Shown here in pieces: positions 1 to 64,000 of a stretch of DNA of 64,000 bases. This DNA is from Prochlorococcus sp. AG-409-B05 (lineage in GTDB: Bacteria > Cyanobacteriota > Cyanobacteriia > PCC-6307 > Cyanobiaceae). The position numbers and the translations under genes are program-made. Position 1 is the stretch's first letter. Every line of letters begins with the position of its first letter. The notes under the pieces are model-generated. The model was not told the origin of the DNA. It saw only the letters and a list, made by a program, of their open reading frames with translations, and did not search any database. The stretch lies in contig QCJK01000005.1 in NCBI GenBank assembly GCA_003216075.1, positions 1 to 64,000 on the forward strand, in the 5' to 3' direction.

Positions 1-1008
1 TTTATTGGTGCAAACTCTGAAAAAGAAATTTTATTTACACGAAATGCAACAGAAGCAATAAACCTTGTTGCTCACACATGGGGAAATAAATATCTCGAAA
101 AAGGAGATGAAATATTACTTACCTTGATGGAACATCATAGCAACCTGGTCCCATGGCAAATGGTTGCTAATCGTACTGGATGTGTTCTACGACATGTAGG
201 TATAACATCCTCTGGTGAGCTTGACCTTCATGACCTCAAATGCAAACTAAATCATCGCACTAAGTTAGTAAGCTTTGTCCATATTAGTAATACACTTGGA
301 TGCTGCAATCCAATAGAAGAAATAACCGAATTAGCTCATCATGCTGGAGCCTTAGTACTGATTGATGCTTGCCAAAGTTTGGCTCATCAAAAACTCAATG
401 TTAAGTCGCTAAATATAGATTTCTTAGCTGGCTCATCACATAAAATTTGTGGTCCCACAGGGATAGGATTCCTTTGGGCTCGTGAAGAAATTTTAAATGA
501 TATGCCCCCTTTCCTTGGTGGTGGAGAAATGATCCAAAATGTTTTTCTGGATCACAGCGAATGGGCAGAGCTACCACATAAATTTGAAGCAGGTACTCCA
601 GCGATAGGAGAAGCTATTGGGATGGGAGCGGCTATCAATTATTTAACTTCAGTAGGTTTGGAAGAAATTCATTCTTGGGAACAAATACTTACCAAGCATT
701 TATTTGAGAAACTAAAAGCTATAAATGGTTTACACATACTTGGTCCAAGCCCTAGCCAACAACCTAAGCGAGGCGCATTAGCAACCTTTAACATTGAAGA
801 GCTACATGCAAATGATATTGCTGAATTGCTAGATTCAAATGGGATCTGCATCCGAAGTGGTCATCATTGCTGTCAACCTTTGCATAGGCATTACAGCCTG
901 AATGCAACTGCAAGAGCAAGTCTTAGTTTTACAACAACAATTAGTGAGATAGATAGATTTGTTGATGAACTAATCTCTGCAATATCATTTTTAAAAAAAT
1001 ATAGCTAG
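1..1008 (+). CDS. sufS: Cysteine desulfurase SufS, 5' end outside window
   Basis: PLP-dependent enzyme that takes sulfur from cysteine for Fe-S cluster assembly by the SUF system. The reading frame is open from base 1, so the N-terminus lies left of the window. The visible part has the substrate and cofactor motifs EHHSN and SSHK (the PLP lysine codon is at 442-444). It also has the C-terminal RSGHHC motif, with the catalytic persulfide cysteine at 868-870. A second cysteine follows directly where most SufS proteins have alanine. The stop codon overlaps that of the convergent peptidase gene in a shared CTAG. In cyanobacteria sufS usually follows sufBCD, which would lie just upstream; that is expectation, not seen here. 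Confidence 0.95.
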   Translation, partial: FIGANSEKEILFTRNATEAINLVAHTWGNKYLEKGDEILLTLMEHHSNLVPWQMVANRTGCVLRHVGITSSGELDLHDLKCKLNHRTKLVSFVHISNTLGCCNPIEEITELAHHAGALVLIDACQSLAHQKLNVKSLNIDFLAGSSHKICGPTGIGFLWAREEILNDMPPFLGGGEMIQNVFLDHSEWAELPHKFEAGTPAIGEAIGMGAAINYLTSVGLEEIHSWEQILTKHLFEKLKAINGLHILGPSPSQQPKRGALATFNIEELHANDIAELLDSNGICIRSGHHCCQPLHRHYSLNATARASLSFTTTISEIDRFVDELISAISFLKKYS

Positions 1009-2969
1009 AGCTTTAAATGCTTAACAAAAAAGCGTTCAGTTTCTTTCAAAACTTTTATTTTGACGGACTTATCTCTAAAACCATGCCCTTCATGAGGAAA
1101 TTGATATTCCACAACAGGAATATTATTTTCCCTTAATTTTTCAATAATAGCTTGAGTCTGTAGAGGTAAGACAACTCTATCCTTAAGACCTTGAAAGAAT
1201 ATGACTGGGCAAGTAATATCTTCGACATTATTTAATGGTGAGCGATTCTTATATACTAAGAAATTCTGCAATCGAGAGCCAATCAAATAATCCAAATAAC
1301 CGGCTTCAAAACGATGACTCTGTTCTGCCAAAGCAACAAGATCACTCACTGCATATCTACAAGCTGCTACACGAAAAACATCTGTAAAACACAAACAAGC
1401 CAATGTAGTGAAGCCACCTGCACTTCCGCCCTCAATGGCAACAAGTTCCTTGTCAGCCTTGCCCTGGGCCACTAATTCCTTCGCCGCTGCTGCACAATCA
1501 AACACATCAACTTCACCCCAACCATGCTTTAAACGCTCTCTATACAAACGGCCAAAACCTGACGATCCTCCATAATTCACATCAACAACTCCCCAACCTC
1601 GAGAAGTCCAAAATTGAATTTCAAGATTCAATCCTGACCTAGCCATAGAAGTGGGACCACTATGACTTTTGACCAATAATGGAGAAGCTACTTTTGATCG
1701 GTTAATTGGAGGGTAATACCAGGAATGTGTCCATTGACCTGCATACCCCTTAAACCAAAATGGCTCAGGCTTACTAATTTCATAATCGTTCAAAATTGGT
1801 TGCTTAACTAAGCAGTAATCCCAAGAGTCAAGCCTTAAATCAAGTTCTAAAAGACCAGAAGCAGTCAAAGAATTGCTAGCAATCGCAACAGCACGATCTG
1901 ATTGTGCATTTAAACCTGATAATTCATCAAAAGGTTGATTCAATTCAGAGATTTGACCATCTAAATGCAAAAGATTTAGTCGCCAAATACCGTTCTTACA
2001 ATTAGCAGAAAGTATCTTTTCACCAGCTGCACTAGTAGTAGACATTCCATAAACCCATTGAGGCATAGCTGCTTCAGATTCCATTGGCCATAAACGATGC
2101 CATTCAGCTGCATTATTAGAAGCAATATCTGGGCCAGTGATCATCAAATTCCACCAACCACTTTGGTCTTCTGCCACAACTAGTTCTCCAGTAGGTAACC
2201 AAATTGGTTGAAAAACTGAAATTTGCTTTTGATTGTTTATATCTGTCCCGGCTAACAATTTTTTAGATAAAATTTCTCCATCTTTATCTAAAGAAGCCCA
2301 CCAAAGTTGACTGGCTTCCCAAGGCATTGAGAGTTTCTGCCATTCGACCCAAACAAGTTGGTCTCCAGAAGGACTTAAGGCTGCGTATCCTGCAAAATCC
2401 AAAGGCCGATGAAGGATCTTGGTCGGCTGATCCTCGTCATTCAAAGAATAGGCAACCAAGAAATCCTTTCCATCCTTTTCCATTACGCCTATCCATCTCT
2501 TACGAGACAAATCAATTAGTCCATCAGCCAAGCAAAATGCAGATTTAATCGATACGCGCCTTGGATCTTGAAGAGGTTTAAGCCAACACATTTTCTCGTT
2601 AGGGTTTTTAGAGCAATCTTCAAAGGATTGAGTCCAAAGACAGCCATCATCATCATCATCAATCCAAGTCATGACTATCTGGCTCTCATCACACGCAATA
2701 GCTAAAGCTCCTCCCCCATATTCATGAACTCTCGTACGCAGATTGATTGGGGGAGGGGTCAACTCCTGAGGCCTCACATCCTTCCGGCCCCAAGGACGGA
2801 TCAATGCAGTAGTTCTTCCGCCTTCTTCAGGACGTTGTTCCAACCAAAGCACCAAATCATTCACAAGACGTGGTTCTTTCAAGGTTGGAGTTTGCCCCAA
2901 AACAAGCTCAGCAGATAAAGGCTGAGCTTGCCTCAGTAAATGATTTGCGGAGCTCCTTTGCTGTTTCAT
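1005..2969 (-). CDS. S9 family prolyl oligopeptidase-like serine peptidase
   Basis: Probable cytoplasmic alpha/beta-hydrolase peptidase of family S9 (dipeptidyl aminopeptidase/acylaminoacyl peptidase type) that trims peptides. It has an N-terminal beta-propeller-like region of about 400 residues and a C-terminal hydrolase domain. That domain holds the nucleophile motif GGSAGGF, the acid in LKDRVV and the histidine in HEGHGF, so the catalytic triad is complete. The frame is open to 3062, but the first ATG giving a normal N-terminus (MKQQRSS) is at 2969; the longer form would overlap the divergent def gene. The true substrate is unknown. Confidence 0.88.
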   Translation of the reverse strand: MKQQRSSANHLLRQAQPLSAELVLGQTPTLKEPRLVNDLVLWLEQRPEEGGRTTALIRPWGRKDVRPQELTPPPINLRTRVHEYGGGALAIACDESQIVMTWIDDDDDGCLWTQSFEDCSKNPNEKMCWLKPLQDPRRVSIKSAFCLADGLIDLSRKRWIGVMEKDGKDFLVAYSLNDEDQPTKILHRPLDFAGYAALSPSGDQLVWVEWQKLSMPWEASQLWWASLDKDGEILSKKLLAGTDINNQKQISVFQPIWLPTGELVVAEDQSGWWNLMITGPDIASNNAAEWHRLWPMESEAAMPQWVYGMSTTSAAGEKILSANCKNGIWRLNLLHLDGQISELNQPFDELSGLNAQSDRAVAIASNSLTASGLLELDLRLDSWDYCLVKQPILNDYEISKPEPFWFKGYAGQWTHSWYYPPINRSKVASPLLVKSHSGPTSMARSGLNLEIQFWTSRGWGVVDVNYGGSSGFGRLYRERLKHGWGEVDVFDCAAAAKELVAQGKADKELVAIEGGSAGGFTTLACLCFTDVFRVAACRYAVSDLVALAEQSHRFEAGYLDYLIGSRLQNFLVYKNRSPLNNVEDITCPVIFFQGLKDRVVLPLQTQAIIEKLRENNIPVVEYQFPHEGHGFRDKSVKIKVLKETERFFVKHLKL

Positions 2970-3034
2970 TGAAAATTCGAAAGGAAATTGTGAACGCCCT
3001 AGTAAAATGAAAAGGATGTTTCTACACCGACCCC

Positions 3035-3655
3035 TTGAGTAGAAGCTTTGCTCAAATGGCAAAAAATGCCGAAAAAATCACGACCTCCTTCACTATCTCA
3101 AAGGAGCCCCTAGAAACTCCTCCCCTTGAGATATGCACACTAGGGAATGAAGTGCTACGTAAATCTGCAAAAAGAATTAGCAAAGTTGATGAATCTATTA
3201 GGGATTTAACCAAGAAAATGCTTCAAAGCATGTACTCAGCCAAAGGGATTGGCTTGGCAGCACCACAAGTAGGCGTCCACAAACAACTTTTAGTCATTGA
3301 CTTAGATATAGAAAATCCCACTAGTCCTCCTTTAATTCTCATCAATCCAGAAATCATTGGAACTAGTGCCACCGTGACAACTTATGAAGAGGGATGCCTA
3401 AGTATCCCAGGTGTTTATCTTGACGTAATTAGGCCTTCAACAATCAAGCTAAGTTTTCGAGACGAAATGGGACGACCAAAAAAAATGAATGCAGATGGCC
3501 TATTAGCTCGTTGCATCCAACATGAAATTGATCACCTGAAAGGTGTACTTTTTGTTGACAGGGTCACTACTCACGATGACCTGACACGCGAACTTAAAGA
3601 GCACGGCTTTCAGAGCAAGGATGTTCGCTTTCTATCTTCAGCTAAATCTCAATAA
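3035..3655 (+). CDS. def: Peptide deformylase
   Basis: Removes the formyl group from the N-terminal methionine of nascent proteins. All three metal and active-site motifs are present: GIGLAAPQVG, EEGCLSIPG (metal cysteine) and HEIDH (metal histidines and catalytic glutamate). The 206 residues include the N-terminal extension typical of marine picocyanobacteria. The start is TTG at 3035 (MSRSFAQMAKNAEK). It is preferred over the ATG at 3056 because homologues as I know them carry a similar SFAQxAKNAEK opening; this is family knowledge. The gene is divergent from the S9 peptidase, with a short shared promoter region. Confidence 0.95.
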   Translation: MSRSFAQMAKNAEKITTSFTISKEPLETPPLEICTLGNEVLRKSAKRISKVDESIRDLTKKMLQSMYSAKGIGLAAPQVGVHKQLLVIDLDIENPTSPPLILINPEIIGTSATVTTYEEGCLSIPGVYLDVIRPSTIKLSFRDEMGRPKKMNADGLLARCIQHEIDHLKGVLFVDRVTTHDDLTRELKEHGFQSKDVRFLSSAKSQ

Positions 3656-3959
3656 CTTTCACAAGATGCCTTTATACTAAATTGTCTTATTGATAATAAT
3701 AGAGGGAGCACAACACCCTTTAATAATATAATTTAGATTCTTATCTTCATGTCATTTGTTTTGAAAAATTCTCAGTAATTAAATAATATTTAAACTTGAC
3801 CATTACTTATATCTAAAACATAGACATATAATCTTAAAAGAACTTTGATACGGATAATTATCCTGATAAGTTTAACTACTTCTGATGTTTCACAAAATCA
3901 AATATGTTGTTATTCCAAAAAAATCTAAAATAGAATACAGAGCATGCAATCAATTTGAT

Positions 3960-4301
3960 ATGACAAGTTCAACACTTTTTACGAAAATTCTTCAGGGAGA
4001 AATTCCCTGTGATGAAGTTTATAGTGACGAATTTTGTTTGGCATTCCGAGATATCAACCCTCAAGCCCCAACACATATACTCATCATTCCTCGGAAACCA
4101 ATAGAAAGTCTTTGCAAAGTTGAACAAGAAGACAAAGCACTGCTAGGGCATCTACTATTAGTGACTCAAAAAGTAGCAAATCAAGAAGGCTTAACTCAGT
4201 GGCGAACGGTTATCAATACAGGAGCAGAAGCAGGTCAAACCATTTTTCATCTGCATTTACATGTGATTGGTGGTCGTCATCAATCTTGGCCACCAGGTTA
4301 A
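3960..4301 (+). CDS. HIT family nucleotide-binding hydrolase
   Basis: Histidine-triad protein of the Hint/PKCI type that hydrolyses phosphoramidate bonds of nucleotides. The C-terminal HLHLHVIGG is the HxHxHxx triad. An N-terminal substrate-binding segment (FRDINPQAPTHILIIP) also fits the family, and 113 residues is the usual length. The frame is open from an ATG at 3885, but the added residues do not resemble the family. The ATG at 3960 opens the normal MTSSTLFTKI sequence, so it is chosen here. The preceding 229 bases contain no gene that I recognise. Confidence 0.92.
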   Translation: MTSSTLFTKILQGEIPCDEVYSDEFCLAFRDINPQAPTHILIIPRKPIESLCKVEQEDKALLGHLLLVTQKVANQEGLTQWRTVINTGAEAGQTIFHLHLHVIGGRHQSWPPG

Positions 4302-4469
4302 TTGACCGTGCAACGAAATCCAAGCCAGATATGAAACCAAAAGCTCTTTAGGCTAAGGAGTAATGATTTATAAAACCTCTACAAGCACAAAATCGAGATA
4401 ATTAACAGGATTCAACCTTGCTAATTAAATTTAACGCGAGATCCTTTATTCAAGTCCTAAGAATATGCC

Positions 4470-4763
4470 ATGAGTATGTCTAAGCAAAAGAAAAATAGGA
4501 CATGGCTCAAAACTATTCCTTCGCCATGGTTTTCCACAAGTGAAATACTAGAGTACCTTGGTATTTCAGATCAAGAGCTTGTTGAGCAAATAGAATTATT
4601 TACCGAAGGAATACATTACAAATATCAAACACCTAATGAACCTGGTAGTCCAATTCTCTGGAGAGCAGATCTAATCGATGAGTTGTTATGCTTGCCGGTT
4701 CCTCCTCTTGAAAAAGAAGCACTGCGGAATGCAATCAATAATCACATCACATGTCATAACTAG
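4470..4763 (+). CDS. Conserved small protein with possible helix-turn-helix
   Basis: A 97-residue soluble protein. The segment STSEILEYLGISDQEL around residues 22-37 resembles the helix-turn-helix of excisionase/MerR-like winged-helix domains. It is followed by a segment (GIHYKYQTPNEPGSPILWR) that could be a wing. No catalytic motif is seen. It sits between the HIT gene and an ABC transporter with 167- and 303-base gaps, so it is probably transcribed alone. DNA binding is inference from the predicted helices only; no named function is recognised. Confidence 0.65.
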   Translation: MSMSKQKKNRTWLKTIPSPWFSTSEILEYLGISDQELVEQIELFTEGIHYKYQTPNEPGSPILWRADLIDELLCLPVPPLEKEALRNAINNHITCHN

Positions 4764-5066
4764 CCTCATGAAAATCATACAAAATGTAGAAAGGTTGCAA
4801 ATCATTCAAAGGTAAGCCTCTCCTATATAGACGTCAATCAAGGCATCAGATAAAAGCATCACATGCAAGCAACGCATTTTTAAAAGAATCAGACGTAATT
4901 GATTGTTTTACACAGTTCAATCTATGGCTGTAAAACATCATTAGTAAAATCGCCTAGTACAATAAAGCGAAACTGAAGTCTCATGCCCTTAAAGGGTGTC
5001 AAGATGAGACGTTAAGCTCAACCCCTCTAACTCTTCTCATTAATAAATAAATATTGTGATATCACT
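4764..5066. other. Intergenic region with a structured leader element
   Basis: A 303-base gap upstream of the ABC transporter gene. The only clear structure is at 4978-5010, where GTCTCAT pairs with ATGAGAC and encloses a small CCC/GGG hairpin. The rest is AT-rich with no open frame of interest. Confidence 0.5.
4978..5010 (+). promoter_or_regulatory. Two-tier hairpin upstream of the ABC exporter gene
   Basis: A 7-bp perfect outer stem (GTCTCAT at 4978-4984 with ATGAGAC at 5004-5010) encloses an inner CCC/GGG hairpin. It lies 57 bases before the transporter start and is not followed by a T-run, so it is not an ordinary terminator. It could be a leader regulatory structure or part of a small RNA. 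Seen by eye only. Confidence 0.35.
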
Positions 5067-7055
5067 ATGAACACCTCTATCTCAGGCAAACAAAAGACTC
5101 TTAGTATTCAACTGGGTAAGCTTAGACGTTTAGCGCAACCATTTTTTCTTCCTTTAGATCAAGTAAGCGGCTGGCAATTTATATGGTTACTCATATGCTT
5201 ACTGTTCTGTGTTGGTGGATTAGTTCTAATCTCGATAACTGGACTAATAGAAATCCTAGAAAAATTTCAACCAATTCTGACTGAAAAATACCTTGGTGGA
5301 GTTGTAAAGACAATTGCAACAATTTGGACTAGTTCTTGGGGATGGTTATTTTCTATACTATTCATAATTGGATCATGCAGTTTCTTCGCATTCCGGCAAC
5401 AACTTCGAAATCGAAAATGGATCCACTGGTTATTACTCGGGATAATAGTATTAATGTTGCTCGCAGTGAATGGAATCAACGCTGGAATTGGCTTTATCGC
5501 TAGAGATTTGACTAATGCTTTAGTACAAAAAGAACAAAGTGGATTTTACCGAATTCTAGGTATTTACGCATGCTGTTTTATTGTTGCACTCCCAATCAGA
5601 GTATCTCAAATATTTTTTACTTATAAATTAGGACTTATCTGGAGAGAATGGCTTTCTAATAGTCTTATTTCTGACTATTTAAACAACAAAGCTTATTATA
5701 TTTTAAATCCAAATGATGAGCAAGTAACAGATGTAGATAATCCTGACCAAAGAATCACGGATGACACAAGAGCATTTACTGGGCAAAGTTTACAATTCAC
5801 GCTTGGCATTTTTGATGCATTATTAACTTTTTCTCTCAATATATTAATTCTTTGGAGCATAAGCACAACACTAACCTTTTCATTATTTGGCTATGCAGCA
5901 TTTGCTACAACTATATTAATAATAGCCGGAAAAAATCTTGTCAGGATAGATTTTGACCAACTACGCTATGAAGCTGACTTTAGGTATGGCCTAGTTCATA
6001 TTAGAGATAATGCTGAGTCCATTGCTTTTTACTCAGGAGAAGACCCTGAGAAAAATGAGACCAAGAGAAGATTGGACTCCGTGGTTCAAAATTTCAATCT
6101 TCTAATAATCTGGCGTGTAATTATTGATGTAATGAGACGTTCCATAAATTATGCGGGCAATTTTTTTCCATATCTAATCATGGCTATTCCATACTTTGCA
6201 GGTGAAATTGATTATGGAAGATTTATACAGGCTAGTTTTGCTTTCGGAATGGTAGAAGGCTCATTATTTTTTGTTGTTAATCAAATAGAGGAATTAGCAA
6301 AGTTTACGGCAGGAATAAGTAGGCTGGAAGGGTTCCAGTCGAAAGTAGAGCAAGTAAATCATCGCAAAGAAAAAAATCAAATAATTGCTACTTCTTCTAA
6401 AGAACATATACTTATTAAAAATGCCGATCTATATCCACCAGGTAGCAATGAGGTTATTATTAATAATTTAAATTTAAGTATCAATCAACAAGATAAGTTA
6501 TTAGTTGTAGGTCCATCTGGTTGCGGTAAAACATCTCTTCTCAGAATGATCAGTGGTTTATGGAAGCCACATACTGGAACTATAGAAAAACCCAATACGG
6601 GTGATTTACTCTTTATACCGCAGAAGCCATATATGATATTAGGGTCACTTAGAGAGCAACTATGTTATCCAACTGAAGAAAATAAATTTAGTGATGAACA
6701 ACTAAGATCCGTACTTCACGAAGTCAAGCTTGAATCACTAATTGAAAGATATCCAGACCTAGACATCAAACAAGATTGGCCAAGAATACTTTCCCTAGGT
6801 GAGCAACAAAGACTTGCCTTTGGGAGGTTGCTTTTAAACGCACCAACATTTGCCGTTTTAGATGAAGCAACTAGTGCATTAGATGTAAAAACTGAAAAAC
6901 ATCTATACGAATTACTCCGAAATAGAGATTTAGCTGTCATTAGTGTTGGTCACCGACCAACCCTTATAGAATTCCATTCATCAGTGCTTGAATTGGTAGG
7001 AGATGGCAATTGGCGTCTCCTACCAACAACTAGCTATCACTTTGAGCAATCCTGA
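5067..7055 (+). CDS. ABC transporter, fused permease and ATPase (SbmA/YddA type)
   Basis: Half-transporter of 662 residues that would act as a homodimer in the inner or thylakoid membrane. About six hydrophobic segments fill residues 30-420. The ATPase domain (about 440-650) has Walker A GPSGCGKTS, signature LSLGEQQRL, Walker B FAVLDEATSALD and the H-loop histidine in SVGHRP. The membrane part fits the ABC_membrane_2 family (SbmA/BacA, ABCD type), which moves peptides, cofactors or fatty acyl compounds. The substrate cannot be read from sequence. The gene is followed after 9 bases by hli, so the two are probably co-transcribed. Confidence 0.9.
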   Translation: MNTSISGKQKTLSIQLGKLRRLAQPFFLPLDQVSGWQFIWLLICLLFCVGGLVLISITGLIEILEKFQPILTEKYLGGVVKTIATIWTSSWGWLFSILFIIGSCSFFAFRQQLRNRKWIHWLLLGIIVLMLLAVNGINAGIGFIARDLTNALVQKEQSGFYRILGIYACCFIVALPIRVSQIFFTYKLGLIWREWLSNSLISDYLNNKAYYILNPNDEQVTDVDNPDQRITDDTRAFTGQSLQFTLGIFDALLTFSLNILILWSISTTLTFSLFGYAAFATTILIIAGKNLVRIDFDQLRYEADFRYGLVHIRDNAESIAFYSGEDPEKNETKRRLDSVVQNFNLLIIWRVIIDVMRRSINYAGNFFPYLIMAIPYFAGEIDYGRFIQASFAFGMVEGSLFFVVNQIEELAKFTAGISRLEGFQSKVEQVNHRKEKNQIIATSSKEHILIKNADLYPPGSNEVIINNLNLSINQQDKLLVVGPSGCGKTSLLRMISGLWKPHTGTIEKPNTGDLLFIPQKPYMILGSLREQLCYPTEENKFSDEQLRSVLHEVKLESLIERYPDLDIKQDWPRILSLGEQQRLAFGRLLLNAPTFAVLDEATSALDVKTEKHLYELLRNRDLAVISVGHRPTLIEFHSSVLELVGDGNWRLLPTTSYHFEQS

Positions 7056-7064
7056 ACTAGTTCA

Positions 7065-7313
7065 ATGACCTCAAACAATCACGACGTAACTAGCGACAAG
7101 GATCTCCCTTCATCTGCTGCAGAATCTGACACGTTTGCAGAAAAACAAATTCCGAACACAAGTGCAACTACTGGAGACTTGCCCGAATTCGGCTGGAGCG
7201 CCTATGCGGAGCGAATTAATGGACGTTTCGCAATGATCGGATTTACAGCCGTTTTATTAATAGAAGCTTTAAGTGGCCAAACATTTTTGCATTGGTCAAG
7301 CCTCTTGAATTAA
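7065..7313 (+). CDS. hli: High-light-inducible protein (Hlip)
   Basis: An 82-residue single-helix chlorophyll-binding stress protein of the thylakoid membrane. The signature AERINGRFAMIGFTAVLL at about residues 45-62 is the ExxNGRxAMxGF motif of the LHC/ELIP superfamily. The N-terminal 40 residues are polar and variable. It follows the ABC transporter by 9 bases on the same strand, and a long N-terminus like this is common in the conserved (core) hli genes. Hlips bind chlorophyll and dissipate energy around photosystem II assembly intermediates; that role is family knowledge. Confidence 0.92.
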   Translation: MTSNNHDVTSDKDLPSSAAESDTFAEKQIPNTSATTGDLPEFGWSAYAERINGRFAMIGFTAVLLIEALSGQTFLHWSSLLN

Positions 7314-7335
7314 TGATCAACGATCTCCTTTAAGG

Positions 7336-7830
7336 TTAAAGACGTATCAAATCTAAATCCCATTTCCCATCCCTACTAACTTGAACAGCTAATACTCTTC
7401 CAGCACCATCTATGCTCACACGTCTGGGAATACCTCTAGGTTCTAATAAGATACGTTGAATGCTTCCAATATTGCGACGATAAACTATCAGTTCAGTTTT
7501 ATCATCTCTTTGATGTATAACTGCCAAAATAGTTCCATTAGCGTTAACACTTACACTGATTGGCTGTGCATCAAAACGATTAATTCCTGGAAGAGGAACG
7601 ACTCTTTTACTCCGCAAATCAACCAGCTGAACTTTTTCTCTGCCATTATTTCTTGTCAAACGAACAAGCCATTCATTCCCTAAAGATGGCTCTCTATAAC
7701 TACTAGATGACTGAGAAATTATATCATTCAACTGATATAATGGCCTTACATTTATGTTTGTAGCACAACCACCTAAAAGGAGAAATATCCACAGAAGATT
7801 AATAGTATATCTAAAGAGAATGAAATCCAT
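7336..7830 (-). CDS. TolB-like beta-propeller lipoprotein (first of pair)
   Basis: A 164-residue exported protein. The N-terminus has a hydrophobic segment ending in the lipobox LLGGC, so it is probably a lipid-anchored protein. The rest contains WD40/TolB-type strands (NEWLVRLTRNNGREKVQLVDLRS and similar repeats cut short here). It ends with a repeat like the one ending its neighbour. It lies 9 bases downstream of a second lipoprotein of the same architecture, which suggests tandem duplication and co-transcription. It is too short for a full six-blade propeller; function unknown. Confidence 0.78.
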   Translation of the reverse strand: MDFILFRYTINLLWIFLLLGGCATNINVRPLYQLNDIISQSSSSYREPSLGNEWLVRLTRNNGREKVQLVDLRSKRVVPLPGINRFDAQPISVSVNANGTILAVIHQRDDKTELIVYRRNIGSIQRILLEPRGIPRRVSIDGAGRVLAVQVSRDGKWDLDLIRL

Positions 7831-7839
7831 CTATTACTA

Positions 7840-8364
7840 TTAATCTAGAGAAGTAACCTGTGAAGCACTACGGATTCCACTTGGCTGATCTGGTTCAAGA
7901 TTTTGGCTTAAATCAAATAATTCAATTCGCCACTGACCTTTATCCGCAAGCTGCATCGCTAATTGAGTAGCATCGGGTGCAAGACTCAATCTCAAAGGTG
8001 TTCTACCACCAGATATTCGAACCTGAAAGATTTTTCCTGTCTGACGGTCATCAATAATGACCTCTCTTTTATTTCCTCGCTGAACTATCAACGCTAAATA
8101 ACGTCCATTCCAACTCAAAGAGGGAGAACTATGAGGTTGATGACGAGAAAGATTATTTAAAGGAATAACCCTTCCAGAGGACACATCCCTCAATTGGACA
8201 CTAGCTCTTCCATTTTTATCAACAATTAATGCAAGTTTTTCTCCATTACCACTCAAAGCAGGTTCTTCTTGGCTGTTAGATAAATATCCACTTGGCAGGC
8301 GTTGAACATCACTCACACAACTGCCAAGACCTAAACAAAAAATCAATAAAGAAATGATCTTCAA
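7840..8364 (-). CDS. TolB-like beta-propeller lipoprotein (second of pair)
   Basis: A 174-residue probable lipoprotein with signal and lipobox CLGLGSC, then three propeller-like repeats (EPALSGNGEKLALIVDKNG, SPSLSWNGRYLALIVQRG, RLSLAPDATQLAMQLAD). The repeats match the TolB/WD40-like PD40 pattern. The start is TTG at 8364 and the gene lies 6 bases downstream of ycf66, so ycf66 and the two lipoproteins look like one operon. Role unknown; a periplasmic protein-interaction function would fit the fold. Confidence 0.78.
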   Translation of the reverse strand: MKIISLLIFCLGLGSCVSDVQRLPSGYLSNSQEEPALSGNGEKLALIVDKNGRASVQLRDVSSGRVIPLNNLSRHQPHSSPSLSWNGRYLALIVQRGNKREVIIDDRQTGKIFQVRISGGRTPLRLSLAPDATQLAMQLADKGQWRIELFDLSQNLEPDQPSGIRSASQVTSLD

Positions 8365-8370
8365 AAGATT

Positions 8371-9321
8371 TCAATCATCGAAACGTGAACTATTGTCTCT
8401 CTGCCTTGAAGTCCGTTGTGAAGGACGGGCTGATCTTCCATCTGAAAAGCGTGAAGGCGAATTTCCTCTTGTAGGCTCTGACCGACGCATCCTTTCAGGT
8501 CGATCAGCCCTTTCTTCAGATGCTGAGAATGCAGCATCTTCTGCAGAGGAACGCATTGGTGATCCTTGAGGTACTCCCATTCGTCTCCCAGAGGATGAAT
8601 AAGTCCCTCCAGAATCAGGTCTCATCTCCTTTTGATTATTATTTTTGCGTCGTGAAGTTTGTTGATTAGCTAAAGGGCGTGAACCTCTTCTTTGCTCCTG
8701 ACGAGCATTCCTTCTCTGGCCAAAAGAGCTAGTGCTATTTAAATCATCCTCCTGACGATTAAACCTGGCCATTCGTCGTGAACTCTCCGAACTTGAATCC
8801 CTAGGAGGTTTATCTGGGCTAGTTCGAGAACGACGACTTGCAGCTTCTTCAGGAATCGCTGCCCTTGTTGTACGTCTTGGACGATAAAAATCATCCTCAT
8901 CATTGGTTTGATTAGTGCCATTAAATCTCCTTCTCAATGGCAAAGGCTCATCAAACTGATCATAATTTTCATCCCAATTATCATCTGACCCCCCTGTTGG
9001 CATTCGTCGAGGCGCTGGCTCATCATCAAAAAAAGAAGATCGACGAGCCTGATCCGTTGCTATGCCCCGTAAACGAACGCTTTCATAAGCGAAAAAAACT
9101 GTAGTGCCTGCCAACAAAAATTGTCCAAATTGAAGTATTGGATCTAAACGCCAACCCTGAAAAAAGAGGATCCCACCACAAAGAAGACCAATAGCAGCAA
9201 AAAAGACATCGTAATCACGAGCTAATGCTGGTTTGAAAGACCGCAAGAAATAAAGGCCTGCCCCGCACACAGCTAAGACAATGCCAACAATGCTGGCCCA
9301 ATTAAGACTGGCATTGACCAA
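8371..9321 (-). CDS. ycf66: Ycf66 family protein
   Basis: A 316-residue membrane protein of the Ycf66 family, found in cyanobacteria and some plastids. The first 100 residues hold three hydrophobic segments and the conserved stretch GWRLDPILQFGQ. The remaining two thirds are a low-complexity tail rich in Arg, Ser, Asp and Asn, probably disordered. The start is TTG at 9321, giving the family N-terminus MVNASLNWASIVG. It heads the run with the two lipoproteins. The biochemical role of Ycf66 is not established; its neighbour psbX suggests a photosynthetic link. Confidence 0.88.
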   Translation of the reverse strand: MVNASLNWASIVGIVLAVCGAGLYFLRSFKPALARDYDVFFAAIGLLCGGILFFQGWRLDPILQFGQFLLAGTTVFFAYESVRLRGIATDQARRSSFFDDEPAPRRMPTGGSDDNWDENYDQFDEPLPLRRRFNGTNQTNDEDDFYRPRRTTRAAIPEEAASRRSRTSPDKPPRDSSSESSRRMARFNRQEDDLNSTSSFGQRRNARQEQRRGSRPLANQQTSRRKNNNQKEMRPDSGGTYSSSGRRMGVPQGSPMRSSAEDAAFSASEERADRPERMRRSEPTRGNSPSRFSDGRSARPSQRTSRQRDNSSRFDD

Positions 9322-9404
9322 AGTTTTACCCCAGAAAACAAACAGTTAGAGAGGTATTAAGGTAAACCCCACTAACTGTTCAGTCTAAGAAGATTGCTAG
9401 GTAA

Positions 9405-9527
9405 CTAGCCACCCCTCACTATGGAATCTTTCTGACTAACCCAAAGCAACACGAATGAAGCGGGCACTACAACTAAGCCCAATGCACCAATGATGCTTAA
9501 TAGGGCATTTGCTCCAGAAGGTGTCAT
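9405..9527 (-). CDS. psbX: Photosystem II reaction centre protein X
   Basis: A 40-residue single-helix thylakoid protein at the edge of photosystem II near cytochrome b559. The helix IIGALGLVVVPASFVLLWV is followed by SQKDSIVRGG, matching the short PsbX form of marine picocyanobacteria as I know it. The frame stays open to 9623, but the ATG at 9527 gives the family length and avoids overlap with the divergent YggT gene. The neighbouring ycf66 supports the assignment. The main uncertainty is that so short a protein is identified by its helix and tail only. Confidence 0.75.
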   Translation of the reverse strand: MTPSGANALLSIIGALGLVVVPASFVLLWVSQKDSIVRGG

Positions 9528-9604
9528 AACCGCTGCTATCAAAATAAAAATGCACTTAATCTTACTAATTAAATGCGTTTTTCTACCATGTCCATCATGA
9601 TGCT

Positions 9605-9934
9605 TTGAAGTTTGTGACGCCACTTCTTATAAACAGCCTGCCTGTGATCCAGTTATTTCTAGGAACAGCCTTGGCAATATCGACTCTTGCATTCTTAATG
9701 AGAATTATTCTCACCTGGTACCCTCAGGTCAACCGCAAGAAAGGCATATGGCTCATCTTGACCTTTGGTACCGAACCTTTCCTATCAATAACAAGAAAAT
9801 TGATCCCTCCAATCGGAGGAGTCGATGTGACGCCAGTGATCTGGGTTGGTCTAATTAGTCTCTTGCGAGAATTATTAGTTGGATCTCAAGGCCTTTTATC
9901 TCTAATAATTCTTAAAAATCACACATTAGGCTAA
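9605..9934 (+). CDS. YggT family membrane protein
   Basis: A 109-residue integral membrane protein with two hydrophobic helices separated by a conserved loop (MRIILTWYPQVN, then TEPFLSITRKLIPPIGGVDVTPV). This is the YggT/YlmG/Ycf19 pattern, whose members influence nucleoid and thylakoid or cell-division organisation in cyanobacteria and plastids. The likely start is TTG at 9605; the in-frame GTG at 9614 is an alternative. The gene is convergent with accC and divergent from psbX. Confidence 0.88.
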   Translation: MKFVTPLLINSLPVIQLFLGTALAISTLAFLMRIILTWYPQVNRKKGIWLILTFGTEPFLSITRKLIPPIGGVDVTPVIWVGLISLLRELLVGSQGLLSLIILKNHTLG

Positions 9935-9971
9935 TAAACTAAATAGTGATTCCTAAATTTAACTTTAAAAA

Positions 9972-11318
9972 TTAACCTAATATTTCCTCTTCCACAAACT
10001 TTGTATGCACATCACCTCTTAAAAATTCATCACGATTTAATAAATAAAGATGGAAATCAATAGTAGTTGGAATTCCTGTAACTGCACATTCATTTAAGGC
10101 CCGTTTCATTCTTTTCAAGGCAACTTCACGATTGTCACCCCAAACAATCACTTTACCTATCAGGGAATCATAAAAAGGAGGTATATCGTAACCTGTATAG
10201 ACATGACTATCTACTCTGACCCCAGGTCCTCCAGGAGGTAACCACCCAGTAATTCTGCCAGGAGATGGACGAAAATTATGAGAAGAATCTTCCGCATTAA
10301 TTCGACATTCTATTGCATGTCCTCTCAATTGAATATCATCTTGAGTCACACTTATCGGATCACCACCTGCAATACGCAATTGTTCAGCTATTAAATCAAT
10401 TCCAGTTACCATTTCTGTTACAGGGTGCTCTACTTGAATTCGAGTATTCATCTCCATGAAATAAAAATTACCTTCACGATCAAGCAAGAACTCCACCGTT
10501 CCAGCTCCTTCATATTTAATACTCTTAGCAGCTGACACTGCTGCCTCCCCCATCCGAAGCCTTAATTCAGAATCCAGAGCAGGACTAGGTGATTCCTCCA
10601 ACAACTTCTGATGCCGACGTTGTATAGAACAATCTCTTTCACCTAAATGAACAACATTGCCATATCGATCAGCTAGGACCTGTACTTCTACATGTCTAGG
10701 GCGATCAATAAATTTTTCCATATAAAGGCCTGCATTACCAAATGCAGCTTCAGCTTCCCCTTGAGCAGCTTTAAACAGTTTCTCTAACTGATCTTCTCTA
10801 GTTACTAAACGCATACCTCTTCCACCACCACCAGCCGTTGCTTTGATCATTACTGGATAACCCATATCACTAGCCAAGACTGCCGCCTCATCAGGGCCAG
10901 GCAACAATCCCTCACTACCAGGAACAGTTGGTACACCAACTTTCTGCATAGTTGCTTTTGCTGTCGACTTATCTCCCATCGAACGAATTGCATGAGGCGA
11001 AGGACCCACAAAAATAATTCCGTGATCTCTACACATTTCTGCAAAACGATCATTCTCTGCAAGAAATCCATATCCAGGATGAATTGCATCAACACCTCTG
11101 GATGTAGCAGCGGCAAGAATATTTGGAACATTCAAATAACTTTTGCTGCTGGGCGCATCTCCAACACAAACGGCTTCATCTGCAAGCTGAACATGCAGAG
11201 CATTGCGATCAACTGTGCTGTAAACCGCAACTGTGGCAATACCTAACTCCCTACAGCTCCGCAGAATCCGTAGAGCAATCTCGCCACGATTGGCTATCAA
11301 GACTTTGCCTATAGGCAT
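9972..11318 (-). CDS. accC: Acetyl-CoA carboxylase, biotin carboxylase subunit
   Basis: ATP-grasp enzyme that carboxylates the biotin of AccB in the first step of fatty-acid synthesis. The 448 residues match the family length. Visible motifs are the start [18 protein letters not shown], the glycine-rich ATP loop [10 protein letters not shown] and [14 protein letters not shown] near the active site. It stands alone, without accB next to it, as is usual in cyanobacteria. The 5' side faces the tRNA-Leu gene across 123 bases that should hold its promoter. Confidence 0.97.
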
Positions 11319-11441
11319 CCAGGAACAACAAACCTTTCAGCGGATCGTATCAGCTGTCCTATCCAACTTTCATGCTAAGAGCAATGCAAGGTTGAACGTT
11401 ATGATCAGTTTTAATTGAGTCAGAGAGACTTGGTTGCCAAC

Positions 11442-11523
11442 GCGGATGTGGTGGAATTGGTAGACACGCACGCTTGAGGGGCGTGTGGCTTTGGCCTTGC
11501 GAGTTCAAATCTCGCCATCCGCA
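11442..11523 (+). tRNA. tRNA-Leu (GAG)
   Basis: Class II tRNA with a long variable arm. The acceptor stem GCGGATG pairs with CATCCGC. The anticodon stem CACGC/GCGTG encloses the loop TTGAGGG, giving anticodon GAG (reads CUC/CUU). The T arm GAGTTCAAATC is normal. The 3' CCA is not encoded. Confidence 0.96.
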
Positions 11524-11561
11524 TATACCTCCACCATTTGTGATCCCGCCTTCAATCTCAG

Positions 11562-12833
11562 ATGAAGGACCCATCATTAGCAATAATTTTTGTCTCCAAT
11601 GGGCCAGGCGAACTTGCTACTTGGGTCAGACCTATTGCAGAAAAACTTCACAACACTATCGATCTTCTACCTCGCTCAAAGACGTCTTCTATAAGTCTCA
11701 GGTTAGTTTTAGTGCCCTGCCCCAATGGCACAGGTCAAGAAAAGTCTGCAGCCCTCAAATGGGGGCAATTTGAGCAAATCACACCTGCTCAAGATTTCTG
11801 GAAACTCTTATTAAAACCAAATTGTTATGGCTCATGGCCAAAGAAAGGCTTAGTAGTGTTTCTTGGAGGAGATCAATTTTGGAGTGTTCTTCTCTCCTCA
11901 AGACTTGGATATCGACATCTCACATATGCCGAATGGATAGTTCGTTGGCCATTTTGGAATGACCGTATAGCAGCGATGTCGCCAAAAGTAAAAAATCAAC
12001 TGCCAAAAAAATTTAGAAGCAGATGCAAAGTTGTTGGAGATCTAATGGCTGATCTATCTGAAATTTCAAAATCAATAGCCCCTTTACCTTCTGGCAATTG
12101 GATAGCACTATTACCCGGATCTAAAAAAGCGAAACTTTGTGTAGGGGTGCCATTTTTATTGGAAGTCGCAGATCGACTTTCCAAAAAATTACCAGAATGC
12201 AATTTCTTATTACCTGTTGCTCCAACAACAAGTATCAATGAAATTCACCACTTCATGAGCACTAAAAATCCAATTGCAAGCAAATATCAATCAACAATAT
12301 TTTCCATTCAAACAACTCAAGAGAAAGCACAATCGCTGACTCTCATTACAGGAGCTGGAACAGAAATAAAATTATTTGAAAATGAACCTATGCATGGTCC
12401 GGTTAGTCAGTGCTCTCTTGCACTAACCACTGTAGGAGCTAATACTGCTGAATTAGGCGCATTAGGTGTGCCCATGATCGTGATTGTGCCGACTCAACAT
12501 TTGGCTGTAATGCAAGCTTGGGATGGGCTTTTAGGAATTCTTGCAAGATTACCTGGTCTTAATTGGGGCTTAGGTCTTCTTTTAAGTGCTTGGCGATTAA
12601 GAAAAAATAGTTATCTAGCATGGCCAAATATCGTTGCAGGCAAACTTGTAGTTCCAGAAAAGGTTGGCGATATCAGCCCAGAAGAAATAAGCAAAGAAGC
12701 CTTCCTTTGGCTCACGTCACCAGAACGTCTTAAAGGTCAAAAAGAAGACTTACAAGCTCTCAGAGGGAAGCCTGGCGCAATCAAAGAAGTAGTCAATGAA
12801 ATCATTAATTTACTACCAAGCAACGTTAAATAA
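11562..12833 (+). CDS. Lipid-A-disaccharide synthase-related glycosyltransferase
   Basis: A 423-residue GT-B fold protein of the cyanobacterial and plant LpxB-related family. The N-terminus SNGPGELATWVRPIA matches the LpxB-like glycine-rich opening. The C-terminal half has LTTVGANTAELGALGVPMIVIVPTQ, the usual sugar-nucleotide site of LpxB. A variable middle segment separates them. It is distinct from true LpxB, and its acceptor is unknown. It follows tRNA-Leu by 38 bases and is convergent with the PRC-barrel gene. Confidence 0.85.
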   Translation: MKDPSLAIIFVSNGPGELATWVRPIAEKLHNTIDLLPRSKTSSISLRLVLVPCPNGTGQEKSAALKWGQFEQITPAQDFWKLLLKPNCYGSWPKKGLVVFLGGDQFWSVLLSSRLGYRHLTYAEWIVRWPFWNDRIAAMSPKVKNQLPKKFRSRCKVVGDLMADLSEISKSIAPLPSGNWIALLPGSKKAKLCVGVPFLLEVADRLSKKLPECNFLLPVAPTTSINEIHHFMSTKNPIASKYQSTIFSIQTTQEKAQSLTLITGAGTEIKLFENEPMHGPVSQCSLALTTVGANTAELGALGVPMIVIVPTQHLAVMQAWDGLLGILARLPGLNWGLGLLLSAWRLRKNSYLAWPNIVAGKLVVPEKVGDISPEEISKEAFLWLTSPERLKGQKEDLQALRGKPGAIKEVVNEIINLLPSNVK

Positions 12834-12850
12834 AAAATATATATTCAAAT

Positions 12851-13930
12851 CTAAGTATTTGCCCAGGGATCCTCAACTTCATCTTGAATTGATGCTTTCC
12901 TAGAATTAGTAGTATCTTTATAAGAAAATGAATCGTTACTACTTAAAGGCTCTACATCCAAAGGATCTTCCGAAAAATCGACGGACTTTCGGGGACTTAT
13001 TTTAGATTTAGAGTGTAGTGATTCAGGGTATTTTCGACTATTTACTTCTGAATATTTACCTTGATAATCTCGTTCAGGAAAATCCCTTCCTGATTGATTA
13101 TTCATAGAATTAGCAGGGATTTCTTCCATGGATTCATCAAGATATCGTTGCTGAGGAATGGCATTTTGTTGTACATCTTCTAGCTCAACATATTCAAATT
13201 CTTTTTCTTCTTGAATAACTTCATTATTAGACCCCTCTAATTTCATCTGAGATGTTTCAATACTTTCTCCAGAACTTAACTGATTCTCCACGGGTACAAG
13301 ATTAACTCGATAACGATCTCTTTCCTGCTCCTCCCAACTGGCGCCACCAACTCCTAACTTTTCCAATAATCCACTATTTAATTGTTTTAATTTTTCTTCT
13401 GCTCCCTCATAAACAATAATTCGATCTGCACCACTACTTACAATTTCATCTACCGGTATTTCCCAAGTACTCAACACCCCTTCACCAAGCAATGGAACAC
13501 CCAATGCACCCATGACCAAAGTAGTCAAGTCTCCCGTTTCTATATCAAAAGAAAAACCCAAGACTCTTCCCAACTGTTCGCCTGATTCAGTAATCACCTG
13601 ACAGTTAATAACTCGGCTATATCTCTCAGGAGTAAAGCTTTCACTCAAAGAATCAACTGAATCCACAAGAATTACATCCCCAACCTGACGAATACGGTCC
13701 AGTGGCATCCAGCGGGGCAATCCTGGCAAAAACCTTGTCAAAGGATTATCTCTTAATCCAAGAGCAACAACTTCCCTATGATCAATATCCACAACAACTT
13801 CTCCGACAACTCCTAGACGACGTCCAGTGTCACGAGTAATCACTTGGGTCCCCATTAACTCTGAGCGCAACCAAAGACGATCGCTTGGGACTGTTTCCAG
13901 TGATTCGTTAGGGGATTGGGTGTTGGTCAA
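12851..13930 (-). CDS. PRC-barrel domain protein
   Basis: A 359-residue soluble protein with two consecutive PRC-barrel domains at about residues 22-100 (RSELMGTQVITRDTGRRLG) and 105-185 (SRVINCQVITESGEQLG). A long Glu/Asp/Ser-rich tail of about 150 residues without clear fold follows. PRC barrels occur in photosynthetic reaction centre H subunits and in RimM; the two-domain form is common in cyanobacteria with unknown function. The start is TTG at 13930. It lies 61 bases downstream of smc and is probably transcribed with it. Confidence 0.85.
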   Translation of the reverse strand: MTNTQSPNESLETVPSDRLWLRSELMGTQVITRDTGRRLGVVGEVVVDIDHREVVALGLRDNPLTRFLPGLPRWMPLDRIRQVGDVILVDSVDSLSESFTPERYSRVINCQVITESGEQLGRVLGFSFDIETGDLTTLVMGALGVPLLGEGVLSTWEIPVDEIVSSGADRIIVYEGAEEKLKQLNSGLLEKLGVGGASWEEQERDRYRVNLVPVENQLSSGESIETSQMKLEGSNNEVIQEEKEFEYVELEDVQQNAIPQQRYLDESMEEIPANSMNNQSGRDFPERDYQGKYSEVNSRKYPESLHSKSKISPRKSVDFSEDPLDVEPLSSNDSFSYKDTTNSRKASIQDEVEDPWANT

Positions 13931-13991
13931 ACGAGAAAATTCTAACTGGAGCTAATCGAGCCATTTTGACTCAATGAGTCAAAAAAACATT

Positions 13992-16900
13992 TCATGCCGC
14001 ATTAGGGAGCCCCACAACTTGAGTATGAGATCCCCGGGCTTGAGTTACGCCAATAGTTCTAGTAGAAGCACCAATCATCGGACGACGATGGCTCACAACC
14101 AAAAATTGGGCATGCTCTGCCTGACTTGCAATCAAAGAAGACAGTCTCTCAACATTAACGCCATCAAGAAAGCTATCAACCTCATCAAGAGCATAAAAAG
14201 GAGAAGGACGAAAACGTTGTAATGCAAAAAGAAAACTCAAAGCAGTAAGAGATTTTTCTCCTCCTGACATAGCAGCGAGCCGTCGTACTGCCTTGCCCTT
14301 TGGATGAGCCACCAAAGTCAAGCCTCCTTCTAAAGGATCTTCCTTATTGTCTAATTGAAGATGACCATCACCATCCGAAAGGTTTGCAAAAATCTCACTA
14401 AAATGGGTATCAACAGACTCAAAAGCCTCCATAAATGCCTCTTGGCGCAAAGTAGCAACTGTCTCAATACGCAGCAATAATTCAGATCGCTCTTCGCTCA
14501 AAACATCAAGTCTTTCTCCTAAATCATTTAATCGTGTATTGAGTTTCTCTAATTCCTCCAGAGCCAACATATTCACAGGCTCTAGATCTTCCATCCTTTG
14601 TTGTAATTGCTTCAATTCCAATTGCAATGACTCCAAACCAGCTTGCCTAAGCTCATCTGAAATAAAAGGAACAGGATCAGGAATTGTTTTTTCAAGTTCA
14701 TCTAACTTGACTTGTCCAAGCCTCAATTCTTCCGCCATTGCTTGGCGATCTTCACGCAAGCGCACAAGGTTCCACTGCAACTCTTGTAGTTTTTGCCTCT
14801 GATTGGCCACGTCCGCCTCTGCTTCATCCCTTGCCCGTCTTTGCTCACCAAAACGTGTCTGAAGAATATTTTGCTTCTCTTCAAGATCCTTTCTAAGTGT
14901 CTTTAATCTTTGATTTGCCTCCCGCCAATCAGAATGAGCACTTGTTAGAGATTTAACCTCATCTTGCAACCTAATTTCTTCTATTTTAAGAGCATTTTGT
15001 TGATCTTCCAAACGCTCTAATACAAGCTGACGTTGTCTTTGCTTATTCAATAGCAAGTCACGATTAGTCCTTGCTTCTAGAAGATTTTTATCAGCTATTT
15101 CAAGCTCCTCTTTCAAACGCTGCCAATTTTGCGTATTACCATCAGATTCTGTAAATTGTTCTTTTTTGTCTAACTCTTCAAGTTCAAGCAACAAAGGGTT
15201 GATTTGTTCTGAAATCTCCTCCAATCTTTTTTGCTGTATTTCTCTACGGTTAACAATATCTTTTAAGCGATCTGAAAACTCTTTCGCACGCTCAAGAAAT
15301 GGTTGATTGGCTTCTTTAGCTGCTCTCATTTCCGCCTCTATAGCAACATACCGCTGCTCTAAATCTCTTAAATGAGGGCTAGCTTTATCCAAAAACTGAT
15401 TATGAACTGTTTCTTCATTAGAGCATTTTAAAAGGGTTTCACCTAGTTCTAAAAGCCTCTTCCTCAAAGGTTCTACCTCATCGGCTTCGTTGCTCCGTCC
15501 AAAACCAATACTGAAATGACGTCCAGAAAGACTACCTCCTGTCATGGCTCCACTTTTTTCCAGGAGTTCTCCATCTACAGTTACAGACCTAACAACACCA
15601 AGGTAAGTTCTTGCTGCGTTGAGATTACTAAAAACCAAAGTATCTCCAAAAACATAACTAAAAACATCAGTGTAAATAGGATCAAAGTTAACCAAGTCAA
15701 TAGCTCTACCAATAAAACCATCACTATAACTTTTAAGACCTAAACTATTGCCTCTAGATAAAGCCTTATTAGCTGCATATCCAGCTGATCTAATTTTATT
15801 TAATGGTAAAAATGTTAAGCGTCCAGCTCGTCTATTTTTGAGAAGATCAATTGCTTTTGCAGCTATACGATCATCATCTACAACGACTTGAGCCAATCTT
15901 GAACCTGCAGCCACCTCTAGTGCTACCCGATGACAATCCTCAACTTCACCTAATTGCGCAACATGACCATGAATTCCTTCTAAACCAGCTTCTAAAAGAA
16001 CTCTTAAAGCACCTGTGCCTCTAGTTTCCATAATAGTTTCGCGACGACTTTCTAAACGTGCAATGTCCCTCTCAAGTCGTGATTGCTCAGTCTCAAGTCG
16101 CACTCTGGTACGTTGTTCAATTTCAAGTTTTTGAATAACTTCATGAATAGCTTTCTTTCTGGTTTTTATATCACTTAAAAGGCTTTTGACTTCATCATCT
16201 AAACGAACAAGTTTTTGATTGATATTTTGATTATCAGTACTATCGCGTTGTTTGGATCTTTCCAGCTCCTGCTGCATTGACTCATCTTGACGCAAACACT
16301 CTTCTAATGTTTGTTGCTCGTTTTGCAAAGGAGTCAAAGTGTGCTGCAGTTTTTGTCTAAGAACGATCCTATGCTTATGATCTTCCAACCATGCTCCAGA
16401 TCGTCCAGCAACATCTCCCAACCTTCTCCTTGAGATGTCAACAGCTGCTTCTGCATCTTTACAAGTCTGTTCAGCAATCTCTAACAGTTTAGCCTGAACA
16501 TCTCCTTCCTTATTATCACTTTGACTTTGAAGTTCTAAGCGGCGATCAATTAAATCTTGTCTACGTTGCTGGAGTTTCTCTCCATCTTGTTGATGAAGAG
16601 AAGCTTGACGATCCAATTCCCTAGACTGAGTATCCAATCCTGCTAATTCTGCTTGAACAGCAATTAGTTGATCTTCACCTAAATCCTTAACATTGGATTG
16701 AAGGGTTTTTAACTTTTCAACTGACTGATGCAAAGCTTTTTCTACTTTTTGAATAAATGCACTATCAACAACCTCTTTTTCTCCAAGTTGATGATGACGA
16801 AATTTCAAATCATTCCAACTCTTCTGTGCCGCCTCAAACGCTAAAATCAACTCCTGCTGTTTAGCTAGTTGAAGTTTCTCTTTTAGTTCTTTATAAGTCC

Positions 16901-17600
16901 TAGCCTTCGCACAATCTTTTTCTAAACGTTGTCGAGAAGTAAGTAGTTCCTGTTCAACAATGCGACAACGTTCCTGTCTCTCATGCACAGCCTCAAGTTT
17001 TGCTCGAGTTTGAGCTATACGATTATCAAACAGCGCAACACCTGCTAATTCATCAATCAAGCCACGTCTATCACGATTACTCATCGAAACTATTCTTGTG
17101 ACATCACCTTGCATAACAACATTGCTGCCTTCAGGGTCAATTCGAAGACGCCTCAACTGCGTTTGCAATTGCTGAAGATTACAAACTTCCCCATCAGAAC
17201 TGTAGGTAGAGCTGTAAGAACCACCCGGCATGACTCTCAAGCGACGGGTTACGACCCACTCGTTTTGATCAGCCTTAATCCAGGGACCATCATCAGAAGG
17301 ATCTAAGCCTGCTTCAGCCGAATCAGGAACCCAACCTGTCAAGTCAAATCGAACACTCACTATGGTTTCTGCTGCCTTTCCCGCACGCAAAACTCCACTA
17401 TTGACTAAATCAGGCAAACGATCAGCCCTCATTCCTTTGCTATTTGCAAGCCCCAAACAAAACAAAACACCATCCAAAATATTGCTTTTGCCAGAGCCAT
17501 TAGGCCCAGTAACAACGGTAAACCCCTCCTCTAGAGGGATTGTCATAGATCCCCCAAAGGACTTGAAATTCGTTAGCTCGACCTGATTGATATAAACCAA
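13992..17600 (-). CDS. smc: Chromosome segregation ATPase SMC
   Basis: Condensin ATPase that organises and segregates the chromosome as a dimer with ScpA/ScpB. It has 1202 residues in the full SMC order. The N-terminal Walker A is GPNGSGKSN at about 33-41, followed by a long coiled coil, a hinge at about 520-680 (from GIHGHVAQLGEVEDC) and a second coiled coil. The C-terminal signature is MSGGEKSLTALSF, with Walker B YALDEVDSFLD. The start is TTG at 17600 (VYINQVELTNFKSFGG matches the family). No scp genes are in the window. Confidence 0.96.
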   Translation of the reverse strand: MVYINQVELTNFKSFGGSMTIPLEEGFTVVTGPNGSGKSNILDGVLFCLGLANSKGMRADRLPDLVNSGVLRAGKAAETIVSVRFDLTGWVPDSAEAGLDPSDDGPWIKADQNEWVVTRRLRVMPGGSYSSTYSSDGEVCNLQQLQTQLRRLRIDPEGSNVVMQGDVTRIVSMSNRDRRGLIDELAGVALFDNRIAQTRAKLEAVHERQERCRIVEQELLTSRQRLEKDCAKARTYKELKEKLQLAKQQELILAFEAAQKSWNDLKFRHHQLGEKEVVDSAFIQKVEKALHQSVEKLKTLQSNVKDLGEDQLIAVQAELAGLDTQSRELDRQASLHQQDGEKLQQRRQDLIDRRLELQSQSDNKEGDVQAKLLEIAEQTCKDAEAAVDISRRRLGDVAGRSGAWLEDHKHRIVLRQKLQHTLTPLQNEQQTLEECLRQDESMQQELERSKQRDSTDNQNINQKLVRLDDEVKSLLSDIKTRKKAIHEVIQKLEIEQRTRVRLETEQSRLERDIARLESRRETIMETRGTGALRVLLEAGLEGIHGHVAQLGEVEDCHRVALEVAAGSRLAQVVVDDDRIAAKAIDLLKNRRAGRLTFLPLNKIRSAGYAANKALSRGNSLGLKSYSDGFIGRAIDLVNFDPIYTDVFSYVFGDTLVFSNLNAARTYLGVVRSVTVDGELLEKSGAMTGGSLSGRHFSIGFGRSNEADEVEPLRKRLLELGETLLKCSNEETVHNQFLDKASPHLRDLEQRYVAIEAEMRAAKEANQPFLERAKEFSDRLKDIVNRREIQQKRLEEISEQINPLLLELEELDKKEQFTESDGNTQNWQRLKEELEIADKNLLEARTNRDLLLNKQRQRQLVLERLEDQQNALKIEEIRLQDEVKSLTSAHSDWREANQRLKTLRKDLEEKQNILQTRFGEQRRARDEAEADVANQRQKLQELQWNLVRLREDRQAMAEELRLGQVKLDELEKTIPDPVPFISDELRQAGLESLQLELKQLQQRMEDLEPVNMLALEELEKLNTRLNDLGERLDVLSEERSELLLRIETVATLRQEAFMEAFESVDTHFSEIFANLSDGDGHLQLDNKEDPLEGGLTLVAHPKGKAVRRLAAMSGGEKSLTALSFLFALQRFRPSPFYALDEVDSFLDGVNVERLSSLIASQAEHAQFLVVSHRRPMIGASTRTIGVTQARGSHTQVVGLPNAA

Positions 17601-17668
17601 CAGGACGTCAGCTATAAGGAAACTGAGATTAGCGAAATCTCCAAAAAGCTCAAGGGGATATTTACAAG

Positions 17669-18052
17669 TTAAGAATCAAATGAATCAAAAGATCGCAAAT
17701 GACATATCCCATGATGAATTTCTAATCTGCCTTCCATCTGACTTTTATACAAATCAATTTGAACTGGTTCATTCACGTTTTTGGGCAAAACTCCACTGAA
17801 ATAGCCTGACATCACAGACTTCGCCCAACCTCTGCCCCCAGATACTTCTCCAGAATGCCTATCTAACCATTCGAGATCATGAACTGAAATAGATATCGCT
17901 TCTATTGGATTTCCATCTAACAAAGGGATATAAGCCAAACGCCACGTTCTACATCCAGGACCGTCCTCCAAAAGCAAATCAAAATGGATCCCAACTGGAT
18001 CATCTGGTGCGCCTGTATGCTCAAGAATAGTCCATCGATTGAATTGACTCAT
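17669..18052 (-). CDS. Orphan LigD N-terminal (3'-phosphoesterase-like) domain protein
   Basis: A 127-residue protein. The order of motifs (RWTILEHTG near the start, HFDLLLED at about 23-30, WRLAYIPLL, then a second histidine in VHDLEWL and HSGEVSGGRG) matches the DNA polymerase-ligase N-terminal domain family. In LigD this domain is a manganese 3'-phosphoesterase that cleans DNA ends, and the histidine and aspartate positions appear kept. No ligase or polymerase domain is attached and no Ku gene is nearby. DNA-end processing is therefore an inference from family resemblance read by eye. It lies next to smc on the same strand. Confidence 0.68.
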   Translation of the reverse strand: MSQFNRWTILEHTGAPDDPVGIHFDLLLEDGPGCRTWRLAYIPLLDGNPIEAISISVHDLEWLDRHSGEVSGGRGWAKSVMSGYFSGVLPKNVNEPVQIDLYKSQMEGRLEIHHGICHLRSFDSFDS

Positions 18053-18112
18053 ACGAAAACTTGAATTGAAGGAGTTAATAAAAAAATCAGGTCAAATCAC
18101 TAATTATAATTT

Positions 18113-18370
18113 CTACTTTCTTTTAGAAGTCTTTTCACGATTTAAACCTTTTATATATTCTTGTTGGCACTGCATTGTTCGTTCTTCCGCTTCTAATGCT
18201 CTGCTTGTGGCCCAGGTTGCCATAGCCGCTTTTTGTTGGCTAATCTTTAGCAACTCAAATGCTATACCTCTTAGAATATCAATATCATTACAATCCTGAA
18301 TTACCCGGCTAAGCTTTTCAGCTTCAAACTTGGAATGCAAACTTGGTTCTATAGGGTCCTTTATTGACAC
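18113..18370 (-). CDS. Conserved small picocyanobacterial protein
   Basis: An 85-residue mostly helical protein (SRVIQDCNDIDILRGIAFELLK, then WATSRALEAEERTMQ) with a lysine/arginine-rich end. The start is GTG at 18370. The pattern resembles short conserved proteins of unknown function in marine Synechococcus and Prochlorococcus. It reads toward the LigD_N-like gene with a 60-base gap. No domain is recognised. Confidence 0.65.
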   Translation of the reverse strand: MSIKDPIEPSLHSKFEAEKLSRVIQDCNDIDILRGIAFELLKISQQKAAMATWATSRALEAEERTMQCQQEYIKGLNREKTSKRK

Positions 18371-18475
18371 ATTAATTAGTTTTTAAATAGTTTTTTTAAT
18401 TTTTAAACTCTATTAATGGAACAAACACATCAAATAATCCTAAGAAGTTTTGAATATAAAAATAAAGCAAAACAA

Positions 18476-18497
18476 CACAAAAATACCTTTCGAAAGG
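18476..18497 (-). terminator. Putative terminator of the small membrane protein gene
   Basis: The palindrome CCTTTCGAAAGG at 18486-18497 is followed on the minus strand by TATTTTTG. It sits 85 bases past the stop of the small gene at 18582. Confidence 0.5.
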
Positions 18498-18581
18498 GAA
18501 GGTTCATGTATTCAGCTAGTTAAGCCTTTTTCAAACAGTGGTCAAGATAAAGACCTCTCTTGAAAAAATTGGCTGCAGAAT

Positions 18582-18731
18582 TCAGTTGTTTTTGTTCCAA
18601 CTAGCGTCTTTCACAAAGCCAGTAGCGACAAATAGCAACGCTCCAGCACCCAAAAATGCTCCAGCCAATTGCCCAAGTGTGGTGGGAATGGTACTGGATG
18701 CAAAGAACATTGAGGACAAGCCTAAATCCAT
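18582..18731 (-). CDS. Small single-helix membrane protein (49 aa)
   Basis: A 49-residue frame (opening MDLGLSSMFF, closing KDASWNKNN) containing one glycine/alanine-rich helix, LAGAFLGAGALLFVATGFV. The composition is that of thylakoid or cytoplasmic-membrane miniproteins of cyanobacteria. Longer frames on both strands over the same bases have implausible protein composition. A hairpin with a T-run follows downstream. No family name is recognised; it does not match any PSI or PSII small subunit I know. Confidence 0.55.
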   Translation of the reverse strand: MDLGLSSMFFASSTIPTTLGQLAGAFLGAGALLFVATGFVKDASWNKNN

Positions 18732-18964
18732 GATCTCTAAGCAAGACAATGTGATTATTTAGCACTAAAAGCACTGTCCTAGCAATATATGTAAGCAAAA
18801 ACGACGCTTCAGCCCATACAGCTAAGAGCTGAAAACGAAGCAAAACCAAGGCTTGCCTTGCTTATGCCTTGCCTAGCAATAACAGCGATGTGGAAAGTCA
18901 AACAACAAAAAGGGTTCCAATTAGGTGATTACTTCTCTAGGCTGGCTGCAGCTGTCTGGGTTTT

Positions 18965-19432
18965 ATGGAATCAGTGAATTCCGCATCCAGCGAAACACAG
19001 ACCCAATTCAAAGCTCAACAAGAGCTAGAACCCCGCTTATCAGAGCAATGGTTCACAGAACGCTTTGAAAGCATATTGCCCAAAATTCAAGAGAGATGGC
19101 CCAACCTTGCACAGCAAACATTAGAGGCGACTCGGGGCAGTCTCGATGAAGTGATCCAATTAATTTCTAAACATTCCGGAATAACGACCTATAAAGTTCA
19201 AGAGCAATTAGAAGAATTACTTGATTCAGCAAGCACAAGAACCAAAGATATTGCTCAAAGCTTAGAGCCCTTAGAAAAACAACTGGAAGAGCTTCTTGAT
19301 GAATTAAATACAACTCTTCGTCCAAAGCTTGAAGGACCTATCCGCAAAAGGCCCATTCTCGCTATTGGGATGGCAGCAGGGATCGGGGTAATCCTTGGCA
19401 TGCTTCTTGCTGGAAGCAGAAGACCCTCATGA
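18965..19432 (+). CDS. DUF883/ElaB-YqjD-like membrane-anchored protein
   Basis: A 155-residue protein with amphipathic helices and probable coiled coil over residues 45-120. A C-terminal arginine-flanked transmembrane helix follows (RKRPILAIGMAAGIGVILGMLL, broken by glycines), the hallmark of the DUF883 family (E. coli YqjD, ElaB). E. coli members bind ribosomes at the inner membrane in stationary phase; whether this one does is unknown. Its stop overlaps the next start by 4 bases (ATGA), so translation is coupled with the YqjE-like gene. Confidence 0.72.
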   Translation: MESVNSASSETQTQFKAQQELEPRLSEQWFTERFESILPKIQERWPNLAQQTLEATRGSLDEVIQLISKHSGITTYKVQEQLEELLDSASTRTKDIAQSLEPLEKQLEELLDELNTTLRPKLEGPIRKRPILAIGMAAGIGVILGMLLAGSRRPS

Positions 19433-19818
19433 ACGAATCAGATCGTCAACGTGGATTAGGAGCTGCCGCAAGGGTGACAGCTCTTGCAACTTCGGTCATG
19501 GACCTCCATGTCCGAATTGCCCTTCAAGAAATGGACCGAGAAAAAAGGCGTCTAATTAGTGGGGGAATTTTTTTGGCAATGGGAGGGAGTTTGATGTTGT
19601 TTGGATTGCTATCGATAGAAGTTGCTTGCTTCGTTTGGATGAACACGTCATTGGAGTGGTCAATAGAATTATCTTTAATCCTTTTAGCCCTAATAAATAT
19701 AACTTTGGCTGGTCTCAGTTTGAGAATTGGAGGTCAGCTGACAAAAGGGCCATATCTACCTGAAACCCTTGAGGGCCTAACAAAAACCACTAAGGCTGTC
19801 TTTGGTCAACAAAAATAA
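19429..19818 (+). CDS. YqjE/holin superfamily III-like membrane protein
   Basis: A 129-residue protein with a basic N-terminal helical segment and two hydrophobic helices at about 40-65 and 80-100. This is the layout of the phage holin family (Actinobacterial Holin-X, YqjE). The pair with the preceding DUF883-like gene mirrors the yqjD-yqjE pair of proteobacteria, and a 4-base overlap indicates coupling. It need not be a true holin; no endolysin or phage gene is nearby. Function unknown. Confidence 0.68.
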   Translation: MNESDRQRGLGAAARVTALATSVMDLHVRIALQEMDREKRRLISGGIFLAMGGSLMLFGLLSIEVACFVWMNTSLEWSIELSLILLALINITLAGLSLRIGGQLTKGPYLPETLEGLTKTTKAVFGQQK

Positions 19819-19838
19819 ACTTTTCAGGTAAAGTATAT

Positions 19839-20987
19839 TTAATTGATTGCATAGTTTAACCATCTACATTCAATACCACCATTGTTAATGGCTATGCGTT
19901 TCTTAGATTTCATGCCTAAAAATCTAGTCAAATTTGAATTGCCACTTAATAACCATAATTGCCATCCAGATGCATTTTCTTTAAGAAAGCAACCTAAATC
20001 TTTATACAAATCCTCTAATTTTTCATTAGAACCAAGTCTTTTCCCATAGGGTGGATTGCAGACAAATATCCCCTTTTCTTTTGGGACAATTAATGAACTA
20101 AAACTAATTGGCTTAATATTTATAAAATTTTGTAGCCTAGCTGCTTTAAGATTATCTTGAGCCTGATTTGCTATACGAATATCCTGTTCACAGCCTATAA
20201 TTAAAGGCAGTTTAAAGTTCTTACGATCGCCTCTCTTTACAAGTTCTTTCTCAGTGTTCCATAAATTTGAATCAAAATCAGCCCATTTATTTACTAAAAA
20301 AGACTTTCCTAATCGTGTAGGCATATCCAGGGCATGATTTACAGCCTCAATAAGTAAAGTACCGGAGCCACAAAGTGGATCTATTAAGGGTACTAAACCA
20401 TTCCAATTTGTTAGCCTTATCAAACCTGCTGCAAGATTTTCTTTTAAAGGTGCATTACCCATTGCTGCCCTATACCCACGTCTATGTAAACTTTCAGCTG
20501 AACCATCAAGGCTCAAAATAGCAAGGTCATAATTAAGATGTAAATGCAAACAAATATCGGGTTGATCGATATTAATATTTGACCTATATCCCCAAAGTTG
20601 CTTTTGGAAATCAATCAAAGCATTCTTTACTTGTAAAGCTGTAAAATGGGTATGTGTTAATCCCTTACCAATCCCTGAAACATCAACTCTAAAACTCATA
20701 GAAGGATGTAACCATTTCTCCCAATCCAAAGCTCTTTGAACTTCTTTATACAGAGATTGTGGTCCATTACATTTGAATCTAGATACTTCTCTTAAAAGGC
20801 GAAAAGGTAGTCTAGCTTGAAGATAAAGCCTATAAAAGCAAGCAAGATCCCCCTCAAAATATGCACTTCTCTTCAGAGGCTTCACACATTTAGCCCCAAA
20901 ACTTTCTAGTTCCTGTGCACCCTCCTCCTCAAGGCCTGAAGGTAATACAGCAATCCCACGCATGGTCATCTCTCTGAAGTCATTCAT
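19839..20987 (-). CDS. THUMP-domain 23S rRNA (guanine-N2) methyltransferase
   Basis: A 382-residue RNA methyltransferase related to RlmL/YcbY N-terminal half and YpsC. A THUMP domain covers about residues 50-150. The Rossmann methyltransferase that follows has DPLCGSGTLLIEA (SAM binding) and CNPPYGKRLG, the NPPY catalytic motif of N2-guanine methylation. The predicted target is m2G in 23S rRNA. The ATG at 20987 is used; an ATG six codons in is equally possible. It is convergent with the holin-like gene. Confidence 0.88.
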   Translation of the reverse strand: MNDFREMTMRGIAVLPSGLEEEGAQELESFGAKCVKPLKRSAYFEGDLACFYRLYLQARLPFRLLREVSRFKCNGPQSLYKEVQRALDWEKWLHPSMSFRVDVSGIGKGLTHTHFTALQVKNALIDFQKQLWGYRSNINIDQPDICLHLHLNYDLAILSLDGSAESLHRRGYRAAMGNAPLKENLAAGLIRLTNWNGLVPLIDPLCGSGTLLIEAVNHALDMPTRLGKSFLVNKWADFDSNLWNTEKELVKRGDRKNFKLPLIIGCEQDIRIANQAQDNLKAARLQNFINIKPISFSSLIVPKEKGIFVCNPPYGKRLGSNEKLEDLYKDLGCFLKENASGWQLWLLSGNSNLTRFLGMKSKKRIAINNGGIECRWLNYAIN

Positions 20988-21074
20988 TAGAAATAAATAA
21001 ATTCATCCAAAAAATAAGGGTTGTGGATGAACTCCCTCAAGACTGCAAGAATGCTGTTGTCCATTTTCATATGG

Positions 21075-21340
21075 ACTAGGTGATCCACACCAATGTTTCG
21101 GACAGCGGTTCGATTCCGCTCAGCTCCACTCAATAAAAGACTTGGGGCTGCAATGGTTTCGACGGGACATCAGGAGGGTGACTGAAGCCTGCTCGGTAAG
21201 AGCAAATCCGTAACAGCGAACAAAATCGTTCGTTTCTCCCGTCAAACAGCCCCTGTTGCTGCTTGACCCTAATAAGGGAGATGGGGTGAAGTCAGCCTTA
21301 TCACCCAAATGACTCATGGGGACTGGAAGGTCCCCCTAAT
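21075..21340 (+). ncRNA. ssrA: Circularly permuted two-piece tmRNA
   Basis: Rescues stalled ribosomes. The 3' acceptor half comes first: TTTCGGAC, the T arm AGCGG-TTCGATT-CCGCT (21104-21120), and CAGCTCC plus discriminator A ending at 21128. A 15-base linker follows, then the coding half beginning GGGGCTG at 21144, which pairs with CAGCTCC to rebuild the acceptor stem. The tag frame at 21216-21266 codes ANKIVRFSRQTAPVAA and a stop, typical of marine picocyanobacteria. A GGGGAC/GTCCCC hairpin at 21318-21335 lies near the 3' end. Outer limits are approximate. Processing must remove the linker; CCA is not encoded. Confidence 0.93.
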
Positions 21341-21473
21341 TTAAAGACAAAAAGATAGGCATACGCAAGGCAGCTCGCCATCCAAGTTTTTCAATAGGTG
21401 TTGCACCTGCACAGATTCACTTGACCTCACATACCCAGTTACGTAAGATTGTTTTCTCGAATTAACCTCCTGC

Positions 21474-21581
21474 ATGGACTTCCGAGTTCTAATTGTTCTA
21501 AGCCCAATTGTTTTCTCTGTAGTCTGGACAGCGTTTTGGCTAGCTAGATGGGGAGTATTCAAATTTGATTCTGCTTCATAG
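21474..21581 (+). CDS. psbY: Photosystem II protein Y
   Basis: A 35-residue single-helix protein whose opening MDFRVLIVLSPIV matches the PsbY start (MDxRxLxVxxPI). PsbY lies at the periphery of photosystem II near cytochrome b559. The C-terminus after the helix (WGVFKFDSAS) is short and differs from the lysine-rich tail common in freshwater forms. It lies 134 bases after ssrA, and a strong hairpin follows 80 bases downstream. The assignment rests mainly on the N-terminal motif. Confidence 0.72.
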   Translation: MDFRVLIVLSPIVFSVVWTAFWLARWGVFKFDSAS

Positions 21582-22111
21582 CGCCCTCAAAGCTTAAATA
21601 AGGCTGAAATCCGCGTTATATCGTTTGTGGCTTAAAGCCCTTGGATCACTCAGCAAGAATCTACTAACTTTTTTTAAAGTTAGTAGATATTTATTTGTAT
21701 AATTTTTCCTTTAAAAATTTCTATTGGAATAGTAAAATATTCATACAAGTAGTTTAGATGTTTAAAAAGAATTATTAAATAAGTAACTTCAATGCAAGAT
21801 AGTTGCTTCATCCATTCAGTAATCAACCTCTAACTAAAACTGGAGCAAAGTTCCACGCTAGAGCAAACTGCATAAAAGGGAAGCCAATAACAGTTGACAT
21901 CAACTCAATCACAACACGTCCTAACAACACCAGACTAAAAAGGGAGAATCCGGATACCTTATTAGATCAAACTAAAAATCGCGAGCAAAACAGCCAAATT
22001 CAAAAGAGGGTTTTAAGAGAAACACCAGTTTAATTAAATACTCTTCTTACGAGAAACCTGGAATCATATTAATTTGTTGTTTTTCAGCATAAGGGTAGAC
22101 AGGATTATGAA
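21582..22111. other. Intergenic region, 530 bases
   Basis: Holds the psbY terminator hairpin at 21661-21686 and then AT-rich sequence. A plus-strand frame from a TTG at 21803 to 22033 is open (76 codons). It has no ribosome site and an implausible composition, so it is not called a gene. Confidence 0.5.
21661..21686 (+). terminator. Terminator hairpin after psbY
   Basis: A perfect 11-bp stem (CTACTAACTTT with AAAGTTAGTAG) has a TTTT loop and is followed by a T-rich stretch. It could terminate psbY and possibly act in both directions. Confidence 0.7.
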
Positions 22112-22642
22112 TTAACGAAATCTTGGAAAAAACCTTGTCGCAGCAAAAAACAAAATGGTCAACAAAAATAATAAGGGCAACAAGTTTATAACTATTAGCA
22201 TCCCTAAGAAGGCCAGATATAAAAACATGGCAGAGAAGCAAAATAAACAAAAAAGCAGGGCCCATCTTAAAAAACGCTTTTTCCAAAATTGTCCTGTTGC
22301 CTTATCTAATCTGATCTGAAGACTGTTTCTCGATGCACAAAGCTCAGCAAGTCTGCCCTGATGCCATTTTACAGAATCAGATGCTGCTGATTTATACCAT
22401 CGATTCTGCAAACTCGACAAAAAACCTTTTCGAGGAAATAGTGTGGATTTAATTGCAACGCTCTGAGCCTGAAATAAACCGTTAGTTAATATTTTTATTT
22501 CTTGCTCAAGTGCAGAAATTTTTTCTCTTAAACACAATACGTATTCTGATTCATTTATTTGTGGGCGAAAAGTAGTTAAGGCAAGGTCATGTGATTTTTT
22601 ACTCTTAAAGAGTTTCATTAGATCTCTCAGGTCAAGATTCAT
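22112..22642 (-). CDS. Membrane protein with N-terminal coiled coil, unknown
   Basis: A 176-residue protein. The N-terminal 120 residues are helical and polar (CLREKISALEQEIKILTNG looks coiled coil). Two adjacent hydrophobic helices then fill about 125-168, with a short basic end. No known domain is seen. The order coiled coil then hairpin of two helices suggests a membrane-anchored scaffold with both ends in the cytoplasm. The start ATG at 22642 is clear. The gene lies in a stretch of small unassigned genes. Confidence 0.65.
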   Translation of the reverse strand: MNLDLRDLMKLFKSKKSHDLALTTFRPQINESEYVLCLREKISALEQEIKILTNGLFQAQSVAIKSTLFPRKGFLSSLQNRWYKSAASDSVKWHQGRLAELCASRNSLQIRLDKATGQFWKKRFLRWALLFCLFCFSAMFLYLAFLGMLIVINLLPLLFLLTILFFAATRFFPRFR

Positions 22643-22742
22643 TCAAATTTGTTTCAGGAATAACTATTGAGGTACAATTATTGAAAGTTATATTGAAATT
22701 TTGAGTAATCAAAAAACAAAACATCTCTATTAATTAATAAAA

Positions 22743-22901
22743 TCAATTATCTCTATCTCTGAGGTCATAAGTAGGTTTTTGCTTAGGTTGTTTCCCTTCA
22801 ATCCAAGATACAAACCTCATCAGAATTCTACCAAAAACAGGCACCCATACACGCTCATAGAAATATTTCAAAGGATTTGGCATCATCGCAGACTCATTCA
22901 T
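22743..22901 (-). CDS. Small basic amphipathic protein (52 aa)
   Basis: A 52-residue frame on the minus strand with sensible composition. An amphipathic aromatic segment (NPLKYFYERVWVPVFGRILM) is followed by WIEGKQPKQKPTYDLRDRDN at the end. ATGs also occur six and seven codons in. No family is recognised. The aromatic/basic pattern suggests membrane-surface association. Short proteins of this type are frequent in picocyanobacteria. Confidence 0.5.
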   Translation of the reverse strand: MNESAMMPNPLKYFYERVWVPVFGRILMRFVSWIEGKQPKQKPTYDLRDRDN

Positions 22902-22973
22902 GAGAACTAAGTATAATGTGATTGACTAAAGAAATAGATATATCGGATATTCCTGTGAGTAATGTTCCGATTA

Positions 22974-23180
22974 CTAAGCTGCTCCACGGTATTCATTATA
23001 CGAGCGGTTAGCCCAGTGAAGACGGGGCACGACTTTCAATTTTTCGGGCTGGTTTGAATTCTCTCGAGATAAAGGATCTTCTTTCAGAGAAGTAGTAGGG
23101 AGCTGCTCAGAAGAGTGCGTAGCAAGTTTTTGAATAGCAAACCCCTCTGGTACAGCTCTCCTGGGCCAATACTTATGCAT
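22974..23180 (-). CDS. Small conserved-type protein (68 aa), unknown
   Basis: A 68-residue soluble frame starting at ATG 23180, rich in Pro, Ser, Glu and Arg, with no hydrophobic segment. No motif is recognised. It reads in the same direction as the two preceding minus-strand genes with short gaps, which supports it being real, but a chance frame cannot be excluded. Confidence 0.45.
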   Translation of the reverse strand: MHKYWPRRAVPEGFAIQKLATHSSEQLPTTSLKEDPLSRENSNQPEKLKVVPRLHWANRSYNEYRGAA

Positions 23181-23462
23181 GAACTAAAATCTTACGCAAA
23201 TCAAAGAAAGCAAATGAAAAGACTGAAAACAAGGCCTTCGATCTAAATTGGAATCAAAAGTTTTTCATAAAGCATTGGAAGATGCCATACTTTTAATCAG
23301 ATTATCTAGAATTATTTCAGAACTAATAAGAGAAGAAAATGCATTGCGAGTATGGAATGAGTGAATAAGAAAAGGATATGTTAATTATGATTCAACCCTA
23401 TAATAAGCAGTATAGTAATACTATTCAAATGCATATATGATATTATAAACTTTTCAAGTAAT

Positions 23463-24191
23463 ATGTTTCCCAATAACGAACAAGATTACATTCCAAGAAA
23501 TGTCTTCAATGACAAGTTTATACAAATTAGCTATTCTCAGCATGGGGAAGATAATTATATAAGAGAGTTTTTCTGGGAAGATATTCTGAAGAAAAGAAGC
23601 GGTTCATACTTAGATATCGGTTGTTTTGATGATTGTTTAAATTCGAATACTAAGTTATTAAGTATTGTTGGCTGGAGTGGTATAGCAGTAGATGCAAATC
23701 CGGACTTAATTAAACCTTGGTTAAAAGCAAGGCCAAAAGATACTTTCATTAATCGATGTATATGCTTGCCACAGCAAAATAAAGATTATGTTGATTTCTA
23801 TCGTTTCAAGGATTATCCTCAAAACTCAACAGTGAATGCGACTTATGCTGAAAATATGATTAAAAATGGCATTCAATTACGAGACAAAATTACGATCTCC
23901 TCAATTAGCTTAACCCAGTTATCAAAAGAGATTGCAGAATCTAATTATTTTAATCTAGGCCTAGATTTTTTATCAATCGATTTAGAATATATAGATTATT
24001 TAAATGAAATACCTAGTGTACTACAATTTCTAATGCCTAAATTAATTTGTTTTGAAAAAGCTGACCCAAATACATGTAGTTCAAACCTTATGCAAAGTAG
24101 AGAAGTTAACGTATTAATAGAATCTGGTTACGAACCTATTACGATAACTGGTATCAATGGAGTGAATATTATTGCTAAGCAAAAAAATTAA
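23463..24191 (+). CDS. FkbM family methyltransferase
   Basis: A 242-residue SAM-dependent methyltransferase. It opens with YSQHGEDNYI and the SAM-binding YLDIGCFDDCLNSNT, then has AVDANPDLI (acidic loop binding the ribose) and LSIDLEYIDY. All fit the FkbM family, whose members often methylate sugar hydroxyls of surface polysaccharides or natural products. It sits in an AT-rich stretch with a GT-C-like protein and a porin, which favours a cell-surface role. The acceptor is unknown. Confidence 0.85.
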   Translation: MFPNNEQDYIPRNVFNDKFIQISYSQHGEDNYIREFFWEDILKKRSGSYLDIGCFDDCLNSNTKLLSIVGWSGIAVDANPDLIKPWLKARPKDTFINRCICLPQQNKDYVDFYRFKDYPQNSTVNATYAENMIKNGIQLRDKITISSISLTQLSKEIAESNYFNLGLDFLSIDLEYIDYLNEIPSVLQFLMPKLICFEKADPNTCSSNLMQSREVNVLIESGYEPITITGINGVNIIAKQKN

Positions 24192-24296
24192 TTTCTGCGA
24201 ATCCTGCCTGTTAAAAGTTTCGAGATACACACAAGAGAAATCTGGCTATTGCAATTCTAAATTGATTTCATATATTCAAATTAAATACTTGATCAT

Positions 24297-24656
24297 ATGG
24301 AAAGGGAACAAATCAATCTCACAAATGCAAAGCTTCGCATTTGCATGAAAAGAGGTGATGTGATTGGATATGATCGGGCAAAGCTTGAGCTGACTCAAAA
24401 TGACCAATTGAAATCCAAACAACTAGATACATGGTTTGAAGAAGTTCATCAAAATTTTAAAAATAAAGAGAAGTTAAATATTTCCATGATGAGTCTGCGA
24501 ATGTGGCAATTAGGAAGTTTAGATATTCAGGGAATCTGCTCAACAGGAGTTCCAGTCTTTATGCTTACAAATACAGCATTAGAAAAAATCAAGGATACTC
24601 CACTACAGAAATTACATGAAGTTCTTTTATGGCCAAATCAAAAGCAAGTTGTATAA
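24297..24656 (+). CDS. Conserved-type hypothetical protein (119 aa)
   Basis: A soluble helical N-terminus (LTNAKLRICMKRGDVIGYDRAKLEL) is followed by a compact region with MSLRMWQLGSLDIQGICSTG. No domain is recognised and no signal sequence is present. It lies 105 bases after the FkbM gene on the same strand and may share its transcript. Codon composition looks like its neighbours. Confidence 0.55.
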   Translation: MEREQINLTNAKLRICMKRGDVIGYDRAKLELTQNDQLKSKQLDTWFEEVHQNFKNKEKLNISMMSLRMWQLGSLDIQGICSTGVPVFMLTNTALEKIKDTPLQKLHEVLLWPNQKQVV

Positions 24657-24788
24657 GTCAAGCCGACTAAACCAGAATCAACTCAAAGCAAATAATCAAG
24701 TGTGAAGAGAGACAATCGAATATCTGTGCTGATCACTGAAAATATTAGACTGTTTATAGCTATTAATAGATGAGTTTCACTTTTAGCT

Positions 24789-24905
24789 ATGGAACGTTGG
24801 AAAGTAATTTGGCCAGCTGCTATTTTAGTTATTGCAAGCTTTTTTATCGTAATCTTAAGTGCCCTAGGCTTTAATTTTGATAATTTAATGATTCCAGTCA
24901 AATAA
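24789..24905 (+). CDS. Single-helix membrane miniprotein (38 aa)
   Basis: A 38-residue frame from ATG 24789 to TAA 24905. MERWKVIWP is followed by the hydrophobic helix AAILVIASFFIVILSALGF and a short polar end. The start with charged and tryptophan residues before a helix is typical of cyanobacterial miniproteins such as small photosystem or NDH subunits. No subunit is recognised. It is supported only by composition and by lack of competing frames. Confidence 0.5.
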   Translation: MERWKVIWPAAILVIASFFIVILSALGFNFDNLMIPVK

Positions 24906-25033
24906 TCTCATAAAAGTCTTAACTAAAGAAAAGCAATAAATAAACTTGTAGAATATTCAAAATTTTAATTATTCAAGAGGGAATATGCTAAGAAAATAAA
25001 ATGATTTATACTTGATATCATTTACTAAATATT

Positions 25034-26845
25034 GTGACATCTAAGCTAAACAAATTTCCTGCAATACTTGTTCATTGGTTGGCTATTCCTTCTATAGCCA
25101 TAATGATGACATTATGGCCTTCAATATCATCTAATATTGACAGGTTGCAAACAGACCCAGGAGATCCACTGCTAAATATATATTTTTTTGAACATGTTTT
25201 TCACCATTTCACGAAAAATAATATTACTAACTACCATGATTTTTGGTCACCAGATTTCTTCTGGCCTCTTAAGGGAACTTATGCCTGGAGTGACCACTTA
25301 ATTGGACCTTCCGTAATATATGGTCTTTGGAGGTTATTTTTCAATGAATTTCAGTCATATATAGGATGGTTATCAACAACTTTATTCTTAAACTATGTAT
25401 CTATACGTTGGTGCCTATTTAGGATTGCCCCTCAATCTGATAAAACATGGATAACTCTATCAGCATTAATTTGTTGTTTTAACCCAATCATCACAAGTCA
25501 ATTAGGGCATCCACAAATACTCTCTTTATTTATATTTGGACCAATTTTATATAGTTGTGATAAATTAATTACTGATGATCAGAATGGAGTTACAACTTCA
25601 GATATAATAGGAACCTTAGGCTGGCTATTATTAAATGGAGTTTTTAATATTTATATATTCGTATTTGGTTGTTTTATTTTCATTGTTTGTAGTGGAATTT
25701 ACTTTTATAAAGGAGTTAAAAGTAAATCTTTAAAGCTAAATCAGGGGAGAAAGTTAAGACCTAAACTATTTTCGTTTCTACTTTTAATGGTCATAAATAT
25801 TATTTTATATATTCCTTATTTGTCTACAATAAAAATATTTGGAAAAAGAGGTATAGGAATGATTATAAATAATCTACCGAAAATCTCAAGTTGGTTTTAC
25901 TCATCCAACCTGAATCTTTTACCAGCACCAATTCAACCAGAAAGTCTTGGGTCACAATTGATTTTTGGAGCTGAGCAAGAATTATTTCCAGGATGGGGCT
26001 TTCTAATACTTTTAGTTGGTGCTGCAATTACTGGATTAAAAGGAATCAATGGAAGATCAGACAGCAATGTAAAGATTTGGTTGATTACCGTAAGTCTCAG
26101 CTTCCTGATAACACTAAATATATTTGGAATCAGTTTATGGCGAATCTTTACTCATATAATTCCAGGTGCTAATGCAGTTGGAGCTTCTAGTCGCGTCAGT
26201 TTAATACTAATCCTATTATGCGGCCCATTATTTGCACATTCAAGTAAATATTGGGGGTCAATAAAGATTTTTACTAGCAGAGTAATATTAATTAGCTTAG
26301 GATTTATATCTATCTGGAGAATCAATCAATATAATTTTGATTTGATAAACTGGAAAAGTGAATTAAAATTACTCATCTCTACAATAGAATCAAATAAATG
26401 TAAATCATTCTGGTTGGAACCTATAAGTTCAAATCCAACATATCGGCATATACAAGCAATGCATGCACAATTAAAAACTGGTATCCCAACTTTAAATGGG
26501 TATAGTGGACACTCACCAAAAGGAGGTTACCCATTCACTAATAGCGCTGGAACAACGGCCTATTCATGGTCAATTGCTGTGAATTCATTGCAAGATCATC
26601 AAACAAAAAATGTAGATACAGTAACTAATAATTGTATTATAAATTTAAATCAAAAGCCATCATCAGTAAAAAGAATTACAAAAGATGAGCTCAGTTTAGA
26701 AAATCTTGAATTTGGGCATAAAAATTTAAAAATTAAGAAGGCAGAAAATAATACAATATACTTTCAAAAATTTCAAAATGGATTATGGGGTCAAACACAA
26801 AGTATTAAAGTCAATCCTAATAAAATACAAACTACAGAAAACTAA
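25034..26845 (+). CDS. Multispanning membrane protein, probable GT-C type glycosyltransferase
   Basis: A 603-residue integral membrane protein with about eleven hydrophobic segments over residues 10-440 and a soluble C-terminal part. Early loop residues DPGDPLLNIYFFEH and the following FWSPDFFWP resemble the first periplasmic loop of GT-C enzymes, where an acidic pair binds the lipid-linked sugar. The starting codon is GTG at 25034. Such proteins transfer sugars to lipids or surface polymers. The exact family (YfhO/DUF6311-like) is uncertain. It lies near the FkbM and porin genes. Confidence 0.68.
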   Translation: MTSKLNKFPAILVHWLAIPSIAIMMTLWPSISSNIDRLQTDPGDPLLNIYFFEHVFHHFTKNNITNYHDFWSPDFFWPLKGTYAWSDHLIGPSVIYGLWRLFFNEFQSYIGWLSTTLFLNYVSIRWCLFRIAPQSDKTWITLSALICCFNPIITSQLGHPQILSLFIFGPILYSCDKLITDDQNGVTTSDIIGTLGWLLLNGVFNIYIFVFGCFIFIVCSGIYFYKGVKSKSLKLNQGRKLRPKLFSFLLLMVINIILYIPYLSTIKIFGKRGIGMIINNLPKISSWFYSSNLNLLPAPIQPESLGSQLIFGAEQELFPGWGFLILLVGAAITGLKGINGRSDSNVKIWLITVSLSFLITLNIFGISLWRIFTHIIPGANAVGASSRVSLILILLCGPLFAHSSKYWGSIKIFTSRVILISLGFISIWRINQYNFDLINWKSELKLLISTIESNKCKSFWLEPISSNPTYRHIQAMHAQLKTGIPTLNGYSGHSPKGGYPFTNSAGTTAYSWSIAVNSLQDHQTKNVDTVTNNCIINLNQKPSSVKRITKDELSLENLEFGHKNLKIKKAENNTIYFQKFQNGLWGQTQSIKVNPNKIQTTEN

Positions 26846-27053
26846 CTCCTAATGATTAAACACAATATTATTTAACCAATTGGCAAAATACCTCACTAAT
26901 AGTTAGAAATACTAGAGAATAAAAACCAGAGCAAAATTACCAAAGCGAAAACACTCAAGCGAAAAGACCGATTTACATTAACTGATTATTTGATTACACC
27001 TGGAATAGAGCCCAGGGTAAAAGCTTTTATCAGTAATTAAGCCCAAGGCTTTA

Positions 27054-27079
27054 GGAGAGCTTTGGTCATCGGGCTCTCC
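27054..27079 (+). promoter_or_regulatory. Leader hairpin before a 61-residue gene
   Basis: GGAGAGC at 27054-27060 pairs with GCTCTCC at 27073-27079 in the leader. A GGAG ribosome site follows at 27090 and the start codon at 27099. It may regulate translation or end an upstream transcript; no T-run follows. Confidence 0.3.
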
Positions 27080-27098
27080 GTCAATCTATGGAGTAACA

Positions 27099-27284
27099 AT
27101 GTACTACCCATCCAAAGCCAGTGATTCACAAAAAAGGCTGATTGTAGAAATGTCAAGAAGACTTCGAGAGCTTCAATATAGACGAGATCATTTAACTAAA
27201 GAATTACAAGCAATCAATACTGCTTTGTTTACACTAAATGCACAAATCAAAAGCGATGATTACTATAGACAACTTACTTTATAA
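27099..27284 (+). CDS. Small coiled-coil protein (61 aa)
   Basis: A 61-residue protein that is almost entirely one charged helix (MSRRLRELQYRRDHLTKELQ and onward), probably coiled coil. It has a good GGAG ribosome site 6 bases before the ATG. No name is recognised. The helical pattern suggests a small adaptor or nucleic-acid-binding protein. Confidence 0.6.
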   Translation: MYYPSKASDSQKRLIVEMSRRLRELQYRRDHLTKELQAINTALFTLNAQIKSDDYYRQLTL

Positions 27285-27427
27285 GTTAATTAATTTAAAC
27301 AGGATTTTTGTAAGCTTTTAAAGCACAATTAATATAATTATTCCTAATGTAAGGATGAGCCCAGACTGCATCTAGTATTGACGCAATCTAAAGTAGAGAT
27401 ATATTGACATTAGTTTTCAAAATTTTA

Positions 27428-27511
27428 ATGCTTCACTCAATCATGCTACAAATTTTAGCCACATTGATTGGTATAACCGTGCTCATCAACTTGTCCAGTA
27501 ACAAAGAATAA
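27428..27511 (+). CDS. Possible 27-residue membrane peptide
   Basis: The frame begins MLHSIMLQILATLIG and ends SSNKE, with one hydrophobic helix. A TTGACA box occurs 16 bases before the ATG, too close for an ordinary promoter with leader. The size and composition resemble cyanobacterial membrane miniproteins, but a frame this short can arise by chance. Confidence 0.3.
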   Translation: MLHSIMLQILATLIGITVLINLSSNKE

Positions 27512-27930
27512 ATAAAAAGGCTTGAAGTTAGTGTAATAAGAAAGATCCAATTTTCTCTTAATGTAGATAAGAGAGAACAAACCTAGATATATAGGAGTTG
27601 TTATAATTACATCAAACAAATTTATAGCTACATATCAAGCAAAGGAAATGGTTTGAACATTCTCTAAAGAAAATTATTAAAGTAACTTATCTCCCGAAAT
27701 AGATAAGAGCTTCAAAGAAATTTGCCGAATAGTACTTATAGTTTAGATTTCAGCGCTAATATAGAATTTAAATTCATCTAGACCAAACTGTAGGTCAATA
27801 AAAGTCTAAGTCATGGCATTCTATTTAGATAACTTAAAATGCAATGCAAACAAGATAGATCAACTGTGAAACTGCACATGGCAAGTTCATAGCACATTGA
27901 TCTGTCGTTAAATACAATGCAAAATATTTT
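27512..27930. other. Intergenic region upstream of the porin gene, 419 bases
   Basis: AT-rich with two short hairpins. TCTCTTA/TAAGAGA lies at 27554-27574 and CTTATCT/AGATAAG at 27686-27707. No open frame of interest is seen. It should hold the porin promoter and may encode a small RNA. Confidence 0.45.
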
Positions 27931-28608
27931 ATGGTTATGAAAGGCACATTCAAAAAAGCTTTACTTGCTAGTGCTCTTGCTTTTGGCGCTATCTCTACGG
28001 CTCCAGCTATGGCAGATAGTTTTGAGTCAGATGCAACCAAAGAAGGGTGGTACGGCACTGCAGGTATTGGCTACACAAATCTAAGAGACGCTGATTTTGA
28101 TATAAAAGGTTCTGCTTATAAAGGTGACGTGGAGTTCGATAGTGGTTTCGGCTATGAAGCAGGTATTGGTTACGACTTCGGAAAAACAAGACTCGAAGTT
28201 GGTTATAGCCAACATAAAGGAGATATTGAAAAGGCTACAGAAGATAGTGGAGCAACTAGCAAGGTTAACGGTGACGGTTCACTAAATAGCATCATGCTGA
28301 CGGTTTATCGTGATTTCCCTAGTGATTCAGGCAAATTTACTCCCTATATAGGCGCTGGAATAGGAAGTACTACTGTCGAAGCAGATGACATAACAATTGC
28401 TGGAACTGTATATGGTGATGATGAGGAAGCAGCATTCTCTTATCAACTCAAAGCAGGAGTTAGCTATGACATGAATGAAAAAGCAGATCTATATGCTGAA
28501 CTTAGCTATTTAAATGTTGGAGAAGTTGAACTTGCAAAAGCTGGAAACAAAGTTGATATAGACAGCAGTTCCTTGGGAATCTTTACTGGTATTCGCTTCC
28601 AATTCTGA
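27931..28608 (+). CDS. Outer-membrane beta-barrel protein (OmpA/opacity type)
   Basis: A 225-residue exported protein with an N-terminal signal peptide (KKALLASALAFGAISTAPAMA, cleavage after AMA). Alternating aromatic/polar strands follow, such as GWYGTAGIGYTNL and FTPYIGAGIGSTTV. The last residue is phenylalanine (GIRFQF), the usual barrel-assembly signal. The length fits an eight-stranded barrel. It is probably an outer-membrane surface protein or small porin. The start may be ATG 27931 or 27937. A very strong hairpin follows the stop. Confidence 0.88.
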   Translation: MVMKGTFKKALLASALAFGAISTAPAMADSFESDATKEGWYGTAGIGYTNLRDADFDIKGSAYKGDVEFDSGFGYEAGIGYDFGKTRLEVGYSQHKGDIEKATEDSGATSKVNGDGSLNSIMLTVYRDFPSDSGKFTPYIGAGIGSTTVEADDITIAGTVYGDDEEAAFSYQLKAGVSYDMNEKADLYAELSYLNVGEVELAKAGNKVDIDSSSLGIFTGIRFQF

Positions 28609-28627
28609 TCACCAAGCCTCTAGTTTC

Positions 28628-28673
28628 AATACATATAAAAGGGTGGTCTGAAGATCACCCTTTTATATGTATT
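28628..28673 (+). terminator. Perfect 18-bp terminator hairpin after the barrel gene
   Basis: AATACATATAAAAGGGTG pairs perfectly with CACCCTTTTATATGTATT around a 10-base loop. It starts 20 bases past the stop codon. The T-rich 3' arm and following TTTTAAAA fit a factor-independent terminator; the symmetry would also serve the convergent methyltransferase gene. Confidence 0.8.
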
Positions 28674-28735
28674 TTAAAAAATTCATAGGTAAATGCTTAG
28701 TATTAAAAGCAATCAATTTAAATTACAACCATATT

Positions 28736-29299
28736 TTACGACTTAATAACCTCAAGATGTATTTCATATTCTTCAATCATATTGTTAAATATAGAAGTCT
28801 CTAGTTCTATTTGTTTAGAGTCAGTCAAACCATTAGGATGCAATTTAAACCAATCAAGACTAGGAATTCTTTTTGTTTTTACTATCTCAAAATTTACTCC
28901 TAAATTCATTCCCAAAAGAGAGTTGGAACCTCCTTTCTCTATGGTTTCACGATTGATACGTTGAGAAAATAATTTCAATCCATTAGGAGTAATGACTCTA
29001 ACGTGAGTAGGATCATCAAAATAATATTCATGCCTATAATGAGGAACTTTTATATATATAATTGCTCCAGGCGCACATACTCTATAAATCTCTTTGATTA
29101 TTTCTAAATAAACATCTGTTTGTTCGCCAAGATGCTCGAGAACATGTATTAATTTAATTTCTTTCACACTATTATCAATCCATGGCCATGGAAAAACCTC
29201 TAGGTCATATTTAAAATCAGGATCTCCATACTTATCAACATTAATATAGCCATCTATTTTTTTAGCGCCACAGCCTAAGTTAAGCTTTAATCCTTGCAT
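28736..29299 (-). CDS. SAM-dependent methyltransferase (type 11-like)
   Basis: A 187-residue class I methyltransferase. LNLGCGAKKIDGYINVD is the SAM-binding motif I with the acidic ribose residue. LIHVLEHLGEQTDVYLEI is the usual motif II region, followed by PGAIIYIKVPHYR. Such proteins often lie in polysaccharide or surface-sugar loci. It lies next to the porin and near an FkbM gene. The acceptor is unknown. The stop of argJ is 15 bases upstream, so co-transcription with argJ is possible. Confidence 0.8.
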   Translation of the reverse strand: MQGLKLNLGCGAKKIDGYINVDKYGDPDFKYDLEVFPWPWIDNSVKEIKLIHVLEHLGEQTDVYLEIIKEIYRVCAPGAIIYIKVPHYRHEYYFDDPTHVRVITPNGLKLFSQRINRETIEKGGSNSLLGMNLGVNFEIVKTKRIPSLDWFKLHPNGLTDSKQIELETSIFNNMIEEYEIHLEVIKS

Positions 29300-29314
29300 T
29301 TTGATTGATTAAAT

Positions 29315-30556
29315 TTAGGTTGTGTAATCGGCATTTATGCGAACATATTCATCAGACAAGTCACATCCCCAAGCCTTACCAGCCCCAGGACCACTACCAA
29401 CTAAAAGGCGAATACATACACAATCTGTAGACAAATAATTTCCTTGATGAGCTTTTTTCATATAAGTAGATACCTTAGAATGATCAAATTCTATAGATTG
29501 TCCGCCTTTCATTAGCTGATAAGGCCCTAGCCAAATAGACAAGTTATCTGGATTAAACGTTACTCCAGATCGACCCGCTGCTGCGACTATTCTTCCCCAG
29601 TTAGGATCACAACCGTGAACAGCAGTTTTAACTAACGAAGAGCCAACAATACTTCGTGCTAATTGATTTGCTTCAACATCACTTTGAGTTCCTACGACCT
29701 TGACTTCTAATAAGCAATACGCACCTTCACCATCTCTAGCTATAGCTTTTGCCAAATACTGAGCAGCAATATTCAAACCAATCTCCAAAGAATTTAAATA
29801 CTCATTCTCTAAGTGATCACCGGCATTAAATGCAAGACATGCATCGTTAGTGCTTGTGTCTCCATCAATAGAAATGACATTAAAGGATCGCTCAACAACT
29901 CTTTTAATCATTCCTTGCCACAAATCAGAAGCCACCCCGACGTCACAAGTGAAATACCCCAACATTGTTGCCATATTGGGATGAATCATGCCCGAACCTT
30001 TTGCCATCCCACCAATACGAACTTTTCTACCCCCAAACTCAGCTTGTAAAGCAATTTCCTTTACAACAAGATCAGTCGTCAAAATTGCTTGAGCAGCCGC
30101 AGATCCTCCCTCATCACTTAATGATGACGCAAGAGGTTCAATTGCATCCAAAAGCTTTCTCATCGGAATTGGAGCCCCAATCAAGCCAGTCGAACAAATC
30201 AGTACCTCATCAGGCAGCAATCCAAGACACGAGGCAATTTGCTTAGTGGCATGCAAACTATCAAGCAATCCTCTCGGACCAGTACAGGCATTTGCATGTC
30301 CAGAATTAACAAGAACAGCTCTAATCTGGCCATTTGTAACCCGCAGACGTTCTATAGCAAGATCAATACATGATGCTCTCATCAACGATTGAGTAAACGT
30401 TCCAGCACAAATTGATCCCTGGGGTGCTAGCAATAGAGCCAAATCTGGTTTATCAGATATTTTGAAACCTGCCCTCACACCAGACGCTTTAAAGCCATGC
30501 GGCGCTGTGATGCCACCACTAATAGGAGACCAGAGAGAAGAAGCCGAAAGGCTCAA
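29315..30556 (-). CDS. argJ: Bifunctional ornithine acetyltransferase / N-acetylglutamate synthase
   Basis: Transfers acetyl from N-acetylornithine to glutamate in the cyclic arginine pathway. It has 413 residues, the usual length. The self-cleavage site is in the motif KGSGMIHPNMATML, where threonine of MAT becomes the catalytic nucleophile of the beta chain. CDPNWGRIVAAAGRSG near the active site is also present. The start is TTG at 30556. It is divergent from coaE with only 38 bases between them, which must hold both promoters. Confidence 0.96.
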   Translation of the reverse strand: MSLSASSLWSPISGGITAPHGFKASGVRAGFKISDKPDLALLLAPQGSICAGTFTQSLMRASCIDLAIERLRVTNGQIRAVLVNSGHANACTGPRGLLDSLHATKQIASCLGLLPDEVLICSTGLIGAPIPMRKLLDAIEPLASSLSDEGGSAAAQAILTTDLVVKEIALQAEFGGRKVRIGGMAKGSGMIHPNMATMLGYFTCDVGVASDLWQGMIKRVVERSFNVISIDGDTSTNDACLAFNAGDHLENEYLNSLEIGLNIAAQYLAKAIARDGEGAYCLLEVKVVGTQSDVEANQLARSIVGSSLVKTAVHGCDPNWGRIVAAAGRSGVTFNPDNLSIWLGPYQLMKGGQSIEFDHSKVSTYMKKAHQGNYLSTDCVCIRLLVGSGPGAGKAWGCDLSDEYVRINADYTT

Positions 30557-30594
30557 AACATTAAAAATAAACTACTCTTAATACATCCTGAGGC

Positions 30595-31233
30595 ATGAAC
30601 AGCACACTTCCAGGAAAATCAGATTTTCCTCGATGGGAAGGGACACAACGTCGTATAGGGATAACAGGAGGCTTTGCCACAGGAAAAAGTATTGTGGGTG
30701 ACTTCTTAAAAGATTATAAATCCTTACCAATTATAGATGCAGATATATATGCACGAGAAGCCTTAGAGCCCAATGAAGAGTTAACTCAAATAGTAATCAA
30801 CCGTTATGGTAAAGGTGTTCAAAGTCAAACCATAGAGGGCCACTATGCAATCAATCGCAAAGCTTTAAGCAAAATTATATTTGCAAAACAAAAGGAAAAA
30901 CTTTGGCTAGAAAAACTAATCCATCCCCAGGTGATTAATAAATTAGACGAAGAAATAATTAACAAACAAGATTGTCCAATTATTATTCTAATTATTCCTT
31001 TATTATTTGAAGCACAATTAACCCATCTTTGCAGTGAAATTTGGGTGATTACTTGCGAATATGAAATACAACTTATGAGATTAATGGCCAGGGATTGCTT
31101 GAGCAAAAAAGAGGCTGTACAAAGAATCCAGTCTCAATGGCCACTAGAATATAAAAAACAATTGGCAGATTTTATACTCGATAACAATGGTAAAGTCAAC
31201 CAACTAATCAATCAAGTCGAAGCACTTTTATAA
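30595..31233 (+). CDS. coaE: Dephospho-CoA kinase
   Basis: Phosphorylates dephospho-CoA in the last step of CoA synthesis. The P-loop is GITGGFATGKS at about residues 23-33, followed by IIDADIYAREAL, the DxD substrate motif of CoaE. The lid contains RLMARD. The 212 residues include a picocyanobacterial N-terminal extension of about 20. It is convergent with gatB, separated by 8 bases. Confidence 0.94.
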   Translation: MNSTLPGKSDFPRWEGTQRRIGITGGFATGKSIVGDFLKDYKSLPIIDADIYAREALEPNEELTQIVINRYGKGVQSQTIEGHYAINRKALSKIIFAKQKEKLWLEKLIHPQVINKLDEEIINKQDCPIIILIIPLLFEAQLTHLCSEIWVITCEYEIQLMRLMARDCLSKKEAVQRIQSQWPLEYKKQLADFILDNNGKVNQLINQVEALL

Positions 31234-31241
31234 AAAGAATA

Positions 31242-32717
31242 TCACTGATTGAGCTTTTTATTTAAAATTTGATTTGCCAATTTTGGATCTGCCTTTCCCC
31301 CTGTCTTTTTCATAAGTTGACCAACAAAAAAACCTAGCAATTTCTTCTTGCCACCTCGAAAAGCTTGCACCTCATCTGGATGAGATTTTAGTAATTCCTC
31401 AACAATCAAAGTAATTTCCTTAGTATCACTAATCATACCAAGACCTTTTGTTTCAACTAATTTTTTTGGAGAGCCGCCATTAGCTAATAGTTCAGGCAAA
31501 ATCTCTTTAGCAATTTTCCCACTAATCTGTCCTTTTATAATCATCTGAATCATTTCTGCCAAATCTTTTGGTGAAAAAACTAATTCCGCAAAACTTAATT
31601 TATTTGCATTTATATATGCTGCCAGATCTCCTGTAATCCAATTTGATGCCGATTTAACATCGGACCCTGCAGCAACCACTGCCTCAAAATAAGAAGCCAT
31701 AGCCAATTCATCAGTCAACACTCGTGCGTCATATGCAGACAAACCAAAATCCTCCACATAACGCTTTCGCTTTGAAGCTGGTAATTCAGGCAATGCTGCT
31801 CTCCATCTGTCACGGAGTTCGGCATTTACTTCAATCGGTCCTAAATCAGGATCAGGAAAATAACGATAATCGCTACTTCCTTCTTTCGAACGCATGCTTT
31901 TAGTTGTCTGTTTACCCTCATCCCACAATCGTGTTTCCTGAACGACAGCTTCTCCTTGCTCATAAGCTTTTATTTGTCGTTTGATTTCATATTCGCAAGC
32001 CTTTTGAATCGCAGAAAATGAATTCATATTCTTAATCTCAACTTTGGTGCCGAAAGGCTCTTCAGGTCCGCGTCGGACAGAAATATTCACATCACAACGC
32101 AAGGAACCTTCCTGCATATTTCCATCTGAAACACCTAAATAACGCATGATCCGTCTTATCTCAGATGCATACTCAGCTGCCTCTCGTCCTGTGCGGAGGT
32201 CTGGTTTACTCACAATTTCTGCTAGAGCTACCCCTGCTCTGTTGTAATCAACCAAAGAATGCGTTGAACCTGCTAATCGGTCACTTCCTGCATGTACCAA
32301 CTTGCCAGCATCCTCCTCCATATGAAGGCGCTCTATTCCGATTTTCTTGACATATGTATCCTTGCCTTTCTCAGCTACTTCAACATCAATCCAACCATCC
32401 TCAGCAATAGGCTCATCATATTGTGAAATCTGATAGTTCTTTGGGAGATCAGGATAAAAATATTGTTTTCGGTCGAACTTACTATGTTCTGCAATCTTCA
32501 GATTTAAGGCCATAGCCGCTTTCACAGCGTATTCAAGAACCTTCTGATTTAATACTGGAAGGGTACCAGGCAATCCACAAACCACAGGATCAATATGTGT
32601 ATTGGGTTGGTCACCAAATGCTGTAGAAGCAGAGGTGAATATTTTGCTGTCAGTACCTAGCTGAACATGCGTCTCCAATCCAATCACTGCTTCCCAAGTA
32701 CTCTCTGAACCTTGCAT
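31242..32717 (-). CDS. gatB: Aspartyl/glutamyl-tRNA amidotransferase subunit B
   Basis: Part of GatCAB, which converts Glu-tRNA(Gln) to Gln-tRNA(Gln). Visible are IGLETHVQLGTDSKIF at the N-terminus, DLPKNYQISQYDEP, and LRCDVNISVR in the catalytic cradle. The C-terminal YqeY-like tRNA-binding tail ends at residue 491. The frame extends to a TTG at 32741, but the ATG at 32717 (MQGSESTWEAV) gives a family-like start. gatA and gatC are elsewhere. Confidence 0.95.
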   Translation of the reverse strand: MQGSESTWEAVIGLETHVQLGTDSKIFTSASTAFGDQPNTHIDPVVCGLPGTLPVLNQKVLEYAVKAAMALNLKIAEHSKFDRKQYFYPDLPKNYQISQYDEPIAEDGWIDVEVAEKGKDTYVKKIGIERLHMEEDAGKLVHAGSDRLAGSTHSLVDYNRAGVALAEIVSKPDLRTGREAAEYASEIRRIMRYLGVSDGNMQEGSLRCDVNISVRRGPEEPFGTKVEIKNMNSFSAIQKACEYEIKRQIKAYEQGEAVVQETRLWDEGKQTTKSMRSKEGSSDYRYFPDPDLGPIEVNAELRDRWRAALPELPASKRKRYVEDFGLSAYDARVLTDELAMASYFEAVVAAGSDVKSASNWITGDLAAYINANKLSFAELVFSPKDLAEMIQMIIKGQISGKIAKEILPELLANGGSPKKLVETKGLGMISDTKEITLIVEELLKSHPDEVQAFRGGKKKLLGFFVGQLMKKTGGKADPKLANQILNKKLNQ

Positions 32718-32811
32718 CACTTTGCCTACTAAATTACTCAATCCTATAAAAAACTAATAGACCATGATCTGAAAAGAACTTAAAAACTGATCTTTTTTTA
32801 AGACCATCTAA

Positions 32812-33927
32812 ATGGCAACCTCTACAAAACAACCATTTCTCATCCTAGGTGGAGGTCTGATGGGACTATCTATAGCTCATGAATTAGCCCTAAATGGAAT
32901 AGAAGTTGAAGTCCTTAGCCGGCAAAGAAGTGAAGCAGCAGGATTCGTCGCAGCAGGCATGCTTGCACCACATGCGGAAGGCCTAACAGGAGATCTGTTA
33001 AAGCTAGGTCAATCAAGTCTTGCTCGCATCCCTCAATGGGTTAAAAATATTGAAGCGAAAAGTGAGATTTCTTGTGGGCTAAGAGCATGCGGAGTAGTAG
33101 TCCCATTTTTGAATGTTGAGACACGAGACATCTACCCTACCGCTTCATTTGGTACCAAGTTAAATCATAAAGAAATACAGGCTGAAGTACCTGGTATTGC
33201 TTCAACTTGGACGGCTGGATTACTTTTTGATCAAGATAGTCAAATAGATAATAGACGTCAATTAATGAGGTCTCTAGAAAAAGCTTGTGTTGAATTAGGT
33301 GTACATTTTCAGGAGGGAATCGAAGTCCTGAAAATTATTCAAAGCAGGAAAAGATTTACAGGAGTTATAGTAAAGGACGCCGAAGGAAACATCAAAAATT
33401 TACTAGGTAATGAAGCAATTCTCTGCAGTGGGGCATGGAGCAAGACACTACTAGAAGAACTACCAATCTTCCCAGTAAAAGGGCAAATGTTATCCATTCA
33501 AGGCCCTAAAGATAGTCTAAAAAGAGTTGTTTTTGGTCCTGGAACATATCTAGTCCCCAGAGAAGATGGCTTGATTGTGGTTGGAGCAACTAGTGAAAAA
33601 AATGCTGGTTTTCGTGAAGGTTTAACACCTTTTGGACAACAAGAATTGCAAAAAGGGATTCAATCCTTACTACCTACAGCAAACGAATGGCCACATATGG
33701 AACGATGGTGGGGATTTCGACCCTCTACGCCAGATCAAATGCCTATTCTGGGTCCATCATCTATCAATGGACTTTGGCTTGCAACTGGCCATTATCGCAA
33801 TGGAGTTCTTTTAGCCGCTATCACAGCTGAACTACTTACAAAATGTATTTGCAAAAAAAATATAAGTCCAGAAGAAAAAGATCTCTTAAAGACTTTCGAT
33901 TGGAGCCGATTTAATACAAATATCTGA
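32812..33927 (+). CDS. thiO: Glycine oxidase-like FAD enzyme ThiO
   Basis: A 371-residue D-amino-acid/glycine oxidase family flavoprotein. The FAD-binding GxGxxG is in ILGGGLMGLSIAHELA. The C-terminal stretch GHYRNGVLLA is typical of ThiO, which makes dehydroglycine for the thiazole half of thiamine in aerobic bacteria. No other thi genes are adjacent. It is divergent from gatB and convergent with ndk. Confidence 0.85.
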   Translation: MATSTKQPFLILGGGLMGLSIAHELALNGIEVEVLSRQRSEAAGFVAAGMLAPHAEGLTGDLLKLGQSSLARIPQWVKNIEAKSEISCGLRACGVVVPFLNVETRDIYPTASFGTKLNHKEIQAEVPGIASTWTAGLLFDQDSQIDNRRQLMRSLEKACVELGVHFQEGIEVLKIIQSRKRFTGVIVKDAEGNIKNLLGNEAILCSGAWSKTLLEELPIFPVKGQMLSIQGPKDSLKRVVFGPGTYLVPREDGLIVVGATSEKNAGFREGLTPFGQQELQKGIQSLLPTANEWPHMERWWGFRPSTPDQMPILGPSSINGLWLATGHYRNGVLLAAITAELLTKCICKKNISPEEKDLLKTFDWSRFNTNI

Positions 33928-33964
33928 AATAAGTTATCAATCATCTACCCACTTCTTTTCAAAA

Positions 33965-34423
33965 CTAGTCTTCTACACGCCACATTTGATCTGAAGGATT
34001 CCAAGTAACCAGTTCAGAAGAATTAAACCAAAGCCCTATCTCAAAACATGCTGTATCTGGACCATCAGACCCATGAATTACATTGCGGCCAATATTGATA
34101 GCTAGATCACCGCGAATTGTGCCTGGTTCAGCTTCAAGTGGTTTAGTAGCACCAATCAACTTTCGTGCACTAACAATTACACCATCTCCTTCAAAAACCA
34201 TTGCAACTACAGGGCCACTAGTAATGAAATCAACTAAACCTTTGAAAAAAGGACGTTCACGATGTACACCATAATGCTCTTCAGCTAACTCACGAGTCGG
34301 AGTTAGCTGCTTAAGGCCAATCAACTTAAATCCCTTACGCTCAAAGCGTCTAAGAATTTCACCAACCAAACCTCTTTGTACCCCATCAGGCTTTACAGCA
34401 ATAAAAGTCCTTTCGACAGTCAT
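33965..34423 (-). CDS. ndk: Nucleoside diphosphate kinase
   Basis: Equilibrates nucleoside di- and triphosphates through a phosphohistidine. It has 152 residues and starts [19 protein letters not shown]. The active-site histidine is in [10 protein letters not shown]. It is divergent from speA across 151 bases, which should hold both promoters. Confidence 0.97.
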
Positions 34424-34574
34424 AAAATTGAAAGATCATTCTGTCGCCATAGTCTTCGGACAGATACCCTCTTGGCAAGCAAAAAGTCGCATCTCATTTC
34501 ACAACCATGATTTTTCTTGTGAATATTCTCAATAAAAGCCCATCCCCACTAATCTTCACATCACTTTAGTTTGC

Positions 34575-36518
34575 ATGACCTCAGAATTGCCAAAACAAAA
34601 AACTGACTGGACTATCAAAGACAGCACAGATCTCTATAGCCTCGAGAAATGGGGAGACAACTATTTTTCTATTAACGAACTTGGGAATATTGATGTTCAT
34701 CCCAAAAGAGTAAAAGATGAAAAACTTGACCTAATGGCACTTGTGAATGAGCTTGAAGGTCGTAATCTCAAACTACCAATTCTCATTCGGTTTAATGACA
34801 TCCTTGAAGATAGACTTGAACGATTACACACCGCATTTGCCAACGCGCTAAAAAAATATGATTATGAAGGGCGCTATTTAGGAGTATTTCCAATAAAATG
34901 CAATCAACAACGGCACGTCGTTGAAGAATTAATCAGTTGTGGTCGACAATGGAATTTTGGCTTAGAGGCTGGAAGCAAAGCTGAGCTTTTAATAGCTCTA
35001 TCACTTATTGATGATGCAGAGTCACTCCTGATATGTAATGGATATAAAGATCAACGCTATATAGAAACAGCTATCTTAGCTCGTCAACTCGGAAAGCGAC
35101 CTGTTGTAGTCATAGAACAAGCAGATGAAGTAGAACGTATCATTACTGCTAGCCAAGAACTTGGAGCAGCTCCCCTAATAGGAATTAGAGCTAAATTATC
35201 TAGTCGTAGTAGCGGGCACTGGGGAAGTTCAACGGGAGCAACAGCCAAGTTCGGATTATCCGTACCTGACATATTAATAACCGTAGAAAAGCTACAGGCT
35301 TCAGGACTCTTAAATGATCTATGTCTACTGCATTTTCACATAGGGAGTCAAATAAATGATATTGCCATCATCAAAGATGCATTACAAGAAGCAGGACAAA
35401 TCTATGTCGAACTCAATCGATTAGGGGCACCAATGGGTTATCTAGATGTTGGAGGTGGTCTAGGTATTGATTATGATGGCAGTCAAACAGCCACTGGAGC
35501 ATCTACCAATTACTCCCTCCAAAATTATGCCAATGATGTAGTCGCAACAACAAAAGAGTGTTGTGAATTTAATAATATAAAAATGCCTACCTTAGTAAGT
35601 GAGAGTGGGCGTGCAATTGCTACTCACTTCTCAGTATTACTCTTTAATATTCTAGGTACTAGCCAAGTACCTTCACAAGTCCCGACACCCTCTCGAAAGG
35701 AATGTCTTTCAGTTCGCAATTTGCGTGAAACGCTAGATACCATAGAAAATGCCTCAAAAGCATCTGAACTTGATTATTCAAAACTTCAAGAAGGATGGAA
35801 TGACGCGATCAAATTTAAAGATGATGCTTTTAATGCATTTAGGCTGGGATATATAGGACTACCTGAAAGAGCTAAAGCCGAACAACTAACATGGGCATGT
35901 GCCAAGATTCTGATTGAACAATTATCCACTAAAGAAAAGGTTCCAGAAGAACTTAAACACTTAAAATCAACTTTAGCAGGAACCTATTATGCAAATCTAT
36001 CTATTTTTAGATCTGCACCCGACACCTGGGCAATAGAACAACTCTTTCCAGTAATGCCAATTCACCGATTAAATGAAAGGCCAACACAAATAGGACATTT
36101 TGCAGATCTCACTTGCGATTCTGATGGCAAATTAGCGCAATTCATTGACAATGGAAATGTCAAATCTTTATTAGAACTTCATGAGTTAAAAGCTAATGAA
36201 AAATATGTTATAGGACTATTTTTAGGGGGTGCTTATCAAGAAGTAATGGGTAACTTTCATAATTTATTTGGTAGTACAAACGCAGTTCATGTCCGTTTTA
36301 TCCCAGGAGGAGGTTATCAATTAGAGCATGTAGTAAGAAGCAACACAAAATCAGATGTTTTAAAATTCATGGAGCATGAGCCAGAACAACTTCTTGAGCG
36401 ATTGCGTATAGCAAGCGAAGTAGCTATACAACAAGGAACACTAAAAATAAGTGCTGCCCAGCGACTAATGGAGCATCTGGAAACAAGTATGCATCAAAGT
36501 ACTTATCTACAAAATTAA
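34575..36518 (+). CDS. speA: Biosynthetic arginine decarboxylase
   Basis: PLP enzyme of the alanine racemase fold that makes agmatine from arginine, the entry to polyamines. It has 647 residues. The PLP lysine is in FPIKCNQQRHVVEEL. HFHIGSQI and GGGLGIDYDG bind the cofactor phosphate region, and SESGRAI follows. It reads into alaS, and the two stop codons overlap by 4 bases. Confidence 0.96.
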   Translation: MTSELPKQKTDWTIKDSTDLYSLEKWGDNYFSINELGNIDVHPKRVKDEKLDLMALVNELEGRNLKLPILIRFNDILEDRLERLHTAFANALKKYDYEGRYLGVFPIKCNQQRHVVEELISCGRQWNFGLEAGSKAELLIALSLIDDAESLLICNGYKDQRYIETAILARQLGKRPVVVIEQADEVERIITASQELGAAPLIGIRAKLSSRSSGHWGSSTGATAKFGLSVPDILITVEKLQASGLLNDLCLLHFHIGSQINDIAIIKDALQEAGQIYVELNRLGAPMGYLDVGGGLGIDYDGSQTATGASTNYSLQNYANDVVATTKECCEFNNIKMPTLVSESGRAIATHFSVLLFNILGTSQVPSQVPTPSRKECLSVRNLRETLDTIENASKASELDYSKLQEGWNDAIKFKDDAFNAFRLGYIGLPERAKAEQLTWACAKILIEQLSTKEKVPEELKHLKSTLAGTYYANLSIFRSAPDTWAIEQLFPVMPIHRLNERPTQIGHFADLTCDSDGKLAQFIDNGNVKSLLELHELKANEKYVIGLFLGGAYQEVMGNFHNLFGSTNAVHVRFIPGGGYQLEHVVRSNTKSDVLKFMEHEPEQLLERLRIASEVAIQQGTLKISAAQRLMEHLETSMHQSTYLQN

Positions 36519-39184
36519 GAAGTTGCTAGAGATTCTGCAAGCTCACGTCTAGCAAAGTCCAAAGCTTGATTTAAAGCCTTGGCCTCACGTCCACCAGCTT
36601 GAGCTAAATTTGCCCTGCCGCCACCACCGCCGCCACAAAGTTTTGCTATACGTCCAATAAATTTACCTGCTTCCAGCCCACTAGAAATAATGTCCGAACC
36701 AAATGCAGCAACAAAAATAACTTTATTTTGGTTGGTTTCGTCAGGCAAACCTCCAAAAACCACAGCAGCATTTTCACCAAGCTGAACAACAAGATCCTGC
36801 GCAACTATTTGAAGTGCATCACCCTCAATAGCGTCAAGACGTTCTACTAATAATTGACTGCTAGCTATATTCTGCACCTTACCGACTAAAGCTGCAGCCT
36901 TGGCAACTGCAAGCTCCTGAAGAGCTTGAGCAAGATCTTTGTTCTTAGCTTTGATTTCTTCCTGCAAAGACAAAACCCTTTCAACAATCTCAGTAGGTTT
37001 AACCTTGAAGCGCTCACTTAACTCTTTGACGACAACATCTCTCTCCTGCAAATAATCTAATATCGCTGGACCTGCAACAGCCTCGATTCGACGCACACCA
37101 GCCGCAATACCAACTTCACTTACAATTTTAAAAGCCCCTATCTCGGCTGTGTTGCCTACATGTGTGCCTCCACAGAGCTCCATCGAAATACCAGGGACAT
37201 CCACAACTCGAACCTGATCGCCATATTTTTCTCCAAACATGGCAATCGCACCAGCACTTTTAGCATCCTCTATTGACATTTCTTGTGTAGATAGAGCATG
37301 AGCCTCAACAATCCATTGATTGATTAAAGTCTCAATCTGATTTATCTCAACAGACTTGACCGGATATGGAGAATGAAAATCAAAACGTAATCGATCAAAA
37401 TTCACTAATGATCCAGCCTGACTAATGTTTGGATCAATAATCTGCTTCAGAGCTGACTGTAAGAGATGAGTAGACGTATGATTAATCCTGGCTCTTGCAC
37501 GAGCAACACGATCAACATGAACCTCAACCACATCACCTACGTTTAAAACACCTTCTTTGATATGACCCATGTGAACAAATACACCTTTATTCCTAACTAC
37601 AGCATCAATCTGAACAACACATTGATCATGTACTACTACACCTCGATCACCAATTTGCCCCCCCCCTTCACCATAAAATGATGTACTGTCGAGCACTAAT
37701 TGAATTATATCTCCATCCACTGCCTGCAAAACAGATTTGCCCTTGACAAAAAGAGCTTGGACTTGACTCTTTGTTTCTAATGCCTCATAACCTAGGAAAT
37801 CAGTATTAGCAATACTTGTAGTAATTTTATCAATCGAATCCTGCAAAGTAAGATCAATGCTTACAGTAGCTGCTTTTGCTCGTTGTCTCTGGGCTTCCAT
37901 TGCTTTCTCAAAAGCCTCTAAATCAACACTTAAACCATTTTCCTGAGCAATTTCCTGAGTCAATTCTATAGGAAAACCATAAGTATCATAGAGCTCAAAT
38001 GCTTGATTACCGGTAATTTCCTTTGGCTTACTTTGAAGTACATCAACTAACAACTTCTCACCACGTTCCAGCGTAGTCAAAAAACGAGCCTCCTCTCTTT
38101 CAAGTTCCTGAAGGATTAAATCATGTCGTTCAGATAACTGTGGATAGGCAACTTTCATCAACTTAATTGCCGCTTCACCCATATCAACTAAAAAAGGTCG
38201 ACAAATACCAAGAGATCGACCATGACGAACCATGCGCCGCAATAGACGTCGCAAGACATATCCGCGACCCAAATTATTTGCAGTTACCCCATCACAAATC
38301 AATTGAGTTACTGCCCGGCTATGATCACCTATTACTTTGAGAGAAATTTGACCCTTCTTATCTAATTGCAGATAATCAACTTTTGCTATAGAAGCCGCAG
38401 TTTTTACAAGAGGAAAAATAAGATCCGTTTCATAGTTATTTGGTACTTTTTGCAAAATTTGTGCCATTCGTTCTAAACCCATACCTGTATCGATATTGCA
38501 TTTATCTAAAGGCTGCAGTACACCATCAATATCACGGTTGTACTGCATAAAAACAAGGTTATAAAACTCGATAAACCGAGTATCATCCTCCAAGTTAATT
38601 GGCTCATTCAAAAGTTCAGGCTTGAAGTCGTAATAGATCTCAGAACAAGGTCCACAGGGTCCAGTTGGTCCCGCAGACCAAAAATTATCAGCCTCATCCA
38701 TACGAATAATTCGACTCGGTTCCACTCCAACCAAATCTCGCCATATCTCCTCTGATTCATCATCCTCTCGAAAAATACTTACTACCAAATTCTTGGGATC
38801 AAGTCGATAAACGTCTGTACTCAGTTCCCAGGCCCATTGAATAGCCTCTTTTTTAAAATAATCACCAAAAGAAAAATTTCCCAGCATTTCAAAAAAAGTG
38901 TGATGCCGAGCAGTGTGGCCCACATTCTCAATATCATTTGTACGAATACATTTCTGACTAGTTGTAGCTCTAGGTGCTGGAGGCTTTTCTTGTCCTAAAA
39001 AAATAGGTTTAAAAGGCAACATACCAGCGATTGTGAGTAGCACCGTAGGGTCCTGAGGCACCAACGATGCACTTGGAAGAACTAAATGACCTCGATCCTG
39101 AAAGAACTCCAAAAAAGCATTTCGAATCTGTTCACCTGTGACAGGCTGCGAGGAACTGAACACAGATAATCGCTCAACGGCCAT
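36515..39184 (-). CDS. alaS: Alanyl-tRNA synthetase
   Basis: Charges tRNA-Ala. The 889 residues contain class II motif regions at the N-terminus (RNAFLEFFQDRGH, then TSQKCIRTNDIENVG). The editing-domain zinc residues are in HTSTHLL and CGGTH. The C-Ala domain ends with GGGGGGRANLAQAGG. The start is ATG at 39184 with an unusual leader hairpin 87 bases upstream (separate entry). Confidence 0.97.
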   Translation of the reverse strand: MAVERLSVFSSSQPVTGEQIRNAFLEFFQDRGHLVLPSASLVPQDPTVLLTIAGMLPFKPIFLGQEKPPAPRATTSQKCIRTNDIENVGHTARHHTFFEMLGNFSFGDYFKKEAIQWAWELSTDVYRLDPKNLVVSIFREDDESEEIWRDLVGVEPSRIIRMDEADNFWSAGPTGPCGPCSEIYYDFKPELLNEPINLEDDTRFIEFYNLVFMQYNRDIDGVLQPLDKCNIDTGMGLERMAQILQKVPNNYETDLIFPLVKTAASIAKVDYLQLDKKGQISLKVIGDHSRAVTQLICDGVTANNLGRGYVLRRLLRRMVRHGRSLGICRPFLVDMGEAAIKLMKVAYPQLSERHDLILQELEREEARFLTTLERGEKLLVDVLQSKPKEITGNQAFELYDTYGFPIELTQEIAQENGLSVDLEAFEKAMEAQRQRAKAATVSIDLTLQDSIDKITTSIANTDFLGYEALETKSQVQALFVKGKSVLQAVDGDIIQLVLDSTSFYGEGGGQIGDRGVVVHDQCVVQIDAVVRNKGVFVHMGHIKEGVLNVGDVVEVHVDRVARARARINHTSTHLLQSALKQIIDPNISQAGSLVNFDRLRFDFHSPYPVKSVEINQIETLINQWIVEAHALSTQEMSIEDAKSAGAIAMFGEKYGDQVRVVDVPGISMELCGGTHVGNTAEIGAFKIVSEVGIAAGVRRIEAVAGPAILDYLQERDVVVKELSERFKVKPTEIVERVLSLQEEIKAKNKDLAQALQELAVAKAAALVGKVQNIASSQLLVERLDAIEGDALQIVAQDLVVQLGENAAVVFGGLPDETNQNKVIFVAAFGSDIISSGLEAGKFIGRIAKLCGGGGGGRANLAQAGGREAKALNQALDFARRELAESLATS

Positions 39185-39561
39185 AAGAGAAATGGGCGTT
39201 AAAAAAAGCTCCGATAATCATTATGGCCTTCAAAAATCCAAAAATTGACTAATCATTATATCAATATCAAAAATTCCTGTCCAACTCCTAAGACTAGGAC
39301 AGGAATTTATCCAATTCGCAGAAATTACTTCAATTCTACAAAAAATTCCCATGAAAGCCCTTTTAAGATTATTTCTAGTCTTTGTAAGTGGGAAATTAAT
39401 GTTAAAGAGCTATTCAATCAAAGAATAATCCACTAAGAGTAGTATAGGGATAGAATCAATTCGCCATCATTGGCTCTTGAACTTATCTGAATTGTGTCAC
39501 TGCCCATCAGTGGCATGTTTCAACTTCAAAAGAGCAAGATCATGATTTCTGCGTAGCGGCC
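39185..39561. other. Intergenic region between alaS and the Snf2 gene
   Basis: A 377-base divergent region expected to hold both promoters. It contains a 12-bp perfect hairpin at 39271-39308. A plus-strand frame at 39245-39436 runs through the hairpin and is not believed to be a gene. Confidence 0.5.
39271..39308 (-). promoter_or_regulatory. Hairpin plus T-run in the alaS leader
   Basis: AAATTCCTGTCC (39271-39282) pairs perfectly with GGACAGGAATTT (39297-39308). On the minus strand the hairpin is followed by TTGATATT, making a TTTTT run. It lies 87 bases before alaS, so it could be an attenuator of alaS or the end of a small RNA. Family-based support is lacking. Confidence 0.45.
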
Positions 39562-42500
39562 ATGAGTCTGCTGCACGCCACCTGGCTTCCAGCCATTCGT
39601 TCGCCTACGAGTTCGGGCAGACCAGCCCTTCTCGTATGGGCCGATACATGGAGAGTTGCTACTCCTTCTGGTCCAGGAAGTACGCCTGCTATACACCCAT
39701 TTACTCTTAATCCAAAAGAACTTCGAAAATGGCTAAAGCAAAAAGAACTACTTCCTGAAGGCATTATTGATGCTACTGCTTGTTTAACTCTTCCAAGCAG
39801 AGCTACAAGTATCAGAAAGCAAAAACACCCGGCTAAAACACTTAATGATAACAACAGTCATTTATTCGATCACGAATGGACTGGCCTACCATTACAAGCA
39901 GGTGAGCCCATTCCCAAACAATGCGAATGGTGGCCATGGCAAGTCCAAGGCTTAGCGATCGAACCAAGTGAAGCAACAATCTGGCTGTCCAAACTTCCTC
40001 TATCAGGTAAACACTTAGATCTAGGTGATGAACTGAGATGGTGGAGTCATTTACAACGATGGGCACTAAGTTTGGTTGCTCGAGGTCGATGGCTACCACA
40101 AGTCGAATTAAGTAAAGGAGAAGGCTATCCCCACAGAGCACGTTGGGTTCCACTCCTCAATCGAGAGGATGATCGCCGTCGACTCGAAGAATTAGCTATT
40201 AGGTTACCTCTGGTAGCAACCTGTGCACTACCTTGGCGAGAGCCAATGGGAAGAAGAAGCAATCGAACAACTCGTTTAAGACCTGAAGCCATGAAAGCCT
40301 CTAACCCAGTTGCTTCATGTAGACCAAGAAGTGGACGTCTTCGAGTTGCAAGTCTCTTAGAAGAACTTGTAGATGCACAATTACGTCAAGGTTTTAAACC
40401 AAGCACGGAAGGGCTAGATCCCCTACTAACTACTTGGCAAGAAGCACTTGGCTCAGAAACAGGCGTGATTCACCTGGCAGATGACGAAGTCAAACGACTC
40501 ACTACTGCTAGTAATCACTGGAGAGAAAGTGTTGCGGGCAATGTGGCTGCAGCTAGAGCATGTCTAGAACTATTTACCCCAAAAGATGGAGACGAACTTT
40601 GGGAATTACGTTTTGCATTACAAGCTGAGGCTGATCCAACACTCAAAGTTCCTGCTTCTTCAGCTTGGGCTGCTGGCTCAGAAAATCTGCAACTTGGCGA
40701 AATTAGAGTAGAGCATCCTGGAGAAGCACTATTAGAAGGACTCGGGCGAGCTCTAACTGTCTTTCAACCACTTGAAAGAGGACTAGATAATCCAACACCC
40801 GAATCTATGGAGCTTACTCCAGCAGAAGCTTTTGTCTTAGTACGAACAGCGGCAACTCAACTCAGAGATATTGGAGTTGGGGTAGAACTACCACTCAGTC
40901 TCTCTGGCGGTTTAGCCAGTAGGCTTGGTCTTGAAATCACAGCTGAACTATCAGACAAATCACAAGGATTTACTCTTGGCGAAAATCTTGCGTGGAAATG
41001 GGAGCTAATGATTGGTGGTGTGACTTTGACGCTTAAAGAGCTAGAACTGCTTGCAGGAAAAAGAAGTCCACTTGTTCGTCATAAAGGTGCTTGGATCGAA
41101 TTACGACCAAACGATCTAAAAAATGCAGAAAAATTCTGCAGCATTAATGTCGATCTTAGCCTAGATGATGCATTAAGACTTACTGCTACAGAAGGTGAGT
41201 TACTGATGCGCCTACCTGTACACCGCTTTAATGCTGGTCCAAGACTTCAAACCGTTTTAGAGCAATACCATCAACAAAAAGCACCAGATCCATTACCTGC
41301 ACCAGATGGATTTATAGGTCAATTAAGACCTTACCAAGAACGAGGGCTTGGCTGGCTTGCCTTCCTTCATCGTTTCGATCAAGGAGCTTGCTTGGCTGAT
41401 GACATGGGACTTGGGAAAACCATCCAGCTTCTAGCCTTCCTACAACACCTCAAAATAGAAAAAGAGCTCAAACGATCTGTATTATTAATTGCCCCAACAT
41501 CTGTCTTAACCAACTGGAAACGAGAAGCTCGATCATTTACTCCTGAATTAAAAGTAAAAGAACATTATGGACCTAAGCGGCCTTCAACGTTAGCTGAGCT
41601 AAAACAATCCTTAACCCAGGTAGATCTTGTTTTGACTAGTTATGGATTAATACAACGAGATATAGAACTATTAGAAAATATAGATTGGCAAGGAATAGTA
41701 ATTGATGAAGCTCAGGCAATTAAAAATCCAAATGCAAAGCAAAGTCAAGCAACACGAGACATAGCAAAACCTGGCAAATCGAATCGATTCCGAATTGCAC
41801 TCACAGGAACACCCGTCGAAAATCGCGTAAGTGAATTGTGGGCATTGATGGATTTTCTTAATCCTAAAGTGCTTGGCAAGGAAGACTTTTTTCACCAACG
41901 CTATCGACTACCAATTGAAAGATATGGAGATATGTCTTCCTTAAAAGATTTAAAAGCCCGTGTTAGCCCTTTTATTCTTCGAAGACTTAAAACAGACAAA
42001 CTAATAATTTCAGACCTACCAGAAAAGGTAGAACTTAGCGAATGGGTTGGCCTAAGCAATGAGCAAAAAGTGCTATATAACAAGGCTGTTGAAGAAACAT
42101 TAGACGCAGTCGCTACAGCTCCACATGGTCAACGCCATGGAAAAATACTAGGGCTTTTAACTCGTCTCAAACAAATTTGCAACCATCCTGCACTTGCACT
42201 AAAAGAACGTGAAATTGACGAAAACTTTGTTTCTAGATCTTCAAAAATACTGCGATTAGAAGAAATCCTTGAAGAAATCATAGAAGCTGGAGATCGTGCA
42301 TTACTTTTTACTCAATTCGCTGAATGGGGACATCTACTGAAGGCATATTTACAAGCAAGATGGAGATCTGAAGTGCCATTCTTAAATGGCAGTACAAGAA
42401 AAAACGATAGGCAAGCAATGGTAGATCGATTTCAAGAAGATCCACGAGGGCCCCAATTGTTTTTGTTGTCGCTAAAGGCTGGAGGTGTGGGGCTGAATCT

Positions 42501-42768
42501 CACTCGTGCAAGTCACGTATTTCATATTGATCGTTGGTGGAATCCAGCTGTTGAGAATCAAGCAACTGATCGGGCTTATCGCATTGGGCAAAACAACAGA
42601 GTAATGGTTCATAAGTTCATTACAAGTGGTTCAGTTGAAGAGAAAATCGCTCAGATGATTCAAAAAAAAGCGCGCCTTGCCGAAGATATAATTGGTTCAG
42701 GAGAAGACTGGCTCGGAAATCTTGGGGTCAATCAATTACGTGAATTAGTTGCCTTAGAGGACAATTAA
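39562..42768 (+). CDS. Snf2/HepA family ATPase (helicase-like)
   Basis: A 1068-residue SWI2/SNF2 protein that moves along DNA using ATP. The N-terminal 560 residues match the bacterial Snf2-associated region. The motor has motif I DDMGLGKTIQL, motif II VIDEAQAIKN, motif III LTGTPVENR and the C-terminal helicase half with LLSLKAGGVGLNL and DRAYRIGQ. It is followed after 13 bases by a SWIM zinc-finger gene. That pairing is common in bacteria and suggests joint action, possibly in DNA repair or transcription recycling. Exact role is unknown. Confidence 0.92.
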   Translation: MSLLHATWLPAIRSPTSSGRPALLVWADTWRVATPSGPGSTPAIHPFTLNPKELRKWLKQKELLPEGIIDATACLTLPSRATSIRKQKHPAKTLNDNNSHLFDHEWTGLPLQAGEPIPKQCEWWPWQVQGLAIEPSEATIWLSKLPLSGKHLDLGDELRWWSHLQRWALSLVARGRWLPQVELSKGEGYPHRARWVPLLNREDDRRRLEELAIRLPLVATCALPWREPMGRRSNRTTRLRPEAMKASNPVASCRPRSGRLRVASLLEELVDAQLRQGFKPSTEGLDPLLTTWQEALGSETGVIHLADDEVKRLTTASNHWRESVAGNVAAARACLELFTPKDGDELWELRFALQAEADPTLKVPASSAWAAGSENLQLGEIRVEHPGEALLEGLGRALTVFQPLERGLDNPTPESMELTPAEAFVLVRTAATQLRDIGVGVELPLSLSGGLASRLGLEITAELSDKSQGFTLGENLAWKWELMIGGVTLTLKELELLAGKRSPLVRHKGAWIELRPNDLKNAEKFCSINVDLSLDDALRLTATEGELLMRLPVHRFNAGPRLQTVLEQYHQQKAPDPLPAPDGFIGQLRPYQERGLGWLAFLHRFDQGACLADDMGLGKTIQLLAFLQHLKIEKELKRSVLLIAPTSVLTNWKREARSFTPELKVKEHYGPKRPSTLAELKQSLTQVDLVLTSYGLIQRDIELLENIDWQGIVIDEAQAIKNPNAKQSQATRDIAKPGKSNRFRIALTGTPVENRVSELWALMDFLNPKVLGKEDFFHQRYRLPIERYGDMSSLKDLKARVSPFILRRLKTDKLIISDLPEKVELSEWVGLSNEQKVLYNKAVEETLDAVATAPHGQRHGKILGLLTRLKQICNHPALALKEREIDENFVSRSSKILRLEEILEEIIEAGDRALLFTQFAEWGHLLKAYLQARWRSEVPFLNGSTRKNDRQAMVDRFQEDPRGPQLFLLSLKAGGVGLNLTRASHVFHIDRWWNPAVENQATDRAYRIGQNNRVMVHKFITSGSVEEKIAQMIQKKARLAEDIIGSGEDWLGNLGVNQLRELVALEDN

Positions 42769-42781
42769 AAGGAATCAAAGC

Positions 42782-43675
42782 ATGACAAATAGACCAGCTG
42801 ACAATACTCCAAGCATGACAACAGCCTTAAGCGATAAAGGATTAAGTGATCAACCTTGGTGGGTAGAGCAATGGATGGAATTAATCAATTCCTATCGTTT
42901 CAAAAAAAGACTTGAACGGGCTTGGACCTACGCAAGAGAAGGAAACGTAACTTCAATCCGATTCGAAGGACGTAGAGTTCATGCTCGCGTACAAGGCACC
43001 GACGAAGATCCATATAAAGTCAAGCTTTGGCTAGATGTTCTTAATGATGAAGACTGGGGATATGTTCTCGAAGCCTTAACCCAAAAAGCACGCTGGTCAG
43101 CTCAATTATTAGCTGGAATCATGCCTGCAGATATTGAAAGAGCATTCGCTGCCAGTGGGCGACGTCTATTCCCTTTCAAACTGCAAGAAGTACGGAGCGA
43201 ATGCAATTGTCCTGACAAGGCTAATCCCTGCAAACACATCAGCGCAATATATTTTCTTATGGGTGATCGCTTTAGCGAAGATCCATTTGTGTTGTTTCAA
43301 CTCAGAGGTCGTAGTCGAAGTAAATTACTAGCAGATCTAGCAGAACAAAGGCGTGAAGTCTTAGCAGCGATTGCAAATAAAATTTCAAAAGAAAACGAAA
43401 ATCCCAATGTCAACCATGTCCAACCAGTTCCACCTCATCCGTCAGTAGTTGATCCAAGCCTTTGGTGGCAATATGAAGGAAATCTTGATTCAGATCTAGT
43501 TGTTATAACGCCTGCGATGGAAGGAGATACTGGACTAGATTCTGCTGGCGATCTTCCTTTAGCAGAAGAGCCACGTTTTCCAGCTGCCCGTCAAAATTTT
43601 CTTAACCACTTGCATGAACAAGGTAAAACGCTAGCGCAACAAGCAATGATACAAGCAATGTCAGCTGGTGAATGA
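42782..43675 (+). CDS. SWIM zinc-finger protein
   Basis: A 297-residue protein with a SWIM zinc finger CNCPDKANPCKH at about residues 140-151 (CxC, then CxH). Bacterial SWIM proteins frequently neighbour Snf2 ATPases, as here, 13 bases downstream of one. The finger probably binds DNA or protein partners. The C-terminus overlaps the next gene by 8 bases, so all three are likely to share a transcript. Confidence 0.88.
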   Translation: MTNRPADNTPSMTTALSDKGLSDQPWWVEQWMELINSYRFKKRLERAWTYAREGNVTSIRFEGRRVHARVQGTDEDPYKVKLWLDVLNDEDWGYVLEALTQKARWSAQLLAGIMPADIERAFAASGRRLFPFKLQEVRSECNCPDKANPCKHISAIYFLMGDRFSEDPFVLFQLRGRSRSKLLADLAEQRREVLAAIANKISKENENPNVNHVQPVPPHPSVVDPSLWWQYEGNLDSDLVVITPAMEGDTGLDSAGDLPLAEEPRFPAARQNFLNHLHEQGKTLAQQAMIQAMSAGE

Positions 43676-44144
43676 ATTCCCATGGCTTAAAAAAAAGCCA
43701 TTAAAATTAGTACGTCTACTTTTATCCTCATATCACTATGCCTATGGTGAACATCTCCTAGGAAACAAAGTAATTGGTACTTCCAATCTACAATTTGGAC
43801 ACTTACTGTTCAATATGTCCAACCCAGTCATGGCACATGATGCCAAAGATGATCCCTGTTTAAATTATGTAAATGCAAAAGCACTTGAACTTTGGCATAG
43901 GTCATGGAATGAAATGATTGGCATGCCATCTAAACTGACTGCACCTAAAAAGGAACGTCAAAAACGACAAAACGATTTAAATAAAGTCAATACAGAGAAT
44001 CCTATTCAGAATTACCAAGGGATCAGAATCAACAGTAAAGGGGAACTTTTTTGTATTAGTAATGCACGAATATGGACAATCTTTAATGAGAAAGGTCACC
44101 CATGTGGACAAGCGGCAACTTTTACGAATTGGTGGTCAATTTGA
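43668..44144 (+). CDS. MEKHLA domain protein
   Basis: A 158-residue protein of the MEKHLA family. It has DPCLNYVNAKALELWHRSW, MPSKLTAPKKERQKRQ and a C-terminal GQAATFTNWW, which are the family landmarks. MEKHLA is a PAS-related domain found in plant homeodomain proteins and in cyanobacteria. The start is GTG at 43668, overlapping the SWIM gene by 8 bases. Light or redox sensing has been proposed for related domains, but nothing here proves a ligand. Confidence 0.82.
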   Translation: MNEFPWLKKKPLKLVRLLLSSYHYAYGEHLLGNKVIGTSNLQFGHLLFNMSNPVMAHDAKDDPCLNYVNAKALELWHRSWNEMIGMPSKLTAPKKERQKRQNDLNKVNTENPIQNYQGIRINSKGELFCISNARIWTIFNEKGHPCGQAATFTNWWSI

Positions 44145-44296
44145 AAAACTAAACAAAAAATTGTCGATAATGAATGCCAAGCTGGATTTTCAGCAAGAGC
44201 AATAAATAAACAATATTTATAAAACTATTCTAATTCAGGAAATGAAGTGCCCTCAAGATTGAAAACTCCCCGTAAAATCCGATAAACAGGAGTGAC

Positions 44297-45406
44297 ATGC
44301 AACGTCGAAAGCTATTAGGATCAACTGCTACAGCTCTAACGAGTGCAGTAGGCGTTGGTTTATTAAGTTCTTGCACTGTCCGCCGTGAAGAAAGAAAAAG
44401 TACAGGAGGCATACCCCAAGTGCGTTGGCGGATGGCAACGAGTTGGCCAATTTCATTAGACACAATTTACGGTGGTGCAGAAACAATCAGTCAACGAGTC
44501 AAAGCCCTAAGTGGCGGAAACTTTCAAATAAAACCTTATGCAGCTGGTGAAATAGTTCCCGGGCTGGAAGTATTAGACGCCGTACAAGCAGGATCTGTGG
44601 AATGTGGTCATACAGCAAGCTATTACTACAAGGGGAAAAATCCATCTTTTGCCTTTGGAACCTCAGTGCCATTTGGACTGACCGCCCAGCAGCAAAATGC
44701 ATGGCTTTATGAAGGAGGTGGAATTGAACTGCTAAATCAATTGTTCTCTGATTTTGGTGTCATCAGTTTTCCTGCAGGTAATACAGGAGCCCAAATGGGG
44801 GGGTGGTTCAAAGAAAAGCTAGACGGTCTTCAATCCCTCCAAGGGCTAAAAATGCGAATACCAGGACTTGGAGGTGAAGTAATGGCACAACTTGGAGTCA
44901 ATGTTCAAGTCCTGCCGGGAGGGGAGGTTTATTTAGCTCTTGATCGTGGTGCAATTGACGCAGCAGAATGGACAGGTCCTTACGATGATGAGAAACTTGG
45001 TTTTGCAAGAGCAGCAAAGTTCTATTACTACCCAGGATGGTGGGAGCCTGGCCCAACATTAACTGCACTCGTAAACCAAAAAGCATGGGACGAACTACCT
45101 CCTGAATACAAGGCGATTTTCAAAACAGCTTGCTATGAAGCAAATATCACAATGCTTAGTCAATACGACACCCTGAATGGTTCTGCACTACAACGACTAA
45201 TTCAAGGTGGAACAGAGCTTATACCCTATGACAACAAAATCATGAATGCGGCTAAAGAGGCTGCATATCAACTTTATGAAGATATAGCAGCAAGAGAACA
45301 GGGGTTCAGAAAAATTTTTCGACAATGGAAAAATTTTCGTAGGGAAATTAGCGCATGGAACAAAATAAATGAATTCTCATTCTCAAACTTTATATATAAA
45401 CAATGA
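44297..45406 (+). CDS. TRAP transporter substrate-binding protein (DctP type)
   Basis: A 369-residue periplasmic binding protein. The N-terminus has a twin-arginine-like start (QRRKLLGST) and then LLSSC, a lipobox, so it is probably Tat-exported and lipid-anchored. The rest matches DctP proteins of the mannitol/chloroaromatic group (VRWRMATSWP, GGAETISQRVKALSGG, and the conserved MRIPGLGGEV). Sulfonate, keto-acid or organic-acid ligands are possible. The stop overlaps the start of the small permease gene by 4 bases. Confidence 0.9.
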   Translation: MQRRKLLGSTATALTSAVGVGLLSSCTVRREERKSTGGIPQVRWRMATSWPISLDTIYGGAETISQRVKALSGGNFQIKPYAAGEIVPGLEVLDAVQAGSVECGHTASYYYKGKNPSFAFGTSVPFGLTAQQQNAWLYEGGGIELLNQLFSDFGVISFPAGNTGAQMGGWFKEKLDGLQSLQGLKMRIPGLGGEVMAQLGVNVQVLPGGEVYLALDRGAIDAAEWTGPYDDEKLGFARAAKFYYYPGWWEPGPTLTALVNQKAWDELPPEYKAIFKTACYEANITMLSQYDTLNGSALQRLIQGGTELIPYDNKIMNAAKEAAYQLYEDIAAREQGFRKIFRQWKNFRREISAWNKINEFSFSNFIYKQ

Positions 45407-45936
45407 GCAATAAATACAAAACAAAATTGCTAACAATTTCCTATCAAATAGACAGTCTAATTAAAACCACATCAGTAATTGCACGCTGGGCAGTATTGGC
45501 TATGTTGGGGTTAGGCTTTTGGAATGTAATTGGACGATATGTCGGAGTAACAATTGGATATAACCTCAGTTCTAATACCTTAATAGAAGGTCAGTGGTAT
45601 TTATTCGATGTGATTTTTCTTCTGGGATTAAGTTGGACGTTGCAACGTAAAGATCATGTAAGAGTCGATGTACTTCAAGCTCATTGGAGTAAAAAACGTA
45701 AAACAAAACTCGAGTTTTTAGGAACCCTACTCTTACTCCTACCATTCGCAATTGGAGTCATGATTATTTCCGTACAACCTGCTCTCCATTCTTGGATAAT
45801 CAATGAAGCCTCTCCAGATCCCAATGGACTTCCACGCTATTGGATTAAATTGCTAATCCCAACAGGTTTTCTTCTATTAACTCTACAAGGAATCTCAGAA
45901 GCAATTCGCAGTTGGTCAGAACTAAAAGATTCATAA
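45403..45936 (+). CDS. TRAP transporter small permease (DctQ type)
   Basis: A 177-residue integral membrane protein with four hydrophobic helices. A conserved RKDHVRVDVL loop, found in DctQ proteins, follows the second. It overlaps the binding-protein gene by 4 bases and precedes the large permease by 47, in the standard P-Q-M order. It forms the membrane complex with DctM and uses a sodium gradient (family knowledge). Confidence 0.88.
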   Translation: MSNKYKTKLLTISYQIDSLIKTTSVIARWAVLAMLGLGFWNVIGRYVGVTIGYNLSSNTLIEGQWYLFDVIFLLGLSWTLQRKDHVRVDVLQAHWSKKRKTKLEFLGTLLLLLPFAIGVMIISVQPALHSWIINEASPDPNGLPRYWIKLLIPTGFLLLTLQGISEAIRSWSELKDS

Positions 45937-45970
45937 GCACCTTGTTATAACCTAATCGCAAAAAAGTAAT

Positions 45971-45977
45971 AAGGAGA
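45971..45977 (+). promoter_or_regulatory. Strong ribosome site deciding a TTG start
   Basis: AAGGAGA lies 6 bases before TTG at 45984, the start of the TRAP large permease. It supports the TTG over later in-frame ATG codons. Confidence 0.65.
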
Positions 45978-45983
45978 CAAACT

Positions 45984-47354
45984 TTGATTGAAATTGAACT
46001 GATTGGGTATGTATTCAGCCTGGATCCAACCCTCATCTTGGGACCAGGAATGTTTCTCGCTCTAATTGGAGTCCTCTTAAGTGGTTATCCAGTGGCCTTC
46101 TGCCTAGGAGGCATTGCAGTCATCTTTTCAATATTAGGTATGGCGTTAGGTGAAATTGATCCAGGTTTTGTAACCGCTCTCCCCCAAAGAATGATGGGGA
46201 TTATGGCCAACTTTACTTTACTTGCAATACCTGCGTTTATCTTCATGGGTGCAATGCTTGAAACCTCAGGCATTGCCGAACGACTACTCGAAAGCATGGG
46301 TCAGCTACTTGGACGACTCCGTGGAGGCTTAGCCCTAGCAGTAGTGCTAGTTGGATCATTATTAGCTGCCACAACCGGCGTAGTGGCAGCAACAGTCACA
46401 ACTATGGGACTTATTTCTCTACCTGCAATGCTAAGGGCTGGATATGACCGATCTCTTGCTACAGGCGTAATTGCCGCATCAGGCACTCTTGGTCAGATCA
46501 TTCCCCCAAGCATTGTATTAGTTGTTCTAGGAGATCAACTTGGTATATCAGTTGGTGATTTATTCCTTGGCTCTCTGATCCCAGGAATATTAATGGCAAG
46601 CGCATTTGCGATTTATGTGCTTGTAATCAGTGCTTATAAACCTGAATTGGCTCCACAAATCAAATCATCAAATTTAGGTCCTAATCAGCTATTCCAACTT
46701 GTAAAAACAATTATTCCACCACTTGGATTAATACTAATCGTTCTGGGAAGCATTTTCTTTGGAATCGCAACACCTACTGAAGCGGGAACTCTTGGTGCTA
46801 TTGGCGCAATGGGACTTGCAGCCATGCATGGAGGATTTAGTCGCAAAGCACTCTCAAAAGTTTGTGATGAAACAGTAAGAACAACCTCTATGGTAATGGG
46901 TATTTTACTGGGGTCTACCGCATTTAGTCTAGTCTTTAGAGGTGTTAATGGTGATGAATTAATTGCAAATATATTACTCAATTTACCTGGTGGAAAAATT
47001 GGTTTTATGGCATTCAGCATGCTGATCATTTTCTTCCTAGGATTTTTTATTGACTTTTTCGAAATAGCTTTTATTGCCGTACCGCTCTTACTACCAGCAG
47101 CACGTCAACTACTCGGATCAGATGGACTTCTTTGGCTGGGAGTCGTAATCGGTGCAAATTTACAAACTTCCTTCCTTACTCCACCTTTTGGATTCGCACT
47201 ATTTTATCTACGAGGCGTAGCACCAAAGTCAATTACTACAAAAGAAATCTACATGGGCGCCTTGCCATTCGTTGCACTTCAGTTATGTGTGCTAATACTC
47301 ATAATCATTGCTCCCGCCTTAGTCAACTGGCTCCCAAGGATGTCCTTGGCATGA
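45984..47354 (+). CDS. TRAP transporter large permease (DctM type)
   Basis: A 456-residue membrane protein with about 12 hydrophobic segments. Family landmarks are FCLGGIAVIF, the glycine-rich AATTGVVAATVTTMGLIS loop and ASGTLGQIIPPSIVLV. Starts at TTG 45984 with a strong ribosome site. It completes the P-Q-M set. The transported compound cannot be read from sequence; the mannitol/chloroaromatic-type subfamily is typical of marine bacteria. Confidence 0.9.
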   Translation: MIEIELIGYVFSLDPTLILGPGMFLALIGVLLSGYPVAFCLGGIAVIFSILGMALGEIDPGFVTALPQRMMGIMANFTLLAIPAFIFMGAMLETSGIAERLLESMGQLLGRLRGGLALAVVLVGSLLAATTGVVAATVTTMGLISLPAMLRAGYDRSLATGVIAASGTLGQIIPPSIVLVVLGDQLGISVGDLFLGSLIPGILMASAFAIYVLVISAYKPELAPQIKSSNLGPNQLFQLVKTIIPPLGLILIVLGSIFFGIATPTEAGTLGAIGAMGLAAMHGGFSRKALSKVCDETVRTTSMVMGILLGSTAFSLVFRGVNGDELIANILLNLPGGKIGFMAFSMLIIFFLGFFIDFFEIAFIAVPLLLPAARQLLGSDGLLWLGVVIGANLQTSFLTPPFGFALFYLRGVAPKSITTKEIYMGALPFVALQLCVLILIIIAPALVNWLPRMSLA

Positions 47355-47442
47355 TTAATGCCACAACTTAAACTATTGAAAATCTTGATCTCCCATTTGA
47401 AAGCAGTTTTTCTTAAAGTTAGAACATTGGTATCAGGAATCC

Positions 47443-49218
47443 ATGGCAGCTCAAAACTCAAGCGCCACGGTCGAAAAATCGAATCATGGCTCACACCTCT
47501 CTCTTCAATGCGAAACGATTGGAACAGACACAACCACAATCCGTTCCCTAGATTGGGATCGTAGTCGATTTGATATTGAATTCGGATTGAGAAATGGGAC
47601 TACATACAATAGTTTCCTTCTTAAAGGAGAAAAAACAGCTCTTATAGATACTAGCCATACAAAATTTAAAGATACATGGTTAGCTTTACTAAAAAAAAAT
47701 ATTGACCCTAAAAAAATTGATTACCTAATTATTAGCCATACAGAACCAGATCACTCGGGTCTAGTTGGAGATCTACTTGATTTAAATCCTGAAATAGAAA
47801 TAGTAGGCTCATTAGTTGCTATCAAATTTCTAAAAGATCAAATACATCGTTCTTTTAAATCACGCACAATCAAAAGTGGGGATAATCTTAATTTAGGCAA
47901 AAACACATCCAATGATATTGAACATTTAATTGAATTTATAAGCGCTCCAAACCTTCACTGGCCTGATACGATTTTCTCATTTGATCATGGAACAAATATC
48001 TTATATACATGCGATGCCTTTGGACTTCACTACTGCTCAGAAACCCTATTTGACGAAGATTCAGAAGTTATAGCTGATGATTTTAAATTTTATTATGATT
48101 GCCTAATGGGTCCTAACGCACGAAGTGTTATTCAAGCTCTAAAAAGAATAGACAAACTCCCTCAAATTCAGACTATTGCTGTAGGCCATGGTCCACTATT
48201 AAAGCATTTTTTAGATCTTTGGATAAATCATTATCGAGAATGGAGTAGTCAACGCACCAAAAATGAAAGTTATGCAGCAGTGTGTTATCTCAGTCAATAT
48301 GGTTTCTGCGATCGCTTAAGTCAATCCATCGCACACGGCATAGGGAAAGCCGAAGCTAATGTTGAATTAATCGATCTACAGGAATCAGACCCGCAAGAAC
48401 TCAGCACTTTGATTAGCGACTCAAGCGCGGTCATAGTTCCAACATGGCCAAATCAACCAAAAGCTGAATTGCAAAGTGCAATCGGAATCCTTCTAGCAGC
48501 CTTAAAGCAAAAGCAATGGGTGGGCGTATATGACGCCTATGGTGGAAATGATGAACCAATTGACGTAGTAGTAAATCAGCTACAGACTCTTGGGCAAAAA
48601 CAGATTTTCACACCTCTGAGAGTACATGAGAAACCAAATAGTAATACCTATCAACGTTTTGAAGAAGCTGGTACTGATGTTGGTCAAATCTTAAATCGTA
48701 AAAAAAATATTCAAGTAATAAAGAACATAGATGGCGAACTCATAAAAGCCATGGGTCGAATAAGTGGCGGCCTGTATATTGTGACAGCCAGTCAAAAAGA
48801 AGATAGAAGCAGCCGTAGTGGTGCCATGATTGCAAGCTGGGTAAGCCAAGCCAGTTTTAATCCTCCAGGCTTGACTATCGCAGTCGCCAAAGATCGAGCT
48901 ATTGAGACGTTAATGCAAGTTAACGATAAATTTGTAGTCAATGTGCTACAAGAAGATAACTATCAACACTTATTTCGTCACTTCCTCAAGCGTTTCCCCC
49001 CAGGAGCCAACCGATTTGCTGGTGTAGAAATCCTTGAAGGGGTAGCCAAGGGAGGTCCAGTACTTGTTGAAGCACTTGCTTTCCTTGACTGTGTGGTCAG
49101 TCAACGACTAGAGACATCAGATCATTGGATCATCTATGCAGTGGTCAACCATGGGAGTGTAGCCAATTCAGAAGCGAAAACAGCTGTACATCATCGCAAA
49201 GTAGGTAATAATTACTGA
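47443..49218 (+). CDS. flv3: Flavodiiron protein Flv3
   Basis: A 591-residue diflavin flavoprotein that reduces O2 to water with electrons from photosystem I. The order is a metallo-beta-lactamase-like diiron domain (about 40-290), a flavodoxin-like domain (about 290-420) and a C-terminal NAD(P)H:flavin reductase domain. It keeps the canonical iron ligands in SHTEPDHSG, which marks the Flv3 type. Its stop overlaps the start of flv1 (TGATG). Confidence 0.9.
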   Translation: MAAQNSSATVEKSNHGSHLSLQCETIGTDTTTIRSLDWDRSRFDIEFGLRNGTTYNSFLLKGEKTALIDTSHTKFKDTWLALLKKNIDPKKIDYLIISHTEPDHSGLVGDLLDLNPEIEIVGSLVAIKFLKDQIHRSFKSRTIKSGDNLNLGKNTSNDIEHLIEFISAPNLHWPDTIFSFDHGTNILYTCDAFGLHYCSETLFDEDSEVIADDFKFYYDCLMGPNARSVIQALKRIDKLPQIQTIAVGHGPLLKHFLDLWINHYREWSSQRTKNESYAAVCYLSQYGFCDRLSQSIAHGIGKAEANVELIDLQESDPQELSTLISDSSAVIVPTWPNQPKAELQSAIGILLAALKQKQWVGVYDAYGGNDEPIDVVVNQLQTLGQKQIFTPLRVHEKPNSNTYQRFEEAGTDVGQILNRKKNIQVIKNIDGELIKAMGRISGGLYIVTASQKEDRSSRSGAMIASWVSQASFNPPGLTIAVAKDRAIETLMQVNDKFVVNVLQEDNYQHLFRHFLKRFPPGANRFAGVEILEGVAKGGPVLVEALAFLDCVVSQRLETSDHWIIYAVVNHGSVANSEAKTAVHHRKVGNNY

Positions 49219-51068
49219 TGACATTTACCTCTCCAAAGAATTCACAATCCTCTAGCAAGGAACGCCAAACAATTAGTCTCTCAATTGATGAGAATCTAAT
49301 TAGCCTGAGAGGGCTTAGTCCGACAAGACTAAGATTTGAAATTGAATATGGTCTGGAAAGAGGTACGACAGCTAACTCATTCTTATTTTCTGCTGATAAT
49401 AATAGTTTAAAGAATACTAATTATCCCGCAGTACTTGTTCATCCCCCTGGCTCAACCTTTAAGGATGTCTTCCTAGACGCCCTTAGGGATTCCCTAGTCC
49501 CAAAATGCGATGAGCTTTGGATAGTAATAGGTCACATTAATCCTAATAGAATAGATATGCTAAGAAGTTTAGCGAAAATTTATCCAAACATAAAATTAAT
49601 TTGCTCAGTTCCCGGCGAGAAATTGCTAAAAGAACTTTGGAGCCTAGAAAAACCTTCTTCTCTAGATGAGAACAAAGTAAAGAAAACAATTCCCCCTTTA
49701 CCAAAAATTCAAACCATAAAAAAACAAGAAGTATTATCGATTGGTCATGAATATAAACTGCAGTTAATACCAGCCCCAACCCCTAGATGGCCAGGGGGTC
49801 TTTTGGCTTTTGAAAAAACACTAGGTTTATTAATGAGTGATAAATTCTTTGCAGCACATGTATGCACAAAAAATTGGGAAGAAGCAAACCGAAGTAGCAC
49901 CGAAGAAGACAGAAGATATTATTACGATTGTCTGATGGCCCCAATGGCTAATCAAGTAGATAAATTAGTGGAAAAACTAGAAGAACTAGATATTCGAACA
50001 ATAGCACCAGGTCATGGCCCAGCAATTGAAGGCAGTTGGCGTAGCTTGCTAAATGATTATCGCAGATGGGATGAAAATCAACAAAACTACTCAATCAAGG
50101 TTGCATTGTTGTTTGCAAGTGCTTATGGCAATACAGCGGCAATTGCTGATGCTCTAGCCAATGGAATCAGGAAGACAGGAATACAAGTTGAAAGCCTGAA
50201 TTGCGAATTCACTCCAGCTAATGAATTATTAAAAGCAATACAAGAATCAGATGCATATCTAATTGGCTCTCCAACACTAGGAGGACATGCCCCGACTCCT
50301 ATTGTCTCAGCACTAGGAGTACTCATTGCAGAAGGAAATAAAGAAAAGCCCGTAGGAATTTTCGGAAGCTATGGATGGAGTGGTGAAGCCCTTGAACTAC
50401 TAGAAAGCAAACTGTCAGATAGCGGTTTCAAATTTGGATTTGAACCCATCAAAATCAAATTCAGTCCAAATTCAGCAATGGTAAAAAAATTAGAGGAGAC
50501 AGGAACAATCTTTGGCAGAAGTCTAATTAAAGAACAAAAAAATAGTGAACGACGGACATCTGGAGGTATCAGTGCTAGTCGTAGTAATCCAACAGTGCTA
50601 GCACTAGGACGTATTGTTGGGTCGTTATGTATTTTAACCGCACGTAAAAATAATGAGAACGAAATCCTAACTGGAGCCATGGTGGCTAGCTGGGTGAGCC
50701 AAGCTAGTTTCTCTCCCCCAGGTATCAGCATTGCCGTAGCAAAAGATAGAGCTGTAGAAAGCCTCCTTCATCGTGGAGACAATTTCACACTGAATATTCT
50801 TGCCAATGGAAAACAACATGAGTTAATGAAAAAATTTCTCAAGCCTTTTCCTCCTGGTGCAGACCGCTTCTCGGGTATAACAATCCAGACCAGCCCCTCA
50901 GCCCAGCCAATATTGCCAGAAGCATTGGCTTGGCTTGAGGGATCTGTACAAGAGCGAATGGAATGTGGTGATCATTGGTTGATCTATGCAGAAATCAGGT
51001 ATGGCAAAGTTTTAGATTCAGACAGAGTCACAGCCGTGCATCACCGTCGAACTGGAGCTACTTATTAG
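49218..51068 (+). CDS. flv1: Flavodiiron protein Flv1
   Basis: A 616-residue partner of Flv3 with the same three-domain layout. The diiron ligand motif is altered: the HxExDH stretch reads GHINPNRID, lacking the acidic and second histidine ligands, as in known Flv1/FlvA proteins. The C-terminal flavin reductase domain (GRIVGSLCILTARKN, GAMVASWVSQASFSPPG) is intact. Flv1 and Flv3 act as a heteromer. The 1-base overlap with flv3 suggests coupled translation. Confidence 0.9.
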   Translation: MTFTSPKNSQSSSKERQTISLSIDENLISLRGLSPTRLRFEIEYGLERGTTANSFLFSADNNSLKNTNYPAVLVHPPGSTFKDVFLDALRDSLVPKCDELWIVIGHINPNRIDMLRSLAKIYPNIKLICSVPGEKLLKELWSLEKPSSLDENKVKKTIPPLPKIQTIKKQEVLSIGHEYKLQLIPAPTPRWPGGLLAFEKTLGLLMSDKFFAAHVCTKNWEEANRSSTEEDRRYYYDCLMAPMANQVDKLVEKLEELDIRTIAPGHGPAIEGSWRSLLNDYRRWDENQQNYSIKVALLFASAYGNTAAIADALANGIRKTGIQVESLNCEFTPANELLKAIQESDAYLIGSPTLGGHAPTPIVSALGVLIAEGNKEKPVGIFGSYGWSGEALELLESKLSDSGFKFGFEPIKIKFSPNSAMVKKLEETGTIFGRSLIKEQKNSERRTSGGISASRSNPTVLALGRIVGSLCILTARKNNENEILTGAMVASWVSQASFSPPGISIAVAKDRAVESLLHRGDNFTLNILANGKQHELMKKFLKPFPPGADRFSGITIQTSPSAQPILPEALAWLEGSVQERMECGDHWLIYAEIRYGKVLDSDRVTAVHHRRTGATY

Positions 51069-51117
51069 CCCTCTTTTCATTCATCAGCAACAAATCCTCT
51101 CCCACAGCAAAAAAACA

Positions 51118-51642
51118 ATGGAATCCACAAGCAACCTACTTGTAATTACTGCCAGTAATGGAGAGAACCTAAAGCTTGCAAATCGATTTATTCAAATCAG
51201 TCATGACATTGGTGTAAAAGCAGAATTACTCGATTTAACAACCCTAGAACTACCGCTTTACAACCCAAGAACTCATGCTGCTGATGGAATTCCTGATCAA
51301 GCTAAAGCACTCAATAGTCGAATGAGTTCGATTGCTCACTGGGTGATATGTGCTCCGGAATATAACGGCTCAATCCCACCCGTGTTTACTAGTGCACTTG
51401 CTTGGCTATCTGTACAAGAAGACGACTTTCGCTATTTGTTTAATGGAAGACCAATAGCTATCGCAAGCTTCTCAGGCGGCGGAGGCATGGAATTACTACT
51501 CTCTCTTCGAATCCAACTTAGTCACTTAGGTGCTCAAGTTGTGGGACGTCAACTAATGAGTAATCACAATAAACCCCCAAAAGATGAATCCATTCAGGAT
51601 CTATTGCATCGCCTGCTGCAAATGAAGCAGTTAATCGTCTGA
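51118..51642 (+). CDS. NADPH-dependent FMN reductase family protein
   Basis: A 174-residue flavodoxin-like fold protein. The N-terminal VITASNGENLKLA binds FMN phosphate and the loop APEYNGSIPPVF is the conserved PEYN motif of NAD(P)H:FMN reductases. FSGGGGMELL follows. It lies 49 bases after flv1 on the same strand, so it is likely co-transcribed and may supply reduced flavin or act in redox balance. Quinone or chromate reduction is also known in the family. Confidence 0.88.
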   Translation: MESTSNLLVITASNGENLKLANRFIQISHDIGVKAELLDLTTLELPLYNPRTHAADGIPDQAKALNSRMSSIAHWVICAPEYNGSIPPVFTSALAWLSVQEDDFRYLFNGRPIAIASFSGGGGMELLLSLRIQLSHLGAQVVGRQLMSNHNKPPKDESIQDLLHRLLQMKQLIV

Positions 51643-51876
51643 GAAGATTGGCTCTTGATGAAAAATTCCAAGCTTGTTTCAATATTTTTACTCCATAGAT
51701 AGCGTCATTCTTGTTAGCTCATGAAAACAATCATAATTCAAGATAATTCTCAAGATATACAGCAAAAATCATTTCATGAAAAGGGTTTTGGACAGAATGA
51801 ATCCAAAGTAAGATATTGATTATTGCTTGAATTATAAAAAATTAAGCAATTCATCTAGACGCTAGATATAGTATGT

Positions 51877-52116
51877 ATGAAATACTCTTACAGTAATTTT
51901 CCCACATTCATGGGATTTCAACAAGACAACTCAACAACATTTCGCTACCGAGGATTTGTTCTCATAGAGCAGCCCAATCAGAGTTGGTTAGTTCGACCTG
52001 AAAGGAGTCCTATGATTACGCTTCCATTTCGAACTCCTTTTTGCTCTATAGAGGAAGCAAAAGCAATTGTCGACATGAAACTATCCTTGCAAGAAACTCT
52101 AAAGCAAGCTGCTTAA
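51877..52116 (+). CDS. Conserved-type small protein (79 aa)
   Basis: A 79-residue protein with a compact alpha/beta look (YRGFVLIEQPNQSWLVRPE, then FCSIEEAKAIVDMKL). No hydrophobic segment, no named domain. Similar short proteins occur in marine picocyanobacteria, and the ATG and length look stable. It is convergent with mrdA. Confidence 0.62.
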   Translation: MKYSYSNFPTFMGFQQDNSTTFRYRGFVLIEQPNQSWLVRPERSPMITLPFRTPFCSIEEAKAIVDMKLSLQETLKQAA

Positions 52117-52158
52117 TTGCTAACTACGAGGATATGAAGAAAATTTAGAGCAACAACG

Positions 52159-53973
52159 TTATATATTTCTCTTACGATTCCAAACCTCCAGTATTTTGCG
52201 AGCCATTGGGAGTGCATGCACTGAACCACCACCAGGTGTGTTTTGAGCAAATGCAACGACAACTATCTCACTCGCTTCATATGGCGCAAAACATACAAAC
52301 CAAGAATGGTCTAAGCCGCCAGTACTATCTTCAGCAGTCCCAGTTTTCCCTGCAACTGGAGGCAGACCTGGCAAATTCAATGTAATCATTGCTCCCGTAC
52401 CAGAAGTAACAACTTTTCTTAAACCACGTCGCAAAATATTCAAAGTAGAAGATTGAATGTCTACTTTTCTACGTAGATTCGAACCCGTCCAATTCCTATC
52501 AGCGTCCACCAAATGTGGAGTAATCAAAAAACCCCCATTGGCAAACACTGCATAAGCTCTCGCAAGTTGTAATGGTGTTATCTGAACTACAGCCTGTCCA
52601 ATAGAAGCACTTGCAATATCTTCAGGAATCCAAGGGGTCGTACCAGGTTCAGCCCAACCTCTACCTTTCGCAGCCCAATCCTCATGACCAACTAATCCTT
52701 GACTCTCTTCATATCCAATTTCAATCCCTGTCAAAGCATCGAAACCTAATTTTGTAGCAGCGTCATATAAAGCCCTTGATCCTGACCCTACACCAACTTG
52801 ATAGAAAAACGTATTGCTTGAATAGCGCAGAGCATCCTCATAACCAATGTCACCAAAACCTTTACCATTGTGTTCACGAAAACAATGACTTCCATATTTA
52901 ATACACGGAGCAGTTGACAAAACAATATCTGCAGGAAATTTTCCACTCTCCATTCCTGCGATTGCTGTAACAGGTTTCCAAGTACTTCCTGGATCATATG
53001 CATTAATAGCCCTACTAAATAAAGGCATCCGAGAAGATAAAAAAAGTTTGTCATATTCTTTTTGAGTTGTAACCAATTTCGAAAAAAAGTTGGGATCAAA
53101 AGTTGGTCGACTAGCCATAGCCCGAACAGCTCCTGTTCGAGGATCTAATACAACAATTGCACCTGCTTCTTTATCAGAAAGGGCATTTTCCGCTGCTTTC
53201 TGCAAATCAAAATCAAGCGTCAAATAAAGGTCTTGACCGGCCACAGGGGCTTTGATGCCGAGACTACGTTGTACTCTTCCTGAAGCATCAACTTCTAACA
53301 TTTCACCACCCCATTTACCTCGGAGATGAGATTCATAAGCAGCTTCAACACCAGTACGCCCTATGCGATCACTAATCTCATATCCTTTCTTGGCAAGTAT
53401 TGTGTATTCTTTAGGCGTTATAGGTTGGGTATAACCTATAACATGTGCAGCTAATGAACCATAAGGGTAATACCGCAATAGCTCTACATCCACTTGTGCT
53501 CCTTTCAAGTTCCTATCTTGTTCTTTAAATCGTAAAACTTGTTCTGCACTAAGATCTCTTGCGAGTGTTATACGAAAAGGATCTTGCTGAACACCTCTTA
53601 TAAAATTTAGATCTAATTTCTTTCTGGAAATATCTAGCAAAGTAGATAGACGATCGCGCAAAACAGGCCATCGTTCTTTACTAACTAATCTCGGCTGAAT
53701 AGAAAGCTTATATGTAGGCCTACTATCAGCTAAGAGTTTACCCTTATAGTCAAATAAACGGCCTCTAATTGGAGCACTAGATACTAACCTAATCCTGTTT
53801 TCATCAGATAGCTTTCTGTATAAATTACCTTGCAAAACCTGCAACCAAAATAAACGTAAAATCATTGCTAAAAAAACAGTTATCCCCAGTCCAAATAAAA
53901 TGGAGGGTTGATTCACTAAAACAAGTTTCCTTGAATTACTTGCCCCTAAATTATTAGTCGTGACTTTTCCCAT
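52159..53973 (-). CDS. mrdA: Penicillin-binding protein 2
   Basis: Class B transpeptidase that cross-links peptidoglycan during side-wall growth. A membrane anchor at about 18-38 is followed by the PBP dimer domain and the transpeptidase domain. The catalytic motifs are STWKP (SxxK), YSSNTFF (SxN) and KTGTAE. The frame is open to a TTG at 53997 that overlaps the next gene; the ATG at 53973 (MGKVTTNN) is preferred, giving 604 residues. Confidence 0.93.
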   Translation of the reverse strand: MGKVTTNNLGASNSRKLVLVNQPSILFGLGITVFLAMILRLFWLQVLQGNLYRKLSDENRIRLVSSAPIRGRLFDYKGKLLADSRPTYKLSIQPRLVSKERWPVLRDRLSTLLDISRKKLDLNFIRGVQQDPFRITLARDLSAEQVLRFKEQDRNLKGAQVDVELLRYYPYGSLAAHVIGYTQPITPKEYTILAKKGYEISDRIGRTGVEAAYESHLRGKWGGEMLEVDASGRVQRSLGIKAPVAGQDLYLTLDFDLQKAAENALSDKEAGAIVVLDPRTGAVRAMASRPTFDPNFFSKLVTTQKEYDKLFLSSRMPLFSRAINAYDPGSTWKPVTAIAGMESGKFPADIVLSTAPCIKYGSHCFREHNGKGFGDIGYEDALRYSSNTFFYQVGVGSGSRALYDAATKLGFDALTGIEIGYEESQGLVGHEDWAAKGRGWAEPGTTPWIPEDIASASIGQAVVQITPLQLARAYAVFANGGFLITPHLVDADRNWTGSNLRRKVDIQSSTLNILRRGLRKVVTSGTGAMITLNLPGLPPVAGKTGTAEDSTGGLDHSWFVCFAPYEASEIVVVAFAQNTPGGGSVHALPMARKILEVWNRKRNI

Positions 53974-53986
53974 ATGAAATGAATGT

Positions 53987-54388
53987 TTATTTATCAACCT
54001 CTAAAGAGGCCCTCACAGAAGAATTCTTGTCTTGCAAGTAATCCTCCAACAAAGACAAGCGAGCTTCAATCCTTTGCAAAACTTTTTGAAGAGATTCCTC
54101 ATCTGAAATGTCTCTATCAACAAAAACTTCATCTTGTTCAACGGAAACATCAACGGACATCACAGGATTGCCAAGGCCAGGGCTAACTTGATCTAAACGA
54201 TCACGAACAGACTTAGCTGCAGCCTCTCCCTCTGATCGCAGCTCATTCAAAGGATCCTTTGAATGAGTAAAAGCTTCAACCACTTTGCTTGCTCCACCTT
54301 TCCTGGCTCTTTCTACCATTGCCAGACCTACTGGCAAAACATCTTGCATCAAAGAAAAGCGCAGGCTATCAAACGAATCATCAGCCAT
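53987..54388 (-). CDS. Conserved-type protein (133 aa), unknown
   Basis: A soluble acidic helical protein with a middle helical region (AMVERARKGGASKVVEAF) and a C-terminal coiled-coil-like stretch (LQKVLQRIEARLSLLEDYL). No known domain is seen. It lies directly upstream of mrdA on the same strand and 17 bases downstream of a second conserved gene, so the three probably form one transcript. A role near cell-wall synthesis is only suggested by position. Confidence 0.7.
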   Translation of the reverse strand: MADDSFDSLRFSLMQDVLPVGLAMVERARKGGASKVVEAFTHSKDPLNELRSEGEAAAKSVRDRLDQVSPGLGNPVMSVDVSVEQDEVFVDRDISDEESLQKVLQRIEARLSLLEDYLQDKNSSVRASLEVDK

Positions 54389-54405
54389 AAGAGCCTAGAA
54401 AAATG

Positions 54406-55065
54406 CTATCTAATCCCAGTTTGATCTGAAGGCATCAAAAAAGATGAACAACTCAGATTTGACACACCCAAAGACCACCCACTAAAACCTGCCAAAAGAA
54501 TAAGCACCACAAAAGGTCCCAAAGCTTTATGAGTAGTTTCCATCCCTATCCATTCTTTCCACGAACGCCAAAAGCGTTCACGAGCAAAACGCTTACGCTC
54601 TCGTGATTCAGCCTGAAAACGACGGCGAAAAGATTTCTCTACCCAACGTTCAAAGGCTTTTTTCTTAGTAACAGCCATTTTACGTTCAACCTCAAGCAAT
54701 TGACCAGCATTGAGTTCCGGATGGAAAGTTCCTATCAACTCAAGGCTTTTAAGAAACATTTCGACAGCTGCATCTTTAATCGCGCGGTCATCCTCATCTA
54801 AAAAAGTCCAATCGACTTCGGGATAAAAGCGGGAACGATTAATCCTCAGCAAATCCTCACCAAGCTGACCAGGTTCACGCAACCATCGATCTGTATTGCT
54901 ATCAAATCGACGCCAATAAAGAAAAGGATTGATATAAATGGTTCGGCCTGCAATCTGAATGCTGTCTTGCTGAAGACGGCGTTGCAGCTGAAAATCCTGC
55001 TGAAGAGCTGCTGTCAAGGATGGTATACCAAATTTCCCCAGGGTATCTAGCCCAACCCAATTCAA
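54406..55065 (-). CDS. Conserved-type protein with C-terminal membrane helix (219 aa)
   Basis: A mostly soluble protein rich in Arg and Trp (KSFRRRFQAESRERKRFARE) with one hydrophobic helix near the C-terminus (ALGPFVVLILLAGFSGWSLG). No catalytic motif is recognised. The start is TTG at 55065. It is the last ordinary gene before the repeat-rich segment and heads a run with the 133-residue gene and mrdA. Confidence 0.68.
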   Translation of the reverse strand: MNWVGLDTLGKFGIPSLTAALQQDFQLQRRLQQDSIQIAGRTIYINPFLYWRRFDSNTDRWLREPGQLGEDLLRINRSRFYPEVDWTFLDEDDRAIKDAAVEMFLKSLELIGTFHPELNAGQLLEVERKMAVTKKKAFERWVEKSFRRRFQAESRERKRFARERFWRSWKEWIGMETTHKALGPFVVLILLAGFSGWSLGVSNLSCSSFLMPSDQTGIR

Positions 55066-55645
55066 CCAGCCCTAATATCCCAAGAAGTTGAAAAACCTAA
55101 CTTAAAGCAATTAAACCACAATTCAACTCTATTCTCAATCAGTAGAAAGATAAGGTTTATAAACAAAAAGAACACAAAAATCGCATCGATCAATTCCAAA
55201 AAAATCTGAACAAGTAAACCTAAATGGGATCAACAAATTCACAAGAGTTAAAACAATAAACTAGTCAATTCAGTATTGACCAAATTTTGAGCAGTCAAAT
55301 TTATGTCATCCTTTATTACCACTCAATAGTACTTGTAAAAAAAATCAAGTGACTGACTGGGTTATTTGAATTAATTACAGCACGCTGAAGTGACGGTGAT
55401 GTGTATCTCTAAACTGTTACGATTACATTACCTAATTTTCACGTTGAAGTGCGTTTTCGAATGAATGACTGCGTTTTATCCTACTGGACTATTCCCTCGC
55501 AATAAATCGATAAAAATATTTGAGTCTTAAAGACATTTCTACAGCATATTTTTCTCACATATAATTTTATTAACTTAAATAATTATCAACCCATTCTTCA
55601 CAGAAAGTATCCTATTTTAATGACAAAAATGCTGAGGAATGTCAG
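55066..55645. other. Intergenic region with the outer guaA-end repeats
   Basis: The first 250 bases hold no recognised feature. From 55315 to 55503 lies a complete 189-bp repeat unit bounded by two copies of a guaA-end-like core. The rest is AT-rich leader for the lipoprotein gene at 55646. Confidence 0.6.
55315..55503. repeat. Empty repeat unit of the guaA-end array
   Basis: A 189-bp unit without a gene. It begins with ATTACCACTCAAT and ends with ATTCCCTCGCAAT, both variants of the guaA 3'-end core ATTCCCACTCAAT. Inside are GACGGTGATG, TATCTCTAAACTGTTAC and TTTTCACGTTGAAGTG. These align with the sequence directly downstream of guaA at 57871-57960 at clearly more than half of the bases by eye. 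Confidence 0.7.
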
Positions 55646-55972
55646 ATGCGCAAAATCAATTTATTACCTCTCTTAAATATCTGCTTGTGCGGATGTTCTT
55701 CAATCGACAAAGAATGGATAAAAGAAAGTATGCAAAAAAGTGTTGATAAATGCAATGGGAAAGTGACTAGCATTACTATGGTCAAAGAAGGAGCATTCAG
55801 CAATAAATTCAATGGATATGTTGCGATCAAAGTTCAGGGAAAAACATACTACCCTGACATCAATGCATTATCAGACGGAGAAACATCATTTTATAGATCA
55901 ACAAAAGATGTGTGTCAGATGATAAAAATGGAAAATGAAGTAAATAATATACAGAGAAATCTTCGATGGTAA
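55646..55972 (+). CDS. Small probable lipoprotein in repeat unit 2
   Basis: A 108-residue protein. The N-terminus has a short hydrophobic segment ending in LCGC, a lipobox, so it is probably lipid-anchored in the envelope. The mature part has four cysteines in total and two predicted short beta segments (GKVTSITMVKEG, GYVAIKVQGKTYYPD). No named family. It lies between guaA-end-like repeat cores, on the opposite strand to the nuclease gene of the next unit, and is its unit's only gene. Confidence 0.6.
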   Translation: MRKINLLPLLNICLCGCSSIDKEWIKESMQKSVDKCNGKVTSITMVKEGAFSNKFNGYVAIKVQGKTYYPDINALSDGETSFYRSTKDVCQMIKMENEVNNIQRNLRW

Positions 55973-56079
55973 TTTAAATAATTAATAAATTATCAATGGA
56001 ATAATAATATTCCCGTTTCCCTCTCTCAATAGTTACTCGTTTAACAATACAGTTATAGACTTGATTTTTCTCACCTATC

Positions 56080-56161
56080 ATAAAAGCTATAGTTAAGGTG
56101 ACGTGACTTTTTAAGTGAGTGATTAATTGCGTTCTCTATGTGAGAACTATTCCCACTCAAT
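56080..56161. repeat. Right arm of repeat unit 2 with guaA-end core
   Basis: GTGAC..ACTTTTTAAGTGAGTGATTA, TTGCGTTCTCTATGTGAGAA and then ATTCCCACTCAATAGTCCC. This matches the bases immediately downstream of guaA (57950-58008). Read on the minus strand the last part codes SGTIEWE and a stop, the same final residues as guaA. Confidence 0.7.
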
Positions 56162-56250
56162 AGTCCCAGATTTAAAAGTGCAGTGAGTGACTTAGGTTTT
56201 CACCTTCATTATAACGCGGTGAAGTGACGGTGAAGTAGATGGCAATTACC
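56149..56250. repeat. Left arm of repeat unit 1
   Basis: Begins with the core ATTCCCACTCAATAGT and aligns with the left part of the empty unit at 55315-55420. Two adjacent iteron-like motifs (CGCGGTGAAGT at 56215 and GACGGTGAAGT at 56226) lie just before the nuclease gene stop. Confidence 0.65.
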
Positions 56251-56251
56251 C

Positions 56252-57775
56252 CTAAACATCATTTCTGCAACTAGGGCATAACAAAGAAGAGTCTTTTTTA
56301 GTTCTTTTATTAATCATCTCTTCCCATTCATGTGAATTATCATCAGGACACACCCACCAAACAATCGATTTACTTTGATTAGATATCTCTGCAGGTGTTC
56401 GCCCAACATTTTTTAATGGGTGCCACTGTTTGGCAATATGAGGTGATTTTGCTTCTAATGAGTTCTCATAAGTAACCCATTTTCCACTGCAATAAGGACA
56501 CCCGCTACTCCTTCCCGTTCTATTGCAAATACTTGCCTCCCATTCATGGGCAGCATTAGAAGAACACTGCCACCAGACTTTGTAATTACTTTGAGAAGCA
56601 AAATGTCGCGGAGTTAATGGATAATTCATTTCTGGATGCCATTCCTTCGCTACATCTGGGAACATTATTTCCAGTGAATTACTAGGATGAGGAGAAGGAA
56701 GAAGGTTTACATATTCACGAAATACTTTTTCTTGCAAAAATGTTGTGCGTTTTAAATAGTTCTGAATATCAAGCAAAAGAACTCTTTTCTCCAAGAAAAA
56801 CATATTTTGGATTGCAATTAATAATCTATTCACATCATCCTTCAAGACTTCCTCTCCATCCACGCAAATATCAATACTATCAAGTGGTTGCAGAGGTTTT
56901 TCTCTAAGTCTTATCAAATGAATACCTATTTCCTTGAGATACTTATTTTTCTGCAAATCCTCATATACTCTTTTCTGATGAAAATACTGCCCATCATATT
57001 CAATTCCAAGATTGATATCAGGTAAAAAAATATCAATCTCCTTACCATCTATTTGATGCCTAGATTTTACGCTCTTAAATATCGCTTCTAATTCTGATAG
57101 AAAGCGCATCTCTGGCACTGAAGACTGCTGAGAGCAATGAGGGCAACCTGAGGAACTTCCTGTTCTACTTCCAACTGCAACCAACCAAACATGTTGACTA
57201 AATCTTTGACATTGCCACCATACTTTTTTTTGACTCTTGTTAGTTAAATCATTTGGAGTTAAATCACCATTTTTAATGGGATGCCATTCCTTTGCAATTT
57301 CAGGTGAAAGAGTTGCTAAGGAGTTTTCAGGAGCGACTCTTTTGCCAGCACAATATGGACAACCTCTACCTTTTCCATTCCCTTCTGTTCTAGAAGCAAT
57401 CTGTGCTTCCCATTCATGGGCATCACTAACAGAACACTGCCACCAAACTTTCTTTCTATTTCCAAGAGTGACGTCATAAGGCGTGAGTTTTCCATTCTTG
57501 GTTGGATGCCATTCCTTCGCGATTGCAGGTGAAAGAGTTGCTAAACAATTGTCATCACAAACTTTCTTGCCAGCACAATATGGACAACCTCTACCTTTTC
57601 CATTCCCTTCTGTTCTAGAAGCAATCTGTGCTTCCCATTCATGGGCATTACTAACAGAGCACTGCCACCAAACCTTTTCACTACTCTTATTAGCAACATC
57701 AGAGGGAGTCAGGTTGCCATTTTTAGTCTTATGCCATTGAGCAGCAATATTGGGTGAAAATTCCGCCAAGGACAT
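56252..57775 (-). CDS. Five zinc-ribbon repeats with internal Vsr/DUF559-like nuclease domain
   Basis: A 507-residue protein. Zinc-ribbon repeats of the DUF4379 type lie at about 4-68, 79-143, 153-215, 368-430 and 441-504. Each has Cys-x5-His then CxxC (C39/H45/C64/C67 and equivalents) and the pattern EWHPxKNGxLTP...VWWQC. Residues 220-325 form a different domain, KEIDIFLPDINLGIEYDG with D248, E259 and D261, then H266 and KEIGIHLIRLRE. This fits the very-short-patch-repair/DUF559 endonuclease fold. DNA cleavage near a specific target is inferred. Repeats 1 and 2 share an exact stretch of about 80 bases, a recent duplication. It lies inside a guaA-end-bounded unit. Confidence 0.82.
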   Translation of the reverse strand: MSLAEFSPNIAAQWHKTKNGNLTPSDVANKSSEKVWWQCSVSNAHEWEAQIASRTEGNGKGRGCPYCAGKKVCDDNCLATLSPAIAKEWHPTKNGKLTPYDVTLGNRKKVWWQCSVSDAHEWEAQIASRTEGNGKGRGCPYCAGKRVAPENSLATLSPEIAKEWHPIKNGDLTPNDLTNKSQKKVWWQCQRFSQHVWLVAVGSRTGSSSGCPHCSQQSSVPEMRFLSELEAIFKSVKSRHQIDGKEIDIFLPDINLGIEYDGQYFHQKRVYEDLQKNKYLKEIGIHLIRLREKPLQPLDSIDICVDGEEVLKDDVNRLLIAIQNMFFLEKRVLLLDIQNYLKRTTFLQEKVFREYVNLLPSPHPSNSLEIMFPDVAKEWHPEMNYPLTPRHFASQSNYKVWWQCSSNAAHEWEASICNRTGRSSGCPYCSGKWVTYENSLEAKSPHIAKQWHPLKNVGRTPAEISNQSKSIVWWVCPDDNSHEWEEMINKRTKKDSSLLCPSCRNDV

Positions 57776-57861
57776 TTATAAATCCACCAAAACGGATATC
57801 TTTTTCACAATAACGGAGGTGTAGAGAAAACCTCTTTCTACGATTTCTCCTAAGAGAAGGT

Positions 57862-58006
57862 GACAAAGTGTCACGGTGAAGTTGCGGTGAAGTCATATCT
57901 CTAAATTGTTGCTATTACGTCACCTGATTTTCACGTTGAACTCACGGTGAAGTGTCTTTTTGAGTGTCTGATTACGTTCTCTATATGTTACTTATTCCCA
58001 CTCAAT
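57862..58006. repeat. Right arm of unit 1 running into guaA
   Basis: Contains TCACGGTGAAGT at 57871, TGCGGTGAAGT at 57883 and TCACGGTGAAGTG at 57942. The array's inner core ATTCCCACTCAAT at 57994-58006 is part of the guaA coding end. A GTGAC/GTCAC hairpin lies at 57860-57874. The same order occurs in the empty unit and in unit 2. Confidence 0.7.
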
Positions 58007-59578
58007 CGTGCCAGGAGGCTTACTCGTAATATCATAAACAACTCGATTAACTCCCTTAACCTCATTAACAATTCGATTGGAAATTCTTTGAAGAATCTCA
58101 TAAGGGATATGTGACCAATCAGCTGTCATTCCATCCTCACTAGAGACGCAACGCAAAACAATGGGCCATGCATATGTTCTCTGATCACCCATTACACCGA
58201 CAGAACAAACGGGTAACAAAACTGCAAAAGCTTGCCAAATAGAATGGTATAAGCCTGCCTTGCTAATTTCCTCACGCACAATCAAATCAGCATCACGCAA
58301 ACAATTTAATTTTTGATTAGTTACCTCTCCAAGAATACGAATAGCTAATCCAGGGCCAGGAAAAGGATGTCTGCTAACGATTTCTTCAGGCAAGCCCAAA
58401 GATCTTCCAACCTTTCTGACCTCATCCTTAAATAAGCGTCTTAAAGGCTCTACTAACTTAAATTGAAGGTCCTTTGGCAGTCCTCCAACATTGTGGTGAC
58501 TTTTGATTTTAACTGCAACGCGTTCACCAGTCTTTGAGTCTATATTTGTTCCCGCACTTTCAATGACATCTGGATATAGAGTGCCCTGAGCAAGATAATC
58601 AAATGGACCCAAACGTGCACTTTCTTCTTCAAAAACTCTGATAAATTCAGTGCCAATAATTTTCCTTTTTTGTTCCGGGTCAGTAATACCTTTTAATTTA
58701 GAAATGAATCTTTCACGTGCATTTATATACTCAACATGAATATGAAATTTTTGATGAAAAAAATTCATCAGAAACTCTGGCTCTCCTTTTCTCATAAAAC
58801 CTTGATCAATAAACATGCATGTCAATTGATTCCCAATTGCCTTTTGTAATAAAAAAGCAAGAGTTGATGAGTCAACACCACCTGACAACGCAAGCAATAC
58901 CTTTTTTTTACCTACTTTTAACCGAACTTGTTTGATGGCTTCATCAATAAAAACCGTAGTAGTCCAATCTGGTTCACAGCCACAAATATTATAAACAAAA
59001 TTTCTGATCATTATCATTCCATGCTTCGAATGAACAACCTCTGGGTGAAATTGAACCCCATAAAATCTTCGATCATGTGAAGCTATTGCTGCTTCAAAAG
59101 TGTTATCAGTATGAGCTAAGCGTACAAAACCAAAAGGAAGAGATTTGACCGCATCCCCATGACTCATCCACATAGTTGATCCATCCTCAACATTTGTTAG
59201 CAATGCAGTCGGATCATCCAAATGTAATGGGGCTTGGCCATATTCAGCCTTTCCAGAAGCAACCTCAACACACCCCCCCAATTGATGGACCATGAGCTGC
59301 ATGCCATAACAAACTCCAAGAACAGGAATGCCTAAATTCCAAATCTCCTTATCACAGATAGGGGCTCCATCGGCATATACCGAACTAGGACCTCCACTAA
59401 GAATGATCCCTTTAGGCGAGATTGACCGCAATTCTTCAGCTGAAGTGGTGTAACTCATTACCAAGGAATAAACCTCTGTTTCTCTTATTCGACGGGCGAT
59501 CAACTCGGAATACTGCGATCCAAAATCAAGAATGACAATGGCTGGTTTCCGTGGAGCATCGAACTGTGAGTCACTCAT
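57992..59578 (-). CDS. guaA: GMP synthase (glutamine-hydrolysing)
   Basis: Aminates XMP to GMP using glutamine. The N-terminal class I amidotransferase has the catalytic cysteine in GVCYGMQLM and histidine and glutamate in HPEVVHSK. The ATP-pyrophosphatase part has the P-loop [10 protein letters not shown]. The C-terminal dimer domain ends [14 protein letters not shown] 59578 ([11 protein letters not shown]) is preferred to the TTG-like upstream extension to 59656, which would overlap cbiD; it gives 528 residues, the family norm. The 3' end is copied in the neighbouring repeats. Confidence 0.97.
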
Positions 59579-59639
59579 ATGTCTAAAAAAACTTGTGCGA
59601 AGACATCTCAGAACATTCAGAGTAGATAAAAATTGATAA

Positions 59640-60824
59640 TTAGTCCTCCAAAGCAATTCCTAAAGCATCGACCTGTCGCAAACCGATTGGACCTGCCCAT
59701 CGCAAACTGCGCTGACGATCAAAGAAAACAGCACCGATCTTCATGGGCCAATTTCCATATCGTTGAATATAAGATTGACTACGTGTTTCAACAGTGGCAG
59801 CAATTTTAAACCATAAGCTCCTAGCAATTTCTGGATGCTTAGCATCCAAAACAATAAAGGCTTCCTCAACAGATTTTGCCTTAGAGATGGCTTGAATCAA
59901 ACTAATAGGCAATCCTTCGTTTACCGCAAGTGCTGCCAATATCTCCATTCGGCCATCGGCTAAATGATGATGAGTATGAAATATGCCACCAGCAAGTTTA
60001 ACTAATTTCCCGTGATATCCAAAAACAAGCAACTCTTGAACACCCTTCTCAGCAGCTGCTACCAAAACAGGCCCCAACCAATTTCCCGTTTTCAACAATG
60101 ATTTCGCTGGAACTCCTCTTTTACGAGCTAATTCGAAACCATTTTCACCTAAAACTACAGTTAATCGGCCGGAGAAGCTGGAATCTGAACAATAAATATC
60201 CAACTCTTCCAAAACTTCGTTCAACTTCTCAGGCGAAGCACTAATCTGAGCCTCTGCTGTCGTTCCAATCAAAGCCAATCCATCAACCACACCAAATGCC
60301 TGATTAGAAGTTCTACACGCCAATTCCTTCCCTCTTGGAAAGATTATTTCCAACTTCAAAATGCAATGGGTTGGAACTAATTTACGAAGATTAATTTCTA
60401 ACAACTCACGAGCAAAAGCTGAAATACAAAGTTCATCAGTTCCCTCAAATTTACCCACTCCATGACCTGGTACCAACTGCAGCCAATCAACAGAGCGATC
60501 AATATCAACTGACTCAGATCTTTGTACCTGCTCTAGACATTGAACAAATGTCCATATTTCCATCCCTCGAGTTAGGTCAAGTCCCAATCCAGAATCGCAA
60601 TGACTAATACCTATCGCTTGCTTCCCTCCATCCATTAAGACAACAGAACTAACAGGCACCAACAAGGATTTATCTTGGTCAGACAGTTCAATCAATTGTT
60701 GATCAAAAAAAGGCCGACCTAATAATGCTTCTAAAGCAGCACGGGCAGCAGCAGCAACCCATACAGGCAAAGTCAAGCCTTTTCTTGGGGTGTCCAAAGA
60801 GTCTCTAATAAAACGATCTGACAA
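59640..60824 (-). CDS. cbiD: Cobalt-precorrin-5B C1-methyltransferase
   Basis: Methylates C1 of the corrin ring in the anaerobic vitamin B12 pathway. The 394 residues match CbiD in length, and [18 protein letters not shown] and [19 protein letters not shown] are family stretches. The start is TTG at 60824. It lies upstream of guaA with 61 bases between, so both may be co-transcribed, a typical arrangement in picocyanobacteria. Confidence 0.9.
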
Positions 60825-60862
60825 GATAGTTTCTAAGATGATTGATGTTGTAAACCGCGGCC

Positions 60863-62017
60863 ATGCAGGAAAAACTTACCCTGATGATCCCGGGCCCAAC
60901 GCCTGTACCAGAAAAAGTGCTCAAAGCACTTGGAAAGCACCCTATCGGACATCGCAGTGGCGAATTTCAAGCATTAGTCGAAAAAACCACGAGCCAATTG
61001 AAATGGTTGCATCAAACAACAAATGATGTTCTAACGATCACGGGAAGCGGTACAGCCGCAATGGAAGCCGGAATCATCAACACTCTTAGTCGAGGAGACA
61101 AGGTTATTTGCGGAGAAAATGGGAAATTTGGTGAAAGATGGACCAAAGTTGCCAAAGCTTATGGTTTAAATGTTGAAGTCATAAAATCACCATGGGGCAA
61201 ACCACTCAATCCAGAAAGCTTTAAACAAATACTTGAATCAGACAAAAATAAAGATATTCGTGCAGTAATCATGACTCACTCAGAAACATCTACAGGAGTA
61301 CTAAACAACTTACAAGCAATTACTCAACACGTAAAAGAACATGGCAATGCATTAACCATTGCTGATTGTGTAACTAGTCTAGGTGCATGCAATGTTCCCA
61401 TGGATGAATGGGGGATAGATGTTATCGCTTCAGGCTCTCAAAAGGGATACATGATTCCGCCTGGTTTGAGTTTTCTTGCAATGAGTGAACGTGCATGGGA
61501 CGCACAACAAAAATCGGATTTACCCAAGTTTTATTTAGATCTAGAGTCTTATCGCAAAACAGCTGCAAAAAATAGCAATCCTTTCACACCAGCAGTGAAT
61601 CTATATTTTGCTCTAGAAGAAGCATTAAACATGATGCAAGAAGAAGGACTCTCGTCGATTTTTAAGCGTCATACCCGCCATCGAGATGCCGCCCAAGCAG
61701 GAATGAAAGCAATAGGACTACAACTCTTCGCTGAAGAAGGGCATGGAAGTCCTGCTATTACAGCTGTCGCCCCTCAAAATATTGATGCCGAAGAATTACG
61801 CAAAGCTGTTAAAGAAAAATTTGATATCCTTCTTGCTGGCGGACAAGATCACTTAAAAGGCAAAGTATTTCGCATTGGTCATCTAGGGTTTGTAAATGAT
61901 CGTGATGTTCTAGCTGCAGTAGCAGCAATTGAATCTACCCTTAGTTATTTAAAACTCAATAATTCTGTACTTGGATCTGGAGTTGCTGCTGCATCAAAGG
62001 TATTAAATGGATTTTGA
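60863..62017 (+). CDS. Class V aminotransferase (alanine/serine-glyoxylate type)
   Basis: A 384-residue PLP aminotransferase that probably makes glycine from glyoxylate, useful in photorespiration. The start LTLMIPGPTPVPEKVL, TGSGTAAMEAG and the PLP lysine in SGSQKGYMIPPG are family landmarks. It is the protein often labelled soluble hydrogenase 42-kDa subunit in cyanobacterial annotations. It is divergent from cbiD across only 38 bases. Confidence 0.9.
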   Translation: MQEKLTLMIPGPTPVPEKVLKALGKHPIGHRSGEFQALVEKTTSQLKWLHQTTNDVLTITGSGTAAMEAGIINTLSRGDKVICGENGKFGERWTKVAKAYGLNVEVIKSPWGKPLNPESFKQILESDKNKDIRAVIMTHSETSTGVLNNLQAITQHVKEHGNALTIADCVTSLGACNVPMDEWGIDVIASGSQKGYMIPPGLSFLAMSERAWDAQQKSDLPKFYLDLESYRKTAAKNSNPFTPAVNLYFALEEALNMMQEEGLSSIFKRHTRHRDAAQAGMKAIGLQLFAEEGHGSPAITAVAPQNIDAEELRKAVKEKFDILLAGGQDHLKGKVFRIGHLGFVNDRDVLAAVAAIESTLSYLKLNNSVLGSGVAAASKVLNGF

Positions 62018-62043
62018 TTTAATATAATATTGCCAAAATTTTT

Positions 62044-62115
62044 GCGGGTGTAATTCAGTGGTAGAATGTCAGCTTCCCAAGCTGAACGTCGCCGGTTCAA
62101 ATCCGGTCACCCGCT
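62044..62115 (+). tRNA. tRNA-Gly (CCC)
   Basis: The acceptor stem GCGGGTG pairs with CACCCGC. The anticodon stem TCAGC/GCTGA encloses TTCCCAA, giving CCC (reads GGG). The T arm CCGGTTCAAATCCGG is normal. Discriminator is T; CCA is not encoded. It starts 26 bases after the aminotransferase stop codon. Confidence 0.95.
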
Positions 62116-62185
62116 TATATTCAAGAAAAGCTATCATGCGGAATCCAAACAATTAATTGATATTTATACAAACACAATCAATTGA

Positions 62186-62377
62186 TTAAACCCTTGGTTT
62201 TATTAACTGCAAAACCTGAGGCCCCACACTACTAGCTCGTCGCTCTTGATCTAACGCTTTCAAAATCAAAGTGGCCGCAGCTTGAAGATCACCTGCTTCA
62301 GCTTGTGCGCATGCAGAATCAAAATAATTACCAGCAGCTTTAGTATAAGCTTCGCTTTTGTCGCGCGAAGAATTCAT
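62186..62377 (-). CDS. Conserved-type small helical protein (63 aa)
   Basis: A helical alanine-rich protein with the stretch YFDSACAQAEAGDLQAAATL, reminiscent of one TPR hairpin. The ATG at 62377 is chosen over one at 62410 because the extra residues look unlike the rest. A protein-interaction role would fit. Length and composition match small conserved picocyanobacterial genes. Confidence 0.62.
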   Translation of the reverse strand: MNSSRDKSEAYTKAAGNYFDSACAQAEAGDLQAAATLILKALDQERRASSVGPQVLQLIKPRV

Positions 62378-62410
62378 TATGGTTTGGGATCTCAAAAAAG
62401 TAGATGTCAA

Positions 62411-62816
62411 AACTGACTAGATAAAGCCCTTTTTTCAATTTTACTGGAAGGATGTATCAGCTGTCGACTAAGAGGGATCTTCAGCATAATTTTTACACAT
62501 AAAAAATTTTAAAAACCCAATAATTTTACTAACAAAGAGCCTTGAATTCCAGTTTCTTCAGGAGTACCCGCCAAATCAGCGATTTGTGCTCACAAGAACG
62601 TAAATCGTCATTGATCACCATCAGTTTCAACAACAGCCAAAGAAAATTCCAATTACTTTAAATAATGCCCAACTTCGTACAAGGCCAGCCAGTTAGATAC
62701 AGCCTGCTCCAAAAAGAATCTTGAACAAAATTAACCTCAAAGACTTCAGGCAAATGAAATAATCGACAAAACTAATTCTGACTCATTTTTGATATGTTTT
62801 TGTACCCCAAAAACAA
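62411..62816. other. Intergenic region, 406 bases
   Basis: No convincing frame on either strand. A small CAAATC/GATTTG hairpin lies at 62572-62586. Nothing else is seen. Confidence 0.4.
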
Positions 62817-63101
62817 CTAGGCTGCAAGGATATCTTCCTCGTCACTTTCTGGGCAGTCTGACTCAGCATGATCAAGATGAGATGAACTTTCTAAAAGCTC
62901 TTGACATTCTCTCAAAAGATTATCAACACCATCAAGCATCTCTACCTCTTCCGCAAGAGGTTCTATTTGGTTCTCGCTGACTAACAATTCAAGAGCTTCT
63001 TGACGTTGTTCTAATTTTACTAATCGCTGAGAAAGCGCTGTGAGGGTTACAGCTAGATCTTCAGCAGTACGAGTAATTCTAAAAGAACAAGAAGAAGACA
63101 T
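62817..63101 (-). CDS. Acidic coiled-coil protein (94 aa)
   Basis: A helical protein with a probable coiled coil at about 15-50 (TALSQRLVKLEQRQEALELL) and a very acidic C-terminal tail (SDCPESDEEDILAA). The ATG at 63101 (MSSSCSFRITRTAED) is preferred over 63155, whose added residues look non-coding. Divergent from the AbrB-type gene. No named domain. Confidence 0.65.
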   Translation of the reverse strand: MSSSCSFRITRTAEDLAVTLTALSQRLVKLEQRQEALELLVSENQIEPLAEEVEMLDGVDNLLRECQELLESSSHLDHAESDCPESDEEDILAA

Positions 63102-63222
63102 TCTGAAATAGAGATCAATCTCTCTGATAACAACACATCTACCGACAAGACTCAAGCCCTAAGTGAGACTATGCGAAAAACTTTATTTGCGAGAGACTTA
63201 AGGTAATTCAATTCACTGAACT

Positions 63223-63738
63223 ATGCCACCTATAGCAACGCTACTGATATATCTACTAGGAGGTACTCTGTTAGGCATGCTAATGCTTTTAACTGGCCTG
63301 CCAGCAGCACCACTCGCAGGCGCATTAATAGGTGCAGGAGCGATAGGTATGAGTGGACGTTTTGAAATTGCACCATGGCCACCAGGCACAAGAACAGCAC
63401 TTCAAATTGGCATTGGCACAATTATTGGTAGCGGTCTCACTAGAGGATCTTTAGAACAATTGCAAGTCCTTTGGCGTCCTGCAATTCTCATAACTATGAC
63501 TCTTGTTTTAACTGGAATTGCTGTAGGACTCTGGAGTAGTCGACTACTCGGTATCGATCCAGTTATAGCTTTATTAGGAGCTGCACCGGGTGGTATCAGT
63601 GGAATGAGTTTATTGGGTGCAGAATTCGGGGTTGGCGCAGCCGTAGCAGCACTTCATGCAGTGCGATTAATCACAGTTCTACTTTTACTGCCAATTTTTG
63701 TGAAACTACTAGGACCATTAGGACTAACCAATCCTTAA
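63223..63738 (+). CDS. AbrB-family (AmoA-like) membrane protein
   Basis: A 171-residue protein with about five hydrophobic helices. The loop GAAPGGISGMSLLGAEFG is the AbrB duplication-domain signature of the pfam AmoA-like/AbrB membrane family (unrelated to the DNA-binding AbrB). Usually two copies form one protein; here a single copy is present. Function in the family is poorly known; a regulator or transporter role has been suggested for relatives. Confidence 0.85.
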   Translation: MPPIATLLIYLLGGTLLGMLMLLTGLPAAPLAGALIGAGAIGMSGRFEIAPWPPGTRTALQIGIGTIIGSGLTRGSLEQLQVLWRPAILITMTLVLTGIAVGLWSSRLLGIDPVIALLGAAPGGISGMSLLGAEFGVGAAVAALHAVRLITVLLLLPIFVKLLGPLGLTNP

Positions 63739-63834
63739 TGAACTATGGACAGGCATATATAGATACGTTACGAGGGAGAGGTAGCTCTTGAAATTATGAT
63801 GAGTAAAAAAAAATGCAATGTCATCCCTATAAGC

Positions 63835-63951
63835 TTAATCAGTCTTTGCTGCACGATGCTTATCAACCCAAATGTACATGCCAGCACAAAAAACACCGGC
63901 GAAAAAGGAGCCCAAATTTATTGTTTCATGAGGAGTAGTGGCAATGAGCAT
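63835..63951 (-). CDS. Small membrane protein near right window edge
   Basis: A frame on the minus strand with MLIATTPHETINLGSFFAG, then a hydrophobic stretch, then VDKHRAAKTD at the end. The ATG at 63951 gives 38 residues; the frame remains open to the window end, so a longer, partial form cannot be excluded. The single-helix layout resembles thylakoid miniproteins. No name is assigned. Confidence 0.45.
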   Translation of the reverse strand: MLIATTPHETINLGSFFAGVFCAGMYIWVDKHRAAKTD

Positions 63952-64000
63952 GAGGTCAGCTGGAACGCATCCTATGCAGTCATCAAACGCCAAACTAATA

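What the first reader, a model, noticed from the sequence alone, without database searches (positions are those of the whole stretch)
56252..57775. Zinc-ribbon array wrapped around a Vsr/DUF559-like nuclease inside a repeat unit
Three zinc ribbons precede and two follow a domain with D248, E259 and D261 in a PD-(D/E)xK-like arrangement. All five Cys-x5-His-CxxC sets are intact, so the protein is probably functional. Ribbons could read the DNA while the nuclease cuts it, which would make the gene a homing-type endonuclease that drives spread of its unit into the guaA end.
Basis: partly seen in the sequence, partly recalled or inferred. Interest (0 to 1): 0.75.

Follow-up and report, generated by a model that had tools for sequence, protein, structure and literature searches.

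The report
Nuclease cargo in guaA-end integration array
The gene encodes a DNA-cutting enzyme with a homing-endonuclease-type core between zinc-binding modules, but it sits in a small DNA unit that most likely entered the end of the guaA gene through an ordinary site-specific integrase, at a site where many related bacteria stack similar small units with different cargo genes.

Summary
Window 56252-57775 (minus) encodes 507 aa with five intact DUF4379 zinc modules, three before and two after a nuclease domain. That domain is best matched by the catalytic domain of homing endonuclease I-Bth0305I (EDxHD type): profile E 4.7e-9 to PDB 3r3p, which is also the top fold hit of a pLDDT-88 model. D248 and E259 are invariant and D261 nearly so in 46 sequences.

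Homing of the unit into guaA is not supported. The 21-nt guaA 3' end is duplicated in 19 of 151 family genomes, around units with mostly unrelated cargo (TPR proteins, restriction systems, HNH proteins, this nuclease). A tyrosine-integrase family sits directly behind guaA ends. Units carry paired 9-10-nt repeats inside both ends that match within a unit (0 of 20,000 permutations). The window unit has five ACTTCACCG copies, all at its two ends. Its left end is 84-86% identical to TPR-gene units elsewhere. No other nuclease homologue found lies at guaA.

Best reading: an integrase-less element flanked by att sites, inserted by a guaA-specific tyrosine integrase, with the nuclease as cargo, perhaps acting against foreign DNA. 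New variant of a known kind.

The parts
56252..57775 (-). CDS, 507 aa: three DUF4379 zinc modules, Vsr/EDxHD-type nuclease domain, two DUF4379 zinc modules
57575..57661 (-). Zn set 1 (residues 39-67)
57350..57436 (-). Zn set 2 (residues 114-142)
57134..57211 (-). Zn set 3 (residues 189-214)
56876..57130 (-). Nuclease domain (residues about 216-300), I-Bth0305I-like; E222, E246, D248, E259, D261, H266, K276 conserved
56489..56566 (-). Zn set 4 (residues 404-429)
56267..56350 (-). Zn set 5 (residues 476-503)
57992..59656 (-). guaA (GMP synthase), intact, ends ...PPGTIEWE (start codon as listed mechanically; likely start nearer 59578)
57992..58012 (-). guaA 3' end GGCACGATTGAGTGGGAATAA: att-like core on the guaA side
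57945..57953 (-). arm-type repeat ACTTCACCG, left end
57874..57893 (-). paired arm-type repeats ACTTCACCG-CA-ACTTCACCG, left end (11-nt spacing)
56217..56236 (-). paired arm-type repeats ACTTCACCG-TC-ACTTCACCG, right end (11-nt spacing)
56147..56167 (-). second copy of the guaA 3' end, GGGACTATTGAGTGGGAATAG: far core of the nuclease unit and start of the next unit
56147..58012 (-). the nuclease unit as a whole, core to core
55646..55972 (+). 108-aa ORF, only gene found in the next (834-nt) unit
55313..55333 (-). third copy of the guaA 3' end (2 mismatches), distal end of the array

Best explanation
The unit 56147-58012 is an integrase-less (decayed or non-autonomous) integrative element stacked at the 3' end of guaA, whose last about 20 nt serve as the attachment core. 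A guaA-specific tyrosine integrase, not found in this genome draft but present next to guaA in relatives, would have recombined the element's core with guaA, restoring the gene and leaving a core copy at the far side. The paired ACTTCACCG repeats at both ends would be its arm-type binding sites. The nuclease gene is cargo: an EDxHD/Hef-type DNA endonuclease with DUF4379 zinc modules as the likely DNA-binding part. Shown: domain architecture, conserved active-site residues, att-like copies, end repeats, same ends with different cargo in other genomes, integrase family at guaA. Inferred: that the integrase binds those repeats, that the unit can move in trans, and that the nuclease acts on foreign or rival DNA (defence or competition) rather than on guaA (this last step about 0.45; the stated confidence is for the mobility and fold part).
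For: Extra guaA 3'-end copies in 19 of 151 family genomes, 11 genera, backward control 0. Units between copies carry unrelated cargo. G011 has an 8.8-kb element with Tyr integrase, Rep-like protein, DUF5906-like protein and resolvase between guaA ends. In 300 genomes, all nine matches of at least 36% identity covering about half or more of that integrase (query included) lie just behind a guaA end; of eight distant recombinases read, none does. End repeats match within units: mean 13.2 against 8.8 +/- 0.5 permuted, 0 of 20,000. ACTTCACCG occurs 5 times in 64 kb, all at the two unit ends, the only 9-mer so clustered. Left end 84-86% identical to TPR-gene units of G013 and G078 with unrelated cargo. 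Nuclease: PDB 3r3p, profile E 4.7e-9, and top fold hit.
Against: No guaA-type integrase was found in the own genome, which is 91% complete in 52 contigs, so mobility today is unproven. 18 of 43 units, among them the next unit in this window, show end matches no better than permuted pairs (scores below 10), which fits decay but weakens generality. The defence role of the nuclease rests on context only (type III restriction-modification, MrcB_N-HNH and type I methyltransferase units at the same site); PADLOC gives no solid match for it.
Confidence: 0.8

Rival explanations
1. Homing: the zinc-module nuclease recognises and cuts the guaA 3' end of unit-free genomes, and repair from an occupied chromosome copies the unit in.
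For: The nuclease domain is of a homing-endonuclease family; phage relatives are annotated Hef-like homing endonucleases and one (AR9) lies between the pieces of an interrupted RNA polymerase gene.
Against: Most guaA units carry no nuclease, and none other carries this one. The homologues read elsewhere are not next to guaA. Integrase genes and integrase-type end repeats explain the site and the core duplication.
Confidence: 0.08
2. The unit moves by integrase, but the nuclease is a selfish passenger of phage origin that homes or excludes rivals at a target elsewhere (for example in a phage or another island).
For: Closest solved relative is a phage-type homing enzyme; many phage relatives; long modular DNA-binding regions are typical of such enzymes (PMC3943268).
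Against: No candidate target known; no cyanophage named among the phage hits listed; DUF4379 arrays also occur on large plasmids and fused to a helicase.
Confidence: 0.3
3. The repeats arose by simple tandem duplication or unequal exchange at guaA without a site-specific integrase.
For: Tandem repeats can arise that way; some 140-200-nt units contain only the ends.
Against: Copies share only the last about 20 nt of guaA, not the sequence before it; unit contents are unrelated; matching end repeats and an adjacent integrase family.
Confidence: 0.04
4. The conserved tyrosine recombinase of about 390 aa found in nearly all genomes of the family moves the units in trans.
For: It is the only PF00589 protein found in the own genome.
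Against: Matches in 143 of 151 family genomes, with or without guaA arrays, so it looks like a core gene; the guaA-linked integrases form a separate family that it was not matched by.
Confidence: 0.08

Closest known systems
GIsul2 and its integrase-less CR2-sul2 unit (guaA 3' end, core GAGTGGGA; PMC9376610)
   Same: Tyrosine integrase recombining the guaA 3' end at the same GAGTGGGA core; an integrase-less unit bounded by two att sites that the island's integrase can excise and insert.
   Different: Different hosts and cargo; here many small units are stacked, with unit-specific paired end repeats; movement not shown.
CIMEs and tandem accretion of integrative elements (PMC5704250)
   Same: Elements that kept attL and attR but lost integration genes, stacked at one gene end.
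   Different: Units here are very small (mostly 0.7-3 kb), and units with the same ends carry different cargo, which decay alone does not explain simply.
Tycheposons of Prochlorococcus
   Same: Tyrosine-recombinase cargo elements, probably in related organisms (second-hand from PMC10872708; original paper not held).
   Different: Described at tRNA genes and 4-200 kb long; here the site is a protein gene end and units are tiny.
I-Bth0305I (EDxHD) and phage Hef-like homing endonucleases
   Same: Catalytic fold and conserved residues; modular DNA-binding regions.
   Different: DUF4379 modules on both sides of the core; gene not in an intron and not linked to its own target as far as can be seen.

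Membership tests
EDxHD homing endonucleases (I-Bth0305I) | catalytic domain homologous to I-Bth0305I | tested here: met
   profile E 4.7e-9 to 3r3p; 3r3p is the top Foldseek hit, prob 1.00, TM 0.59 by target length, though E only 2.9e-3
EDxHD homing endonucleases (I-Bth0305I) | conserved active-site residues | tested here: inconclusive
   D248, E259, G262 invariant and D261, K276 at least 90% in 46 sequences; E222, E246, H266 invariant in 8; a residue-by-residue match to the published EDxHD motif was not made
EDxHD homing endonucleases (I-Bth0305I) | insertion of its own gene at the site it cuts | tested here: inconclusive
   the site is explained by integrase att sites; cutting is not testable here
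DUF559 / MTES_1575 nuclease families (Pfam) | score above the curated cut-off | tested here: not met
   MTES_1575 25.1 against 38.2 and DUF559 16.5 against 20.6 bits
Vsr mismatch endonuclease | match to the Vsr family model | tested here: not met
   no Vsr model among the Pfam or NCBIfam matches
DUF4379 (PF14311) | score above the curated cut-off, Cys/His ligands | tested here: met
   310.8 bits against 24.5, five copies, ligands intact
Integrative element at the guaA 3' end | direct repeats of the guaA core at both ends | tested here: met
   57992-58012 and 56147-56167
Integrative element at the guaA 3' end | arm-type repeats inside both ends | tested here: met
   five ACTTCACCG at the two ends only; whole-set permutation 0 of 20,000
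Integrative element at the guaA 3' end | own integrase gene | tested here: not met
   the unit holds only the nuclease ORF; no guaA-type integrase in the 91% complete genome; hence called integrase-less, CIME-like
Integrative element at the guaA 3' end | excision and integration observed | not testable with these tools
   needs PCR for circles or an in vitro assay
Known anti-phage defence system | PADLOC model match | tested here: not met
   full protein none; the domain alone only weak matches, best E 2.8e-4 to part of DpdF

The most novel reading that the evidence does not exclude
The guaA end of these bacteria works as a cassette platform: small units with standard, interchangeable ends (att core plus paired arm repeats) are captured, stacked and exchanged in trans by visiting guaA-specific integrases, so that cargo such as this nuclease, restriction systems and TPR enzymes is swapped between strains much as integron cassettes are, but by a different recombination system.
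Probability: 0.3. Interest if true: 0.75.

Novelty: new variant of a known kind. Interest (0 to 1): 0.55.

Why it matters
If the genome is a marine picocyanobacterium, as I infer, it belongs to a group with small genomes in which the exchange of single genes is not well explained. A gene end at which many genera stack small units with matching ends and changing cargo, next to a dedicated integrase family, gives a concrete and testable route. The nuclease adds an uncharacterised architecture (zinc modules on both sides of a homing-type core) to that cargo. I found no description of guaA arrays in these organisms in the held open-access library, which is not proof that none exists.

Tried and rejected
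Homing into guaA as the driver of the unit: rejected as main explanation (see rivals). The full-length structure model with 7 sequences gave confident zinc modules but no nuclease fold at 216-349 (pLDDT below 50), probably because only one relative in that alignment covered the domain; a domain model on 46 sequences, mostly viral, solved this. A scan of viral contigs with the full protein found no relative, and an alignment of 8 diverse domains was too variable to search with. PADLOC gave nothing firm. The core recombinase of about 390 aa was considered as the mobilising enzyme and set aside.

Full report
What is there. The ORF at 56252-57775 (minus) codes for 507 aa. Five DUF4379 modules match with E 1.2e-94, and all five Cys-x5-His...CxxC sets are intact, three before and two after the central domain. 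The full-length AlphaFold model shows the modules with high confidence, and they resemble DUF4379 proteins of trypanosome mitoribosomes. Known structures of this module are therefore nucleic-acid-associated; that it binds DNA here is inferred.

The nuclease. An eight-sequence profile of residues 205-335 finds PDB 3r3p, the catalytic domain of homing endonuclease I-Bth0305I, with E 4.7e-9, and 3hrl with E 0.004. A model built on 46 sequences has mean pLDDT 88 and a helix-strand-strand-strand-helix-helix-strand core; its best structural match is again 3r3p (prob 1.00, TM 0.59 by target, E 2.9e-3). D248, E259 and G262 are invariant, D261 and K276 nearly so. Pfam matches to MTES_1575 and DUF559 stay below their cut-offs. 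PHROG matches are to phage homing/HNH endonuclease families; phage relatives include Hef71 and an AR9 protein between the pieces of an interrupted RNA polymerase gene.

Where it sits. Besides the guaA end itself, the degenerate 21-nt pattern of the guaA 3' end recurs at 56147-56167 and, with two mismatches, at 55313-55333. The same happens in 19 of 151 family genomes from 11 genera, with up to four exact copies per genome, while the pattern read backwards finds nothing. Copies share the guaA core and not the sequence before it. Between copies lie mostly one or two genes of changing kind. By reading the sequences: TPR proteins (several with sulfotransferase- or methyltransferase-like parts) and acyltransferase-like membrane proteins. 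By family search: an MrcB_N-HNH protein, an HNH_2 protein, a type III restriction-modification pair, and a type I methyltransferase beside a helicase-like protein.

Who put it there. In G011 an 8.8-kb stretch between guaA ends holds a 462-aa tyrosine integrase, a Rep-like protein, a DUF5906-like protein and a serine resolvase. Searching 300 family genomes with that integrase, all nine matches of at least 36% identity covering about half or more of it (eight of them full length or nearly so, the query included) lie directly behind the end of guaA. Of three shorter listed fragments, two follow a guaA-type core (one with two mismatches); the third (G085) has none within the stretch read, though it lies on the same contig about 17 kb beyond guaA. 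None of eight distant recombinases follows one. This ties an integrase family to the site. GIsul2 is an experimental precedent: it integrates at GAGTGGGA in guaA, and its integrase also moves an integrase-less unit bounded by att sites (PMC9376610).

The ends of the units. Just inside both core copies many units carry a pair of 9-10-nt direct repeats, about 11 nt apart, of unit-specific sequence. Comparing left and right ends of 43 units of at least 500 nt, the match within a unit averages 13.2 against 8.8 +/- 0.5 for permuted pairs, with 0 of 20,000 permutations as high; 18 of the 43 score no better than permuted pairs. In the window, ACTTCACCG occurs five times in 64 kb (expected about 0.2 over both strands), three at the left and two at the right end of the nuclease unit, and it is the only 9-mer so clustered. 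The left 150 nt of this unit are 84-86% identical to those of TPR-gene units in two other genera (G013, G078), the right end 66-70%, while the cargo proteins are unrelated. Same ends with different cargo is what a shared integration system predicts, and not what nuclease homing predicts.

What the nuclease does. Not shown. The nuclease domain is absent at guaA from 299 other family genomes. Relatives with the same two domain types occur on plasmids, in phages and in scattered bacteria, and those whose neighbourhoods were read have no guaA beside them. Defence or competition is suggested by the company of restriction genes at the same site and by a DUF4379 array fused to a helicase-like protein 34% identical to that of a guaA unit; a phage-derived selfish role elsewhere remains open. 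I put defence or competition at about 0.45.

Limits. The own genome is 91% complete and in 52 contigs, so a missing integrase may be an assembly gap. Many compared genomes are drafts. The 3r3p fold match is modest by E-value and leans on the sequence profile. Movement and cleavage are untested. The original tycheposon paper was not in the library; statements on it come from PMC10872708.

Noticed in passing
L068 (G011 contig C9), integrase at 9591-10979 minus: A candidate autonomous guaA element: Tyr integrase, Rep-like protein, DUF5906-like protein and serine resolvase between guaA ends.
   Followed up: partly
L061, L068, L081, L099: Units of 140-200 nt that hold only the two ends and no gene of 90 aa or more between guaA cores.
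   Followed up: partly
L065 18873-19682 and L066 10729-11862: Two DUF4379 arrays run off contig ends in the own genome and may be one gene split by assembly; the C-terminal domain after the array resembles an ORF in the guaA array of G157 (L085).
   Followed up: no
L071 6694-11462: A type III restriction-modification pair in a 7.5-kb unit at guaA in G193.
   Followed up: partly
L020 561-2645: DUF4379 modules fused to a helicase-like protein 34% identical to that of a guaA unit in G055.
   Followed up: partly
55646-55972: 108-aa ORF, sole gene of the neighbouring unit, weak match to the MchS3 family (E 0.0085), far below cut-off.
   Followed up: no
L132 787-3109: In a Lactobacillus kefiranofaciens plasmid a tyrosine recombinase gene lies directly before a relative of the nuclease.
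   Followed up: no
21039-21357: tmRNA gene reported by ARAGORN with tag ANKIVRFSRQTAPVAA.
   Followed up: no
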